48,003 nucleotides of DNA from NCBI GenBank assembly GCA_017937655.1, contig JAGBDE010000010.1, forward strand, positions 1 to 48,003. Direction: 5' to 3'. Under the pieces are notes generated by a model. It made no database searches, was not told where the DNA came from, and saw only the letters and a list, made by a program, of their open reading frames with translations. A program made the translations under genes and the position numbers. This document shows positions 1 through 48,003 of the stretch, piece after piece (the stretch's first letter is position 1; every line of letters begins with the position of its first letter). The stretch comes from Clostridia bacterium. GTDB taxonomy: Bacteria > Bacillota > Clostridia > Christensenellales > Aristaeellaceae.

Positions 1-1314
1 ATCCTGGCCGACGAGATGGGCCTGGGCAAGACGGTGCAGGTCATTGCCGCGCTTTCTGCTGCCAAGCGCAAGGACGGCGTGCAGAAGAACATCATTGTCA
101 CTCCCACTTCCCTGACCTATCACTGGCTGGCGGAGCTGAAGCGCTTTGACGACAGCCTCACCGTGCGGGTCATTACGGGCCACCGGGCAGAGCGTCGGCA
201 TACCATCCAGGATATCAAGAACGACCCCACCGTGGACGTGATCCTGACAAGCTATCCTTTGCTGCGGCGGGATATTGAATACCTGCGGGACATCCCCCTC
301 CGGTTTGCGGTGCTGGACGAGGCCCAGTCCGTGAAAAACGCCCAGAGCCAGGGCGCTATTGCCGCCAAGGAACTGGACGCCCAGGTGCGCATCGCCCTGA
401 CCGGCACCCCCATGGAAAACCACACCGGCGAACTTTGGAGCATTTTCGACTTTGTTCTGCCCGGCTATCTGGGCACCCAGGGCAGTTTCCTCCGGCGTTA
501 CGGAGGCGGTGAACTGGCCGAGGAACTCCGCGAGCGCGTCCGCCCCTTCCTGATGCGCCGTCTGAAGAGCGAGGTGCTCACCCAGTTGCCGGAGAAGCGG
601 GAGCAGTACGTCTACGCGGCCATGACCCCAGAGCAGGAGCGCATCTACCGCACTTTGCTGGAAACCCTGCGGCAGAACGTGGAGCCCGCCCTGGAAAACG
701 GCTCCTTGGCCAAAGCCAGGATGCAGGTCCTCAGCGTGCTGCTGAAAATGCGACAGGTCTGCTGCCATCCCAAGCTGTTCCTTGGCGACTACGAAGGCAC
801 CAGCGGCAAGCTGGAACTGCTGGTGCAGACCGTTCATTCCTCCATTGCCTCCGGCAGGCGGCTGCTGATTTTCTCTCAGTTTGTGGGCATGCTGCAAATC
901 ATCCGTAAGCGGCTGTCCCGGGAAGGCGTGCAGAGCCTGTACCTGGACGGCGACACCAAGCCTGCCCAGCGGCAGCAGCTTTGCGACCGCTTCAACGGCG
1001 GCGACGGCAAGGTGTTCCTGATCTCTCTCAAGGCCGGCGGCACGGGCCTCAACCTGACCGGCGCGGACCTGGTCATCCACTACGACCCCTGGTGGAACCC
1101 TGCCGCCGAGGATCAGGCCACGGACCGGGCGCACCGCATCGGCCAGACCAAAGACGTGGACGTGATCAAACTCATTGCCCAGGACACCATCGAGGAAAAA
1201 GTCACGGAGCTGAGCAAGCGCAAGCGGGCCATCTTCGACCGGGTGGTCATCAGCGGCGAAACCTCCCTCGGCAGCCTGACGGAAGAGGACATCCGCGCCC
1301 TGTTCCTGAGCTAA
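1..1314 (+). CDS. SNF2-family DEAD/DEAH-box helicase, 3' part
   Basis: This is the C-terminal part of a Snf2/Rad54-type ATPase; the reading frame is open through base 1, so the N-terminus lies outside the window. The first visible residues are the Walker A motif (ADEMGLGKT). The Walker B motif appears as LDEAQ near residue 100, motif III as LTGTPMEN near 130, and the helicase C lobe ends with the family's DRAHRIGQ signature (motif VI). Snf2 proteins use ATP to translocate along double-stranded DNA and displace bound proteins. In bacteria such as RapA-like and SWIM-domain types they act on RNA polymerase or repair complexes. Which subgroup this is cannot be told without the N-terminus. A hairpin terminator follows the stop codon directly. 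Confidence 0.93.
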   Translation: MLADEMGLGKTVQVIAALSAAKRKDGVQKNIIVTPTSLTYHWLAELKRFDDSLTVRVITGHRAERRHTIQDIKNDPTVDVILTSYPLLRRDIEYLRDIPLRFAVLDEAQSVKNAQSQGAIAAKELDAQVRIALTGTPMENHTGELWSIFDFVLPGYLGTQGSFLRRYGGGELAEELRERVRPFLMRRLKSEVLTQLPEKREQYVYAAMTPEQERIYRTLLETLRQNVEPALENGSLAKARMQVLSVLLKMRQVCCHPKLFLGDYEGTSGKLELLVQTVHSSIASGRRLLIFSQFVGMLQIIRKRLSREGVQSLYLDGDTKPAQRQQLCDRFNGGDGKVFLISLKAGGTGLNLTGADLVIHYDPWWNPAAEDQATDRAHRIGQTKDVDVIKLIAQDTIEEKVTELSKRKRAIFDRVVISGETSLGSLTEEDIRALFLS

Positions 1315-1320
1315 ATGACA

Positions 1321-1356
1321 AACACCCCTGCGGCTTTCCGCAAGGGTGTTTTCTTT
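1321..1356 (+). terminator. Intrinsic terminator after the SNF2 helicase
   Basis: A 13-base arm at 1321-1333 pairs almost perfectly with 1338-1350 around a CTTT loop and is followed by TTCTTT. It ends the helicase transcript. It abuts the stop codon of the convergent histidine kinase gene and may also serve that transcript in reverse. Confidence 0.85.
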
Positions 1357-2851
1357 ATACCATCGGCAGCACAAACCAGAACACGGATCCTTGATCCGGC
1401 TGGCTTGAAACGCCATATTCCATGTGGTAGCTGTCCAAAATCTCCTTGGCAATGTTCAGCCCCAGGCCGGCGCCGGCCGCCGGGCGGACGTGCGGCTTTT
1501 TGCCCCGGTAATAACGGTTCCAGATCTGGGGCAGTTCCTCCGCCGGGATGCCTTCGCCGTCGTCGATGACCTCAATTTTCACCTTGCCCTCCCCCATGGT
1601 CTGGCGGATGACCACCCGTTTCTCCGGGCCGGTGTAGGTCAGGGCGTTGTTGATCAGGTTATAGATGATCTGGCTCACCTTCAGGGGATGAGCATCCACA
1701 AAGGCTTCTCCGTCGCTGTGGAAATCAATGCGGTAGCCGTCGTGGTCCATCAGCTTGGAATACCTGCCGATGATCTCCCGGATGGACTGGGTCAGGCTGT
1801 ACACCTCAGTAGGCGCGTCCTCCACCGCTTTGCTGCGTGTGTATTCCAGCACCGTGTTCACCAGGGAGGACAGCCGCCGGGTCTCATCCAGAATGATCTG
1901 CAAATTTTCCGGGGTGTTCTCGCCGGGAATGTCCCGCATGGCTTCCACATAGCCCTCAATCAGCGTCAGAGGCGTGCGCAGGTCGTGGCTGATATTGGCA
2001 ATCAGCTCCCGCTGGGTCATTTCCACCTTGTGCAAATCGTGGGCTGCCTGGGTGAGCTGGCTGTTCAGTTCCACCACTTCCCGGTACACGTTTTTCAGCT
2101 GCACCGGCGTATACTCGCCCTGGCTGAGCCGCCTGGCCTCCCGGGTAATGTGCACGATGGGCCGGGAGATCTGCCGGGACAGGAAGGATGAAAGCAGGAA
2201 ACCGATAAACACCAGCGCGATGGAAACAAACAGCAGCTCCGCACGGATGGTTTCCACGGTGGAGTGAACCGGCGCCACCAAGGTGTTCAGAAACACATAG
2301 TAAACCTTTCCGTCGGGGGTTTTGGTACGCTGAATGGAAATCAGGCTGCGGGTATCATTGATGTCCGGCTTAGGCATCTGGCCGGCAAACTTTTCTGCAT
2401 CAATGCCCGGGCGCGCAAAGCGGCTCATGAGCACAAAGCGGCATTTGTCCACAGGTTCATGGTTTTGGATCAACCGGCTCAAATCCTTTGGATTCTGGCG
2501 ATGAATCACACAGTTTGCAAGGCCGTCGGCAGAGAAAACCGTATTCATATCCCCGTCCGTCACCAGGACGCAAAGGTTGTTTTCATCCGCCACATGCTCC
2601 ACCAGGGAGGCGCATTCGCTGTGCTGTACGTTCCGCAGGATCAAATCAGAAGCCTGGCGCAGGCTTTTTTCTTTTTCCATACGATAGAACACGTCCAGAA
2701 ATTCGATCTGCAACAGCCAGAGAAGAATGAGCAGGATCAGAATGAACAGCAAAAAGCATACAAAAATCCGGCCCTGAATTCCCACACCGTTCCATATTTG
2801 GGCGATGCGGGAAAAGAAGCCGGTTTTTGCTTTTGTATCAGTCTTTTTCAA
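1355..2851 (-). CDS. Sensor histidine kinase, HAMP-HisKA-HATPase
   Basis: A membrane sensor kinase of 498 residues that phosphorylates the adjacent response regulator. TM1 is at about residues 29-49, an extracytoplasmic sensing region at 50-202, and TM2 at 204-225. Then come a HAMP linker, the HisKA phosphoacceptor (NISHDLRTP, His289), and an HATPase domain with the N box (NLINNALTY), G1 (DDGEGIP) and G2 (GAGLGLNIA). The start codon is TTG, overlapping the end of the regulator gene by 14 bases, which implies translational coupling. The architecture resembles PhoR/BaeS-type kinases. The ligand is unknown, because the external region shows no motif I recognise. Confidence 0.93.
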   Translation of the reverse strand: MKKTDTKAKTGFFSRIAQIWNGVGIQGRIFVCFLLFILILLILLWLLQIEFLDVFYRMEKEKSLRQASDLILRNVQHSECASLVEHVADENNLCVLVTDGDMNTVFSADGLANCVIHRQNPKDLSRLIQNHEPVDKCRFVLMSRFARPGIDAEKFAGQMPKPDINDTRSLISIQRTKTPDGKVYYVFLNTLVAPVHSTVETIRAELLFVSIALVFIGFLLSSFLSRQISRPIVHITREARRLSQGEYTPVQLKNVYREVVELNSQLTQAAHDLHKVEMTQRELIANISHDLRTPLTLIEGYVEAMRDIPGENTPENLQIILDETRRLSSLVNTVLEYTRSKAVEDAPTEVYSLTQSIREIIGRYSKLMDHDGYRIDFHSDGEAFVDAHPLKVSQIIYNLINNALTYTGPEKRVVIRQTMGEGKVKIEVIDDGEGIPAEELPQIWNRYYRGKKPHVRPAAGAGLGLNIAKEILDSYHMEYGVSSQPDQGSVFWFVLPMV

Positions 2852-3515
2852 AACGATAGCCTACCCCTCTGAGCGTGGTGATATATGCGGCGTATTTTCC
2901 CAGCTGCTTGCGCAGCAGCTTGATGTGGGTGTCCAGTGTGCGGTCGTCGCCGAAGAAATCATAGCCCCAGACGTGGCTGAGCAGCTTATCCCGGGTCAGG
3001 GCGATGCCCCGGTTGCGCACCATGTAGAACAGCAGGTCGTATTCTTTGGGAGACAGTTCGATCTTCTCCCCGTCAATGGAGACCTGCCGGGCGGTAAAGT
3101 CCACCGTCATGGTATCCAGGGTGACCACCTCGTGGGCGTCCGCGCCGGGAGCATGACCGCTGCGGCGCAGGATGGCATGAACGCGCATCATCAGCTCCTT
3201 GGGGGAAAACGGCTTGACCACATAGTCGTCCACACCCAGTTCAAAGCCGTAAATCTTCTCGTATTCCTCGCCACGGGCAGACAACAGGATGATGGGCATA
3301 TCGGGACGGATGCTGCGGATCTCCTTGGCGGCGGAAAAGCCATCCAGCTCCGGCATCATAATATCCAGCACCACAAGATCCACAGGATGGGTGCGCACCT
3401 TTTCCACTGCTTCCAGACCGTCTGCGGCTTCCAGAAAATCGTAGCCCTCATAGGTGGCATATTTGCCGATCAGTTCGCGGATCTTGGCTTCGTCATCTAC
3501 GATCAGCAGTTTCAC
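2838..3515 (-). CDS. OmpR/PhoB-family response regulator
   Basis: A DNA-binding response regulator of about 225 residues. The receiver domain has the acidic pair DDE near residue 7, the phosphoacceptor Asp51 (VLDIMMPE), and the conserved Lys in VVKPFSP. The C-terminal winged helix shows LSPKEYDLL and ends with the typical LRGVGYRFE. Two GTG codons compete as start. The one at 3515 lies 10 bases after AAGGA, whereas the GTG at 3524 lies only one base after it, so 3515 is preferred. The gene leads a two-gene operon with the kinase. Target genes cannot be read from the sequence. Confidence 0.93.
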   Translation of the reverse strand: MKLLIVDDEAKIRELIGKYATYEGYDFLEAADGLEAVEKVRTHPVDLVVLDIMMPELDGFSAAKEIRSIRPDMPIILLSARGEEYEKIYGFELGVDDYVVKPFSPKELMMRVHAILRRSGHAPGADAHEVVTLDTMTVDFTARQVSIDGEKIELSPKEYDLLFYMVRNRGIALTRDKLLSHVWGYDFFGDDRTLDTHIKLLRKQLGKYAAYITTLRGVGYRFEKD

Positions 3516-3595
3516 CCTGCTCACTTCCTTTGTGCTATGATATCAAAAAGCGTACCATGGGCAGGTGAAAACTGCATGAACACGGATAAAGAAAA

Positions 3596-3955
3596 TCAGT
3601 CTTCCTGATCCTCGTCAAAGGACAGGGCGATGCGGTTGTTTTCCGCTTCCCACAGCTTATCCAGGCGGTAGAATTCCCGCTCTTCCGGGTGGAAGATGTG
3701 CACCAGCACGTCGCGGTAGTCCAGCACCACCCAGCGGCCGTCCTGCTGGCCTTCCTTGCGGGCGGGCTCCAGGCCCATTTCGGACATCTTGTCCTCCAGG
3801 TCGTCCGCCAGGGCCTTGACCTGCAGGGCGTTGCGGCCGGAGGCGATGACCATGGCGTCGGTGATGACGGTCATCTGGGAAACGTCCAGGGCGACGATGT
3901 TATTGGCCTTCTTTTCGTAAAGGATCTCTGCAATGTTCTGCGCCAAATTCTTCAT
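3596..3955 (-). CDS. rsfS: Ribosomal silencing factor RsfS
   Basis: RsfS (Iojap/YbeB/YqeL family) binds ribosomal protein uL14 on the 50S subunit and blocks joining of 30S, which lowers translation during nutrient limitation. The 119-residue product has the family's usual length and pattern: IVALDVSQMTVITDAMVIASG near the N-terminus and GRWVVLDYRDVLVHIFHPEEREFY in the second half. The ATG at 3955 was chosen because CAGGAG lies 9 bases upstream. An upstream ATG at 3988 would overlap the nadD-yqeK stop and lacks a ribosome site. nadD, yqeK and rsfS are neighbours in Bacillus as well, so the context agrees. Confidence 0.95.
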   Translation of the reverse strand: MKNLAQNIAEILYEKKANNIVALDVSQMTVITDAMVIASGRNALQVKALADDLEDKMSEMGLEPARKEGQQDGRWVVLDYRDVLVHIFHPEEREFYRLDKLWEAENNRIALSFDEDQED

Positions 3956-3977
3956 GTTCTGATTCTCCTGTTCTTCA

Positions 3978-5189
3978 TCAAATGTCATGGGATTGTTTTT
4001 TCTGCCATTCGGCGTGGATGTGATCCAGCCATTGGGCGGTGCGAAGGGTGGCTCCATGGAGCTTGCCCTTGTTCTTTTTCACATACTCCACGGTAGAACC
4101 CAGGGAGTAACGCATGGCCTCCAGCAAGCGTCCTTCGTAGGACAGCCTGCGAAGCTCCTCCAATACCGGATAGGAACGGCGGGAGGGCTCGATCTTATCC
4201 GCCAGGTACAGGGCCATGTCCAGGGGCAGCATGCCGATGCGCCCGGTGGTGTGGCAGCGGATGGCGGCCAGCACGGCATAGTCCTTCACGCCGTAAACGC
4301 TTTCCGCCAGCGCGGCTCCCGCATAGGCGTGGAGCAGGTTCTCGCTCTGGAGCACTTCCCGGTCCACCAGCAGCCGGTGCTCCTTGGCCACTTCCTGCAT
4401 TTCGTTAAGCGGCATGCATTTGGCGCAGTCATGGAGCAGTCCCGCCAGACCGGCTTGTTCCACATCCGTGTGGGAGACCTCCGCCAGTTTCCGGGCGGTA
4501 TGCGCCACCAGCAGGGAGTGCACCAGCCGCTTGTCTGTCAGGGCTTTGCGGAGCTTTTCATAGATCAGTTCGCCGCCCTTGGGGCTTTGGGGAACATCGT
4601 ACAGGCCCATAATGCGGATGTATTCCATCACCTGGGGGGACAGTTCCTCCGGCGCTTGACCATCCGCCAGCTTTTCCCGAATGGCAGTGGAGGAAACGTC
4701 CATGGGCGGCAGGGAAAGAAAATGCAGCTTTGCGCCCATCTTGCGCAGCTTTTTGTAAACCGGATGTTCTTTGGGCTCGTCGGTGGCCCGGCAGCACACG
4801 ATAAAATCGCACAGCTGAAACACCTTTTCCGGCTTGCGCCAGTTGGGCAGGTCGATCATGGTGTCCTCGTCGATGATGTAGTACAGATCGGCCCCGGCGT
4901 ACTTTTTCTGCATCAGGCCCAGGGTGTCCACCGTGTAGATGACGCCTTCCCGCTCCAGCTCCATCCGGGAGGCTTCCATGCCCTCCATGCCGAAGATGGC
5001 CAGCCGGGTCATTTCATAGCGGTGCTCGGCGTCCTCCAGGCCGGTTTTTTTATGGGGCGGATTCCCGGTAGGCAGAAACAGAACCCGGTCCAGCTTGTAT
5101 TCCTTGCGGGCAGCCTTTGCCATTTCCACATGCCGCATGTGGATGGGATTGAAGCTGCCGCCCATAATACCGATTCGTTCCTTGGCCAA
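3978..5189 (-). CDS. nadD-yqeK: Fused nicotinate-nucleotide adenylyltransferase / YqeK HD hydrolase
   Basis: A 403-residue fusion. Residues 1-200 are NadD, which makes deamido-NAD from nicotinate mononucleotide and ATP. It shows GGSFNPIH near residue 10, TGNPPHK, and the nucleotidyltransferase motif VSSTAIR near 175. Residues 210-400 are YqeK, an HD-domain Ap4A hydrolase with HSLLVAHTA, LLHDCAK and a later AIRCHT. In Bacillus these are separate adjacent genes; fused forms are known in some Bacillota and Mollicutes. The usual HxGH motif reads HMRH (residues 17-20). TTG at 5189 is chosen because GAGGAGG lies 8 bases upstream and it gives the short N-terminus typical of NadD. ATG at 5213 is the alternative, but the predicted transcript begins too close to it. 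Confidence 0.92.
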   Translation of the reverse strand: MAKERIGIMGGSFNPIHMRHVEMAKAARKEYKLDRVLFLPTGNPPHKKTGLEDAEHRYEMTRLAIFGMEGMEASRMELEREGVIYTVDTLGLMQKKYAGADLYYIIDEDTMIDLPNWRKPEKVFQLCDFIVCCRATDEPKEHPVYKKLRKMGAKLHFLSLPPMDVSSTAIREKLADGQAPEELSPQVMEYIRIMGLYDVPQSPKGGELIYEKLRKALTDKRLVHSLLVAHTARKLAEVSHTDVEQAGLAGLLHDCAKCMPLNEMQEVAKEHRLLVDREVLQSENLLHAYAGAALAESVYGVKDYAVLAAIRCHTTGRIGMLPLDMALYLADKIEPSRRSYPVLEELRRLSYEGRLLEAMRYSLGSTVEYVKKNKGKLHGATLRTAQWLDHIHAEWQKKQSHDI

Positions 5190-5226
5190 CGGGGTTTCCT
5201 CCTCTGTAAGCATACGTCTCCCCCAC

Positions 5227-5255
5227 ATTATACTAAAAAAGCCGCCAAATGGGAA
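5227..5255 (-). promoter_or_regulatory. Promoter for nadD-yqeK-rsfS
   Basis: On the minus strand TTCCCA, a 17-base spacer and a perfect TATAAT are present. Transcription would begin near 5220, leaving room for the GAGGAGG site that serves the TTG start at 5189. Confidence 0.7.
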
Positions 5256-5295
5256 TAGTGTAAACGCAGGCTTTTGCCAGCAGAAGGAGCGCCAC

Positions 5296-6132
5296 ATGGA
5301 GAAGTATAGACAAAAAACCGCCCTTGCATCAGCGTCCGATCATTTTTTGCGGATGCTGCTTGCCATCGGCGCAGGGGTTTTGTGGTTTGTGTGGCTGTGG
5401 GGGCTGTCCCTGGCGGCGCTGGCCGCGGGCATCGCCCTGGGTGGACTTTTCTGGCTGTGCCTGAGGCAGCTGGGCAAAAAGCAGGTCAGGAAGCGAGAGA
5501 AGGAAATGCGGTGCATCCTTGGTGGGGAGATGGCTCTGGATAAGCTGCTGATGCTTCCTGACCGGCACGCCGCCTTCCAGGCCGCGCTGTGGATTTCTCC
5601 CAAAGCCCCGGTGGAGATGCAGCGCACCGTTGACCACGGCGTGACCGGCACCCTCCGGGGCGACCCTGTGCTGGTTTGGCTCATCGCCCGGCATAAAAGC
5701 ACGGAAATCGGCGTGCAGGATGTGCTGGAAGCCGTCCGTGCCGCCAAAAGTCACAACGCCGTCAGGTTGTTTCTGTGCGTGACCGCGCCGGTCAGCAAAT
5801 CGGCCAGGCAATATGCAGAGGAAGCCGACCTGGGCGTGCGCATCGTGTCCCGGGAGGAGCTGGTCATATTGGCCGGGGCGTGCAATCCCGCCACCGATGA
5901 AGATCTGCTCAAGCTGAAACCCCGAAAGCGGGCCAAGCGCTCTTTGCATCAATGGGCCGCCATTGTCCTCAGTCCTACAAGAAGCAAGCGATATCTGTGG
6001 TATGGGCTGGGCCTGGCCGGGCTGGCTTTGGTTACAAGGCAGCCCTTCTACCCCATTCCGGCGGCGGTGTGCCTGCTTCTGTTTGGGGGAACGCTTCTCT
6101 ATCGAAAAAAGGCAACAGAAATGCCCTGGTAA
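5296..6132 (+). CDS. Membrane protein with Mrr/restriction-endonuclease-like domain
   Basis: A 278-residue protein. A pair of hydrophobic helices lies near residues 18-55, a soluble domain at about 70-205, and a second hydrophobic pair near 228-268. The soluble part has the alternating strand/helix pattern of Mrr-like nuclease folds: PVLVWLIARHKS, then a helix EVLEAV-type segment, then VRLFLCVTAPVSKSARQYAEE, then VRIVSREELVILAG. That order matches the beta-Lys-helix-beta pattern of the family, but the catalytic Asp-(Glu/Gln)-x-Lys is not clearly intact, so activity is uncertain. ATG at 5296 has GAAGGAG 5 bases upstream. The gene is divergent from nadD and convergent with rsmA. Fold assignment is by inspection only. 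Confidence 0.6.
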   Translation: MEKYRQKTALASASDHFLRMLLAIGAGVLWFVWLWGLSLAALAAGIALGGLFWLCLRQLGKKQVRKREKEMRCILGGEMALDKLLMLPDRHAAFQAALWISPKAPVEMQRTVDHGVTGTLRGDPVLVWLIARHKSTEIGVQDVLEAVRAAKSHNAVRLFLCVTAPVSKSARQYAEEADLGVRIVSREELVILAGACNPATDEDLLKLKPRKRAKRSLHQWAAIVLSPTRSKRYLWYGLGLAGLALVTRQPFYPIPAAVCLLLFGGTLLYRKKATEMPW

Positions 6133-6150
6133 CTGTGCCAGGGCATTTCG
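6119..6150. terminator. Hairpin between convergent genes
   Basis: AAATGCCCTGG at 6119-6129 pairs with CCAGGGCATTT at 6138-6148. The stop codon of the membrane protein gene lies in the loop. The weak T-tract on each side suggests a shared bidirectional terminator with rsmA. Confidence 0.7.
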
Positions 6151-6153
6151 TAT

Positions 6154-6990
6154 TTATGCATCACAAACCGCGTTGGACAGTTGAATCCACTTTTCCACGT
6201 TCAGTTCCTCGCCGCGGGCCGTGGGCTTGAGACCGCAGGCTTCCATGGCGGAACGCAGCTTGTCCGGCTCCACCACGCCCTTCAGGGCATTGGTAAGGGT
6301 CTTGCGGCGCAGGGAAAACGAAGATTTCAGCATGCGCATCAGCAGCTTTTCGTCCTTCACGGGAACAGGCGGCTCGTTTCGCATGTGCAGATGGATGAAA
6401 GCGCTGTCCACCTTGGGTGGGGGCGTAAACAGCTCCGCAGGCACCACTTCCTCCAGTTCCGGCACGGAGTAATACTGGCAGCGCACGCTGGTCAGGCCGT
6501 AGCTTTCCGTAGACGGCGCGGCCATCAGCTTGTCCGCCACTTCCTTCTGAATCATGACGGAAATCCGACGAATGGGCAGTCCGCTCTGCCAGAGCATATC
6601 GAAAATGGCGGTGGTGATGCTGTAAGGAATATTGGCTATCACGAAGAAGTTTTCCCCCAGGGAGGCGCACAGTTCCTGCAGGTTCTGCTTGCGGATGTCC
6701 CCATGGACGACTTCCAGATTGGGATATTCCTCCATTTTCAGTTTCAGGAAGGGGATCAGGCTCTCGTCCGTCTCCACAGCGATGACCCGCTTTGCCTTCC
6801 GGGCCAGAAACTGGGTCAGCATGCCTGTTCCCGGGCCGATTTCCAGCACACAGTCCTCCTCCGTCAGGCCGGTGGAGTCCACCAGCCGGGAGAGCAGAGC
6901 TTCGTCGTAGAGGAAATGCTGGCCAAGATCGTGCTTGTATTCCCGGCCGTCCTCCCGGCGGTAGCGGGCTTTTTCAAAGGATTTCTTCAT
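6154..6990 (-). CDS. rsmA: 16S rRNA dimethyladenosine transferase RsmA (KsgA)
   Basis: RsmA dimethylates two adjacent adenines in helix 45 of 16S rRNA late in 30S assembly, using S-adenosylmethionine; its loss gives kasugamycin resistance. The 278-residue product has the SAM-binding motif LEIGPGTGML near residue 50, the acidic motif VIAVETDE, and the adenine-binding IANIPYSIT near 118. The C-terminal domain carries FSLRRKTLTNAL, typical of KsgA. The start overlaps the dnaX stop by 4 bases (ATGA), so the two genes are translated together. Confidence 0.96.
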   Translation of the reverse strand: MKKSFEKARYRREDGREYKHDLGQHFLYDEALLSRLVDSTGLTEEDCVLEIGPGTGMLTQFLARKAKRVIAVETDESLIPFLKLKMEEYPNLEVVHGDIRKQNLQELCASLGENFFVIANIPYSITTAIFDMLWQSGLPIRRISVMIQKEVADKLMAAPSTESYGLTSVRCQYYSVPELEEVVPAELFTPPPKVDSAFIHLHMRNEPPVPVKDEKLLMRMLKSSFSLRRKTLTNALKGVVEPDKLRSAMEACGLKPTARGEELNVEKWIQLSNAVCDA

Positions 6991-8621
6991 TGTTTCATTC
7001 CGTCCTCATCAATTTGAACCAAGTCCCGGCCAAAGGTATCCACCAGGGATTTTTCCACATTGTCCAGCAGGTTCATGGTCTGCTTCTGGCTGGCGTCCTG
7101 CTCCAACACCGCTTCAAAGCGGGCGGGCTTCTGGGCGATCTGGCTGAGCAGTTCCTCGATGGCCTGCTTGCGCTCCGGCATGTTCAGCTTCACATAGCTG
7201 AAATCCTTCTTGGCCAGGGGGATCCGCACGCGATACACGCCGTTTTCCTCGCCCAGGAACCGTTCGTTGCGCAGGAGGCCGAAAATGGCGGGCTTGGTTT
7301 TGGACAGCTCCTTGAGCAGTTCCTCCCAGACCGCTTTTGCACCGGCGGGCACAGGCTTTTCCTTGAGCTTGACGGAGGCGGCGGGTTCATCCAGAGTGGG
7401 TTTCTTCCGGGGAGCGGCGGGGGCGGACTGCACCGCCAGCTTGCCGCTTTCAATATCGCCCTGCAGGGACGACAGCTTGGCTTCCAGCTCCGCGATGCGC
7501 TCCAGCAAAGCGGCAGAATCCTCGCCCCGCTGTTCTTCACAGGCGTGAAGGGCGACGCTTTCCAGGCCAATTCTGGGCGACGACGCAAACCGAAGCTCGC
7601 CTTCCGCCTTCAGGAAGCAATCCAGCACACGGAGCAGCCGCTGGAAAGAGAACTTGGCGGCTTGCTGGCGCATGCGCAGCTCGTCCTCCGATGTGATGTC
7701 CAGAATGGAGGATGCATCCTTCTCCACGGCCTGGACGGTCAAAAGCATCCGGGTGTGGGAGGACAGCTCTTTCAAAAACACCTGAGGTTCCCGGCCGGAG
7801 CGCATCAGCTCGTCCACACGGCGCAGCACAAGGGCGGCGTCCCGGTCGGCCACAGCGTCCATAAAGGTGAAGGTAAAGTCCCGGTCAGAGGTGCCGAGGC
7901 TGTCCCGGACGGCAGCGGCGGTGATGATGCCGTTCTCCGCGCCGGCCACGCACATGTCCAGAATACTGAACGCGTCGCGCATGGCGCCCTCGGCGGCCCG
8001 GGCCACGATCTGCAATGCCTCTTCCTCGGCGGTCAGGTTCATTTCCTCCAGGGCTTCCTTCATGCGCTCCACCATCAGGGAGGCGGGAATGCGTCCAAAA
8101 TCGTACCGCTGCACCCGGGAAAGGATGGTGGCGGGCACTTTCTGGGGGTCGGTGGTGGCCAGGATGAAAACCACGTGGTTCGGCGGCTCCTCCAGGGTTT
8201 TCAGAAGCGCGTTAAAGGCCGAGGTGGACAGCATGTGCACCTCGTCGATGATGTATACCTTATACTTGCCCATCTGGGGCGGATAAGCCACGGTTTCCAA
8301 AAGCTCCCGCATTTCCTCCACGCGGCTGTTGCTGGCAGCGTCAATCTCCAGCACGTCCATGGTGCTCTCGGCTTGAATGGCGCGGCAGACGTCGCACTCG
8401 CCGCAGGGGTCGCCGTGGTCGGGCGAGAGACAGTTGATGGCGCGGCTCATCAGCTTGGCCATGGTGGTTTTGCCGGTGCCGCGGCAGCCGCAGAACAGGT
8501 ACGCATGGGCAATGCGCCCGGACTCGATCTGGCTGCGCAGGGTACGGACGGTGGCGGTCTGGCCGATGACCGCTTCAAAGGTGGTGGGCCGCCAGCGGCG
8601 GTAAAGTGCCTGATAGGCCAT
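6987..8621 (-). CDS. dnaX: DNA polymerase III subunit gamma/tau
   Basis: The clamp-loader ATPase of the replisome, 544 residues. The N-terminus is canonical (AYQALYRRWRP). Walker A is GCRGTGKTT near residue 45 and a four-cysteine zinc module (CLSPDHGDPCGECDVC) follows. Walker B is IIDEVHML and the SRC-type motif reads ILSRVQRYDF. A charged linker near residues 400-450 leads to a C-terminal tau-like region. ATG at 8621 has AGGAGG 5 bases upstream. In many Bacillota dnaX is followed by ybaB and recR; here rsmA follows instead. No A-rich slippery site for a programmed frameshift was seen. Confidence 0.95.
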   Translation of the reverse strand: MAYQALYRRWRPTTFEAVIGQTATVRTLRSQIESGRIAHAYLFCGCRGTGKTTMAKLMSRAINCLSPDHGDPCGECDVCRAIQAESTMDVLEIDAASNSRVEEMRELLETVAYPPQMGKYKVYIIDEVHMLSTSAFNALLKTLEEPPNHVVFILATTDPQKVPATILSRVQRYDFGRIPASLMVERMKEALEEMNLTAEEEALQIVARAAEGAMRDAFSILDMCVAGAENGIITAAAVRDSLGTSDRDFTFTFMDAVADRDAALVLRRVDELMRSGREPQVFLKELSSHTRMLLTVQAVEKDASSILDITSEDELRMRQQAAKFSFQRLLRVLDCFLKAEGELRFASSPRIGLESVALHACEEQRGEDSAALLERIAELEAKLSSLQGDIESGKLAVQSAPAAPRKKPTLDEPAASVKLKEKPVPAGAKAVWEELLKELSKTKPAIFGLLRNERFLGEENGVYRVRIPLAKKDFSYVKLNMPERKQAIEELLSQIAQKPARFEAVLEQDASQKQTMNLLDNVEKSLVDTFGRDLVQIDEDGMKQ

Positions 8622-8769
8622 AAGAGCCTCCTGAAAGCATAATATTTCCGCTATTATCATACCTTTTTCCCCGGGCAAGGTCAAGGAAGACTTGCGCCCG
8701 GCCGCGGAAAATGGCATAATGTGCGTAATGAAACCAAATTTTGCCCAAAGGGGCAGGAGGGATCACCAA

Positions 8770-9390
8770 ATGAAAGTATTGCTGCTGAATTCCAGCCCCC
8801 GGTATGAGGGCTGCACCTTCACCGCCCTCAGCGAGATCCAGAAAACCCTGGAAGAGTGCGGCGTGGAGGCGGAAATTGTCCAGTTTGGCAAGGAAGCCAT
8901 CCACGGCTGCCTGGCCTGCTGGCAGTGCAAAAAGCTGGGCCATTGCGTCATCGACGACGCGGTGAACCGCATTGGCGCCATGCTGAAGGACGCGGACGGC
9001 TATGTGTTTGGCTCGCCGGTGTATTTTGCAGGCATGTCCGGCCAGCTGAAGTGCTTTATGGACCGGCTGTTCTGCGCCTACGGGGACGACATGCGCTTCA
9101 AGCCGGTGGCAGCCGTGGCCAGCGCACGCCGGGCAGGCACCACGCCCACGCTGGACGATATCAACCGCTTCTTTGGCCTCAATGACATGCTGATTGTGAC
9201 CAGCCAGTACTGGAACATGGTGCACGGCTCCGAAGCGTCCGAGGTTCTCCAGGACAAGGAAGGCATGCAGACCATGCGCGCCCTGGCCCGGAACATGGCC
9301 TGGACGCTGAAATGCATCGACGCGGGTAAAAAAGCGGGCGTAGCCCTGCCGGAAGAAGAGCCCCGTACCTTCACCAACTTCATCCGTTAA
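8770..9390 (+). CDS. Flavodoxin-fold NAD(P)H-dependent FMN reductase
   Basis: A 206-residue flavoprotein of the NADPH-dependent FMN reductase/iron-sulfur flavoprotein group. The FMN phosphate loop is LLNSSPRYEGCT near residue 4, the second flavin contact is FGSPVYFAGMSGQLKCFMDR, and a cysteine cluster (CLACWQCKKLGHCVIDD) follows the first helix-strand unit. Three closely spaced cysteines resemble the cluster ligands of iron-sulfur flavoproteins, but whether a cluster is bound is not shown. ATG at 8770 has AGGAGG 9 bases upstream. The substrate is unknown. The stop codon overlaps that of the convergent phosphatase gene. Confidence 0.88.
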   Translation: MKVLLLNSSPRYEGCTFTALSEIQKTLEECGVEAEIVQFGKEAIHGCLACWQCKKLGHCVIDDAVNRIGAMLKDADGYVFGSPVYFAGMSGQLKCFMDRLFCAYGDDMRFKPVAAVASARRAGTTPTLDDINRFFGLNDMLIVTSQYWNMVHGSEASEVLQDKEGMQTMRALARNMAWTLKCIDAGKKAGVALPEEEPRTFTNFIR

Positions 9391-10172
9391 ATGGGCGGCA
9401 GCTCTCCCCCATTTTCCGCAATTTGCCTGAGCACAGGCAGAACCTTCTCGCACCAGCGGGTTCCCGGTTTGAACAGCCGGGGATCCGCTGTTTTCATCAG
9501 GAAGGGATGCCCCGCCGTGGCCAGCATGGTTTCGTCGTTGAAATGGTCGCCGAAAGCCGCCACTTCTTCCTTCTGAACGCCCAGGCTGTCCATCAGGTTT
9601 TTCAGGCCGATGCCCTTGTTCGCCATGGTGAAGTCAAACCAGTTGCGGCCGGCCATCACCGCGCTGAGCTTTCCGGCCCACTCTTGGGTGAGCCTGTCCG
9701 CCACCGGGGCGACGCCGTCGGGCGCGAAGCCGGAAAACTTGATGATAGGTTCGTCGATCAGGGAAAAATCGCTGACGACAGCGGTGGTGTTCCTGAGACG
9801 GAAGGCCATGTCCTCCATGAACCAGCGGTCGTCGTCCAGAACATAGCAGCATTTTTCACCGCTGATCAACACCCGCATACCCAGGCTTTGCAGCTCCTCC
9901 ACAATGGTCATCACCAGCGCCCGATCAATGGGATTGGTGGCCACCACCTGCCGCCCGGTGGCGCACAGGCCGCCGTTTTCGCAGATGAAGCTCATCCTGG
10001 ACGCAATAGGCATGAACATCCGCCGCAGGTTATCATACTGGCGGCCGCTGGCAGCTGCCACCGCAATGCCCATGTCGAGCAGGCGGTTGGCTACGTCAAA
10101 AAAGCCATCGGGCAAAGTGCCGTCCTTCTCCAGAAGCGTTCCGTCCAAATCCGTTGCAATCAGGCGAATCAT
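9387..10172 (-). CDS. HAD-superfamily (Cof-type) phosphatase
   Basis: A cytoplasmic HAD phosphatase of the Cof/type IIB group, about 261 residues. Motif I is DLDGTLL with nucleophile and acid/base aspartates near residues 8 and 10. Motif II is AASGR, motif III the Lys in ANKGIGLKNL, and motif IV AFGDHFNDETML. Members dephosphorylate sugar phosphates, flavin or pyridoxal phosphates, and the substrate cannot be predicted. ATG at 10172 is preferred because AAGGA lies 11 bases upstream; the ATG at 10184 follows the same site with no gap. Its own extended -10 promoter lies upstream. Confidence 0.9.
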   Translation of the reverse strand: MIRLIATDLDGTLLEKDGTLPDGFFDVANRLLDMGIAVAAASGRQYDNLRRMFMPIASRMSFICENGGLCATGRQVVATNPIDRALVMTIVEELQSLGMRVLISGEKCCYVLDDDRWFMEDMAFRLRNTTAVVSDFSLIDEPIIKFSGFAPDGVAPVADRLTQEWAGKLSAVMAGRNWFDFTMANKGIGLKNLMDSLGVQKEEVAAFGDHFNDETMLATAGHPFLMKTADPRLFKPGTRWCEKVLPVLRQIAENGGELPPI

Positions 10173-10206
10173 CCTGCGTACCATCCTTCACAAAAAGATC
10201 GGCCCT

Positions 10207-10235
10207 ATTATACCAGAAAACCCGCGGTTTGTATC
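10207..10235 (-). promoter_or_regulatory. Promoter for the HAD phosphatase gene
   Basis: Minus strand: GATACA, 17 bases, then TATAAT preceded by TGG (extended -10). The site lies about 35 bases upstream of the start codon. Confidence 0.7.
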
Positions 10236-10281
10236 CCGGCTGTTCAAAAAAGCCGGAAGCTGTTCTTTTCCTGCATTTTCC

Positions 10282-10310
10282 TTGCATTGCGGGCATTTGT
10301 CCCATAAAAT
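10282..10310 (+). promoter_or_regulatory. Promoter for isocitrate dehydrogenase
   Basis: TTGCAT, a 17-base spacer and TAAAAT are present. The start codon is 37 bases further on. A short inverted repeat (CCGGCT/AGCCGG at about 10235-10256) lies upstream. Confidence 0.6.
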
Positions 10311-10347
10311 GTTACCCGTGATTATTTTTTGAAAGGGATGAACCCTC

Positions 10348-11544
10348 ATGAGCAAAATCCAGATGAAAACCCCTCTGGTGGAGATGGACGGCGACGAAAT
10401 GACCCGCATCCTTTGGCAGATGATCAAGGATAAGCTGATCCTGCCCTTTGTGGATCTGAAGACCGAATATTATGACCTGGGCCTCAAGCACCGTGACGAA
10501 ACCGACGACCAGGTGACCGTGGACAGCGCCAATGCTACCCTGAAGTACGGCGTGGCCGTCAAGTGCGCCACCATCACCCCCAACGCCCAGCGGGTGGAGG
10601 AATACGGCCTGAAAAAGATGTGGAAGAGCCCCAACGGCACCATCCGCGCCATTCTGGACGGCACCGTGTTCCGTGAGCCGGTTCTGGTCAAGGGCGTTTC
10701 TCCCTGCGTGAAAAACTGGAAGAAGTCCATCGTGGTGGCCCGTCACGCTTACGGCGATGTGTACAAGAACACCGAATACGCCGTCAAGGGCCCCGGCAAG
10801 GCCGAGATCTGCTTCACCGATGAAAACGGCGTGGAGACCCGCCAGACCATCCTGGAGTTCAAGGGCAGCGGTATCATGCAGGGCCTGCACAACACCGACG
10901 CCAGCATCACTTCCTTTGCCCACAGCTGCTTCCGCTATGCGCTGGATCAGAAGAAAGATCTGTGGTTCTCCACCAAGGACACCATCTCCAAGACCTACGA
11001 CCACCGCTTCAAGGATATCTTTGCCGATCTGTACGAAAATCAGTACAAGGAAGCCTTTGAGGCCGCCGGCATCGAGTATTTCTACACCCTGATTGACGAC
11101 GCCGTGGCCCGCGTGATCCGCAGCGAAGGCGGCATGATCTGGGCGCTGAAGAACTACGACGGCGACGTGATGAGCGACATGATCGCCACCGCATTCGGCA
11201 GCCTGGCCATGATGACCAGCGTGCTGGTGTCCCCCAACGGCCAGTACGAATACGAGGCCGCTCACGGCACCGTGACCCGTCACTATTACCGCCACCTGAA
11301 GGGCGAAGAGACCAGCACCAACAGCGTCGCCACCATCTTTGCCTGGACTGGCGCCCTGCGTAAGCGCGGCGAGCTGGACAATCTGCCCGACCTGTGCGCC
11401 TTTGCGGACAAGCTGGAAAAAGCCACCATCGATACCATCGAGGGCGGCGAGATGACCAAGGATCTGGTAGGCCTGTTCCAAGGCGAAGCCAAGGGTCTGA
11501 GCAGCGAAGGCTTCCTGGATGCCATTGCCGCCAAGCTGGCCTGA
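10348..11544 (+). CDS. icd: NADP-dependent isocitrate dehydrogenase
   Basis: Isocitrate dehydrogenase oxidatively decarboxylates isocitrate to 2-oxoglutarate and reduces NADP. The 398-residue product is of the dimeric, eukaryote-like class (type II), shown by the N-terminus [11 protein letters not shown], by [16 protein letters not shown], and by the C-terminal [18 protein letters not shown] with NSVATIFAW. It therefore differs from the 420-residue E. coli class. No other TCA cycle gene is adjacent, so its main job may be 2-oxoglutarate supply for glutamate synthesis. It stands alone between its own promoter and a strong terminator. Confidence 0.96.
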
Positions 11545-11560
11545 TAACTGCAAACAAATA

Positions 11561-11595
11561 CCGCCGCAGAGGCCATTTCTGCGGCGGCTTTTTTT
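11561..11595 (+). terminator. Strong intrinsic terminator after icd
   Basis: CCGCCGCAGA at 11561-11570 pairs perfectly with TCTGCGGCGG at 11578-11587 around a 7-base loop, followed by a run of seven T. It also covers the end of the convergent kinase gene. Confidence 0.95.
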
Positions 11596-13093
11596 ATTCT
11601 GTTTCCATGTTTTGCACAGGAAGCTTGACGGAGAAAGTAGTTCCCACGCCCACCTTGCTGCGCACGTTGATCTTTCCCCCATGGGCCACCGCAATGATGC
11701 GGGCGATGCTCAGACCCAGGCCGTGACCGCTGGTCTGGCTCTTGCGGGCTTCATCGCAGCGGTAGAACCGGTCGAAGATCTTGGTCATGTCCTTGGCGGC
11801 GATGCCCTCGCCGGTATCCTGGACGCTGAGGGTGCAGGTATTTTCCTCGCACTTCATGCCGATGGTGATCTTCCCGCCGGCCGGGGTGTACTTGATGGCG
11901 TTGTCCAGCAGGATGCGCATCAGCTGCTTGATCATGCCCTTGTCCGCGTGCAGGGTGCAGCCGCCGGTCACATTCAGGCAGAACTCGTGCTGATCGGACA
12001 GCATCTTGGCCTCCCGGTGCAGCTCGCTGACCACTTCCAGGGGGTTGAAGTCCTCCATTTCCAGCATCAGGGTCTTTTTGTCGTGGCGGGCCAGGAAAAG
12101 CAGCCGCTCCACAAGCTCCTTCATGCTGGTGGATTCCTGGGCGATGGCGTTGATGCCCTCGTCCAGCACCTCCGGGTCGGTCTTGCCCCAGCGCTTGAGC
12201 ATGCTCACATAGCCCTGGATGACGGCAATGGGCGTGCGCAGCTCGTGAGATGCATCGCTGACGAACTGCTTCTGGCTGTTATAGCTCAGCTCGATGCGGT
12301 CCAACATGCCGTTGATGACCAGCGCCAGATCTTTCAGCTCATTCTTGGTGCCCTCCACATTGATGCGCTCGCTGAGGTTGTTGGCCCCCAGGGTGGCGGC
12401 GGTTTCCGCCATATCGGTGATGGGCTTGAGCACCTTCTTGTTCAGCCGGTTCCGGTGCCGGAGGAAATACACGATGCGAAGCAGGTCAAAGCACAGCAGC
12501 GTCCAAAGCAGCACTTTGGAGGTGTGCATGAGGACGTCCGCAGGGTAATGGAACACAGCGCCGCCATGAAGCGTATTGCGGTAGATGAGCAGCGTATGAG
12601 AGCCGTCCTCCTGGGTGAAATCACTGAAAAGGAGGGCCGCGCTTTTGGCCACGGTCTGGATGCCGGACTCGAAGGTCTCGGTGTGAAGATGCACCTCCGT
12701 GAAAGGCGTGCCCATGAGCTGCTGGGCGGCGTAGGCGGTGCCGTCGGCAGGCTCCTGAGCCGCCACCAGCGCAACGCTGCGGTTGATGCCCGGCAGCTGG
12801 GCCAGCCCCAAGGCGAGCTGCACCGCCAGCAGCATGGGAATGGTGGTGCGGATCAGCTGCCCGGCGGCGTACAGGGCCACCCGAAGCACCAGCGAAAGCC
12901 GCAGCTTGCTGGTCAGGCGGCGGATGGCGCCGTTCCAGCTCTGGCCAATCCGGTTCAGGCCGCTTAATGGCTTTTCCTGCGAAACCGGCATCTCCGGCTC
13001 CATATCCACCTCCACCACGGTGCGTTCCGTGGCGGGCGGGTTGTCCACGAAGGGTTCGCCATCCAGGGCGACGCTCTGCTTATGCGTTTTCAT
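11594..13093 (-). CDS. Sensor histidine kinase, second two-component system
   Basis: A 499-residue membrane kinase. An unusually long cytoplasmic N-terminal tail (about 65 residues, acidic and proline-bearing) precedes TM1 near 68-100. An external region spans 105-190 and TM2 is near 193-212. Then come HAMP, the HisKA box SDASHELRTPIAVIQGY with His283, the N box LLDNAIKYTP, DTGEGIAAKD and GHGLGLSIA. ATG at 13093 overlaps the regulator stop by 14 bases. The overall layout resembles CssS/BaeS-like envelope sensors. Being third in an operon with a UBA-like membrane protein suggests a cell-envelope signal, but the ligand is not known. Confidence 0.93.
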   Translation of the reverse strand: MKTHKQSVALDGEPFVDNPPATERTVVEVDMEPEMPVSQEKPLSGLNRIGQSWNGAIRRLTSKLRLSLVLRVALYAAGQLIRTTIPMLLAVQLALGLAQLPGINRSVALVAAQEPADGTAYAAQQLMGTPFTEVHLHTETFESGIQTVAKSAALLFSDFTQEDGSHTLLIYRNTLHGGAVFHYPADVLMHTSKVLLWTLLCFDLLRIVYFLRHRNRLNKKVLKPITDMAETAATLGANNLSERINVEGTKNELKDLALVINGMLDRIELSYNSQKQFVSDASHELRTPIAVIQGYVSMLKRWGKTDPEVLDEGINAIAQESTSMKELVERLLFLARHDKKTLMLEMEDFNPLEVVSELHREAKMLSDQHEFCLNVTGGCTLHADKGMIKQLMRILLDNAIKYTPAGGKITIGMKCEENTCTLSVQDTGEGIAAKDMTKIFDRFYRCDEARKSQTSGHGLGLSIARIIAVAHGGKINVRSKVGVGTTFSVKLPVQNMETE

Positions 13094-13769
13094 AGCGGAA
13101 CATATAGCCCACAGCCCGGATGGTGTGGATGGTCTTGATGCCGTACTTATCGTCAATCTTCTGGCGCAGGTAGCGGATGTACACGTCCACGATATTGGTA
13201 TCGCCGGTGAACTCATAGCCCCACACGTTGGTGAGCAGGTCGTCCCGGGTGATGGCGGTGTTCTCGTGCTGCCAGAGGTAGTTGAGCAGGTCAAACTCCT
13301 TCTTGGTCAGGGAAATGGATTCGTCGCCGAAGCCTGCGCTGTAGCTGGCAGGCTCGATGTGAAGCTTTCCGGCGGTGCGGGTGCCGGAGGTCTGCTGCAC
13401 GTCCACCCGGTGTTTCTTCAGCGAAACCCGGATGCGGGCCAGCAGTTCCTCGATGGCGAAGGGCTTGGTCATGTAGTCGTCCGCGCCCATGTCCAGACCC
13501 ATGACCTTGTCGCTGACGTCGTCCTTGGCGGTCAGCATGATAATGGGCACGTCGTTGTGCTGCTGGCGCAAACGGCGACAGACCTCAATACCGCTCAGCT
13601 CCGGCAGCATCAAATCCAGGATCATCAGATCCGGCTGCCATTCAATGCAGGTGTCCAGGCCGGTGCGTCCGTCGTGGGCGGCTTTGACCTCGTAACCTTC
13701 GTGCTCCAGCTCCAGCGTTACAAATCGGGCGATTTTCACCTCGTCCTCAACGATCAGAATCTTGCTCAC
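13080..13769 (-). CDS. OmpR/PhoB-family response regulator, second system
   Basis: A 229-residue winged-helix response regulator. The receiver has VEDE near residue 7, phosphoacceptor Asp52 (ILDLMLPE), the switch Thr in MLTAKDD and Lys in MTKPFAIEE. The effector domain has LTKKEFDLL and ends TIRAVGYMFRYE. The start is GTG at 13769, 6-7 bases after GGGGGAG; the upstream ATG-initiated extension has no ribosome site and would add residues unlike the family. It sits between the UBA-like membrane protein gene and its kinase. Confidence 0.94.
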   Translation of the reverse strand: MSKILIVEDEVKIARFVTLELEHEGYEVKAAHDGRTGLDTCIEWQPDLMILDLMLPELSGIEVCRRLRQQHNDVPIIMLTAKDDVSDKVMGLDMGADDYMTKPFAIEELLARIRVSLKKHRVDVQQTSGTRTAGKLHIEPASYSAGFGDESISLTKKEFDLLNYLWQHENTAITRDDLLTNVWGYEFTGDTNIVDVYIRYLRQKIDDKYGIKTIHTIRAVGYMFRYENA

Positions 13770-13796
13770 GGTGTTCTCCCCCTTAGGTTTCAATGG

Positions 13797-14396
13797 TTAG
13801 TGGATGTCCGCCTCATGGTAGCCGTCGTCGTCCTCGTGGACGTTCACGGAGCCGCCGTCCGGGAACTGCACGTTCACAGGCGTGGTGCCGCTGGCAGCGC
13901 CCCGGGATGCATCCTGCTTGTCCTCTTCCTTTCCGGAAAAGCTGCGGCTGATGTTATCCACCGTATTGGTGACGGTATCCTTGGCCTTGCGAACCAGGTC
14001 GTCAAAGCTCTCGCCGGCAAAATCCGGGCTGTCCTTTTCAAAGGAAAGGTGATAGCCCAGCACCAGGCAGGCAATCAGTCCCCCGATGACGATGTGGGGC
14101 GCGGTCAGCATGGTGATGATCACCGCCAGGGCGCTGACGTTCAGCACAGGAACATCGCCCTTGTTGGCCTTGATGCGCAGGCAGTACAGGAAGGAAAAAA
14201 TCCCCTTGATGCCCTTGCCGCCGTCAGCTCCGCCCCGGGGCTGTGCGTCCTTCTTGAGCTTGCCGTTCTTTTCCAGGTCCACCAGAGACCGGGCCACGCT
14301 GCCGTTGTGGTATTCCAGCAGGTTTACAGCCTCCTCGTAGGTGATGCCGCTTTTGCGGCGCAAAATTTCAATATCTTCAATGCTAAAGCGAGCCAT
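13797..14396 (-). CDS. UBA-like (DUF4342-type) membrane protein
   Basis: A 199-residue protein of unknown function. Residues 1-45 form a UBA-like helical domain (SGITYEEAVNLLEYHNGSV) like that of DUF4342 proteins and the N-terminus of elongation factor Ts. A hydrophobic region of one long or two short membrane helices covers about 83-118. The cytoplasmic tail is charged, contains a possible amphipathic helix (about 125-150), and ends in an acidic, His-bearing stretch. It is the first gene of a three-gene operon with a regulator and kinase and has a full AGGAGG site. A role as a sensor accessory or target of that system is inferred from position only. Confidence 0.75.
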   Translation of the reverse strand: MARFSIEDIEILRRKSGITYEEAVNLLEYHNGSVARSLVDLEKNGKLKKDAQPRGGADGGKGIKGIFSFLYCLRIKANKGDVPVLNVSALAVIITMLTAPHIVIGGLIACLVLGYHLSFEKDSPDFAGESFDDLVRKAKDTVTNTVDNISRSFSGKEEDKQDASRGAASGTTPVNVQFPDGGSVNVHEDDDGYHEADIH

Positions 14397-14446
14397 TCTG
14401 GCACCTCCTCAAACAAGTGCTTTTTGTTGCATCATCAGAATAGCAC

Positions 14447-14459
14447 AACCTGCCAGGTT
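14447..14459. promoter_or_regulatory. Palindrome near the TCS operon promoter
   Basis: AACCTGCCAGGTT is a perfect 6-base inverted repeat around one base. It lies just upstream of a possible minus-strand extended -10 (TGC-TATTCT at 14437-14442), in the spacer region. A second inverted repeat (GGATT/AATCC) lies at 14468-14481. These are possible operators for an autoregulated two-component operon. Confidence 0.4.
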
Positions 14460-14501
14460 TTGCTTGAGGATTTGTTAATCCTTTTATGAGAAACAGATGA
14501 G

Positions 14502-14530
14502 AAAAACGGGAGCGGCACAGGCCGCCCCCG
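14502..14530 (-). terminator. Terminator of the decarboxylase operon
   Basis: Minus strand: CGGGGGCGGC, loop CTGT, GCCGCTCCCG (one wobble pair), then TTTTT. It is placed directly after the oadA stop. Confidence 0.9.
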
Positions 14531-14543
14531 ATGGGTATGCCGC

Positions 14544-15944
14544 TTACACGGGCATGGTGTTCTGATCTTTGTTCAGCATGGTGCTGTCAATGCCCAGCTG
14601 CTTGGCCTGGCGGTACTCGAAGTACTTCATGGCCACCTGGGGGAACAGCGCGTAGCTGAGAACGTCTTCTTCCTGCTGATAGAAGTCGCGGATTTCTGCC
14701 TTGTACTTCTCCAGCTCCGGAGGAATATCGTCAGCGGGACGATGAGTGATGACCTCAGCGTCACCAATGCACTTCTTGCGCACGTCCTCGTTCACGGGAG
14801 CGGGCAGACGGCCGTACTCGCCGCGAAGCAGGCCCTTGGACTCCTTGGGAACCATCTTGTAGCGCTCGCCGGCGATGATGTTCATCACAGCCTGGGTGCC
14901 AACAATCTGGCTGGTGGGAGTAACCAGGGGAGGATAACCGAAGTCCTCGCGGACGCGGGGCACTTCAGCCAGCACATCGTAGTACTTGTCCATAGCGTTG
15001 GCCTTCTTCAGCTGGCCGATCAGGTTGGACAGCATGCCGCCGGGAACCTGGTACAGCAGGGTGTTGGCGTCGGTGGACAGCACACGGGCGGGATCGCGCC
15101 AGCCGTCATCGGTCAGCTGATCGGCCACGCCGCGGAAATAAGCGGCGATCTCGGTCAGGGCCTTCAGATCCAGGCCGGTATCGTACTCAGTGCCCTGCAG
15201 GGTGGCAACCAGAGACTCGGTGGTGGGCTGAGAAGTACCGTTGCCCAGGGGGCTCAGGCAGGTGTCCACCACGTCAGCGCCGGCTTCGACGGCCTTGAGC
15301 AGGGTCATGGCGCCGGTACCGGTGGTGTCATGGGTGTGCAGCACGATGGGCAGATCGGTCTCCGCCTTCAGGCGCTTGATCAGGCTGTAAGCGCTGTAGG
15401 GCAGCAGCAGGTTGGCCATATCCTTGATGCAGATCAGGTCAGCGCCCATTTCCTGGATCTCGGCAGCCAGCTTCACGAAGTAGTCCTCGGTGTGAACGGG
15501 GCTGATGGTGTAGCTCATGGCCACTTCAGCGGTTCCGCCGTACTTCTTGGTAGCCTTGACGGCAGTTTCCATGTTGCGCAGGTCGTTCAGAGCGTCAAAG
15601 CAGCGGATGATATCGATGCCGTTCTCAATGCTCTTCTTGACAAAGAAGTCCACCACATCGTCAGAGTAGTGCTTGTAGCCCAGAATGTTCTGGCCGCGAA
15701 GCAGCATCTGCAGCTTGGTGTTGGGCAGGCCCTTCTTCAGGGTGCGCAGGCGCTCCCAGGGATCTTCGTTCAGGAAGCGCAGGCAGCTGTCAAAGGTGGC
15801 GCCGCCCCAGCATTCCAGGGAGTAATAGCCCACTTTGTCCAGCTTTTCCAGCATGGGCAGCATCTGGGAAATCTTCATGCGGGTTGCGGCCTGACTCTGG
15901 TGGCCGTCACGCAGAATGGTATCGGTAATTCCTACCTTAGGCAT
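14544..15944 (-). CDS. oadA: Oxaloacetate decarboxylase alpha / 5S-type carboxyltransferase
   Basis: This subunit moves CO2 between oxaloacetate/pyruvate and biotin. The 466-residue product has the TIM-barrel carboxyltransferase motifs DTILRDGHQS near residue 7, the metal-binding HTHDTTGTG, the conserved Lys in CIKDMANLL, and a PYC-type C-terminal domain. It ends before a biotin domain, so it relies on the separate carrier encoded at 17216-17635, like the 5S subunit of transcarboxylase. ATG at 15944 has GAGGTG 7 bases upstream. It is the last gene of the five-gene operon and is followed by a terminator. Confidence 0.93.
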   Translation of the reverse strand: MPKVGITDTILRDGHQSQAATRMKISQMLPMLEKLDKVGYYSLECWGGATFDSCLRFLNEDPWERLRTLKKGLPNTKLQMLLRGQNILGYKHYSDDVVDFFVKKSIENGIDIIRCFDALNDLRNMETAVKATKKYGGTAEVAMSYTISPVHTEDYFVKLAAEIQEMGADLICIKDMANLLLPYSAYSLIKRLKAETDLPIVLHTHDTTGTGAMTLLKAVEAGADVVDTCLSPLGNGTSQPTTESLVATLQGTEYDTGLDLKALTEIAAYFRGVADQLTDDGWRDPARVLSTDANTLLYQVPGGMLSNLIGQLKKANAMDKYYDVLAEVPRVREDFGYPPLVTPTSQIVGTQAVMNIIAGERYKMVPKESKGLLRGEYGRLPAPVNEDVRKKCIGDAEVITHRPADDIPPELEKYKAEIRDFYQQEEDVLSYALFPQVAMKYFEYRQAKQLGIDSTMLNKDQNTMPV

Positions 15945-15971
15945 ATCTTTCACCTCATTCAAATGCAGTAA

Positions 15972-17171
15972 TTAACCGAACATGCTCAGCAGCATACCGG
16001 CAGCGATAGCGGAGCCGATAACGCCGGAAACGTTGGGGCCCATAGCATGCATGAGCAGGAAGTTGGAGGGATTGGCCTTCTGGCCTTCCACCTGGCTGAC
16101 GCGGGCAGCCATGGGAACGGCGGACACGCCGGCAGAGCCGATCAGGGGGTTGATCTTGCCGCCGGTGATCTTGTTCAGCAGCTTAGCAACCAGCAGGCCG
16201 CCGGCAGTACCGCAGGCAAAGGCGAACACGCCGACAACGATGATCTTGATGGTCTGCCAGGACAGGAAGGTGGAGGCGGTGGCGGTGGCGCCAACGGTAA
16301 CGCCCAGGAAGATGGTGACGATGTTCATCAGCTCGTTCTGAGCGGTCTTGCACAGGCGGTCAGCCACGCCGGATTCCTTGAACAGGTTGCCAAGCATCAG
16401 GCAGCCAACCAGAGGAGCGGCAGAGGGCAGCAGCAGGCTGACGATAATGGTAACAGCGATGGGGAAAATGATTTTTTCCTTCTTGCTGACGGGACGCAGC
16501 TGCTCCATGACGATGGAACGTTCCTTCTTGGTGGTCAGGGCGCGCATGATGGGCGGCTGAATGACGGGCACCAGAGCCATGTAGCTGTAAGCTGCCACAG
16601 CGATGGGTCCCAGCAGATGGGGCGCCAGCTTACCGGTGAGGTAAATGGCCGTGGGGCCGTCTGCGCCGCCGATAATGCCGATGGAAGCGGCTTCCTGAGC
16701 ATTAAAGCCAAGAACGGAATAGGAAATGATGAACACGATGAAGATGCCCAGCTGGGAAGCAGCGCCCATGAGCATGCTGATGGGGTTGGCAATCAGGGGA
16801 CCAAAGTCGGTCATGGCGCCAACGCCGAGGAAGATCAGGCAGGGGTAAATGCCCAGCTTGACGCCCAGGTACAGGAAGTCCAGCAGACCAGGGGTGATAG
16901 CCGGATCCTGGCCGCCCAGCAGTTCCCAGTGTACATGGCCGCCGGCATAGATCTCTTCGTGGTACATACCTGCAAAGGGCAGGTTGGACAGAAGCATACC
17001 GAAAGCGATGGGCATCAGCAGCAACGGCTCAAACTTCTTCACGATGGCAAGGTACAGAAGCACACAAGCAATCAGGATCATGATCAGGCTCTTGGGATTA
17101 GAAGTGACCAGACCGTAGATGCCGGAATCCTTGCAGAGTGTCAACAGGCTTTCGCCAATATTAAACTGCAT
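15972..17171 (-). CDS. oadB: Sodium-pump decarboxylase beta subunit
   Basis: The integral-membrane subunit that decarboxylates carboxybiotin and couples this to Na+ export. The 399-residue product is a multi-pass protein. It carries the signature [17 protein letters not shown], whose Asp is needed for Na+ binding in the family, and a C-terminal [15 protein letters not shown] loop. Length and hydrophobic profile are those of OadB/MmdB/GcdB. The Shine-Dalgarno (GAGAG) is weak compared with its neighbours. It lies between the biotin carrier and oadA genes. Confidence 0.96.
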
Positions 17172-17215
17172 TTTCTACAGCTCTCTTTCTTACAGAATAG
17201 GGAAACCAGCAATTC

Positions 17216-17635
<420 letters not shown>

Positions 17636-17681
17636 GAGAATATCCTCCTTAAATATAATGATCAAACAGGAAACGGAAAAA

Positions 17682-18065
17682 TTAGAAACGGCTGTAAATC
17701 TGTTCTTCGCGACCGGCACGGCTCCATCTGGGAGCATTGCTGATGCGCTTGACGCGGCGAACCACAAAGTTGCCTTCGCCCATCACCACATTCAGCGCAG
17801 CGACGATCGCAGCAACCACAGCCGGGTCGGCGGAACCATCGTAAGCAGCCAGAGCAGCGCTGATAGCAGCCATCACATCATCCGGCAGATCGGCGCTCTG
17901 TGCGGCCTTTACCGGGGCTGACTTGGGCTTATTTTTTTTTTTGTTCTGACCAGCGTTGGTAATCCCGGACAGGATCTTAATAAACACGATCAGGATCACC
18001 AGGCCGGCAAAAACCGTGATCATGCCAAGGGCAGCAACGCCCAAACCATACAAAAGCTTTTCCAT
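17682..18065 (-). CDS. oadG: Sodium-pump decarboxylase gamma subunit (OadG family)
   Basis: A small membrane anchor of 127 residues. A single N-terminal helix (about 5-33), a Lys-rich linker (NKKKNKPKS), an acidic/Ala-rich soluble segment, and the conserved end [20 protein letters not shown] match OadG-family subunits of Gram-positive bacteria. OadG proteins assemble and stabilise the complex; some bind zinc, but no His-rich tail is seen here. ATG at 18065 follows AAGGAGA by 7 bases, and a TTG one codon earlier is in frame. Confidence 0.88.
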
Positions 18066-18088
18066 CAACGTTTCTCCTTTCCAGAAAA

Positions 18089-19561
18089 TTACACGGGCAG
18101 GTTGCCGTGCTTCTTAGGCGGATTGGAATCACGCTTGCTCATCAGCATTTCCAGAGCAGAAATCAGCATGGCGCGGGTGGTGGCGGGATCGATGATATCG
18201 TCCACCATGCCCTGCTTGGCGGCGTTCACAGCGCCGGCAACGTCGGCGATGTACTGATCGGCATACTTGGCGCGGGCAGCTTCCACGCTCAGCTCGGTAT
18301 CTTCCTTGACGTCCTTGGAATACAGAACGGCAACGGCGGCTTCGGGAGTGAGAGCGGAGATCACAGCGGTGGGCCATGCGTAGGTCATGTCAGCCATGGC
18401 TTTGCCGCCCATGGCAACATAAGCCTGGCCGATGGCGTCGCCGGTGACAACAGCCAGCTTCGGCACGGTGGCCTCGGCGTAAGCGTAGAGCATCTGGCTC
18501 TGGGCCTTGAACAGCCAGCCCTGCTCCTTGATGCTGCCAACTTCCACGCCGGAAGTGTTCATCAGGCTGACGACGGGAATGCCGAAGCAGTCCATGAAGC
18601 GGACAAAACGGGCAGCCTTCTGCAGAGCGCCGGCGTTCAGCTTGCCGGTGGCGGCAACCAGACCAACGCTGTGGCCGCCCATACGGGCCAGAGCCACCTT
18701 CACGGCAGGCTCGTAAGCGGCATAAAGCTCGATCATTTCGCCATTGTCGCTGAGGGCGGTCATCAGGCCGGTCACGTCAGCGGGGTCGATGGCGGGCAGA
18801 AGACGGTTCAGGTCGTCGCTGTCGATGATCTCGGTATCCTCCAGATTGCTGGAAGGCAGGAGAGCCAGGACCTTCTTGGCCTTGAGAAGAGCGTCTTCTT
18901 CATCCTCGGCAACTAGAGCGCAGGCGCCCATCTCAGCAGCAACGTCGGCACCGCCGAAAGCTTCCGCGTCCACTTCCATGCCGTTCATGGCAGCCATGAC
19001 CTGGGGGCCGAACACCATCAGCTGGCCAACCTTCTTGGCAGCAATGGTCACGTCAGCCAGCTGGCTGATGAAGGCAGCGCCGCCGATGCAGGGGCCCAGC
19101 ACCAGGGCCACCATGGGGCACACGCCGCTCATGCGAGCCATCTTCTGGTAGATTTCGGAATAAGCGCTCATGGCCAGGGCGCCCTCGTCAATGCGCACAC
19201 CGGCGCTGTCCATCATGGCCAGCACGGGAGCGCCGGTCTTGAGGGCCATGTCCAGCAGCTTCACGATCTTGGCAGCCTGGGCCTGGCCCATGGCGCCGCC
19301 GTGGACGGTGAAGTCCTGGGCAAAAAGATAGACGGGTCTTTCCTCGATGGTGGCATAACCGGTCACAACACCGGCGCCTTCATCATTTTGGCTTACCAGG
19401 GCAAACAGCTCCACAAAGCTGCCTGCATCCACGATCCGGTTAATCCGCTCGCGGGCGGTCATTTTTCCGGCATCGCGCTGCTCCTTGAGGCGTTTCTCAT
19501 CTCCGGCCAGAATGGTCTCCCGAAGCTGAAGCACCTTCTGAAGGTCTTGAGAATTGTGCAT
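18089..19561 (-). CDS. mmdA: Acyl-CoA carboxyltransferase (methylmalonyl-CoA decarboxylase alpha type)
   Basis: A 490-residue carboxyltransferase of the crotonase fold (MmdA/PccB/12S family), which exchanges CO2 between an acyl-CoA and biotin. The N-terminal half has KMTARERINRIVDAGSFVE, QDFTVHGGAMG, MMDSAGVRIDEG and VLGPCIGGAA. The C-terminal half has LMNTSGVEVGS and AVAVLYSKDV. The last residues (KKHGNLPV) are typical of MmdA. It is the first gene of the Na+ pump operon and has a clear GGAGAA site. Methylmalonyl-CoA is the likeliest substrate; malonyl- or glutaconyl-CoA cannot be excluded. Confidence 0.93.
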   Translation of the reverse strand: MHNSQDLQKVLQLRETILAGDEKRLKEQRDAGKMTARERINRIVDAGSFVELFALVSQNDEGAGVVTGYATIEERPVYLFAQDFTVHGGAMGQAQAAKIVKLLDMALKTGAPVLAMMDSAGVRIDEGALAMSAYSEIYQKMARMSGVCPMVALVLGPCIGGAAFISQLADVTIAAKKVGQLMVFGPQVMAAMNGMEVDAEAFGGADVAAEMGACALVAEDEEDALLKAKKVLALLPSSNLEDTEIIDSDDLNRLLPAIDPADVTGLMTALSDNGEMIELYAAYEPAVKVALARMGGHSVGLVAATGKLNAGALQKAARFVRFMDCFGIPVVSLMNTSGVEVGSIKEQGWLFKAQSQMLYAYAEATVPKLAVVTGDAIGQAYVAMGGKAMADMTYAWPTAVISALTPEAAVAVLYSKDVKEDTELSVEAARAKYADQYIADVAGAVNAAKQGMVDDIIDPATTRAMLISALEMLMSKRDSNPPKKHGNLPV

Positions 19562-19682
19562 TTCCGTTCTCCTTCCATGCGATCAAAGAATCTTTTGGTC
19601 AGGCGCAAGTCAGACAAGTCCAACTTAAGCCCAGTTTTTTACATTCTACTTATCCTTCCTGTTTTCCTTCTTTGTTCGTGAT

Positions 19683-19697
19683 AATTTTGACAAAATT
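19683..19697. promoter_or_regulatory. Palindrome upstream of the mmdA operon
   Basis: AATTTTGACAAAATT is a perfect 7-base inverted repeat around one base, in the AT-rich 223-base gap between mmdA and the dehydratase gene. No convincing -35/-10 pair was found in this gap, so the link to mmdA transcription is a guess. Confidence 0.4.
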
Positions 19698-19784
19698 TTT
19701 CCGCCGGCCACAAACAAAAAGAAACATCCCAGCGTTTTTGCCATATATCACAACAAAAACAACTAAGACGTTTCTTTTGAAAGA

Positions 19785-20810
19785 TTATTTATTTTTTTCC
19801 CAATCCTTCAGCTCGTTCTGGATGTATTCCAGCGCCAGCAGCCGCTCCTTGACCTGCTCCACGCTGAGCAGCTCCGTGTTGGAGGAGTCAAACTCCGTCA
19901 GCGGGTTGCGATTCACGTTGCCTTCCACCACGTACTTGTCATAGTTCAGGTCGCGGGAATCGGCAGGCACGCGATAGAAATGGCCCATGTCGATGGCGTG
20001 GACGCATTCCTCGTTGGTGAGCAAAGTCTCGTACATCTTTTCGCCATGGCGGATGCCGATGATCTTCACAGGGTTGTCCGCATGGAAGATTTCCTTCACG
20101 GCCTGGGCCAGCACGCCGATGGTGCAGGCGGGGGCCTTCATGACCAGGATATCGCCGCTGACGCCGTGCTCAAAGGCAAACAGCACCAGCTCCACGGCCT
20201 CTTCCAGGCTCATGATGAAACGGGTCATTTTGGGATCGGTCACGGTCAGGGGCTGACCGGCCTTGATCTGGTCAATAAACAGCGGAATGACGGAGCCACG
20301 GGAGCACATCACATTGCCGTAGCGGGTGCCGCAGATGGTGGTTCTGGAAGGATCCACCGTACGGCTCTTGGCGATGAACACCTTCTCCATCATGGCCTTG
20401 GAGGTGCCCATGGCGTTGACGGGATAGGCGGCCTTGTCCGTGGAGAGGCAAATCACCTTTTTCACTCCGGCCTCGATGCAGGCGGTCAGCACATTGTCCG
20501 TACCCAGCACGTTGGTCTTGACGGCTTCAATAGGAAAGAACTCACAGGAAGGAACCTGCTTGAGGGCTGCGGCATGGAACAGATAGTCCACACCATGCAT
20601 GGCGTTCTTCACGCTGGCAAGATCCCGCACGTCGCCGATATAGTACTTGATCTTATCGGACTGGTAGTAATGACGCATGTCGTCCTGCTTTTTCTCATCG
20701 CGGCTGAAAATGCGGATTTCCTTGATATTCGTATTCAGGAACTTTTCCAGAACCGTCTTTCCAAAGGAACCGGTTCCGCCGGTGATCATCAGCGTTTTTC
20801 CGCTAAACAT
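19785..20810 (-). CDS. UDP-GlcNAc 4,6-dehydratase/5-epimerase-like (FnlA/CapE family)
   Basis: A 341-residue short-chain dehydrogenase of the FnlA/CapE/WbjB group, which starts the route from UDP-GlcNAc to UDP-FucNAc-type sugars for surface polysaccharide. The NAD-binding motif is TGGTGSFG near residue 11. The family pattern FSRDEKKQDDMR follows, then the catalytic region STDKAAYPVNAMGTSKAMMEK with Met in place of the usual Tyr, and CGTRYGNVMCSRGSVIP. There are no other polysaccharide genes next to it. The ATG lies one base after the purC stop and its GAGGAGG lies inside purC, so the two are coupled. Confidence 0.88.
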   Translation of the reverse strand: MFSGKTLMITGGTGSFGKTVLEKFLNTNIKEIRIFSRDEKKQDDMRHYYQSDKIKYYIGDVRDLASVKNAMHGVDYLFHAAALKQVPSCEFFPIEAVKTNVLGTDNVLTACIEAGVKKVICLSTDKAAYPVNAMGTSKAMMEKVFIAKSRTVDPSRTTICGTRYGNVMCSRGSVIPLFIDQIKAGQPLTVTDPKMTRFIMSLEEAVELVLFAFEHGVSGDILVMKAPACTIGVLAQAVKEIFHADNPVKIIGIRHGEKMYETLLTNEECVHAIDMGHFYRVPADSRDLNYDKYVVEGNVNRNPLTEFDSSNTELLSVEQVKERLLALEYIQNELKDWEKNK

Positions 20811-20811
20811 G

Positions 20812-21549
20812 TCAGGCTTCCTCCTCGTTGTTCTTCAGTACATTGCCGGTCAGGCGGTGCAGTACCTCGTGGTAGGCTTCCTCCACATTGCCAAGCTCGT
20901 GGCGGAAGCGGTCGATGTCCAGAGGTTCATGGGTGCGGGAATCCCAGAAACGGCAGGTATCGGGCGATACCTCGTCCGCCAGAAGGATCTGACCGTGATA
21001 GCGGCCAAATTCCAGCTTGAAGTCAATCAGCTCAATGCCGATCTCTTTCATGGTCTCCTTCAGGATCTCGTTGACCTTGAGGGCATAACCAAACATCACG
21101 TCCAGCTCTTCCCGGGTGGCCAGTTCCACGGCGGTGATGTGAGTGATGTTCACCAGCGGGTCTTCCAGCTCCGGGTATTTGAGGTTGTATTCCACCACCG
21201 TATTTTTCAGGTGGGTGCCGTCCGGGTAACCGATGCGCTTGGCCAGGCTTCCGGCCACAATGTTGCGCACCTTCACGGACACAGGAATGATGTCCACCCG
21301 CTTCACCAGGGAGCTGGTCTTGTCAATGCGGCGGATAAAATGATTGGGTACGCCCTTTTCCTTGAGCATGGTAAACATGTGCTCGCAGATCAGGTTGTTG
21401 ATCTCGCCCTTGCCGATGATGCGGCCACGCTTCAGGCCGTGATAGGCGTAGGTTTCATCTCTGTAGAAGACGATGGCTTCGTCAGGGTTTTCCGTTGCGT
21501 AGACCTTTTTGCCCTTGCCTTCTGCAATCAGTTCAGTAATGCTGTCCAT
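20812..21549 (-). CDS. purC: Phosphoribosylaminoimidazole-succinocarboxamide synthase
   Basis: SAICAR synthetase joins aspartate to CAIR with ATP in purine synthesis. The 245-residue product has the full family length and motifs: AEGKGKKVYAT near residue 9, PVSVKVRNIVAGSLAKR, LIDFKLEFGR and DEVSPDTCRFWD. It is not in a pur cluster here. It heads a two-gene unit with a sugar-nucleotide enzyme. Its own promoter lies 40 bases upstream, too close for a purine riboswitch in the leader. Confidence 0.97.
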   Translation of the reverse strand: MDSITELIAEGKGKKVYATENPDEAIVFYRDETYAYHGLKRGRIIGKGEINNLICEHMFTMLKEKGVPNHFIRRIDKTSSLVKRVDIIPVSVKVRNIVAGSLAKRIGYPDGTHLKNTVVEYNLKYPELEDPLVNITHITAVELATREELDVMFGYALKVNEILKETMKEIGIELIDFKLEFGRYHGQILLADEVSPDTCRFWDSRTHEPLDIDRFRHELGNVEEAYHEVLHRLTGNVLKNNEEEA

Positions 21550-21588
21550 CTTCTCTCCCCTTGCATACTCTGTAAAAAAACACTGCCT

Positions 21589-21617
21589 ATTGTAACACCG
21601 ATTTCCAAACCACGCAA
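21589..21617 (-). promoter_or_regulatory. Promoter for purC
   Basis: Minus strand: TTGCGT, 17 bases, TACAAT. The start codon is 40 bases downstream of the -10. Confidence 0.65.
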
Positions 21618-21627
21618 GGCGGAAAAA

Positions 21628-22557
<930 letters not shown>

Positions 22558-22593
22558 TCTTCTGCGCATCCTTTCCAAATAGGTTCCCTATGC

Positions 22594-22622
22594 ATTTTAT
22601 TCCCGGCTCTCCCCCATGTCAA
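22594..22622 (-). promoter_or_regulatory. Promoter for cysK
   Basis: Minus strand: consensus TTGACA, 17 bases, TAAAAT. This is one of the best housekeeping-type promoters in the window. Confidence 0.85.
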
Positions 22623-22637
22623 CCTTCAGAAAACGGA

Positions 22638-22667
22638 TTGACTTTCCCCCATTTCCTGGGTTATTGT
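22638..22667 (+). promoter_or_regulatory. Promoter for the iron alcohol dehydrogenase
   Basis: TTGACT, 18 bases, TATTGT. It is divergent from the cysK promoter, with the two -35 elements 15 bases apart, so one regulator could affect both. Confidence 0.5.
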
Positions 22668-22706
22668 AAAGAAAAGCGGAAATCCACCCGAAAGGATGCA
22701 ACAGCA

Positions 22707-23879
22707 ATGATTGACTTTACGTTTCAGAATTCCACCAAGATCTATTTTGGCCGCACCGCCCTTGACAATCTGGCAGGCGAGGTGCGCCGCTACGGTACCC
22801 GTGTGCTGCTGGTGTACGGCGGCGGAAGCATCAAGTGCATCGGCCTGTATGACAAAGTGATGGACATCCTCCGCGGAGAAAACGCCCAGGTGTGGGAGAT
22901 CTCCGGCGTGCTGCCCAATCCCCGGCTGGGCCTGGTAGAAAAGGGCGTTGCCATCTGCAAGGAAAACGACATCCAGCTGGTACTGGCTGTGGGCGGCGGC
23001 AGCGCCATCGACACCGCCAAGGCCATCGCCAACGGCGCCTGCTACGACGGCCATCCCTGGGATCTGTTTGAGGGCAAGGGTTCCAATGACCGGGTGCTGC
23101 CCCTTGGCACCATCGTCACCCTGAGCGCCGCCGGCAGCGAAATGAGCAACTCCAGCGTCATCACCCGGGAGAGCGACATGTGCAAGCGGGGCCGCAACAC
23201 CCCCTTCAATCTGCCCAAGTTCTCCATTCTCAATCCCGAATACACCTTCACCCTTCCCCCCTTCCATACCGCCTGCGGCATCGTGGACATCATGGCCCAC
23301 ATGATGGAGCGCTACTTTGCCCGGGAGGAAAACGTAGAGCTGACCGACCGCATGACCGAGGCCGCGCTGGTCACCGTGATCAACAATGCACCCATCGTGA
23401 TGGAGAAGCCGGACGACTACGACGCCCGGGCTGAGATCATGTGGGCAGGCGCGCTGGCCCACAACAACCTGTTCTCCACCGGCCGCACCGGCGACTGGGC
23501 CAGCCACAAGCTGGAGCACGAGCTCAGCGCCCTGTACGATATCGCTCACGGCGCGGGCCTGGCCATCATCTTCCCTGCATGGATGAAGTACGTTCTGGAA
23601 AAGAACGGCGAGAAGAAACTCAGCCAGTTTGCACGGCGGGTCATGCAGGTGCCGGAAAACTTCGGCGATGACCGCGCCACCGCGCTGGAAGGCATCGCCC
23701 GGCTGGAGAAGTTCTATCGCTCCATCGGCCTGACCACCACGCTGCACGAAAACGGCATCGGCGAAAGCGACATCCCCCGCATGGCAGAGCGGGCCATCGC
23801 TTTGGGCGGCGGCAGCCTGGGCTTCTTCGTGAAGCTGGGCGTGCCCGACGCGGAGGCCATCTACCGCCTGGCCCTGTAA
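22707..23879 (+). CDS. Iron-containing alcohol dehydrogenase (butanol dehydrogenase-like)
   Basis: A 390-residue group III alcohol dehydrogenase, close in pattern to clostridial BdhA/B and YugJ, which reduces aldehydes with NAD(P)H. The nucleotide site is GGGSAIDTAKAIA near residue 94. Metal ligands come from the Asp and His residues in PPFHTACGIVDIMAHMMERY and from GDWASHKLEHELSALYDIAHGAG. The N-terminus FTFQNSTKIYFGR is typical of the BDH subgroup. ATG at 22707 has AAAGGA 11 bases upstream. It probably disposes of reducing power during fermentation. It is monocistronic, with a terminator after it. Confidence 0.94.
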   Translation: MIDFTFQNSTKIYFGRTALDNLAGEVRRYGTRVLLVYGGGSIKCIGLYDKVMDILRGENAQVWEISGVLPNPRLGLVEKGVAICKENDIQLVLAVGGGSAIDTAKAIANGACYDGHPWDLFEGKGSNDRVLPLGTIVTLSAAGSEMSNSSVITRESDMCKRGRNTPFNLPKFSILNPEYTFTLPPFHTACGIVDIMAHMMERYFAREENVELTDRMTEAALVTVINNAPIVMEKPDDYDARAEIMWAGALAHNNLFSTGRTGDWASHKLEHELSALYDIAHGAGLAIIFPAWMKYVLEKNGEKKLSQFARRVMQVPENFGDDRATALEGIARLEKFYRSIGLTTTLHENGIGESDIPRMAERAIALGGGSLGFFVKLGVPDAEAIYRLAL

Positions 23880-23892
23880 CCAATCAAAAACG

Positions 23893-23930
23893 AACCGTCC
23901 CCCGGCTTTTGGCTGAGGGACGGTTTTCTT
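23893..23930 (+). terminator. Terminator after the alcohol dehydrogenase
   Basis: AACCGTCCC at 23893-23901 pairs with GGGACGGTT at 23917-23925, followed by TTCTT. The stop codon of the convergent acetyltransferase begins at its edge. Confidence 0.85.
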
Positions 23931-24514
23931 TACAGTTGCTTTTCAAATGCATCCCGGATGTCGGGGAAACGCCGGATATGGGGCGGATTGGCCGGATGCT
24001 GGGAGAGATGTTTTTCCATCCAGACCATGTTGTACCAGCGGCCAAACTTGTAGCCGCATTTCAAGAACTCGCCCACCATGCGGTATCCCATCCGCTGATG
24101 AAACAACACGCTGGAACGGGTCAGATATTCGTCGTCCACATCCACGGAAGCGATGCAAGCGTTGATGTTGTAGATGTTCTGCATCCGCAGGGCGTCCTCC
24201 AGGGCCTGATACAGCGCCCGGCCCACGCCGCCCCGGCGCAGATCCTGTCGCACGTACACGCTGCCCTCCGCGCCCCAGGCGTAAGCGGCCCGGGTGTGAA
24301 AGGGGCTGGCGTATGCATAGCCGATGATCTGCCCGTCCTTGACTGCCTTCAGATAGGGGTACTTTTCCAGGGTGCGGCTGACCCGCTGGGTGAATTCCTC
24401 CAGGGAGGGCACGTCGTACTCAAAGGTGACAGCCGTCTCCCGGACATAGGGCGCGTAGATGGCAAGCAGCTCCGGCGCGTCCTCCGGGGATGCGACCCGG
24501 ATGTCAAACTCCAT
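23930..24514 (-). CDS. GNAT N-acetyltransferase (phosphinothricin acetyltransferase-like)
   Basis: A 194-residue acetyltransferase of the Pat/Bar/YncA type. It has an N-terminal FDIRVASPEDAPELLAIYAPYV, then TAVTFEYDVPS, the acetyl-CoA pyrophosphate loop RQDLRRGGVGRALY near residue 96, and the C-terminal GYRMVGEFLKCGYKFGRWYNMVWMEK. Relatives acetylate phosphinothricin, methionine sulfone or amino-acid analogues; the natural substrate here is unknown. The ATG at 24514 is 8 bases after AAAGGA; an ATG at 24523 would overlap the upstream stop by 4 bases but has no spacing from the site. It is the second gene after the aldo-keto reductase. Confidence 0.9.
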   Translation of the reverse strand: MEFDIRVASPEDAPELLAIYAPYVRETAVTFEYDVPSLEEFTQRVSRTLEKYPYLKAVKDGQIIGYAYASPFHTRAAYAWGAEGSVYVRQDLRRGGVGRALYQALEDALRMQNIYNINACIASVDVDDEYLTRSSVLFHQRMGYRMVGEFLKCGYKFGRWYNMVWMEKHLSQHPANPPHIRRFPDIRDAFEKQL

Positions 24515-24519
24515 GGTTT

Positions 24520-25719
24520 TCATCCTTTCTTGCTCTTTGCGCCGCGGAACATGACCTTGCGGGCGATAGACACAACGGCCCGGTGCAGCGGCGGGAAGGC
24601 ATGCTTTTCCGCTTCTTTCAGCTTGGAGGGGATATCGATGTGCTGGGGGCAATGGGCGGCGCATTTGCCACAGCCGATGCACTGGGTGGCAAAGCCGGGC
24701 TTCTGCTTGAACGCGATGGCCTGGACGTAGTCCTTCCAGCCGGCAAACTTGCTTTCCGTGTACATGATGTTGTAACTGCGGAAGATGCCGGGAATATCCA
24801 CTCCCTTGGGGCAGGGCAGGCAATAACCGCAGCCGGTGCAGCCCACCTTGGTTTTTTCGTTGATGATGGCTTTCAAATCCCGATAGAACTGCATGTCCTC
24901 GGGGGTCAGGTGGCCCACATCCGCATCAGAGGCGATGCGGCAGTTTTCCTCCACCATCTCCAGGCTGTTCATGCCGCTGAGCACGCAGGTCACTTCCGGC
25001 TGATCCCACAGCCAGCGCAGGCCCCATTCGGCGGCGGATCTGCCGCTTTCGTGCTTGGCGATCATGCTCTTGGCCTTCTCCGGCAACAGGTTGACCAGCT
25101 TGCCGCCACGCAGGGGTTCCATGATGATAACGGGAATGCCCTTCTCGGCAGCGGCTTTCAGGCCCTTGCGGCCCGCCTGGCTGTTCTCGTCCATGTAGTT
25201 GTACTGGATCTGGCAAAAATCCCAGTCGTAGGCGTTGAGGATCTCCAGGAAGGTTTCCGTGTTGCCGTGGAAGGAAAAGCCGATCTGCCGGATGCTTCCG
25301 TCCGCCTTCTTTTTGGCGATCCACTCCTCAATGCCCAGCTTTTTCAGCTTTTCCCATGCGGCGATATCCGTCAGCATGTGCATGAGGTAGTAGTCCACGT
25401 AGTCGGTCTTGAGGCGGCTGAGCTCCTCCTGGAAGTACTTTTCAATGGCGTCGGCGGAGGCGATCAGGTACTGGGGCAGCTTGGTGGCCAGCTTGACCTT
25501 ATCCCGAAGGCCGGTGCGGGTGAAGATCTCGCCCATGAGGGCCTCGTTGCCGGTGTAAAGGTAGGCGGTGTCAAAATAGTTCACGCCCAGCTCCACCGCG
25601 CGGCGGAACTCCGCCTCGGCCTTGTCCACATCATAGCCGCTGCCCTTGCGGGTAAAACGCATACAGCCAAAACCCAGCACAGAGATGGGGTTGCCGTAGC
25701 GGTCATTACGATAAAGCAT
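24520..25719 (-). CDS. Aldo-keto reductase with C-terminal 4Fe-4S ferredoxin domain
   Basis: A 399-residue oxidoreductase. Residues 1-290 form an AKR barrel with NYFDTAYLYTGNE (catalytic Asp/Tyr) and YLMHML (catalytic His); catalytic Lys lies in LATKLPQ. Residues 300-370 form a ferredoxin-like domain with two cysteine groups (CTGCGYCLPCPKGV and CIGCGKCAAHCPQ), ligands for two 4Fe-4S clusters. This architecture is common in anaerobes and is often annotated as a predicted oxidoreductase, with the substrate unknown. It ends in a basic tail. ATG at 25719 has GGAG 8-9 bases upstream. The acetyltransferase gene follows at the stop codon. Confidence 0.93.
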   Translation of the reverse strand: MLYRNDRYGNPISVLGFGCMRFTRKGSGYDVDKAEAEFRRAVELGVNYFDTAYLYTGNEALMGEIFTRTGLRDKVKLATKLPQYLIASADAIEKYFQEELSRLKTDYVDYYLMHMLTDIAAWEKLKKLGIEEWIAKKKADGSIRQIGFSFHGNTETFLEILNAYDWDFCQIQYNYMDENSQAGRKGLKAAAEKGIPVIIMEPLRGGKLVNLLPEKAKSMIAKHESGRSAAEWGLRWLWDQPEVTCVLSGMNSLEMVEENCRIASDADVGHLTPEDMQFYRDLKAIINEKTKVGCTGCGYCLPCPKGVDIPGIFRSYNIMYTESKFAGWKDYVQAIAFKQKPGFATQCIGCGKCAAHCPQHIDIPSKLKEAEKHAFPPLHRAVVSIARKVMFRGAKSKKG

Positions 25720-25797
25720 GCTTTTCGCTCCTTTCAGGTTCACCGTTATATGAAACCACAAAGCCCGCAAAAATGCAATCCTCATGCGGAAATTGCT

Positions 25798-25826
25798 TTG
25801 CAAAACAAGGCAATACATGGTATAAT
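25798..25826 (+). promoter_or_regulatory. Strong promoter for hutP-like, cmk-plsC, ispH-rpsA
   Basis: TTGCAA, 17 bases, TATAAT, preceded by TGG (extended -10). The predicted start is near 25833, giving a 60-base leader before the GTG start. Confidence 0.85.
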
Positions 25827-25892
25827 TCTTTTATATGGCGTGGCCCGTCCTTTTTTGTGTCCACGCAACCAAAAACGAAGGGAACGATTGCT

Positions 25893-26315
25893 GTGGAAAA
25901 GATGATGGTTCCAGGCAGCCGTGAAGTGGCCACCGCGGCCATTCAGCTGGCCATGACCCGCAGCCGGGAAGATGAACAGCAATGGCGCAAGCTTCTTGCA
26001 GACCAAGGCATTGCCACCGCTGCGGCCGATTTTGGCGGCGATTTTCTGACCGGCATTGTGCGCATTGTGGAGCGTGCCGTTGTGGCCGCTAAGCGGGAAA
26101 ACGTGATCCAGACCGAGCATCTGGAAGAGGGCTGTGTGGCCGGCGCGGCCCGGGAAGCCCTGAACCAGATTACCCCCAAGGCTTTGGGCATGAGCGTGGG
26201 CGGAAAGATCGGCATTGCCCGCAGCGGCGACCATGTGGCTGTGGCTGTGTTCTTCGGCATCGGCCTGGGCCATCTGGATGAGATCTGCATCGGTCTGGGA
26301 CACCGGGCCATTTGA
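25893..26315 (+). CDS. HutP-family RNA-binding regulator homologue
   Basis: A 140-residue protein of the HutP superfamily. The C-terminal half carries the family core GGKIGIARSGDHVAVAVFFG followed by IGLGHLDEICIGLGHRAI, and the first half has VATAAIQLAM and DFGGDFLTG. Bacillus HutP binds hut mRNA with histidine and Mg2+ and prevents termination, but no histidine-utilisation gene is present here. Many Clostridia have such orphan homologues of unknown target. GTG at 25893 is 9 bases after AAGGGA; an ATG three codons later is the alternative. It heads the operon containing cmk-plsC, so a target in this transcript is possible but unproven. Confidence 0.85.
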   Translation: MEKMMVPGSREVATAAIQLAMTRSREDEQQWRKLLADQGIATAAADFGGDFLTGIVRIVERAVVAAKRENVIQTEHLEEGCVAGAAREALNQITPKALGMSVGGKIGIARSGDHVAVAVFFGIGLGHLDEICIGLGHRAI

Positions 26316-26337
26316 CAAACGAAAGGCAGGACTGAAT

Positions 26338-27651
26338 ATGCGTCATTTTACCATTGCCATTGACGGCCCCGTGGGCGCGGGCAAAAGCTCCGTTGCCAGC
26401 GACGTGGCCAAAAAGCTGAACATCCTCCACCTGGACACCGGCGCCATGTACCGGGCGTTTGCCCTGAAGGCGCTCCGGGAAGGCATTTCCATGGAGGACG
26501 CTGAGGCCCTCACCGCCCTGACCGAGCGCTGCATGCCGGAAGTCCAGTACGTGGACGGCGTCCAGCGTACTTTGATCGACGGTGAGGACGTTTCCGGCCT
26601 GATCCGCACGGAAGAAGTGAGCATGGCCACCAGCACCAGCTCCAAGGTGGCCGGTGTGCGCCGGGCTATGGTGGCCAAACAGCAGGAAATTGCCAAAAAG
26701 CAGAATATCCTGCTGGACGGACGGGACATCGGCACCGTTGTTTTGAAGGACGCCACGCTGAAAATCTACCTGACTGCATCCCCCGAATGCCGTGCCCGCC
26801 GCCGCTTTGATCAGCTGCAGGCCAAGGGCGAGGAATGCGTCTATGAGGACATCCTGGCCGACGTGATCAAGAGGGATCACCAGGACATGAACCGTGAGGT
26901 GGATCCCCTGCGCCCCGCCGAGGACGCCCAGATCCTGGACTCCACGGACATGACCCAGGAGCAGGTGGTGGACAACATCATCCGCCGGCTGGAGCTGAAG
27001 CAGGGCAAGATGCCCAAAAAGGCAGAAAAATTCTCCAAGATTTACAATGTTGCTTTCAAGATCATGGGTTTCCTGTACAAAACCCTGTTCCCGGTGCAGG
27101 TGCACGGCCTGGAAAACACCCTGCTGGATGCGCCATACATTCTCATTTCCAACCACAACTCCCTGATGGATCCCCTGACCATCGGCGTGCCCATCAAGCG
27201 GTACAACATCCGCTTCCTGGGCAAGAAGGAACTGGAAAAGAATCCCATCCTCAAGAAGGTTTTCAGCGCTGTTCACATGATCCCGGTGGATCGCCACAAC
27301 ATGGACATGGCCGCCGTCCGCTCCTGCCTGAAGGTGCTGAAGGAAAACCATGTGCTGGGCGTGTTCCCGGAAGGCACCCGCCACAAGGAGGGCGTGATGC
27401 AGGACCTGGAAAGCGGCATCGCCATGATTGCCCTGCGCAGCAAGGCTCCTTTGCTGCCCGCCTACATGAGCCGCAACCTGGGGCTGTTCCGTAAGGTGCA
27501 TCTGTACTATGGCGCGCCCATTTCCGTGTCTGATTTGGCCGCAAAGGGCATCAACAAGGAAAACTGCGAGGAACTGCTGGAGACCATCCGCAAGACCTAC
27601 CGGGATATGGTGGAAAAACACGAAGCCCATTACGGCAAGAAAAAAGGCTGA
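26338..27651 (+). CDS. cmk-plsC: Fused cytidylate kinase / 1-acylglycerol-3-phosphate acyltransferase
   Basis: A 437-residue two-enzyme protein. Residues 1-222 are cytidylate kinase (CMP/dCMP phosphorylation) with the P-loop GPVGAGKSS at 10-18, DTGAMYRA and the DGRDIGTVV loop. Residues 235-437 are PlsC, which acylates lysophosphatidate in phospholipid synthesis, with the HX4D motif NHNSLMDP (His273, Asp278) and FPEGTR at 343-348. A hydrophobic segment near 238-252 may anchor the PlsC part. In most Bacillota the two are separate neighbours. The ATG at 26338 follows AAAGGCAGG. It lies between the hutP-like and ispH-rpsA genes. Confidence 0.95.
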   Translation: MRHFTIAIDGPVGAGKSSVASDVAKKLNILHLDTGAMYRAFALKALREGISMEDAEALTALTERCMPEVQYVDGVQRTLIDGEDVSGLIRTEEVSMATSTSSKVAGVRRAMVAKQQEIAKKQNILLDGRDIGTVVLKDATLKIYLTASPECRARRRFDQLQAKGEECVYEDILADVIKRDHQDMNREVDPLRPAEDAQILDSTDMTQEQVVDNIIRRLELKQGKMPKKAEKFSKIYNVAFKIMGFLYKTLFPVQVHGLENTLLDAPYILISNHNSLMDPLTIGVPIKRYNIRFLGKKELEKNPILKKVFSAVHMIPVDRHNMDMAAVRSCLKVLKENHVLGVFPEGTRHKEGVMQDLESGIAMIALRSKAPLLPAYMSRNLGLFRKVHLYYGAPISVSDLAAKGINKENCEELLETIRKTYRDMVEKHEAHYGKKKG

Positions 27652-27775
27652 TGAATCGTTTCTTGGATGTCATGTTTTTTCCATGCATGAAATTTGATAA
27701 ACATTTTTTTCACAAGCAGGAAAATGAAAATTCATGGCGAACAAGATAATAATGTATATACATGGAGTTGGTTAG

Positions 27776-29806
27776 ATGGCTATCACAGTGGCCCGGTACG
27801 CCGGTTTTTGCATGGGCGTGCGCCGGGCGGTGGACGAGGCGCTGAAAGCCGCCGAAACCGGTGACGAGATCGTTACCTTTGGCGAGCTGGCCCACAATCC
27901 GCAAGTGATTCAAACCCTTGAGGAAAAAGGCATCCACGCGGTACACGACGTGGAAAGCGCCCGGGGAAAAACCGTCATCATCCGCAGCCATGGCGTTGCG
28001 CCGGACGTTATCCGCCAGCTGGAAGAAGTGGCCGTTTCCGTCATCGACCTGACCTGCCCCTTTGTCAACCGGCTGCATCAAGTGGTGGCCAAATATACCG
28101 CCGACGGATCTCCCGTCATTTTGATCGGCCAGAAGGATCACCCGGAAGTGGTGGGCACCATCGGCTACGCAGCGGGGCCTGTATATACCGTCAACAGCGC
28201 CGAGGAAACCGCCTCCGTCCCCCGGATGGAACGGGCCCTGGCCGTATCCCAGACCACTTTCCCCCATGAACGTTGGGAAACCATTCTGGAGCTTCTCAAA
28301 CAGAAAGTTTCCGACCTGACCGTTCAGGACACCATCTGCACAGCCACCGTCCTTCGCCAAAGCGAGGCCCGGAAGCTGGCCGCGTCGGTAGACGCAATGC
28401 TGGTGGTTGGCGGCAAAAACAGCGCCAACACCCACAAACTTTACGAGACCTGCAAAAGCATTTGCAGCCGTACCCTCATGGTAGAGCGTGCGGCGGATAT
28501 CCCGCCGTGCTTTGCAAATATCCATTCGGAATCCATTGGAATCACCGCCGGCGCAAGTACGCCGGATTGGTCACTTAAGGAGGTTGTCACACGCATGACT
28601 GACAAGGAACAATTGGACCAGATTTCCACCGAGGAGGCGGAAAAGAACAGCTTTATGGCTGATCTGGAAGCGACTCTGGTCCGGATCAGACCCGGACAGA
28701 CCGTTACCGGCAAGGTTGTGCAGATTACGGAAGACGAAGTCTGCGTCAACATTGGCTACAAGGCTGACGGACTGATCAAGCGCGAGGACTTGGTAACCCA
28801 GGATGTGCAGCTGGATGACGAAATCGAAGTGGAGGTCGTCAAGGTTAACGACGGCGAAGGCAACGTTTTGCTTTCTCAGCGCAACATCTTGAACAAAAAG
28901 GCCTTCGCCGAGCTTGTCGAAAAGCATGAGAAGGGCGAATACGTTGAAGGTACCGGTAAGGAAGTCGTTAAGGGCGGCCTGATCTGCACCGTGAACGGCA
29001 TTCGTGCTTTCGTGCCTGCGTCTCAGCTCTCCGGCCGTTACGTGGAAAAGATCGGCGAATTCGTCGGCAAGGATCTCAAACTCAAAATCATCGAACTGGA
29101 CGAGCAGAAGAAGCGCATCGTCTGCAGCCGTCGTGCCGTGGTTCGTGAAGAAAATGCAGCCCGCAAGGAAGAAGCCTGGGGCAAGCTGGCTGAGGGCGCC
29201 GTTATCACCGGTACCGTCCGCCGCCTGACCGACTTCGGCGCCTTCGTGGATCTGGGCGGCGTGGATGGTCTCATCCATGTGACCGATCTGAGCTGGGCTC
29301 ACGTGAAGCATCCCTCTGAAGTGGTTGCTCCCGATCAGGAAGTGGAAGTCAAGATCCTCAGCCTGGACCGCGAACGCGAACGCATCCAGCTGGGTCTGAA
29401 GCAGCTGCAGCCCAAGCCCTGGGACAACGCTACTGAAAAGTACGCCGAGGGCACTGTTGTGACCGGTAAGGTCGTCCGCATCACCACCTTCGGCGCCTTC
29501 GTGGCTCTGGAGCCCGGTATCGACGGTCTGGTTCACATCAGCCAGTGCGCTGCCACCCGCATCAACAAGGTTGAAGACGCCGTGAACGTGGGCGATGAAG
29601 TGACCGTGAAGGTTCTGGCCATCGATCCCGAAGCCAAGCGCATCAGCCTGAGCATCCGCGCTCTGCTGGAGCCCGAAGTTGCTCCCGTTGAGGAAGAAGA
29701 AGTTGTTCCCACCATCGACGATGGCGAAGAAGCCGTTGCCGTGGATATCGAAGCGATGGGCGCTGCTCTGGAAGCTGAAGCCCAGGCCGCCGAGACCGAG
29801 GAATAA
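27776..29806 (+). CDS. ispH-rpsA: Fused HMBPP reductase IspH / ribosomal protein S1
   Basis: A 676-residue fusion of a kind known in Clostridia. Residues 1-270 are IspH, the last enzyme of the MEP isoprenoid pathway. It has the three cluster cysteines at 12 (FCMGV), 94 (LTCPFV) and 188 (TICTATV), and active-site His40, His72 and His122. Residues 300-640 hold four S1 RNA-binding domains, the third and fourth being best conserved (TDFGAFVDLGGVDGLIHVTD; TTFGAFVALEPGIDGLVHIS), followed by an acidic tail. An AAGGAGG and ATG lie in frame at the junction and could make free S1. The GGAG before the 27776 start is modest. Confidence 0.96.
   Translation: MAITVARYAGFCMGVRRAVDEALKAAETGDEIVTFGELAHNPQVIQTLEEKGIHAVHDVESARGKTVIIRSHGVAPDVIRQLEEVAVSVIDLTCPFVNRLHQVVAKYTADGSPVILIGQKDHPEVVGTIGYAAGPVYTVNSAEETASVPRMERALAVSQTTFPHERWETILELLKQKVSDLTVQDTICTATVLRQSEARKLAASVDAMLVVGGKNSANTHKLYETCKSICSRTLMVERAADIPPCFANIHSESIGITAGASTPDWSLKEVVTRMTDKEQLDQISTEEAEKNSFMADLEATLVRIRPGQTVTGKVVQITEDEVCVNIGYKADGLIKREDLVTQDVQLDDEIEVEVVKVNDGEGNVLLSQRNILNKKAFAELVEKHEKGEYVEGTGKEVVKGGLICTVNGIRAFVPASQLSGRYVEKIGEFVGKDLKLKIIELDEQKKRIVCSRRAVVREENAARKEEAWGKLAEGAVITGTVRRLTDFGAFVDLGGVDGLIHVTDLSWAHVKHPSEVVAPDQEVEVKILSLDRERERIQLGLKQLQPKPWDNATEKYAEGTVVTGKVVRITTFGAFVALEPGIDGLVHISQCAATRINKVEDAVNVGDEVTVKVLAIDPEAKRISLSIRALLEPEVAPVEEEEVVPTIDDGEEAVAVDIEAMGAALEAEAQAAETEE
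28577..28597 (+). promoter_or_regulatory. Internal ribosome binding site at the IspH/S1 junction
   Basis: AAGGAGG at 28577-28583, 11 bases before an in-frame ATG at 28595 (codon 274), exactly between the enzyme and the S1 repeats. Initiation there would give a 403-residue S1-only protein. Confidence 0.5.
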
Positions 29807-29822
29807 TTCCCACGCTTTCCCG

Positions 29823-29860
29823 GGAAAGCCGTTCCGCTTATTGGAGCGGCTTTCCTTTTG
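29823..29860 (+). terminator. Terminator after ispH-rpsA
   Basis: A 13-base arm at 29823-29835 pairs with 29843-29855 (one mismatch) around a 7-base loop, then TTTTG. Confidence 0.9.
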
Positions 29861-29880
29861 CCCGGATTTGTAATTTATCA

Positions 29881-29909
29881 TTGTATTTTGCTAAAAATGC
29901 GTGTATGAT
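29881..29909 (+). promoter_or_regulatory. Promoter for aspartyl-tRNA synthetase
   Basis: TTGTAT, 17 bases, TATGAT, directly downstream of the rpsA terminator. The leader is only about 25 bases, so there is no room for a T-box. Confidence 0.5.
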
Positions 29910-29938
29910 GGTTTTATTACTGTAGGAGGGATACCAGT

Positions 29939-31273
29939 ATGGAGAGAACATATATTGCCAAGGCTCTTGCCATGACCGGCGAAACCGTGAAGGTGCAGGG
30001 CTTTGTTGAAAACAACCGCAACGGCAAGTCCATGGCCTTCATCGTGCTCAAGGACATTACCGGCAAGCTGCAGATCACTGTGGAAAAGGAAGCCTGCCCC
30101 CATCTGTGCGATACCATCGACCAGCTGACCGGCGACTCCGTCATCACCGTCATCGGCAAGATCAACCCCAACGAGTACGTGAAGCTGAATGGCGTGGAAC
30201 TGCTGCCTGAATCCATCGTGATCGAAAGCATTGCCGATCCGCTGCCCATCAACCGCGAGGAGATCCCCGCCACCAAGAAGCGCCAGGCTGTGGAACGCTC
30301 CAGCATCGACCAGCGCATCGACTATCGCTGGATCGACCTGCGTACCGACAACAACCAGCTCATCTTCAAGGCCCAGACCGTGATGGTCAACGCCATGCGC
30401 CAGTTCCTGGTGGAGAAGGGCTTCATGGAGATCCACACTCCCAAGCTGATCGGCACCGCCAGCGAAAGCGGCTCCGAGGTGTTTGAGGTCAAGTACTTCG
30501 ACCGCAAGGCCTACCTGGCCCAGAGCCCCCAGTTCTACAAGCAGATGGCCATGGCCAGCGGCTTTGACCGCATCTTCGAGGTGGGCCCGGTGTTCCGCGC
30601 CGAGAAGAGCTACACCTCCAAGCACACCACCGAGTTTACCGGCTTTGACCTGGAGTTCAGCTACATCGAGTCCTTCCGTGACGTCATGAAGATGGAAGAG
30701 GAACTGCTGACCCATACCCTGAAGGCCGTGAAGGAAGCTTATGGCGAGGAGATCAAGAACCAGTTCGGCATCGAAGTGATCGTCCCCACCACCCCCTTCC
30801 CCGTGGTCACTCTGGCCGAGCTGTACGATGCTCTGGAGAAGGAATTTGGCTACATCCTGCCCGACGAAGAGAAGAACGACCTTACCACCGAGGCCGAGCG
30901 TCTCAGCTACGACTGGGTGAAGAAGCACTACGACCACGAGTTCCTGTTCATCACCGATTACGGCGCAGAGAAGCGTGCTTTCTACCACATGCGTGACGAG
31001 AACGGCGTGCCCCAGGGCTACGACCTGATCTGGCGCGGCGTGGAGATCACCACCGGCGCACAGCGCGAGCACCGCTACGACGTGCTGAAGGCGCAGGCGG
31101 AAGAAAAGGGCCTGGCCGACGACGTGAAGTTCTACCTTGAGTTCTTCAAGTACGGCTGCCCGCCCCACGGCGGATTCGGCCTGGGCGTTGACCGCCTGAC
31201 CATGCTGCTGCTGGGCCTGCACATCAAGGAATCCATGTTCCTGTTCCGCGGCCCCAACCGCCTGCATCCCTAA
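29939..31273 (+). CDS. aspS: Archaeal-type aspartyl-tRNA synthetase (Asp/Asn-tRNA)
   Basis: A class II synthetase of 444 residues, much shorter than the bacterial AspRS (about 590), because it lacks the large GAD insertion. The N-terminal OB-fold binds the anticodon (VKVQGFVENNRNGKSMAFIVLKD). Motif 2 is FRAEKSYTSKHTTEFTGFD and motif 3 GFGLGVDRLTMLLLG. The sequence is of the archaeal/eukaryotic AspRS-AsnRS lineage. In bacteria that have it as a second copy it is often used to load tRNA-Asn with aspartate before GatCAB amidation. The tRNA specificity here is inferred. AGGAGG precedes the ATG. A bidirectional terminator follows. Confidence 0.92.
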   Translation: MERTYIAKALAMTGETVKVQGFVENNRNGKSMAFIVLKDITGKLQITVEKEACPHLCDTIDQLTGDSVITVIGKINPNEYVKLNGVELLPESIVIESIADPLPINREEIPATKKRQAVERSSIDQRIDYRWIDLRTDNNQLIFKAQTVMVNAMRQFLVEKGFMEIHTPKLIGTASESGSEVFEVKYFDRKAYLAQSPQFYKQMAMASGFDRIFEVGPVFRAEKSYTSKHTTEFTGFDLEFSYIESFRDVMKMEEELLTHTLKAVKEAYGEEIKNQFGIEVIVPTTPFPVVTLAELYDALEKEFGYILPDEEKNDLTTEAERLSYDWVKKHYDHEFLFITDYGAEKRAFYHMRDENGVPQGYDLIWRGVEITTGAQREHRYDVLKAQAEEKGLADDVKFYLEFFKYGCPPHGGFGLGVDRLTMLLLGLHIKESMFLFRGPNRLHP

Positions 31274-31282
31274 CAAAAAACG

Positions 31283-31314
31283 CTCCCGGAGGCAAATGCT
31301 TCCGGGAGTTTTTT
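31283..31314. terminator. Bidirectional terminator between aspS and spoIID
   Basis: CTCCCGGAGGC pairs with GCTTCCGGGAG (one wobble), with AAAAAA before and TTTTTT after, so it can act for both convergent genes. Confidence 0.93.
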
Positions 31315-31315
31315 G

Positions 31316-32320
31316 TTACCAGATTTTCTGCACGTCCGTGTCCTGGAAATAATGCCGGATGATTTCCTCGGCGGTTTTTCCGTCCTGAGCCATGCCATAT
31401 GCGCCCCATTGGCTCATGCCAACGCCGTGGCCGTAGCCTTTGCCGGACATGTATACCTTGCCGTCCCTGATCTCCAGGGTAACCAGCAGGGTGGAGCGCA
31501 TCTCCTTGCTGCCGATGGCAATCCTGAGTTCCGCCGCGTCCACTTCCGTGCCGTCCACCAGCAGGGTGACCGCTCTGCCGCTTTCCCCCTTCTGGCCGAT
31601 TTTCAGCTTGGTGCTGCCTGTCACATCCACCTCAGCGCCTGCCTTTTTGCAGGCTTTTTCAAATTCGTCCAGCGTGAATGTGGCTTTCCAAGACGCCGCT
31701 TCCTTCAGCTGCGCGTTTTCCTTCTCATCCTCCACAGATTCCGGCTCCGTTCCCTGGGCGATTTTCGTATACCCAGGTTCGTCTTTGTCCCAGCCAAGGC
31801 CCTCCACCGCATAGTCCGTTTTGCCGCCGCTGTGGGAGTGGAACCAGCTGTAAGGAAGTTCCCCGTTCCAGCTGAGCACCTGTCCCTTGGTCTCCCCCAC
31901 CGCCTGCTTGATGCGGTCGTTGACACCGGATGCGTCATACGCCTGGGCTTCCTCAATGTCCGTGGAGATGTCCGCGCCTTCGTACTTGCTGTCCTTTTCC
32001 TCCACAAACTTCAGCACAAAGGTCCGGGCCAGGATGGCCTGGGCTTTCAGCGCCTCCATGGGCCAGTCGTTCTTCATCTCCCCCGCCAGTACGCCCTCCA
32101 CATAGCTTTCCAGATCCATGGTTTCGATGTTTCCATCCACGTACACCCGGAGAAGCGGCACGCCGTCCTCCCCCATCTTCAGCTTGTCTTTTGACCATTG
32201 CACCTCTTTTTTCAGCGGCGCTGTCTTTTCCGGGATCTCCGTGGCCTGGGCCGCGCAGCCATTCAGCGTCAGCATGATCGCCAGGGAGATAGCCCCCAGG
32301 CTCCAAAACCTTTTCTGCAT
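31316..32320 (-). CDS. spoIID: SpoIID/LytB-domain lipoprotein
   Basis: A 334-residue SpoIID-family protein. SpoIID is a lytic transglycosylase that cuts denuded glycan strands, needed for engulfment in spore formers. The N-terminus is a signal sequence with a lipobox-like LNGC (Cys22), so it is probably a lipoprotein. The SpoIID domain shows LESYVEGVLAGEMKNDWP with the catalytic Glu, ALKAQAILARTFVL, YSWFHSHSGGKT, and the end KGYGHGVGMSQWGAYGMA. ATG at 32320 has AGGAGG. It lies downstream of a pnp/M16/dUTPase group, not with spoIIM or spoIIQ. A vegetative amidase-modifier role (LytB type) is also possible. Confidence 0.9.
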   Translation of the reverse strand: MQKRFWSLGAISLAIMLTLNGCAAQATEIPEKTAPLKKEVQWSKDKLKMGEDGVPLLRVYVDGNIETMDLESYVEGVLAGEMKNDWPMEALKAQAILARTFVLKFVEEKDSKYEGADISTDIEEAQAYDASGVNDRIKQAVGETKGQVLSWNGELPYSWFHSHSGGKTDYAVEGLGWDKDEPGYTKIAQGTEPESVEDEKENAQLKEAASWKATFTLDEFEKACKKAGAEVDVTGSTKLKIGQKGESGRAVTLLVDGTEVDAAELRIAIGSKEMRSTLLVTLEIRDGKVYMSGKGYGHGVGMSQWGAYGMAQDGKTAEEIIRHYFQDTDVQKIW

Positions 32321-32380
32321 CAAAAAAACCTCCTCTTCCCGGATAGATTGTCCGGAAAGGGAGGTCAAAACCCTTGTAAA

Positions 32381-32749
32381 TCATGCCTGCAGGCCGGTTT
32401 CGTAGCCGTGCTTCTGGCTCTGGCCGTCCTGGCGCATGTGGTTTTCCTTGTTTTTGCCCAGGTACACCTGGTAGAGGTCGTCGGCGGTCATGCCGCTCTC
32501 AATGCACATGGCAATGAAGAAATGCAGAATGTCGGACAGTTCCTCGTGGATGTTCTGCCGGTTCAGCTCGTGGGGGTTCTTCCACCACTTGAAGTTGACC
32601 TCTTCCAGCAGCTCGGCCAGTTCGGAGATCATGGCCAGGGTCTGCTTCTGCAGCCACTGCTCCATGGAGATGTCGCCCAAATTGCGCTCCCGCCTCAGCT
32701 TGTCCTGAAAGCCCTTCTGCAGTTCAAAAATATGTTCCAGCTTATCCAA
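32381..32749 (-). CDS. All-alpha (type 2) dUTPase-like nucleotide pyrophosphohydrolase
   Basis: A 122-residue all-alpha NTP pyrophosphohydrolase of the dimeric dUTPase/MazG superfamily. The metal-binding ExxE...ExxD pattern is seen in SELAELLEEVNFKWWK and EELSDILHF, and the FKWWK motif is typical of dUTPase_2. It would hydrolyse dUTP or a related nucleotide to its monophosphate. No ATG starts the frame: TTG at 32749 has GGAGG 8 bases upstream and overlaps the peptidase stop by 8 bases; TTG at 32764 is the other option. The Lys-rich end (GKNKENHMRQDG) is also typical. Confidence 0.85.
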   Translation of the reverse strand: MDKLEHIFELQKGFQDKLRRERNLGDISMEQWLQKQTLAMISELAELLEEVNFKWWKNPHELNRQNIHEELSDILHFFIAMCIESGMTADDLYQVYLGKNKENHMRQDGQSQKHGYETGLQA

Positions 32750-34001
32750 GTGCTTCGCCTCCAATCAAATACAGGATCTGATCCGCGTTCTTGCCCACCA
32801 CCGCAGCGCAGGGTTCGTTGCAGAGGATCTTCTCTGCGATGTCCAGCACCATTTCCGGGGTGACGGCGTCGATCTTTTCCAGGATTTCCTCCGGGGATTT
32901 CAGCTCATTGCGGAGCAGCATGCTCCGGCCGATGGACTGCATCCGGCCGCTGGAGCTTTCCAGGCCCATGACGTAGCCGCTGCGCAGCTGGGCCTTGGCG
33001 CTGAGGAACTCCTTCTCGGTCATGGGGTCGTCCTTCCAGCGGCGAAGCTGCTCCTGCACTTCACGGATCACGGTCTCGCCGTTTTCCGGGGTGGTGCCCA
33101 CGTACAGATTGAAGCTGCCGATGGAGTTGTAGCCGCTGGTGTAGGTGTAGATGCTGTAGGCCATGCCCAGTTCCTCCCGGATGCGCTGGAAAAGCCTGCT
33201 GCTCATGCCGCCGCCCAGGATGTTGTTGAAAATGGAGATGGCGTACACCTTATCGCAGCCCGCAGGCACGCCGGGGAAGCCCATGCAGATGTGCAGCTGC
33301 TCCGTATCCTTCACCTTGCTGAGTTTGCGGAAGGCAAACTGCTGGGGCTTTTTCTCGTTTTCACCGGCGGACGGGTTGGGGAAATCCTTGAAATACTGGC
33401 CGATCAATTCCAGGAACTGCTGCCAGTCATAATTGCCGGCAATGGACACCACCATGTTTTCCGCGTGGTAATGCTTTTGCCAGAAACTGATGATATCCTC
33501 CCGGCTGTACGCGGAGATCTGCTCCTTGGGCCCCAGGATGGGTCGGCTCAGGCTGCCGTCAAACTGTGCTTCCGCCAAAAGCTCGTGCACCAGGTCGTCC
33601 GGCGTATCCTCCACCATGGCAATCTCCTCCAGCACCACGCCCCGCTCTTTGCTCAGCTCTGTCTGGTCAAACACCGGGCGCAGGGCCAGGTCGGACAGGA
33701 TATCCACCGCCAGGGGCAGATTGTTGTCCATCACCTTGGCGTAGTAGCAGGTGCATTCCTTGCTGGTAAAGGCGTTCAGCTGCCCGCCCACCATGTCCAT
33801 CTCCTCGGAAATCTGCCGGGCGTTACGGGTCTTGGTGCCCTTGAATACCATATGCTCGATAAAATGGCTCAAGCCGTTCTCGGCGGCAGACTCATTGATG
33901 CTGCCAACCTTCACCCACACACCTACCGTGCAGCTGTGCACATGGGTCAGCCTCTCCCCCACGACCCGGAGGCCGGAGGGCAGCGTAATTTGATCAAACA
34001 T
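32742..34001 (-). CDS. M16 zinc peptidase (YmxG/MlpA type)
   Basis: A 419-residue insulinase-family metallopeptidase like mitochondrial processing peptidase beta and Bacillus YmxG/MlpA. The inverted zinc motif HFIEHMVFKG (HxxEH) lies near residue 48, with the third ligand Glu about 75 residues later in the ERGVVLEEIAMVEDTPDD region. The C-terminal half has GGGMSSRLFQRIREELGMAYS. The neighbourhood agrees, since in Bacillus this gene lies just downstream of pnp, as here. ATG at 34001 follows AAAGGA. Its substrates are unknown; Bacillus MlpA affects extracellular protease levels. Confidence 0.93.
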   Translation of the reverse strand: MFDQITLPSGLRVVGERLTHVHSCTVGVWVKVGSINESAAENGLSHFIEHMVFKGTKTRNARQISEEMDMVGGQLNAFTSKECTCYYAKVMDNNLPLAVDILSDLALRPVFDQTELSKERGVVLEEIAMVEDTPDDLVHELLAEAQFDGSLSRPILGPKEQISAYSREDIISFWQKHYHAENMVVSIAGNYDWQQFLELIGQYFKDFPNPSAGENEKKPQQFAFRKLSKVKDTEQLHICMGFPGVPAGCDKVYAISIFNNILGGGMSSRLFQRIREELGMAYSIYTYTSGYNSIGSFNLYVGTTPENGETVIREVQEQLRRWKDDPMTEKEFLSAKAQLRSGYVMGLESSSGRMQSIGRSMLLRNELKSPEEILEKIDAVTPEMVLDIAEKILCNEPCAAVVGKNADQILYLIGGEALG

Positions 34002-34024
34002 ATTTCGTTTCCTTTCCTTAAGGC

Positions 34025-34069
34025 GAAAGCCGCCCATTGTCGGGCATTTCCCGGCAACCGGCGGCTTTC
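34025..34069 (-). terminator. Long hairpin between pnp and the M16 peptidase
   Basis: GAAAGCCGCC pairs perfectly with GGCGGCTTTC, and an inner stem TTGTCGGG/CCCGGCAA continues it. The T-tract on the minus strand is poor, so it may be a partial terminator or a 3' end protector rather than a full stop. Confidence 0.6.
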
Positions 34070-34082
34070 TCAATTCTATTCC

Positions 34083-36263
34083 TTAGGTACGGTCATTGTT
34101 GCCGCCAAAGGGACGTCCGTCTCTGCGGGGCGGGCGATTGCCACGGCCGCCGCTGCGGGCGCCGCCTTCGGGAGCGGCGGGATAAACAATGTCGGTACGG
34201 ATCAGGTTCACACGGCCCTGAGAGTCGATCTCATTGACCTTGACCTCGATTTCGTCGCCAATGTTCATCACATCTTCCACCTTTTCCACGCGATGGTCGG
34301 CCATCTTGGAAATGTGGAGCATGCCGTCCTTACCGGGGGTCAGCTCAATGAATGCGCCAAAAGGCATGATGCGCACAACTTTGCCCAAATATACATCGCC
34401 AACTTCCACATCCTTGGCAATGCCCTCGATGATGCGGCGGGCCTTGGTGGCGGCAGCTTCGTCGGGGGTGGCAATGTAGACGCGGCCATCGTCCTCGATG
34501 TCAATCTTCACGCCAGTCTCGGCGATGATCTTGTTGATCATCTTTCCGCCGGGTCCAATGACCTCGCGGATCTTTTCGGGATTGATGGTGAAGCGGACGA
34601 TCTTGGGAGCGTACTTGCTCAGGTGCTCTCTGGGCTGAGCGATGGTCTGCAGCATGATCTCCATGATCTTCAGACGACCGATGCGGGCCTGCTCCAGAGC
34701 GCGCTCCAGGATGTTGCGGTCGATACCGGCAATCTTGATATCCATCTGGATGGCGGTGATGCCCTTGATGGTACCGGCAACCTTAAAGTCCATGTCGCCC
34801 AGGAAGTCTTCCAGGCCCTGGATGTCAGTCAGAACGGCAACGTTGTCGCTCTCGGTGTCCTTAATGAGGCCCATGGCCACACCGGCAACGGGAGCCTTGA
34901 TGTTCACGCCGGCGTCCATCAGGCTGAGGGTGCTGCCGCAAACGGAAGCCATGGAGCTGGAACCGTTGGAGGACAGGATCTCGCTCACCAGACGCAGTGC
35001 GTAGGGGAAGTCTTCCTCAGAGGGGATGACGGGCAGCAGAGCACGCTCTGCCAGAGCGCCGTGGCCGATTTCGCGGCGGCCGGGGCTCTTCATGCGGCCA
35101 GCTTCGCCGGTGGCGTAGGGCGGCATGTTGTAGTGGTGCATGTAGCGCTTGCTGTCCTCGGTTCCCAGGCCGTCCAGGATCTGAACGTCGCTCATGGAAC
35201 CCAGAGTGGTCACAGTCAGGGCCTGGGTTTCACCGCGGGTGAAGATGGCGCTGCCGTGAGTGCGGGGCAGGACGCCCACTTCGCACCAGATGGGACGGAT
35301 ATCGGTCAGGCCGCGGCCGTCGGGACGGATGCCCTTTTCCAGGATCTTCTTGCGCATGATTTCCTTGTTGAGGTAGTACAGCGCATCGGAAACCTCGGAC
35401 ATACGGCCTTCGAACTGCTCGGCAAAATGCTCGGCGGTCTCGGCCTTCACCTGAGCCTCACGGGCCTGACGCTCGTGGCGGTCGGTGGTCTCAAAGACCC
35501 AGCAGCACTTGTCATAGGCGTATTCGCGAACAGCAGCCTTGATGTCGTCGCCGGTCACAACCAGAGTGACCTGGGACTTTTCCTTGCCGATCTCGGCCTG
35601 GATGCTGTCAATGAAAGCAACAATCTTCTTGATCTCGTCGTGAGCCAGCATGATGGCCTGGAGCATCTGCTCTTCGGTCACTTCTTCGGCGCCGGCTTCC
35701 ACCATCAGCACGGCATCGCGGGTGCCGCTGACGGTCAGGTGCAGGGTGCTCTTGGCGCGCTGGGCTTCATCGGGGTTGATGATGAGCTCGCCATCCACGC
35801 AGCCAACCACCACGGTACCGGTGGGGCCGTTCCAGGGGATGTTGCTCACAGCCAGAGCAGCGGAAGAACCGATCATGGCGGGCACTTCCGGGGGAATATC
35901 CTTATCAACACTCAGGCAAGTAGCCACAACCTGAACGTCGTTGCGCATGCCCTTGGGGAACAGGGGGCGCAGGGGACGGTCGATGAGGCGGCAGGTCAGC
36001 GTGGCCTTCTCGGTGGGGCGGCCTTCGCGCTTGATGAAACCGCCGGGGATCTTGCCGACAGAGTACTGCTTTTCTTCGAAGTCAACGGACAGGGGGAAGA
36101 AATCGACGCCGTCACGAGCCTGCTCGCTCATGGTAGCGTTGACCATGACTACGGTATCGCCGTAGCGGACGAAGGCGGAGCCAGCCGCCTGCTGGGCATA
36201 CTTGCCAAATTCGATGCTGAGCGGCCGACCCGCCAGTTCTGTGGTAAAGACCTTGTACTCCAT
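34083..36263 (-). CDS. pnp: Polyribonucleotide nucleotidyltransferase (PNPase)
   Basis: PNPase degrades RNA 3' to 5' by phosphorolysis and is part of the degradosome; 726 residues. It has two RNase PH domains (the second with [17 protein letters not shown] and the active-site region MDFKVAGT), a KH domain ([17 protein letters not shown]) and an S1 domain ([26 protein letters not shown]). A short Arg-Gly-rich tail of about 25 residues is extra to the core. ATG at 36263 has GAGGAG about 10 bases upstream. It follows rpsO, as in most bacteria, across a structured leader. Confidence 0.97.
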
Positions 36264-36321
36264 TTTTTTCTTACTCCTCTTCTTCCTTCCGGCCTCGGAA
36301 TTCTCTCCGGGCCTCAATCCA

Positions 36322-36390
36322 CATCCGCGCCCAGCGCAGATGCCGGATGAACGCATTGCGTTCCTGCCGCCGTAAGCCATGTTGGCGGCA
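36322..36390 (-). promoter_or_regulatory. Structured pnp leader with three hairpins
   Basis: Inverted repeats follow one another: CATCCG/CGGATG (36322-36349) with an inner GCGC pairing; GAACGCA-T-TGCGTTC (36349-36363); TGCCGCC/GGCGGCA (36365-36390). They lie between the rpsO terminator and the pnp start. In E. coli a leader hairpin is cut by RNase III and controls pnp; a similar role here is inferred. Confidence 0.5.
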
Positions 36391-36404
36391 TTTTTCCTGA
36401 TTGC

Positions 36405-36445
36405 AAAAACAGCCGTGTTTGGAGGGATAGCCCCGCCAAACACGG
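36405..36445 (-). terminator. Terminator/attenuator after rpsO
   Basis: CCGTGTTTGG pairs perfectly with CCAAACACGG (36413-36422 and 36436-36445); on the minus strand it is followed by TTTTT. It lies 14 bases after the rpsO stop and would reduce transcription into pnp. Confidence 0.85.
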
Positions 36446-36459
36446 TTGCATTTCCGAAA

Positions 36460-36714
36460 TTACTTTCTCAGACCCAGCTGAGCGATCAGGGTACGGTAGC
36501 CCTCGATGTCAGTCTTCTTGAGGTAATCCAGCAGGCCGCGACGCTTACCGACCATCAGCAGCAGACCACGACGGCTGTGGTGGTCCTTCTTGTTGAGCTT
36601 CAGGTGCTCATTGAGGTGGTTGATGCGGGCGGTCAGCAGAGCGATCTGCACTTCGGGGGAACCGGTGTCGCCTTCGTGACGAGCGTAGGTGTTGATGATT
36701 TCGGTCTTGGTCAT
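36460..36714 (-). CDS. rpsO: 30S ribosomal protein S15
   Basis: S15 (uS15) binds the three-way junction of 16S rRNA helices 20-22 early in 30S assembly. The 84-residue product shows [35 protein letters not shown] and the C-terminal [21 protein letters not shown]. It is a few residues shorter at the N-terminus than the usual 88-89. ATG at 36714 has AAGGAGG 9 bases upstream. A strong promoter and a structured leader precede it, consistent with S15 feedback control. Confidence 0.97.
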
Positions 36715-36836
36715 TTGGGTTTGCCTCCTTAACATGGTAACGGCGATGCCGTTCCGTTGGTAATCGCCGTGAACATAGCCAGCCGTTGGCTTTCAGCAAG
36801 CTGCGCACACGGTTCATCCTGCGTGGTCACACGCGA
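36715..36836 (-). ncRNA. Candidate S15 autoregulatory leader
   Basis: The 120-base leader from the predicted start to rpsO contains a hairpin with a perfect 8-base stem (ACGGCGAT/ATCGCCGT, 36740-36747 and 36763-36770) whose base lies 9 bases from the AAGGAGG, and a second AGCC/GGCT hairpin upstream at about 36781-36791. S15 is known to repress its own mRNA in several bacteria through different leader folds. Binding here is inferred from position and structure. Confidence 0.55.
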
Positions 36837-36841
36837 AAATT

Positions 36842-36870
36842 ATTATACCACGCCCTTGCGGGTTTGTAAA
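36842..36870 (-). promoter_or_regulatory. Strong promoter for rpsO-pnp
   Basis: Minus strand: TTTACA, 17 bases, TATAAT with TGG before it (extended -10). It is near-consensus. Confidence 0.92.
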
Positions 36871-36926
36871 CGCTTATTTTGCAGTTTTTACAGGGTTTTG
36901 CCCTGATTTTTCAGCAAAATTGGCGC

Positions 36927-37271
36927 TTAGAGAACCTTCTCGGACATCTGCACGCCGCCCAGCACGTGGAAATGAAGGTGCTTGACGGTCTGGCAGGCAT
37001 GCTCGCCGCAGTTGTTGATGATGCGGTAGCCGCTTTCCTCAATGCCCAGTTCACGGGCCACCTTGCCGCAGGCGCGGATGCAGGCAGCCAGCTGGGCGTC
37101 GGTCAGGTCCTCATTGTGGGCGACGTCGGGGGTATGCTTCTTGGGCACCACGATCACATGCACAGGAGCCTGGGGCGCGATATCCCAGAAAGCGTAAGTG
37201 TTTTCGTCCTCGTAGACCTTCTTGGAGGGAATGTCTCCCGCCACGATCTTGCAAAACAGACAATCGTTCAT
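36927..37271 (-). CDS. hinT: HIT-family nucleotide hydrolase (HinT)
   Basis: A 114-residue histidine-triad protein, a purine nucleoside phosphoramidase in characterised members. The triad reads HLHFHVLGG near residue 97, the N-terminus DCLFCKIVAGDIPS carries the two zinc-type cysteines, and VIVVPKKHTPDV is the substrate-side strand. ATG at 37271 has AAAGGA 9 bases upstream. It is the last gene of the run that includes prmA, rsmE and mtaB, an order seen in many Clostridia. No clear terminator follows on this strand. Confidence 0.95.
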   Translation of the reverse strand: MNDCLFCKIVAGDIPSKKVYEDENTYAFWDIAPQAPVHVIVVPKKHTPDVAHNEDLTDAQLAACIRACGKVARELGIEESGYRIINNCGEHACQTVKHLHFHVLGGVQMSEKVL

Positions 37272-37291
37272 GTTCGTACTTCCTTTCAGAG

Positions 37292-38581
37292 TCAATCTAC
37301 CACAACGCCCGACATGCCTTCCTCCGTCAGGGCGCGAAGTTCCACAGTCACCAGCCGGCCGGTCTCTCCCCTGTCCATGACCACGTGGATGTATTCCGGG
37401 GTGTAGCCGGTCATGCCGCCGTCGGGGGCAGGATCCTCCACCAGCACGGACACCTTCCGGCCGATAAACCGCTGCCGGTAGTCGTCCGCCAGTTCATTGC
37501 CCACCTGGATAAGCCGGTTGACCCGCTGGCTTTTCACGTGCTCGGGCAGCTGACCGTCCATCTCGGCGGCGGGGGTGCCTTCCCGGGGGCTGAAGGGAAA
37601 AACATGCAGCCTGGAGAAGCCCACCTTGCGGCAAAAATCAATGGTTTCCTGAAATTCTTCCTCGGTTTCACCGGGGAAGCCCACGATCACGTCCGTGGTA
37701 AAGGCGGCGTCGGGCCAGGCGGCGCGGATGCGCTGCACAGCCTCCAAAAACTGGGTGGTGTTGTAACCACGCTTCATGCGGCGCAGCACCTGATCGCTTC
37801 CGCTTTGCAGCGCCAGATGGAACTGGGGACAAAGCTCCGGCATTTCCCTGGCAGCGGCCACAAAAGCTTCGTTGGCCACCCGGGGCTCCAGAGAACCCAG
37901 GCGGATGCGACTGACGCCCTCCACGTTGGCGGCCCGCATGGCGTCGGCCAAAGAGGGGCGGCCTTCCAGATCCCGGCCGTAGCTGGTCAGGTGGATGCCG
38001 GTGAGCACCAGCTCCTGAAAGCCAGCCATTGCAAGGGCCTCCGCTTCCCTGCGGATATCCTCCAGCGTCCGGGAGCGGATATTGCCCCGCACAGACGGGA
38101 TGATGCAGTAGGTGCAGCGGTTGTCGCAGCCCTCCTGGATCTTCATCACGGCCCGGGTGTGGCCCTCGTGAGCGTGGATGGTCAGGGTTTCATAGGGCAC
38201 GTTCTGGATGTCGCCCACGGCCACCTTCTGCACGTTTTCCCGGATGGCTTCTTCCAGCAGTTCAACCACTTGGCCCCGGTACTGGTTGCCCAGGATCAGC
38301 CGTGCGCCGGTGGGAAGTAGCTCCGCGCCCATGCGCTGGGCCAGGCATCCGCAGACGATCAGCTCTGCCTGGGGATTTCGGCGGCGGCAGCGGCGGATGA
38401 GCTGCATGCTCTTCTTGTCGCCGGAGCCGGTGACGGTGCAGGTGTTGACCACGTACACGTCCGCCGGAACATTCCCGGAAACAGCCGAATAGCCATGCTG
38501 TTCAAAAAGCTCCAGCATGGCCTGGGTATCATATTGATTCACCTTGCAGCCCAAGGTGGTGAAGGAAACCGTTTTCTGCAT
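37292..38581 (-). CDS. mtaB: tRNA t6A37 methylthiotransferase MtaB
   Basis: A radical-SAM methylthiotransferase of 429 residues that converts t6A to ms2t6A at position 37 of ANN-decoding tRNAs. The N-terminal UPF0004 domain has cysteines in LGCKVNQ, NTCTVTG and CGCLAQR for one cluster. The radical-SAM motif is GCDNRCTYCIIP near residue 150, and a TRAM RNA-binding domain occupies the last 65 residues. The start LGCKVNQYD is typical of MtaB rather than MiaB or RimO. It lies downstream of rsmE. Confidence 0.95.
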   Translation of the reverse strand: MQKTVSFTTLGCKVNQYDTQAMLELFEQHGYSAVSGNVPADVYVVNTCTVTGSGDKKSMQLIRRCRRRNPQAELIVCGCLAQRMGAELLPTGARLILGNQYRGQVVELLEEAIRENVQKVAVGDIQNVPYETLTIHAHEGHTRAVMKIQEGCDNRCTYCIIPSVRGNIRSRTLEDIRREAEALAMAGFQELVLTGIHLTSYGRDLEGRPSLADAMRAANVEGVSRIRLGSLEPRVANEAFVAAAREMPELCPQFHLALQSGSDQVLRRMKRGYNTTQFLEAVQRIRAAWPDAAFTTDVIVGFPGETEEEFQETIDFCRKVGFSRLHVFPFSPREGTPAAEMDGQLPEHVKSQRVNRLIQVGNELADDYRQRFIGRKVSVLVEDPAPDGGMTGYTPEYIHVVMDRGETGRLVTVELRALTEEGMSGVVVD

Positions 38582-38607
38582 GTGTTTGCTTCGTTCCTTT
38601 TGATCAA

Positions 38608-39360
38608 TTACATTTCATGGAGGGCCGTCCACAAAACCGACAGGGCGCACAGCCCGGCGGTCTCGGTGCGGAGGATGCGGGGCCCCAGGGTGACGCTTCG
38701 TGCGCCAAGCTCCGCCAGCTTCTGCTGCTCGCTCTCATCGATGCCGCCTTCCGGCCCGATGACGATCAGCACCTTGCCGGGAGTGCCGTTTTCCTGGCAG
38801 TATTCCCCTACCGCCTTGCTCAGGGGCAGAGCGTGCTCTTCCTCCCAGGCAACCAAAATCAGGTCGAACTGTTCCTCCTGGATGCGCTTCAGGGCGTCCT
38901 TCATGGTGGCGGTGGCGCTGACCTGCGGTACATGGGCCCGGCCGCTCTGTTTGGCAGCCTCCATGGCGATGCGCTGAAACCGCTCCCGCTTCCGGGCGTC
39001 CTTCATGCCCTTGTCCGCCCGGGCCACGCTGCGCAGCATTTCCACCGGCCAGATCTCCCAGGCGCCAAGCTCCGTGGCCTTCTGGACGATCATCTCCAGC
39101 TTGTCGGCCTTGGGCAGGCCCTGGAACAGCACTGCCTTGGCGGGGGCTTCCGGCGAGGGGCAAAGCTCCGTCACTTTGGCGGTAACCTGGGCAGAAACGT
39201 CGGTCAGCACGGCGTTGTAGCGGTTCAGGCCGTCCAACAGCTGGACTTCCTCCCCCGCTTTCAGCCGCAGCACCTTGGCGGCGTGGTCGCTCTCTTCCTG
39301 GCTGAGCACAATTTCCTGCCCGATGTTTTCCACGGGCAGATCCACAAAAAAGCGATGCAT
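38608..39360 (-). CDS. rsmE: 16S rRNA m3U1498 methyltransferase RsmE
   Basis: RsmE methylates U1498 at the decoding site of the 30S subunit. The 250-residue SPOUT protein has an N-terminal PUA-like domain (MHRFFV...HAAKVLRLKAGEEVQL). The C-terminal trefoil knot holds KADKLEMIVQKATELG, the SAM loops VIGPEGGIDESE, and LGPRILRTETA. Its start lies 3 bases after the prmA stop. The prmA-rsmE pair is conserved across Bacillota. Confidence 0.96.
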   Translation of the reverse strand: MHRFFVDLPVENIGQEIVLSQEESDHAAKVLRLKAGEEVQLLDGLNRYNAVLTDVSAQVTAKVTELCPSPEAPAKAVLFQGLPKADKLEMIVQKATELGAWEIWPVEMLRSVARADKGMKDARKRERFQRIAMEAAKQSGRAHVPQVSATATMKDALKRIQEEQFDLILVAWEEEHALPLSKAVGEYCQENGTPGKVLIVIGPEGGIDESEQQKLAELGARSVTLGPRILRTETAGLCALSVLWTALHEM

Positions 39361-39363
39361 GGT

Positions 39364-40314
39364 TTACTTAGCCTCGTTCTTCAAGCACAGGGCGACCCAT
39401 TCGCCCTTCTCGATGCGGTCATGCAGGGTGTAACCCGCTTCCAGAGCGGCGTCCATGACCTGCTGTTCCTTCTCCCGGATGATGCCGGAGCAGATGAGCA
39501 GACCGTCCTTTTCCAGGTGGCGGGTCATGGGGCCGGCCAGCATGCAGATGGCGTCAGCCACGATATTGGCCACAGCCAGGTCGCAGGGCATGGCTTCGCT
39601 CTTGCAAAGGTCGCCCACCACCACACGGATCTGTTCCTCCACGCCGTTCAGGGCCACGTTTTCCTTGGCCACCTTCACGGCGTCCGGGTCGATGTCAATG
39701 GCCAGGATATCCTTGGCGTTCAGCTTGGCGGCGGCGATGGCCAGAATGCCGCTGCCGGTGCCCACGTCCATCACCCGCATGCCGTCGGCCAGATAACGTT
39801 CCAGCAGCTGCATGCACATGTTGGTGGTTTCGTGGGTGCCGGTGCCGAAAGCCATGCCGGGATCCAGCTCAATGACCAGGTCGTCAGGCTGCACGGCGTA
39901 GTCCTCCCAGGTGGGCTTCACCACCAGGTGGCTGCCGATGCGGAAGGGCTTATAATACTTCTTCCACTCTTCGGCCCAGTCCTCGTCCTTCACGTTGTCC
40001 TGGTCAATTTTCAGGCTGCCCAGATCCACGCCCAAATCCATGGCGGCATACATCTGAAGCTGCTCCTTCAGCGCGGCCACGGTCTCGTCCACATCGGAAT
40101 CCTGCTCAAACCATCCCTTGACCACAACGTCCTCGGGCATGTTTTCCAGCAGCTTTTTATCGTACAGTTCCCAGTACACGCCGGGCTTGTCCGGATCGGG
40201 AACGTCATTGCGATCCTTGATCTCCGTGCCCAGAGCGCCCAGCTCCATCAGCACGCCGCTGACAAGATCCGCGCCCTCGGTGGTGGTATGTACGCTGATT
40301 TCACGCCATTGCAT
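39364..40314 (-). CDS. prmA: Ribosomal protein L11 methyltransferase
   Basis: PrmA trimethylates lysines and the N-terminus of ribosomal protein L11. The 316-residue product has an N-terminal L11-recognition domain (MQWREISVHTTTEGADLVSG) with an acidic insert near residues 85-105. The catalytic domain has MAFGTGTHETT, the SAM motif VMDVGTGSGILAIAAA and NIVADAI. ATG at 40314 has GGAGG 7-8 bases upstream. It starts 21 bases after the phosphodiester-glycosidase-like gene, with no terminator between, so the island promoter may drive it. Confidence 0.95.
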   Translation of the reverse strand: MQWREISVHTTTEGADLVSGVLMELGALGTEIKDRNDVPDPDKPGVYWELYDKKLLENMPEDVVVKGWFEQDSDVDETVAALKEQLQMYAAMDLGVDLGSLKIDQDNVKDEDWAEEWKKYYKPFRIGSHLVVKPTWEDYAVQPDDLVIELDPGMAFGTGTHETTNMCMQLLERYLADGMRVMDVGTGSGILAIAAAKLNAKDILAIDIDPDAVKVAKENVALNGVEEQIRVVVGDLCKSEAMPCDLAVANIVADAICMLAGPMTRHLEKDGLLICSGIIREKEQQVMDAALEAGYTLHDRIEKGEWVALCLKNEAK

Positions 40315-40335
40315 GTTTGTTCCTCCATTCGCGCA

Positions 40336-41226
40336 TCATTCGTCGGCGATGCTAGCAAAGTAAAGAATATCGCAGATAGACCGGGAGCTGCTGTTGGAAT
40401 TGAGGGTCTTATCCAAGTAAACCACATGGGCCGATCCACCGCCGTCCAGATTGTAGGCGATCTGCGCATCAGGGATGATCTCCTTGATGGCAACGGCAAA
40501 TTTCTTGAGATTGATTCCCACAGTGGAGTCGGTCTTACCGTCCGCCTGCACAATGGCATAGCTCAGCGGGCCCCGCTGCACGATAGCAACGCGCTGCTGC
40601 TTTTTGGTGGACTGATAGAATTTGGTTTCAGGTTCCAGCACAACGCCATCCTGAATCAGAATGGGTCCAAAGTTAAAGGAATTGACCACAAAGCGGCCTT
40701 CTTCCATATTGGCGATATACTGATTGATATCGTCCAAGGTAGGAAGGGTAAGAACGTGGAAATCGCCCATGTTGTCAATGAGCAGCACATCGTGCTCAGC
40801 ATCAGGACGCTCACGAAGCAGCTGACACTGGCGAACCAGGTAGCCAAAATCGTTATACTTGAAGAAATCGCCATTAACGCAGACGATGCTATTCACACTC
40901 TTTGCAATAATCTTTGTCTTCACATAGCGGTGGTCATCGTAGGTGCCATAGCTGGCGGCGGTGCGGATCTGGGAGGGATCCACAATGTCCACATATGCCA
41001 CGATGTACTTCAGGCCGTTATGACGAAATCTTTCCACCTTCACATGGATGGACTCATCCTTGTACTCCAGCTTATCCTCGCCCAACCGATTTTCCTTCTT
41101 CCAGGGATGGGTGGCGCCCACATCGCTGTCCAGGGGCAGGGGCGTAATGCTGGCGCTAGCGATGCTTGCAGAAAACAGCAGTATCACGCCAAGCAAAAGG
41201 GCAATCCAATGATTCAACTTTTTCAT
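40336..41226 (-). CDS. Secreted phosphodiester glycosidase-like (NAGPA domain) protein, copy 2
   Basis: A 296-residue protein with a signal peptide (residues 1-25, MKKLNHWIALLLGVILLFSA then ASA) and an NAGPA-type domain. This domain uncovers GlcNAc-1-phosphodiesters in animals and occurs in bacterial surface proteins. Visible motifs are VCVNGDFF near residue 107, FGPILIQDGVV, and the glycine-rich AYNLDGGGSAHVVY near 265. It begins 1 base after the stop of a paralogue with the same order of motifs. Substrate and activity are unknown. Last gene of the exported island, leading into prmA. Confidence 0.8.
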   Translation of the reverse strand: MKKLNHWIALLLGVILLFSASIASASITPLPLDSDVGATHPWKKENRLGEDKLEYKDESIHVKVERFRHNGLKYIVAYVDIVDPSQIRTAASYGTYDDHRYVKTKIIAKSVNSIVCVNGDFFKYNDFGYLVRQCQLLRERPDAEHDVLLIDNMGDFHVLTLPTLDDINQYIANMEEGRFVVNSFNFGPILIQDGVVLEPETKFYQSTKKQQRVAIVQRGPLSYAIVQADGKTDSTVGINLKKFAVAIKEIIPDAQIAYNLDGGGSAHVVYLDKTLNSNSSSRSICDILYFASIADE

Positions 41227-41227
41227 C

Positions 41228-42154
41228 TTACTTTTCCTCACCTTCGCTGGGGATTGCGGTGGCAAAATAGAGAATATCGCCCACGGAGCGCATTTTCAGC
41301 GCCTTCTGGCCATTCATTTTGGTGTAGTTCAGCAGCATGGTGGTGGAGGTGCCGCCGTCCAGGTTGTATGCGTTGATGCAGCCCAGGTCATACATCAGCT
41401 GAGCGATCTGCTGATGCGTGAATCCCACAGAGTTTTTCTCCATGGGGCCATCTGTGGCAACAAGAACATACTGCAACGGGCCAAGCTGACCAAACGCTGT
41501 GCGCTGCTTATATTTCGGCCTGCGGTCAATTTCGCACATTTCGCCATCAATCACAAGCGCAGGGCCAAAGCAAAAAGATGTTACAATCTCTTCATCAAGC
41601 GCGTCAACACCTTCACGGGTGAGAGGCGCAACAATGTGAAAGTCGCCGTTCACATCAATAAAGAGTCCATCGTATTCTTCATTCGGACGATCGCGCAAAA
41701 GCTCTCCTTTACGGTAAATAACACCGGCATTATGGTAGACAAACCAGTCAGCATTTGTGCAGAAAACCGCATTTACCCTACGAGCAATCTCGCTGACGCC
41801 AATGGTTGTCTGGGAAGGATATTTTCGTGCCTGTTCCGTACGGAGCTGACTGGGATGTGCAATTTGCACAAAAGCGACAGCCACAGGCGTATCATATACT
41901 CTAATTTTATGAACCTTTACATCCAAGGAATCATCATGATAAGAAAAACCATCCTCGGAAAAACAAGCAGGATTTCCAACATATTTCATGTCTTCCTTAA
42001 TAGGAAGCGGCTGAACATAGTCCGGAAATTCCACGGGAGTCATGGTAGGCAGCGGATAAGTGTCTTCCAGTTCCTCGCCAACGGCGGGCAGGGCCGGAAT
42101 CAACAGAACTGCCAGCATCACAAGGACAAGGCTCCGTTTCAGTAGTTTCTTCAT
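41228..42154 (-). CDS. Secreted phosphodiester glycosidase-like (NAGPA domain) protein, copy 1
   Basis: A 308-residue paralogue of the next gene. It has a signal peptide (about 1-26) and an NAGPA domain with CTNADWFVYHNAG in place of VNGDFF, FGPALVIDGEM, and YNLDGGTSTTMLL near residue 265. A Pro/Tyr-rich stretch (residues 30-55) follows the signal. The two copies share layout (HPSQLRT/DPSQIRT, LLRDRPNEEYD/LLRERPDAEHD, GDILYFA near the end) but are strongly diverged. The middle of the gene is visibly more AT-rich than the surrounding genes. ATG at 42154 has AAAGGA upstream. Confidence 0.8.
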   Translation of the reverse strand: MKKLLKRSLVLVMLAVLLIPALPAVGEELEDTYPLPTMTPVEFPDYVQPLPIKEDMKYVGNPACFSEDGFSYHDDSLDVKVHKIRVYDTPVAVAFVQIAHPSQLRTEQARKYPSQTTIGVSEIARRVNAVFCTNADWFVYHNAGVIYRKGELLRDRPNEEYDGLFIDVNGDFHIVAPLTREGVDALDEEIVTSFCFGPALVIDGEMCEIDRRPKYKQRTAFGQLGPLQYVLVATDGPMEKNSVGFTHQQIAQLMYDLGCINAYNLDGGTSTTMLLNYTKMNGQKALKMRSVGDILYFATAIPSEGEEK

Positions 42155-42191
42155 AAAATAGCATTTCCTTTCGTTTTCGTTACAAAGGAGG

Positions 42192-43166
42192 TTAAGCGGC
42201 CAGAGTTTCCTCTTTGGAGTAGCTCAGATGGCGGATGGCCAGCACGCATCCCAGGATGACGGCGCAGCAGGCGGTCATGACCAGGTAGCACTGGGCAGGG
42301 GTCTCCAAGAACTGCAGGAAGGGAATACGGCCCTCGGTGGCAAACTCCAGCAGCAGGCACAGGGCCACCATTACAAAGAACAGCACCATCCACAGGGTCT
42401 TGGCAAGATTGTGGCCGGTATTTTTGCCCCGCACCAGGTAGATGACCAGCACAGTCAGCAGCAACACGCCGCTGAACAGCTCGGAGCAACGCACGAAACC
42501 CCAGCGGAGGAAGTCGTCCCGGCGGAGGCTCTCGAAGATGATTTGTGCGCTGGCATACATGCCCAAGCCCAGCAGCGCCCGATCGCCCGCAGGCTGACGG
42601 CCCTTCATGCACAGGGTGATCACGAAAATCGGCAGCGCCCATACAGCTTCACCGGCAAACAGGGCCCAGTTCCAGCTCTCGTAGTAGGGATCATACGTAG
42701 CGAAGGGGAAACGGCAGAAGCCATTGATCTCCTCGATGTACTCGCCGTAGCCCTGGCCAAAATAGCCTTCCGCCAGGCGAACCGCCACGATGAACAGGAA
42801 ACCGGCGGGAGCAAAGCCATCGGCGATCTTGCCAAGCTTCACGCCGGAGGCCTTAGCAGCAATGATCAGCGCCAGGAACACGCCCAACATGCCGCCGTAG
42901 AGCATGTGCTTGCCAGCGGAGAAGTCGAAAAATGCAGCAATTCCCAGATCAGAAATCACAAAACTCAGTTGCATTAGGCAGTAAAACAGATGGGAAAACA
43001 GGCAACCAAGCACCGGAGAAAGCACGGCAGCCAGGACAATTCCCTTACCATTTACGCCTTCCTTGCGCATCAGCAGCGCAGCCAGGACCAGCGCCAGCGC
43101 CAGGCCGACTACCAGCGTAATGATCACTGCGGTCATATTGGGTTCACCGATGGAAAACTGAAACAT
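42192..43166 (-). CDS. Lgt-like multi-pass membrane protein
   Basis: A 324-residue protein with about seven or eight hydrophobic helices. Pattern and helix order resemble prolipoprotein diacylglyceryl transferase (Lgt): HMLYGGMLG, GFLFIVAVRLAEGYFGQGYGE where Lgt has its RxGNFxNGExxG signature, and FESLRRDDFLRWGF near the C-terminal third. The Arg and the last Gly of the signature remain, but the Asn and Glu positions differ (AEG, GQG), and it has additional C-terminal helices. It may be a paralogue with a changed substrate rather than the housekeeping Lgt. It sits inside the exported island. Confidence 0.6.
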   Translation of the reverse strand: MFQFSIGEPNMTAVIITLVVGLALALVLAALLMRKEGVNGKGIVLAAVLSPVLGCLFSHLFYCLMQLSFVISDLGIAAFFDFSAGKHMLYGGMLGVFLALIIAAKASGVKLGKIADGFAPAGFLFIVAVRLAEGYFGQGYGEYIEEINGFCRFPFATYDPYYESWNWALFAGEAVWALPIFVITLCMKGRQPAGDRALLGLGMYASAQIIFESLRRDDFLRWGFVRCSELFSGVLLLTVLVIYLVRGKNTGHNLAKTLWMVLFFVMVALCLLLEFATEGRIPFLQFLETPAQCYLVMTACCAVILGCVLAIRHLSYSKEETLAA

Positions 43167-43198
43167 TCAGATCATCCTTTCCGTATATTCTGATGGAT

Positions 43199-44200
43199 TT
43201 ACTCGGGTACGGTTTCGTCAAAAGTGATATATTCGTTGGAATGGAAAACATAGTAAAGCACTTCGTACCGCGGATGATTACGCCAACCGTATCCGGTGCT
43301 TCCGGTAGAATAAATGATCTCGGTATTGGGAAATGCATCCTCAATTTCCTTGCGGACTTCCTTGGTGATACCGTTTTCCCCGTACCAAAGCCGCTCAATG
43401 TTAGGGCAGGTTTTGAGGGGCGTCCAATCCTTGGCCTTGTTGTAGGTCAGGTTCAAATCCAGCAGGTTGGGGTTACCAGACAGGGGCGTCAAATCGCTGA
43501 TCCTGTTCATGAACAGTTCTGCGTATTCCAGGTGTTTCAGATTTGCCAACGGAGAAATATCCGTGATCTTGTTATCCGCCAGGATCAGGATGCGCAGCTC
43601 TGTCAGTTCGCCGATGAAACTGATGTCCTTAATGGCGTTGTGGCCCAAATCCAGGGCTTTCAGTTGGTAGCAGTAACGCAGATTCTCAAAATGCTCCGTC
43701 TTAAAACGGCGGCTGTCTTCTGTCTTCAGCGTGGTAAAGACCGAAGCGTCCGTGCGGACAAACCAGCGGCCCACGTGCAGCGTCCAGCCAAAACGAATGT
43801 CCGGATAGGATTCAAAGAGTTCCGCCATGTACTCATCGGGCAGCTCGTTGTCAAACATGTCCACCTTGGTGAGGGCGGGCAGGCAGGGCAGCTTTTGCCT
43901 GACCTCTTCCAGCTGTTCCGGGGTGAGTTCGCCCTCCAGAACCAGCTCCGTGGCATCGCTGGAAACGTCCACGCCGCAGACGTTCAGGGTGTAGCCAAAC
44001 TCCGCGTCGGGGTACTTCTCCAGCAGGGCAGTCAGCGTCTCCGGCGCAAGAATATCGCCGGTCAGTTCCACCTTTTCTCCGGGATGATCCGCCATCCATG
44101 CTTCCACATCGGCCGCGGTGTCAAAATCCGCCGACGCGGCAACAGGCAGAACCATCAGCAGCAAAGCAAGGCAAAGCTTAATCCAGAGGGATGTTTTCAA
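43199..44200 (-). CDS. Secreted leucine-rich-repeat protein
   Basis: A 333-residue exported protein with a signal peptide (KTSLWIKLCLALLLMVLPVA, cleavage after ASA). Residues 30-150 contain two weakly similar segments (LTALLEKYPDAEFGYTLNVCG; AELFESYPDIRFGWTLHVG). Residues 165-275 hold five leucine-rich repeats of the 22-residue SDS22/internalin type (LKALDLGHNAIKDISFIGEL, LRILILADNKITDISPLANL and so on). Such repeats bind proteins. The start is probably TTG at 44200, 8 bases after AGGCGG; GTG at 44209 is the alternative. Both overlap the end of the deacetylase gene. Confidence 0.85.
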   Translation of the reverse strand: MKTSLWIKLCLALLLMVLPVAASADFDTAADVEAWMADHPGEKVELTGDILAPETLTALLEKYPDAEFGYTLNVCGVDVSSDATELVLEGELTPEQLEEVRQKLPCLPALTKVDMFDNELPDEYMAELFESYPDIRFGWTLHVGRWFVRTDASVFTTLKTEDSRRFKTEHFENLRYCYQLKALDLGHNAIKDISFIGELTELRILILADNKITDISPLANLKHLEYAELFMNRISDLTPLSGNPNLLDLNLTYNKAKDWTPLKTCPNIERLWYGENGITKEVRKEIEDAFPNTEIIYSTGSTGYGWRNHPRYEVLYYVFHSNEYITFDETVPE

Positions 44201-45386
44201 ACAGATCACCGCCTATCACATCCTCGCCCACGGTGGAGCCGTACAGACCGAAGATGGCGTTATCGTACAGGCCGCCGTTGCGAACCACAAACCGGAACAC
44301 GCGGCCCTTGGTATCCTTGATGGAGTCCCCTACCTGGCTTTCGTGGCAGTCAAAGGCTTCCTTGGCCACCTCCAGGGAGGTTCGTCCGCCGAAATAGTCC
44401 AGGGGGATGTTCCAGTCAAAGGATTGCTGGTTTTCCTCCCACAGGTGCAGGTACAGCTTGGCGGGCTGCCAGGCCGGGCCGCAATCCGGGCGGACGTCCG
44501 GGTTGCCCACGTTGTCATAAATGTACATGCCGAGCTCGGCCGCCGTCTTGTGAGCGCCGTGGCCGTACTCGCCGTTGATGTCGTGGGTCACGATCACCTG
44601 GGGCTGATACTGCCGCACCAGGCGGATGAAGTAGCTTTCCAGCTCCTCCTGGCCCCACACCTCGTAGAAGCGGCGGACGGTACTGGCGCGGAAGTCCTTG
44701 CGGTTCTCCGCTATAGGATAGTTGCGGATGCCCGCCGTCCACAGGCCGTTGAGCAGTTCTTCCATGCGCAGGGGGCGGGAGTAGGTCAGGTAGACCACCT
44801 GCACGTCCACGTCCTCCCGGGCCGCGTAGGTGGGGATCATGCCGCCCAGGAAGATGTACTCGTCGTCCGGGTGGGCGCTGAGGATCATCAGGTCGCAGCG
44901 GTCGATGGTCTTCCACTCGTGGACTTCCGGGGGCAGAGTGCCCTGGCCGTAGGGAGTCAGCTCCAGCATGCTCAGGCTAGCCTTGCCTTTCTCCGCCCGG
45001 CGGACGATGCGCAGATCCGTCAGCCCATCCAGATGCACCACTTCCTGGGCAAAACCGTCCAGGCCGTACTCCCCTGCGTCCACCCACTGGTCGTTTTCCA
45101 GGGTCTGGAGCGTCCAGGGTTCCTGGGGGCCAAACCACTGAATGTACAGCGCGTGGATGGTTTCCTGAGAGTGAAGCTCAATAAATGCCTCTCCCTTTTT
45201 TTCCGTGGTGAATGCGCTGCGGGAGGTTCCGTTGGTCAGATAGCGCATATCCTCCGTGGTTGAGGCGTCGAAAACGGTGACGGACTGCAGGTTTTTGGCA
45301 TATTCCTCTGCGGCTGCCGGAAATGTAATGCCGCAAAGCAGCAAACCAAGGGTCAATACGGTGGCCAGGATTCTACGTTTCATCAT
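44178..45386 (-). CDS. Secreted PIG-L (LmbE-type) zinc deacetylase
   Basis: A 402-residue exported protein. Residues 1-26 are a signal peptide. Residues 30-145 look like a discoidin/F5-8-type beta-sandwich (IHALYIQWFGPQEPWTLQTL; LTDLRIVRRAEKGKASLSML). Residues 160-400 are a PIG-L deacetylase with the zinc motif AHPDDE at 171-176, HDINGEYGHGAHK holding the further histidine, and QPQVIVTHD. Family members remove acetyl groups from GlcNAc in GPI precursors, mycothiol/bacillithiol intermediates or antibiotics. A signal peptide means this one acts outside the membrane, unlike BshB or MshB. It is first in the island, after its own promoter. Confidence 0.88.
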   Translation of the reverse strand: MMKRRILATVLTLGLLLCGITFPAAAEEYAKNLQSVTVFDASTTEDMRYLTNGTSRSAFTTEKKGEAFIELHSQETIHALYIQWFGPQEPWTLQTLENDQWVDAGEYGLDGFAQEVVHLDGLTDLRIVRRAEKGKASLSMLELTPYGQGTLPPEVHEWKTIDRCDLMILSAHPDDEYIFLGGMIPTYAAREDVDVQVVYLTYSRPLRMEELLNGLWTAGIRNYPIAENRKDFRASTVRRFYEVWGQEELESYFIRLVRQYQPQVIVTHDINGEYGHGAHKTAAELGMYIYDNVGNPDVRPDCGPAWQPAKLYLHLWEENQQSFDWNIPLDYFGGRTSLEVAKEAFDCHESQVGDSIKDTKGRVFRFVVRNGGLYDNAIFGLYGSTVGEDVIGGDLFENIPLD

Positions 45387-45446
45387 CAGCCGTCCTCTCC
45401 GTTTCAGGGTAACAAAAACAAACTTCGCGTTTTGCCAAGCTGTTCA

Positions 45447-45476
45447 ATTATAGCATATTTATGCCTGTTAAGTCTA
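45447..45476 (-). promoter_or_regulatory. Promoter of the exported island
   Basis: Minus strand: TAGACT, 18 bases, TATAAT preceded by TGC (extended -10). An inverted repeat GCATA-TT-TATGC (45453-45464) touches the -10 and fills part of the spacer, so a regulator could bind there. Confidence 0.7.
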
Positions 45477-45511
45477 TAAAAAAAGCCGCAAAGCAGGGAT
45501 TTCCAGAAAAG

Positions 45512-45551
45512 AAAAAACCCTGCCGGAGTGCGGGCTTGCACTTTGGCAGGG
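45512..45551 (-). terminator. Terminator after dnaJ
   Basis: Minus strand: CCCTGCC...GGCAGGG with an inner AGTGC/GCACT stem, then TTTTTT. It isolates dnaK-dnaJ from the following island. Confidence 0.93.
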
Positions 45552-45564
45552 AGATGGATGAAAA

Positions 45565-46677
45565 TCAATTGTTGAACAGGTTGCGCAGCTTTTCCGCAAA
45601 GGAACGGTTTTTCTCGTATTCCTTGCCGGTCATGCTGGTTTCCAGCTGACGGAGCAGTTCCTTCTGCTTGTCGTTCAGGCGCTGGGGGGTTTCTACGTTC
45701 ACGGTCAGGAGCAAGTCGCCCTTTGTGCCGCCGCGCAGGGAGGGAATGCCCTGGCCCTTGATGCGGAAGGTGGTGCCGGTTTGGGTGCCCTCGGGGATGC
45801 GATGCTTGACAGGCTTTTCCAGGGTAGGCACGTCGATCTCTGCGCCCAGGGCCGCCTGGGTAAAGCTAATGGGCATATCCAGCAGGATGTTGTTGCCCTC
45901 CCGCTTGAACAGCTTGTGGGGCTTTACCGTTACGGTGATGTACAGATCGCCGGCAGGGCCGCCCCGCATACCGGGCTCGCCCTCGCCCCGCTTGACCAGG
46001 CTGACGCCGTCCTGCACGCCCGCGGGGATGCGCAGGGTCAGGGTACGCTTCTTGCGCACATGGCCGGAGCCGTGGCAGTCCGCGCACTTTTCCTTGACGA
46101 TCTTGCCTTCGCCCCGGCAGTTGGGACAGGTCTGCACCGTCATCATGAAACCGTTGCTGGCGCGCACCTGGCCGGAACCCTTACAGGTGGGACAGGTCTG
46201 GGGCTGGGTGCCCTTCTTGGCGCCGCTGCCGCCGCAGGTCTCGCAGTTTTCGTTGCGGAAAAAGTCGATGACCTTCTCGCAGCCAAAGGCGGCTTCCTCA
46301 AAGGTGATCTGCAGGCGGTGCTGCAGATCGTTGCCCTGAACGGGGCCGTTTCTGCGTCCGCCGCCGAAGCCGCCGCCAAAGAAGGAATCGAAAATGCTCT
46401 CGAACCCGCCCATACCGCCAAAGCCGTTGAAATCAAAGCCACCGCCGCCCATTGGCGGGCCGTCAAAGCCGAACTGGTCGTACCGGGCGCGCTTTTCCGC
46501 GTCGCTGAGCACCTCGTTGGCCTCGTTCAGCTCCTTGAAGCGCTCCTCTGCGTTCTTGTCATCGGGATGCAGATCGGGGTGGCACTCCTTGGCCTTTTTG
46601 CGATATGCGCTTTTGATCTCGGCCTCAGTGGCGTTTTTCGCCACGCCAAGCACCTCATAATAGTCTCGCTTTGCCAA
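45565..46677 (-). CDS. dnaJ: Chaperone protein DnaJ
   Basis: The 370-residue co-chaperone that delivers unfolded proteins to DnaK and stimulates its ATPase. The J domain has the HPD triad (KECHPDLHPDDK). A Gly/Phe-rich segment (about 75-110) follows, then four zinc repeats of CxxCxGxG type (CETCGGSG, CPTCKGSG, CPNCRGEG, CADCHGSG) and the two C-terminal substrate domains. The N-terminus AKRDYYEVLGV is canonical, yet its first codon is TTG at 46677 with AGGTGAG close upstream. It follows dnaK with a hairpin between. Confidence 0.96.
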   Translation of the reverse strand: MAKRDYYEVLGVAKNATEAEIKSAYRKKAKECHPDLHPDDKNAEERFKELNEANEVLSDAEKRARYDQFGFDGPPMGGGGFDFNGFGGMGGFESIFDSFFGGGFGGGRRNGPVQGNDLQHRLQITFEEAAFGCEKVIDFFRNENCETCGGSGAKKGTQPQTCPTCKGSGQVRASNGFMMTVQTCPNCRGEGKIVKEKCADCHGSGHVRKKRTLTLRIPAGVQDGVSLVKRGEGEPGMRGGPAGDLYITVTVKPHKLFKREGNNILLDMPISFTQAALGAEIDVPTLEKPVKHRIPEGTQTGTTFRIKGQGIPSLRGGTKGDLLLTVNVETPQRLNDKQKELLRQLETSMTGKEYEKNRSFAEKLRNLFNN

Positions 46678-46725
46678 AAGCTCACCTACTTAACTTTCTA
46701 AAAAATTCTCATAAACCGGAAGCGA

Positions 46726-46752
46726 GCCGGGCGACCCTCTCAGTCGCCCGGC
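46726..46752 (-). promoter_or_regulatory. Hairpin in the dnaK-dnaJ spacer
   Basis: GCCGGGCGAC and GTCGCCCGGC form a perfect 10-base stem with a 7-base loop, and CCGGA/TCCGG sequences may extend it. There is no T-tract, so a processing or stability element is likelier than a terminator. Confidence 0.6.
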
Positions 46753-46784
46753 AAAATGCTCCGGCATTCCTTACAAATGGCTGA

Positions 46785-48003
46785 TTAGTGGATGTCAGCG
46801 TCAGCGTCGATGGTGCCGTCGTCGTTCATCTGGGGGCCCTGCTGACCGGCGGCGTCTGCGCCTTCCTGCTGGTACAGCTTGCCAAAGATGGCGTAAACCT
46901 TCTGGGTCATGGCTTCCATGGCGGACTTGATGGACTCGGTATCGCCGGTATCCTTGACGGACTTCAGCTGGTCAATTTCCTTCTGGACGGTTTCCTTGTC
47001 CTCGTTGGTCAGCTTGTCGCCGTTCTCACGCAGCTGCTTCTCCATCTCGTAGATCAGGGTGTCGGCGTGGTTCTTGACCTCCACCTCTTCCTTGCGCTTC
47101 TTGTCCTGCTCGGCATACTGCTCGGCTTCCTTCACGCGCTGGTTGATCTCTTCCTCGCTCATGTTGGTGGAGGCGGTGATGGTGATGTTCTGCTCGTTGC
47201 CGGTGCCCTTATCCTTGGCGGAAACGTTCACGATGCCGTTGCCGTCGATGTTGAAGGTAACTTCGATCTGAGGCACACCGTGGGGAGCAGGAGCGATGCC
47301 GGTCAGCTGGAAGCGGCCCAGGGTCTTGTTATCGCCAGCCATGGGACGTTCGCCCTGCAGCACGTGGATTTCCACGGTGGTCTGGCCGTCGGCAGCGGTG
47401 GAGAACACCTGGCTCTTGGAGGTGGGGATGGTGGTGTTGCGGTCGATGAGGCGGGTGAAGATATGGCCTTCGGTTTCCAGGCCCAGGCTCAGGGGAGTAA
47501 CGTCCAGAAGCAGAACGTCCTTCACTTCGCCGCCCAGAACGCCAGCCTGGATGGCAGCGCCCACGGCCACGCACTCGTCGGGGTTGATGCCCTTGAAGGG
47601 ATCGGTGCCGGTAACCTTCTTCACGGCAGCCTGCACAGCGGGGATACGGGTGGAGCCGCCCACCAGGATGACCTTGTCGATCTGGGAAGCGGTCAGGCCG
47701 GCATCCTTCAGGGCCAGGTTCACGGGGTCGATGGTGCGTTCCACCAGGTCGCGGGTCAGGTCGTCAAACTTGGCGCGGGTGATGGTCACGTCCAGGTGCT
47801 TGGGGCCGTTGGCATCGCTGGTGATGAAGGGCAGGTTGACGTTGGTGCTCATCACGCCGGACAGGTCGATCTTGGCCTTCTCGGCAGCTTCCTTCAGTCG
47901 CTGGTAGGCCATCTTGTCCTGACGCAGGTCGATGCCCTGATCCTTCTTGAACTCTTCGGCAATGTAGTCGATGAGGCGCTCGTCGAAATCGTCGCCGCCC
48001 TGG
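46785..48003 (-). CDS. dnaK: Chaperone protein DnaK (Hsp70), 3' part
   Basis: The window holds about the last 406 residues of DnaK; the gene continues past base 48003. The first visible residues are [19 protein letters not shown], at the end of lobe I of the ATPase domain. Then come [14 protein letters not shown] (adenosine motif), the linker [13 protein letters not shown], the substrate-binding domain ([20 protein letters not shown]) and the helical lid, ending in a Gln/Gly-rich tail and DADIH. hrcA and grpE presumably lie upstream, outside the window. Confidence 0.97.

Follow-up and report, generated by a model that had tools for sequence, protein, structure and literature searches.

An Lgt-like membrane protein and a NAGPA-type protein form a conserved gene pair at the core of a five-gene island between dnaJ and prmA

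Five genes stand between dnaJ and prmA in the genome of a Clostridia bacterium, and a first-pass annotation read them as one exported set, which raises the question of whether they belong together and what they might do at the cell surface. In the window (the whole 48,003-nucleotide stretch of DNA that was analyzed), five ORFs fill the interval between the two flanking genes, all on the minus strand and each with a Pfam match (Table 1). By their coordinates, the PIG-L and LRR genes overlap by 32 nt and are followed by gaps of 32 nt (LRR/Lgt-like), 37 nt (Lgt-like/NAGPA-1), and 1 nt (NAGPA-1/NAGPA-2), so the compact one-strand arrangement described earlier was confirmed. The NAGPA-2 start was taken as ATG; the longest ORF opens at TTG, 41265. 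Judged by sequence comparison, all five are constrained coding genes: dN/dS was 0.07 to 0.16 against SIG370, the nearest relative, with dS saturated. A strongly hydrophobic N terminus lacking a lipobox was detected in four of the five proteins by a simple script rather than a trained signal-peptide predictor, which agrees at that level with the four signal peptides annotated.

Table 1. Positions of the island genes, flanking genes, and regulatory sites in the window
Feature	Position	Strand	Basis
dnaJ, flank of the five-gene island	45565-46677		Pfam
Intrinsic terminator 3' of dnaJ	45512..45551	-	Stem CCCTGCC/GGCAGGG plus inner stem, then TTTTTT
Promoter-like site TAGACT-18-TATAAT, TG before -10	45447..45476	-	Motif match
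PIG-L-type de-N-acetylase, exported	44178..45386	-	Pfam PIG-L 50.3 bits, gathering 28.2
LRR protein, exported	43199..44209	-	GTG start; Pfam LRR_4 62.3 bits, above gathering score
Lgt-like polytopic membrane protein	42192..43166	-	Pfam LGT PF01790 44.5 bits, gathering 24.9
NAGPA-1, exported phosphodiester glycosidase type, Lgt-like partner	41228..42154	-	PF09992 87.7 bits, gathering 25
NAGPA-2, second exported phosphodiester glycosidase type	40336..41226	-	PF09992 62.3 bits, gathering 25
prmA, flank of the five-gene island	39364-40314		Pfam

The 178 nt between dnaJ and the PIG-L gene contain a terminator with a minimum free energy of -23.6 kcal/mol (z -4.2), and SIG370 likewise has one (z -5.2), bearing out the proposal that a strong terminator sets the island apart from dnaJ. 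The private promoter also proposed has a candidate in the promoter-like site, both hexamers and the 18-nt spacing of which are identical in SIG370 (locus L038); by itself, the site is weak evidence because 7 such sites were observed in the region against 3.7 expected from shuffling. Since just 21 nt separate NAGPA-2 from prmA, transcription of the island may run into prmA and onwards.

The five-gene layout was found in 2 of 16 genus genomes, and in the other 14 the distance between dnaJ and prmA is 12 to 84 bp. The layout is young, and the five-gene set was ruled out as a conserved unit. What recurs is a part of it. Among 126 Lgt-like genes from 72 genomes, all belonging to the bacterial family of the window organism, 112 are accompanied by NAGPA on the same strand at a distance of no more than 300 bp, compared to 0 of 15 genuine lgt genes. 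The median gap is 3 nt and 36 of 111 pairs overlap, the overlaps being upper bounds as starts were taken from the longest ORF. Four of the 14 Lgt-like genes with no adjoining NAGPA have one within 2.5 kb, and for one of the 14 the locus ends 33 nt away. The converse fails, as four of the seven NAGPA matches in the window's genome have no nearby Lgt-like gene (L040 to L043). The partners also co-evolve paralogue by paralogue, with a correlation of r 0.80; 1,000 within-genome shuffles of the partners gave a mean r of 0.30 and a maximum of 0.525, and none reached the observed value. On the strength of this adjacency and co-evolution, the Lgt-like/NAGPA grouping is not chance. The rarity of the full layout would suit unrelated exported genes lying side by side, but pair adjacency, gene fusion, and co-evolution make this explanation very improbable for the island and refute it for the pair.

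The conserved unit is therefore the Lgt-like/NAGPA pair, with PIG-L and LRR optional; of the single five-gene set first envisaged, the pair stands and the full layout does not. An LRR gene lies within 2.5 kb of 26 of the 126 Lgt-like genes and a PIG-L gene within 2.5 kb of 8, and within the genus 5 of 10 PIG-L genes and 5 of 14 LRR genes have no partner in their 1.5-kb flanks. Natural PIG-L/NAGPA fusions occur in two genomes (G120 and G130), the two genes are neighbors in a third (G121), and in relatives the nearest Lgt-like genes have a C-type-lectin protein next to them instead of the LRR protein. The first-pass annotation would have put the grouping down to chance had the genes been scattered or never found together elsewhere; they do co-occur, with all four families clustered at three other sites (L147, L162, and L188) besides the recurrent pair.

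In the wider distribution, the Lgt-like protein had no match in 23 of 120 genomes of the bacterial family. A wide spread was rejected, with matches in 0 of 397 other genomes of the phylum at E<=1e-45, a strict cut-off at which weaker members would be missed too. A sample of 297 genomes from the order was also scored, with up to seven candidates per genome; among the matches listed, those reaching the C-terminal hairpin were all from the same family, and none of 50 matches from 39 chosen genomes of other families extended that far. Within the family the gene has multiplied, with at least six paralogues in one genome (G066). Such duplication, together with the cognate pairing and the LRR or C-type-lectin proteins beside related Lgt-like genes, would fit a module for surface competition or phage escape, in which duplicating exoenzymes and their membrane partners edit or shield surface glycans while the recognition proteins vary. 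However, none of the five proteins had a PADLOC match, the PHROGs matches (LRR and NAGPA proteins) were weak and to families of unknown function, and the island has no recombinase ORF; we consider such a module quite improbable. A defense or phage origin was rejected on the same PADLOC and PHROGs results. A mobile element was also rejected, there being neither a recombinase ORF nor room for one between dnaJ and prmA, and no pair of flanking repeats of at least 18 nt was found at the two island borders.

The structure model of the Lgt-like protein (pLDDT 94) indicates an Lgt fold, with E. coli Lgt (PDB 5azb) as the sole PDB match under E 0.001 (E 9.6e-6, TM 0.53/0.59). The Lgt-like proteins share with Lgt the equivalents of R143 (112 of 126), E243 (119 of 126), and R246 (117 of 126), which are R130, E212, and R215 in the window. 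They differ from Lgt in that R239 is replaced by Q in 111 of 126 (window Q208) and N146 by E in 108 of 126 (window E133), E151 is mostly lost, and an extra C-terminal hairpin carries E274/F275/Y294, with E274 conserved in 122 of 126; moreover, they usually adjoin NAGPA and occur in several copies per genome. All 15 genuine lgt genes of the genus keep R and N at the two exchanged positions. Loss of H103 (HGGL motif) was rejected as proof of changed function, since the window protein has Y there but so do all 15 genuine lgt genes. According to Mao 2016, R143 and R239 lie along the wall of the PG pocket of Lgt, and E. coli Lgt mutants R239A/E/H/K/Q and mutants of E243 and R246 did not complement.

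These changes bear on the earlier suggestion that the island perhaps lipidates its target. The Lgt-like protein might be an additional prolipoprotein diacylglyceryl transferase, dedicated to special surface lipoproteins, given its PF01790 score above gathering, its predicted Lgt fold, and the PG-pocket residues that it partly keeps. However, it falls far under the lgt equivalog cut-offs (TIGR00544, 17.5 versus 118.9 bits; NF000778, 22.6 versus 334), the R239-to-Q exchange is reported to be inactive in E. coli (Mao 2016), and a genuine lgt is already present elsewhere in the genome (G000:C24, 180.6 bits). In addition, a lipobox was found in 5 of 118 partner NAGPAs, 1 of 24 LRR proteins, and no window protein. 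A second transferase is thus an unlikely explanation, ordinary lipoprotein lipidation by the Lgt-like protein is unlikely, and the suggestion of lipidation is weakened. Alternatively, the Lgt-like protein may be catalytically dead and serve as a membrane anchor or as a folding or export partner, leaving the chemistry to NAGPA alone. The replaced arginine, the paralogue-specific co-evolution expected of a binding partner, and the rarity of a lipobox in the partner NAGPAs themselves all fit such a role, but a scaffold would not need the charged R143/E243/R246 equivalents, and the new pattern of Q at R239, E at N146, and E274 is itself conserved. We regard a dead scaffold as doubtful.

The NAGPA and PIG-L families each have several known substrates. 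Both window NAGPA proteins, which are 34% identical, contain the NLDGG motif, and a 23-row alignment had 24 invariant columns. In PF09992 and NLDGG they resemble the uncovering enzyme NAGPA and DUF2233 proteins (PDB 3ohg and 6pki), but differ from these in having a cognate Lgt-superfamily membrane partner. We found no paper on the pair in the literature searched on NAGPA, DUF2233, and combinations of the gene families, in which subscription journals were thinly covered. The PIG-L protein has the domain and conserved H/D motif residues of MshB/PIG-L deacetylases, with H172, D174, D175, H276, and H279 invariant in 15 aligned relatives and P173 and E176 nearly so; we take the H/D residues to be the zinc site. 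Unlike those deacetylases, it is predicted to be exported, has an N-terminal carbohydrate-binding-like domain, and is fused or adjacent to NAGPA in some genomes. The LRR protein has an internalin-like LRR core, with W309, R310, and H312 invariant near the C terminus.

The computations show that the two genes pair and co-evolve, that the Lgt-like protein has the Lgt fold with an altered active site, and that accessory genes recur; the physical complex, the direction of the reaction, and the substrate are inferred. Our tentative leading reading is that the two proteins together make up an envelope enzyme specific to this lineage and acting on the outer side of the cell membrane. Its substrate would most likely be a sugar phosphodiester-linked to a membrane lipid or a lipid-anchored wall polymer. 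The Lgt-like protein, a putative neofunctionalized, membrane-embedded Lgt paralogue that keeps some PG-pocket residues, would hold or supply the lipid, and the exported NAGPA would act on or beside it, breaking, or transferring from, a sugar-1-phosphate bond. In this island, PIG-L may deacetylate a GlcNAc portion of that substrate, and target binding may fall to the LRR protein or, in relatives, a C-type lectin. The earlier suggestion of a machine that deacetylates and uncaps an extracellular glycoconjugate, with LRR as its binding partner, would fit this picture. The best reading is that recognition proteins are exchangeable and a deacetylase is sometimes added to the pair; the whole set probably remodels sugar-carrying cell-surface molecules.

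GT2 and GtrA families charge and flip a polyprenyl-phosphate sugar, itself a sugar-1-phosphodiester. A GT2-GtrA protein directly precedes the pair at 7 of the 126 loci (Pfam was applied to GT2-GtrA at 2 of the 7), recalling three-component transmembrane glycosylation (CsbB-GtcA-YfhO, Gtr). Unlike in those systems, no GT-C gene was found at the seven loci; NAGPA and the Lgt-like protein, the sole strongly polytopic product among the called genes, are present instead. Such neighbors favor the sugar-phosphodiester reading, but they occur at these seven loci only and the window island is without GT2-GtrA; Pfam found GT2, GtrA, or GT-C in none of its five genes. A more specific route, which we judge improbable, would build an amino-sugar glycophospholipid outside the membrane: the Lgt-fold protein would bind phosphatidylglycerol, NAGPA would act as a transglycosidase in place of a GT-C enzyme, moving GlcNAc onto this lipid from polyprenyl-phosphate or another sugar-1-phosphodiester donor, and PIG-L would deacetylate the product to a cationic lipid. 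Such a route would mirror GPI-anchor synthesis, but on the bacterial outside. The gpgSDF system of P. aeruginosa makes glucosaminyl-phosphatidylglycerol by adding GlcNAc to phosphatidylglycerol and then deacetylating it, using a predicted cytoplasmic GT4, a COG3233 deacetylase, and a YbhN-type flippase (PMC12713373). The proposed route shares this idea with gpgSDF, but the island has none of the three families.

Lgt is studied as an enzyme of one reaction and as a target for antibiotics. In these genomes the Lgt fold has multiplied (G066 carries six or more copies), its catalytic arginine has been exchanged, and a fixed new partner has been acquired, making the Lgt-like family a natural experiment on other uses of the Lgt fold. 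To our knowledge, few bacterial NAGPA (DUF2233) proteins have a known role, and the pairing gives a handle on them. The pair also points to a surface chemistry yet to be studied in this family of uncultured Clostridia-type bacteria.

ORF calling and Pfam searches of the window confirmed the five minus-strand genes that the first-pass annotation had placed as an island between dnaJ and prmA, with the same boundaries (see table): PIG-L (deacetylase), LRR (repeat protein), Lgt-like (a relative of prolipoprotein diacylglyceryl transferase), and two NAGPA genes (exported phosphodiester glycosidases). The terminator 3' of dnaJ and the promoter of the island's own that it had described were likewise both found, the latter as a promoter-like sequence, including an extended -10 element, 5' of the first island gene. 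The nearest relative found, Clostridiales bacterium SIG370 (SVGY01000016, locus L038), carries the identical five genes at the identical place, also with a terminator and with promoter hexamers and spacing identical to those of the window. The island proteins of the two are 67-76% identical, and dN/dS of the genes is 0.07-0.16, values that are rough only because dS is saturated. The last island gene lies 21 nt from the prmA start, and therefore prmA and the genes after it may depend on the island promoter in the window and SIG370. With the terminator behind dnaJ and so short a gap, the island may have taken prmA and the genes behind it out of the dnaK-dnaJ transcript. Within the genus the insertion is a recent one: among 17 genomes sampled, 16 had a prmA match, and the dnaJ-prmA distance was 12-84 bp in 14 of these (in one, the contig ends within dnaJ), the window and SIG370 being the two with the island. 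No recombinase ORF was seen in the island and no flanking repeats at its borders.

The Lgt-like protein was searched against 120 genomes of the bacterial family, giving matches in 97 and none in 23, with up to 7 per genome, genuine lgt possibly among them. Neighborhoods came from two sets of 30 automatic loci, 21 longer loci, 60 further regions from among the matches listed, and 5 others. Profiles of the four families were run over them, which left 126 distinct Lgt-like genes from 72 genomes after reduction. A same-strand NAGPA gene lay within 300 bp in 112 of the 126, whereas in the control, genuine lgt from the window's genus (L205-L219), 0/15 had NAGPA, LRR, or PIG-L in the DNA seen. The co-occurrence check in relatives thus shows that the grouping is not chance. 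LRR and PIG-L genes occurred within 2.5 kb of at least 26 and at least 8 Lgt-like genes, respectively, both lower bounds because flanks were often only 1.5-3.5 kb. Among the 14 Lgt-like genes without an adjacent NAGPA, 4 have a NAGPA within 2.5 kb, and another stops 33 nt short of the locus end. At sites other than dnaJ-prmA, a single cluster holds all four families in L147, L162, and L188 (the last on two strands). The pairing is one-sided, since 3/7 NAGPA matches in the window's genome adjoin an Lgt-like gene and 4/7 do not. In the DNA seen, two LRR-NAGPA pairs had no accompanying Lgt-like gene; one of them (L040) has a NAGPA 59% identical to window NAGPA-1. Two NAGPA/Lgt-like/NAGPA runs are followed by a protein that remotely matches the Lgt profile (E about 1e-23), and the L053 copy had no Pfam match at E 0.01.

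Coordinates of the island and of related features in the window and in loci from relatives
Feature	Locus	Coordinates	Genome
Five-gene island, minus strand	window	40336-45386	
Last island gene to prmA start	window	40314-40336	
LRR-NAGPA pair	L040	5714-7627	window's own (C1)
LRR-NAGPA pair	L224	5203-7140	SIG370 (G057)
Remote Lgt-profile protein	L053	123-1088	
Remote Lgt-profile protein	L054	5610-6575	
PIG-L/NAGPA fusion	L220	3394-5571	G120
PIG-L/NAGPA fusion	L096	1444-3621	G130

In 111 Lgt-like/NAGPA pairs, NAGPA came first in 97, Lgt-like in 9 (the order in the window), and NAGPAs flanked both sides in 5; the median gap was 3 nt and 36 overlapped, with starts taken from the longest ORF. NAGPA distances correlated with those of the partner Lgt-like proteins (r 0.80). 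When partners were shuffled inside each genome only, which preserves species history, none of 1000 runs reached this value (mean 0.30, sd 0.05, maximum 0.525); 87/111 pairs come from genomes with at least two. The pair is cognate.

The Lgt-like protein is a changed form of Lgt. An AlphaFold2 model of the window copy (pLDDT 94) had E. coli Lgt as its only PDB match under E 0.001 (5azb, E 9.6e-6, TM 0.53/0.59). The 126 Lgt-like proteins were aligned with the 15 genuine Lgt proteins of the genus. R143, E243, and R246 (E. coli numbering) are kept in 112, 119, and 117 of the 126, while Q replaces R239 in 111 (R remains in 1) and E replaces N146 in 108. According to Mao et al. (2016; PMC4728403), E. 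coli Lgt with R239A/E/H/K/Q or with mutations of E243 or R246 does not complement. The Lgt-like proteins have an extra C-terminal hairpin bearing E274 (122/126), F275, and Y294. Among the matches listed from an order-wide search of 297 genomes, those reaching the hairpin all came from this bacterial family; in 39 genomes from other families, 0/50 matches reached it. Position H103, at which H103Y is reportedly inactive in E. coli, is not diagnostic, because Y also occupies it in 15/15 genuine Lgt proteins of the genus.

The association of PIG-L and LRR is looser than the Lgt-like/NAGPA link. Half of the PIG-L genes in the genus are linked (5/10: two in the island, one beside NAGPA, and two fused to it). 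The natural 725-residue fusions, one of them run against Pfam, give independent support for both activities acting on one substrate. Nine of 14 LRR genes of the genus lie beside NAGPA and/or Lgt-like within 1.5-kb flanks; 5 do not. A C-type-lectin protein (assigned by Pfam for two, by sequence similarity for five) occupies the place of LRR directly 5' of the nearest Lgt-like genes in G084, G021, G124, G122, G126, G121, and G127, and the recognition component therefore seems exchangeable. Recurring DUF6273 plus PGA_cap, VanW with SH3, and YkuD proteins suit an envelope role; GNAT acetyltransferases (7 loci) and other neighbors point nowhere.

The NAGPA, PIG-L, and LRR components seem competent. 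Solved structures of DUF2233 proteins and the uncovering enzyme are matched by the NAGPA profile, and the NAGPA alignment has 24 invariant columns in 23 rows, NLDGG included. PIG-L matches MshB and keeps H172, D174, D175, H276, and H279 in 15/15 rows; toward the N terminus it shows a weak match (E 1.5e-4) to a domain of 149 residues in an alpha-N-acetylglucosaminidase (4a42), which we take to be CBM32. The LRR model (pLDDT 91) matches internalin-type LRR domains.

The families themselves are known; as far as the literature was searched, what is new is the pairing, this altered branch of Lgt, and its lineage-bound expansion. No description of the pair was found in literature on bacterial NAGPA, DUF2233, or family combinations, and the nearest statements, in PMC11488536 and PMC12419801, concern fusions of NAGPA domains with other extracellular enzymes.

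The best known NAGPA members act on GlcNAc-1-phosphodiesters and those of PIG-L on GlcNAc linked to inositol or to a lipid. Phosphatidylglycerol is bound by the Lgt fold, and a polyprenyl-phosphate sugar is itself a sugar-1-phosphodiester. In seven loci from four genera (L164, L175, L181, L187, L198, L201, and L202), a GT2-GtrA protein, assigned by Pfam in two, is encoded directly 5' of NAGPA and Lgt-like genes. No GT-C gene was found in the 5-8 kb seen of these loci, because the Lgt-like protein is the only called product with at least six membrane segments by simple hydropathy count. In three-component glycosylation, as outlined in PMC11127046 and PMC11898649, GT2 and GtrA make and flip polyprenyl-phosphate sugars; the loci share GT2-GtrA but contain NAGPA and Lgt-like genes and no GT-C gene, and such three-gene runs are a possible new form of that system. 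From the GlcNAc chemistry, the Lgt fold, and the GT2-GtrA loci, we infer the complex, substrate, and reaction direction of the pair, which would be an outer-face enzyme acting on sugar-phosphodiester lipids or lipid-anchored polymers.
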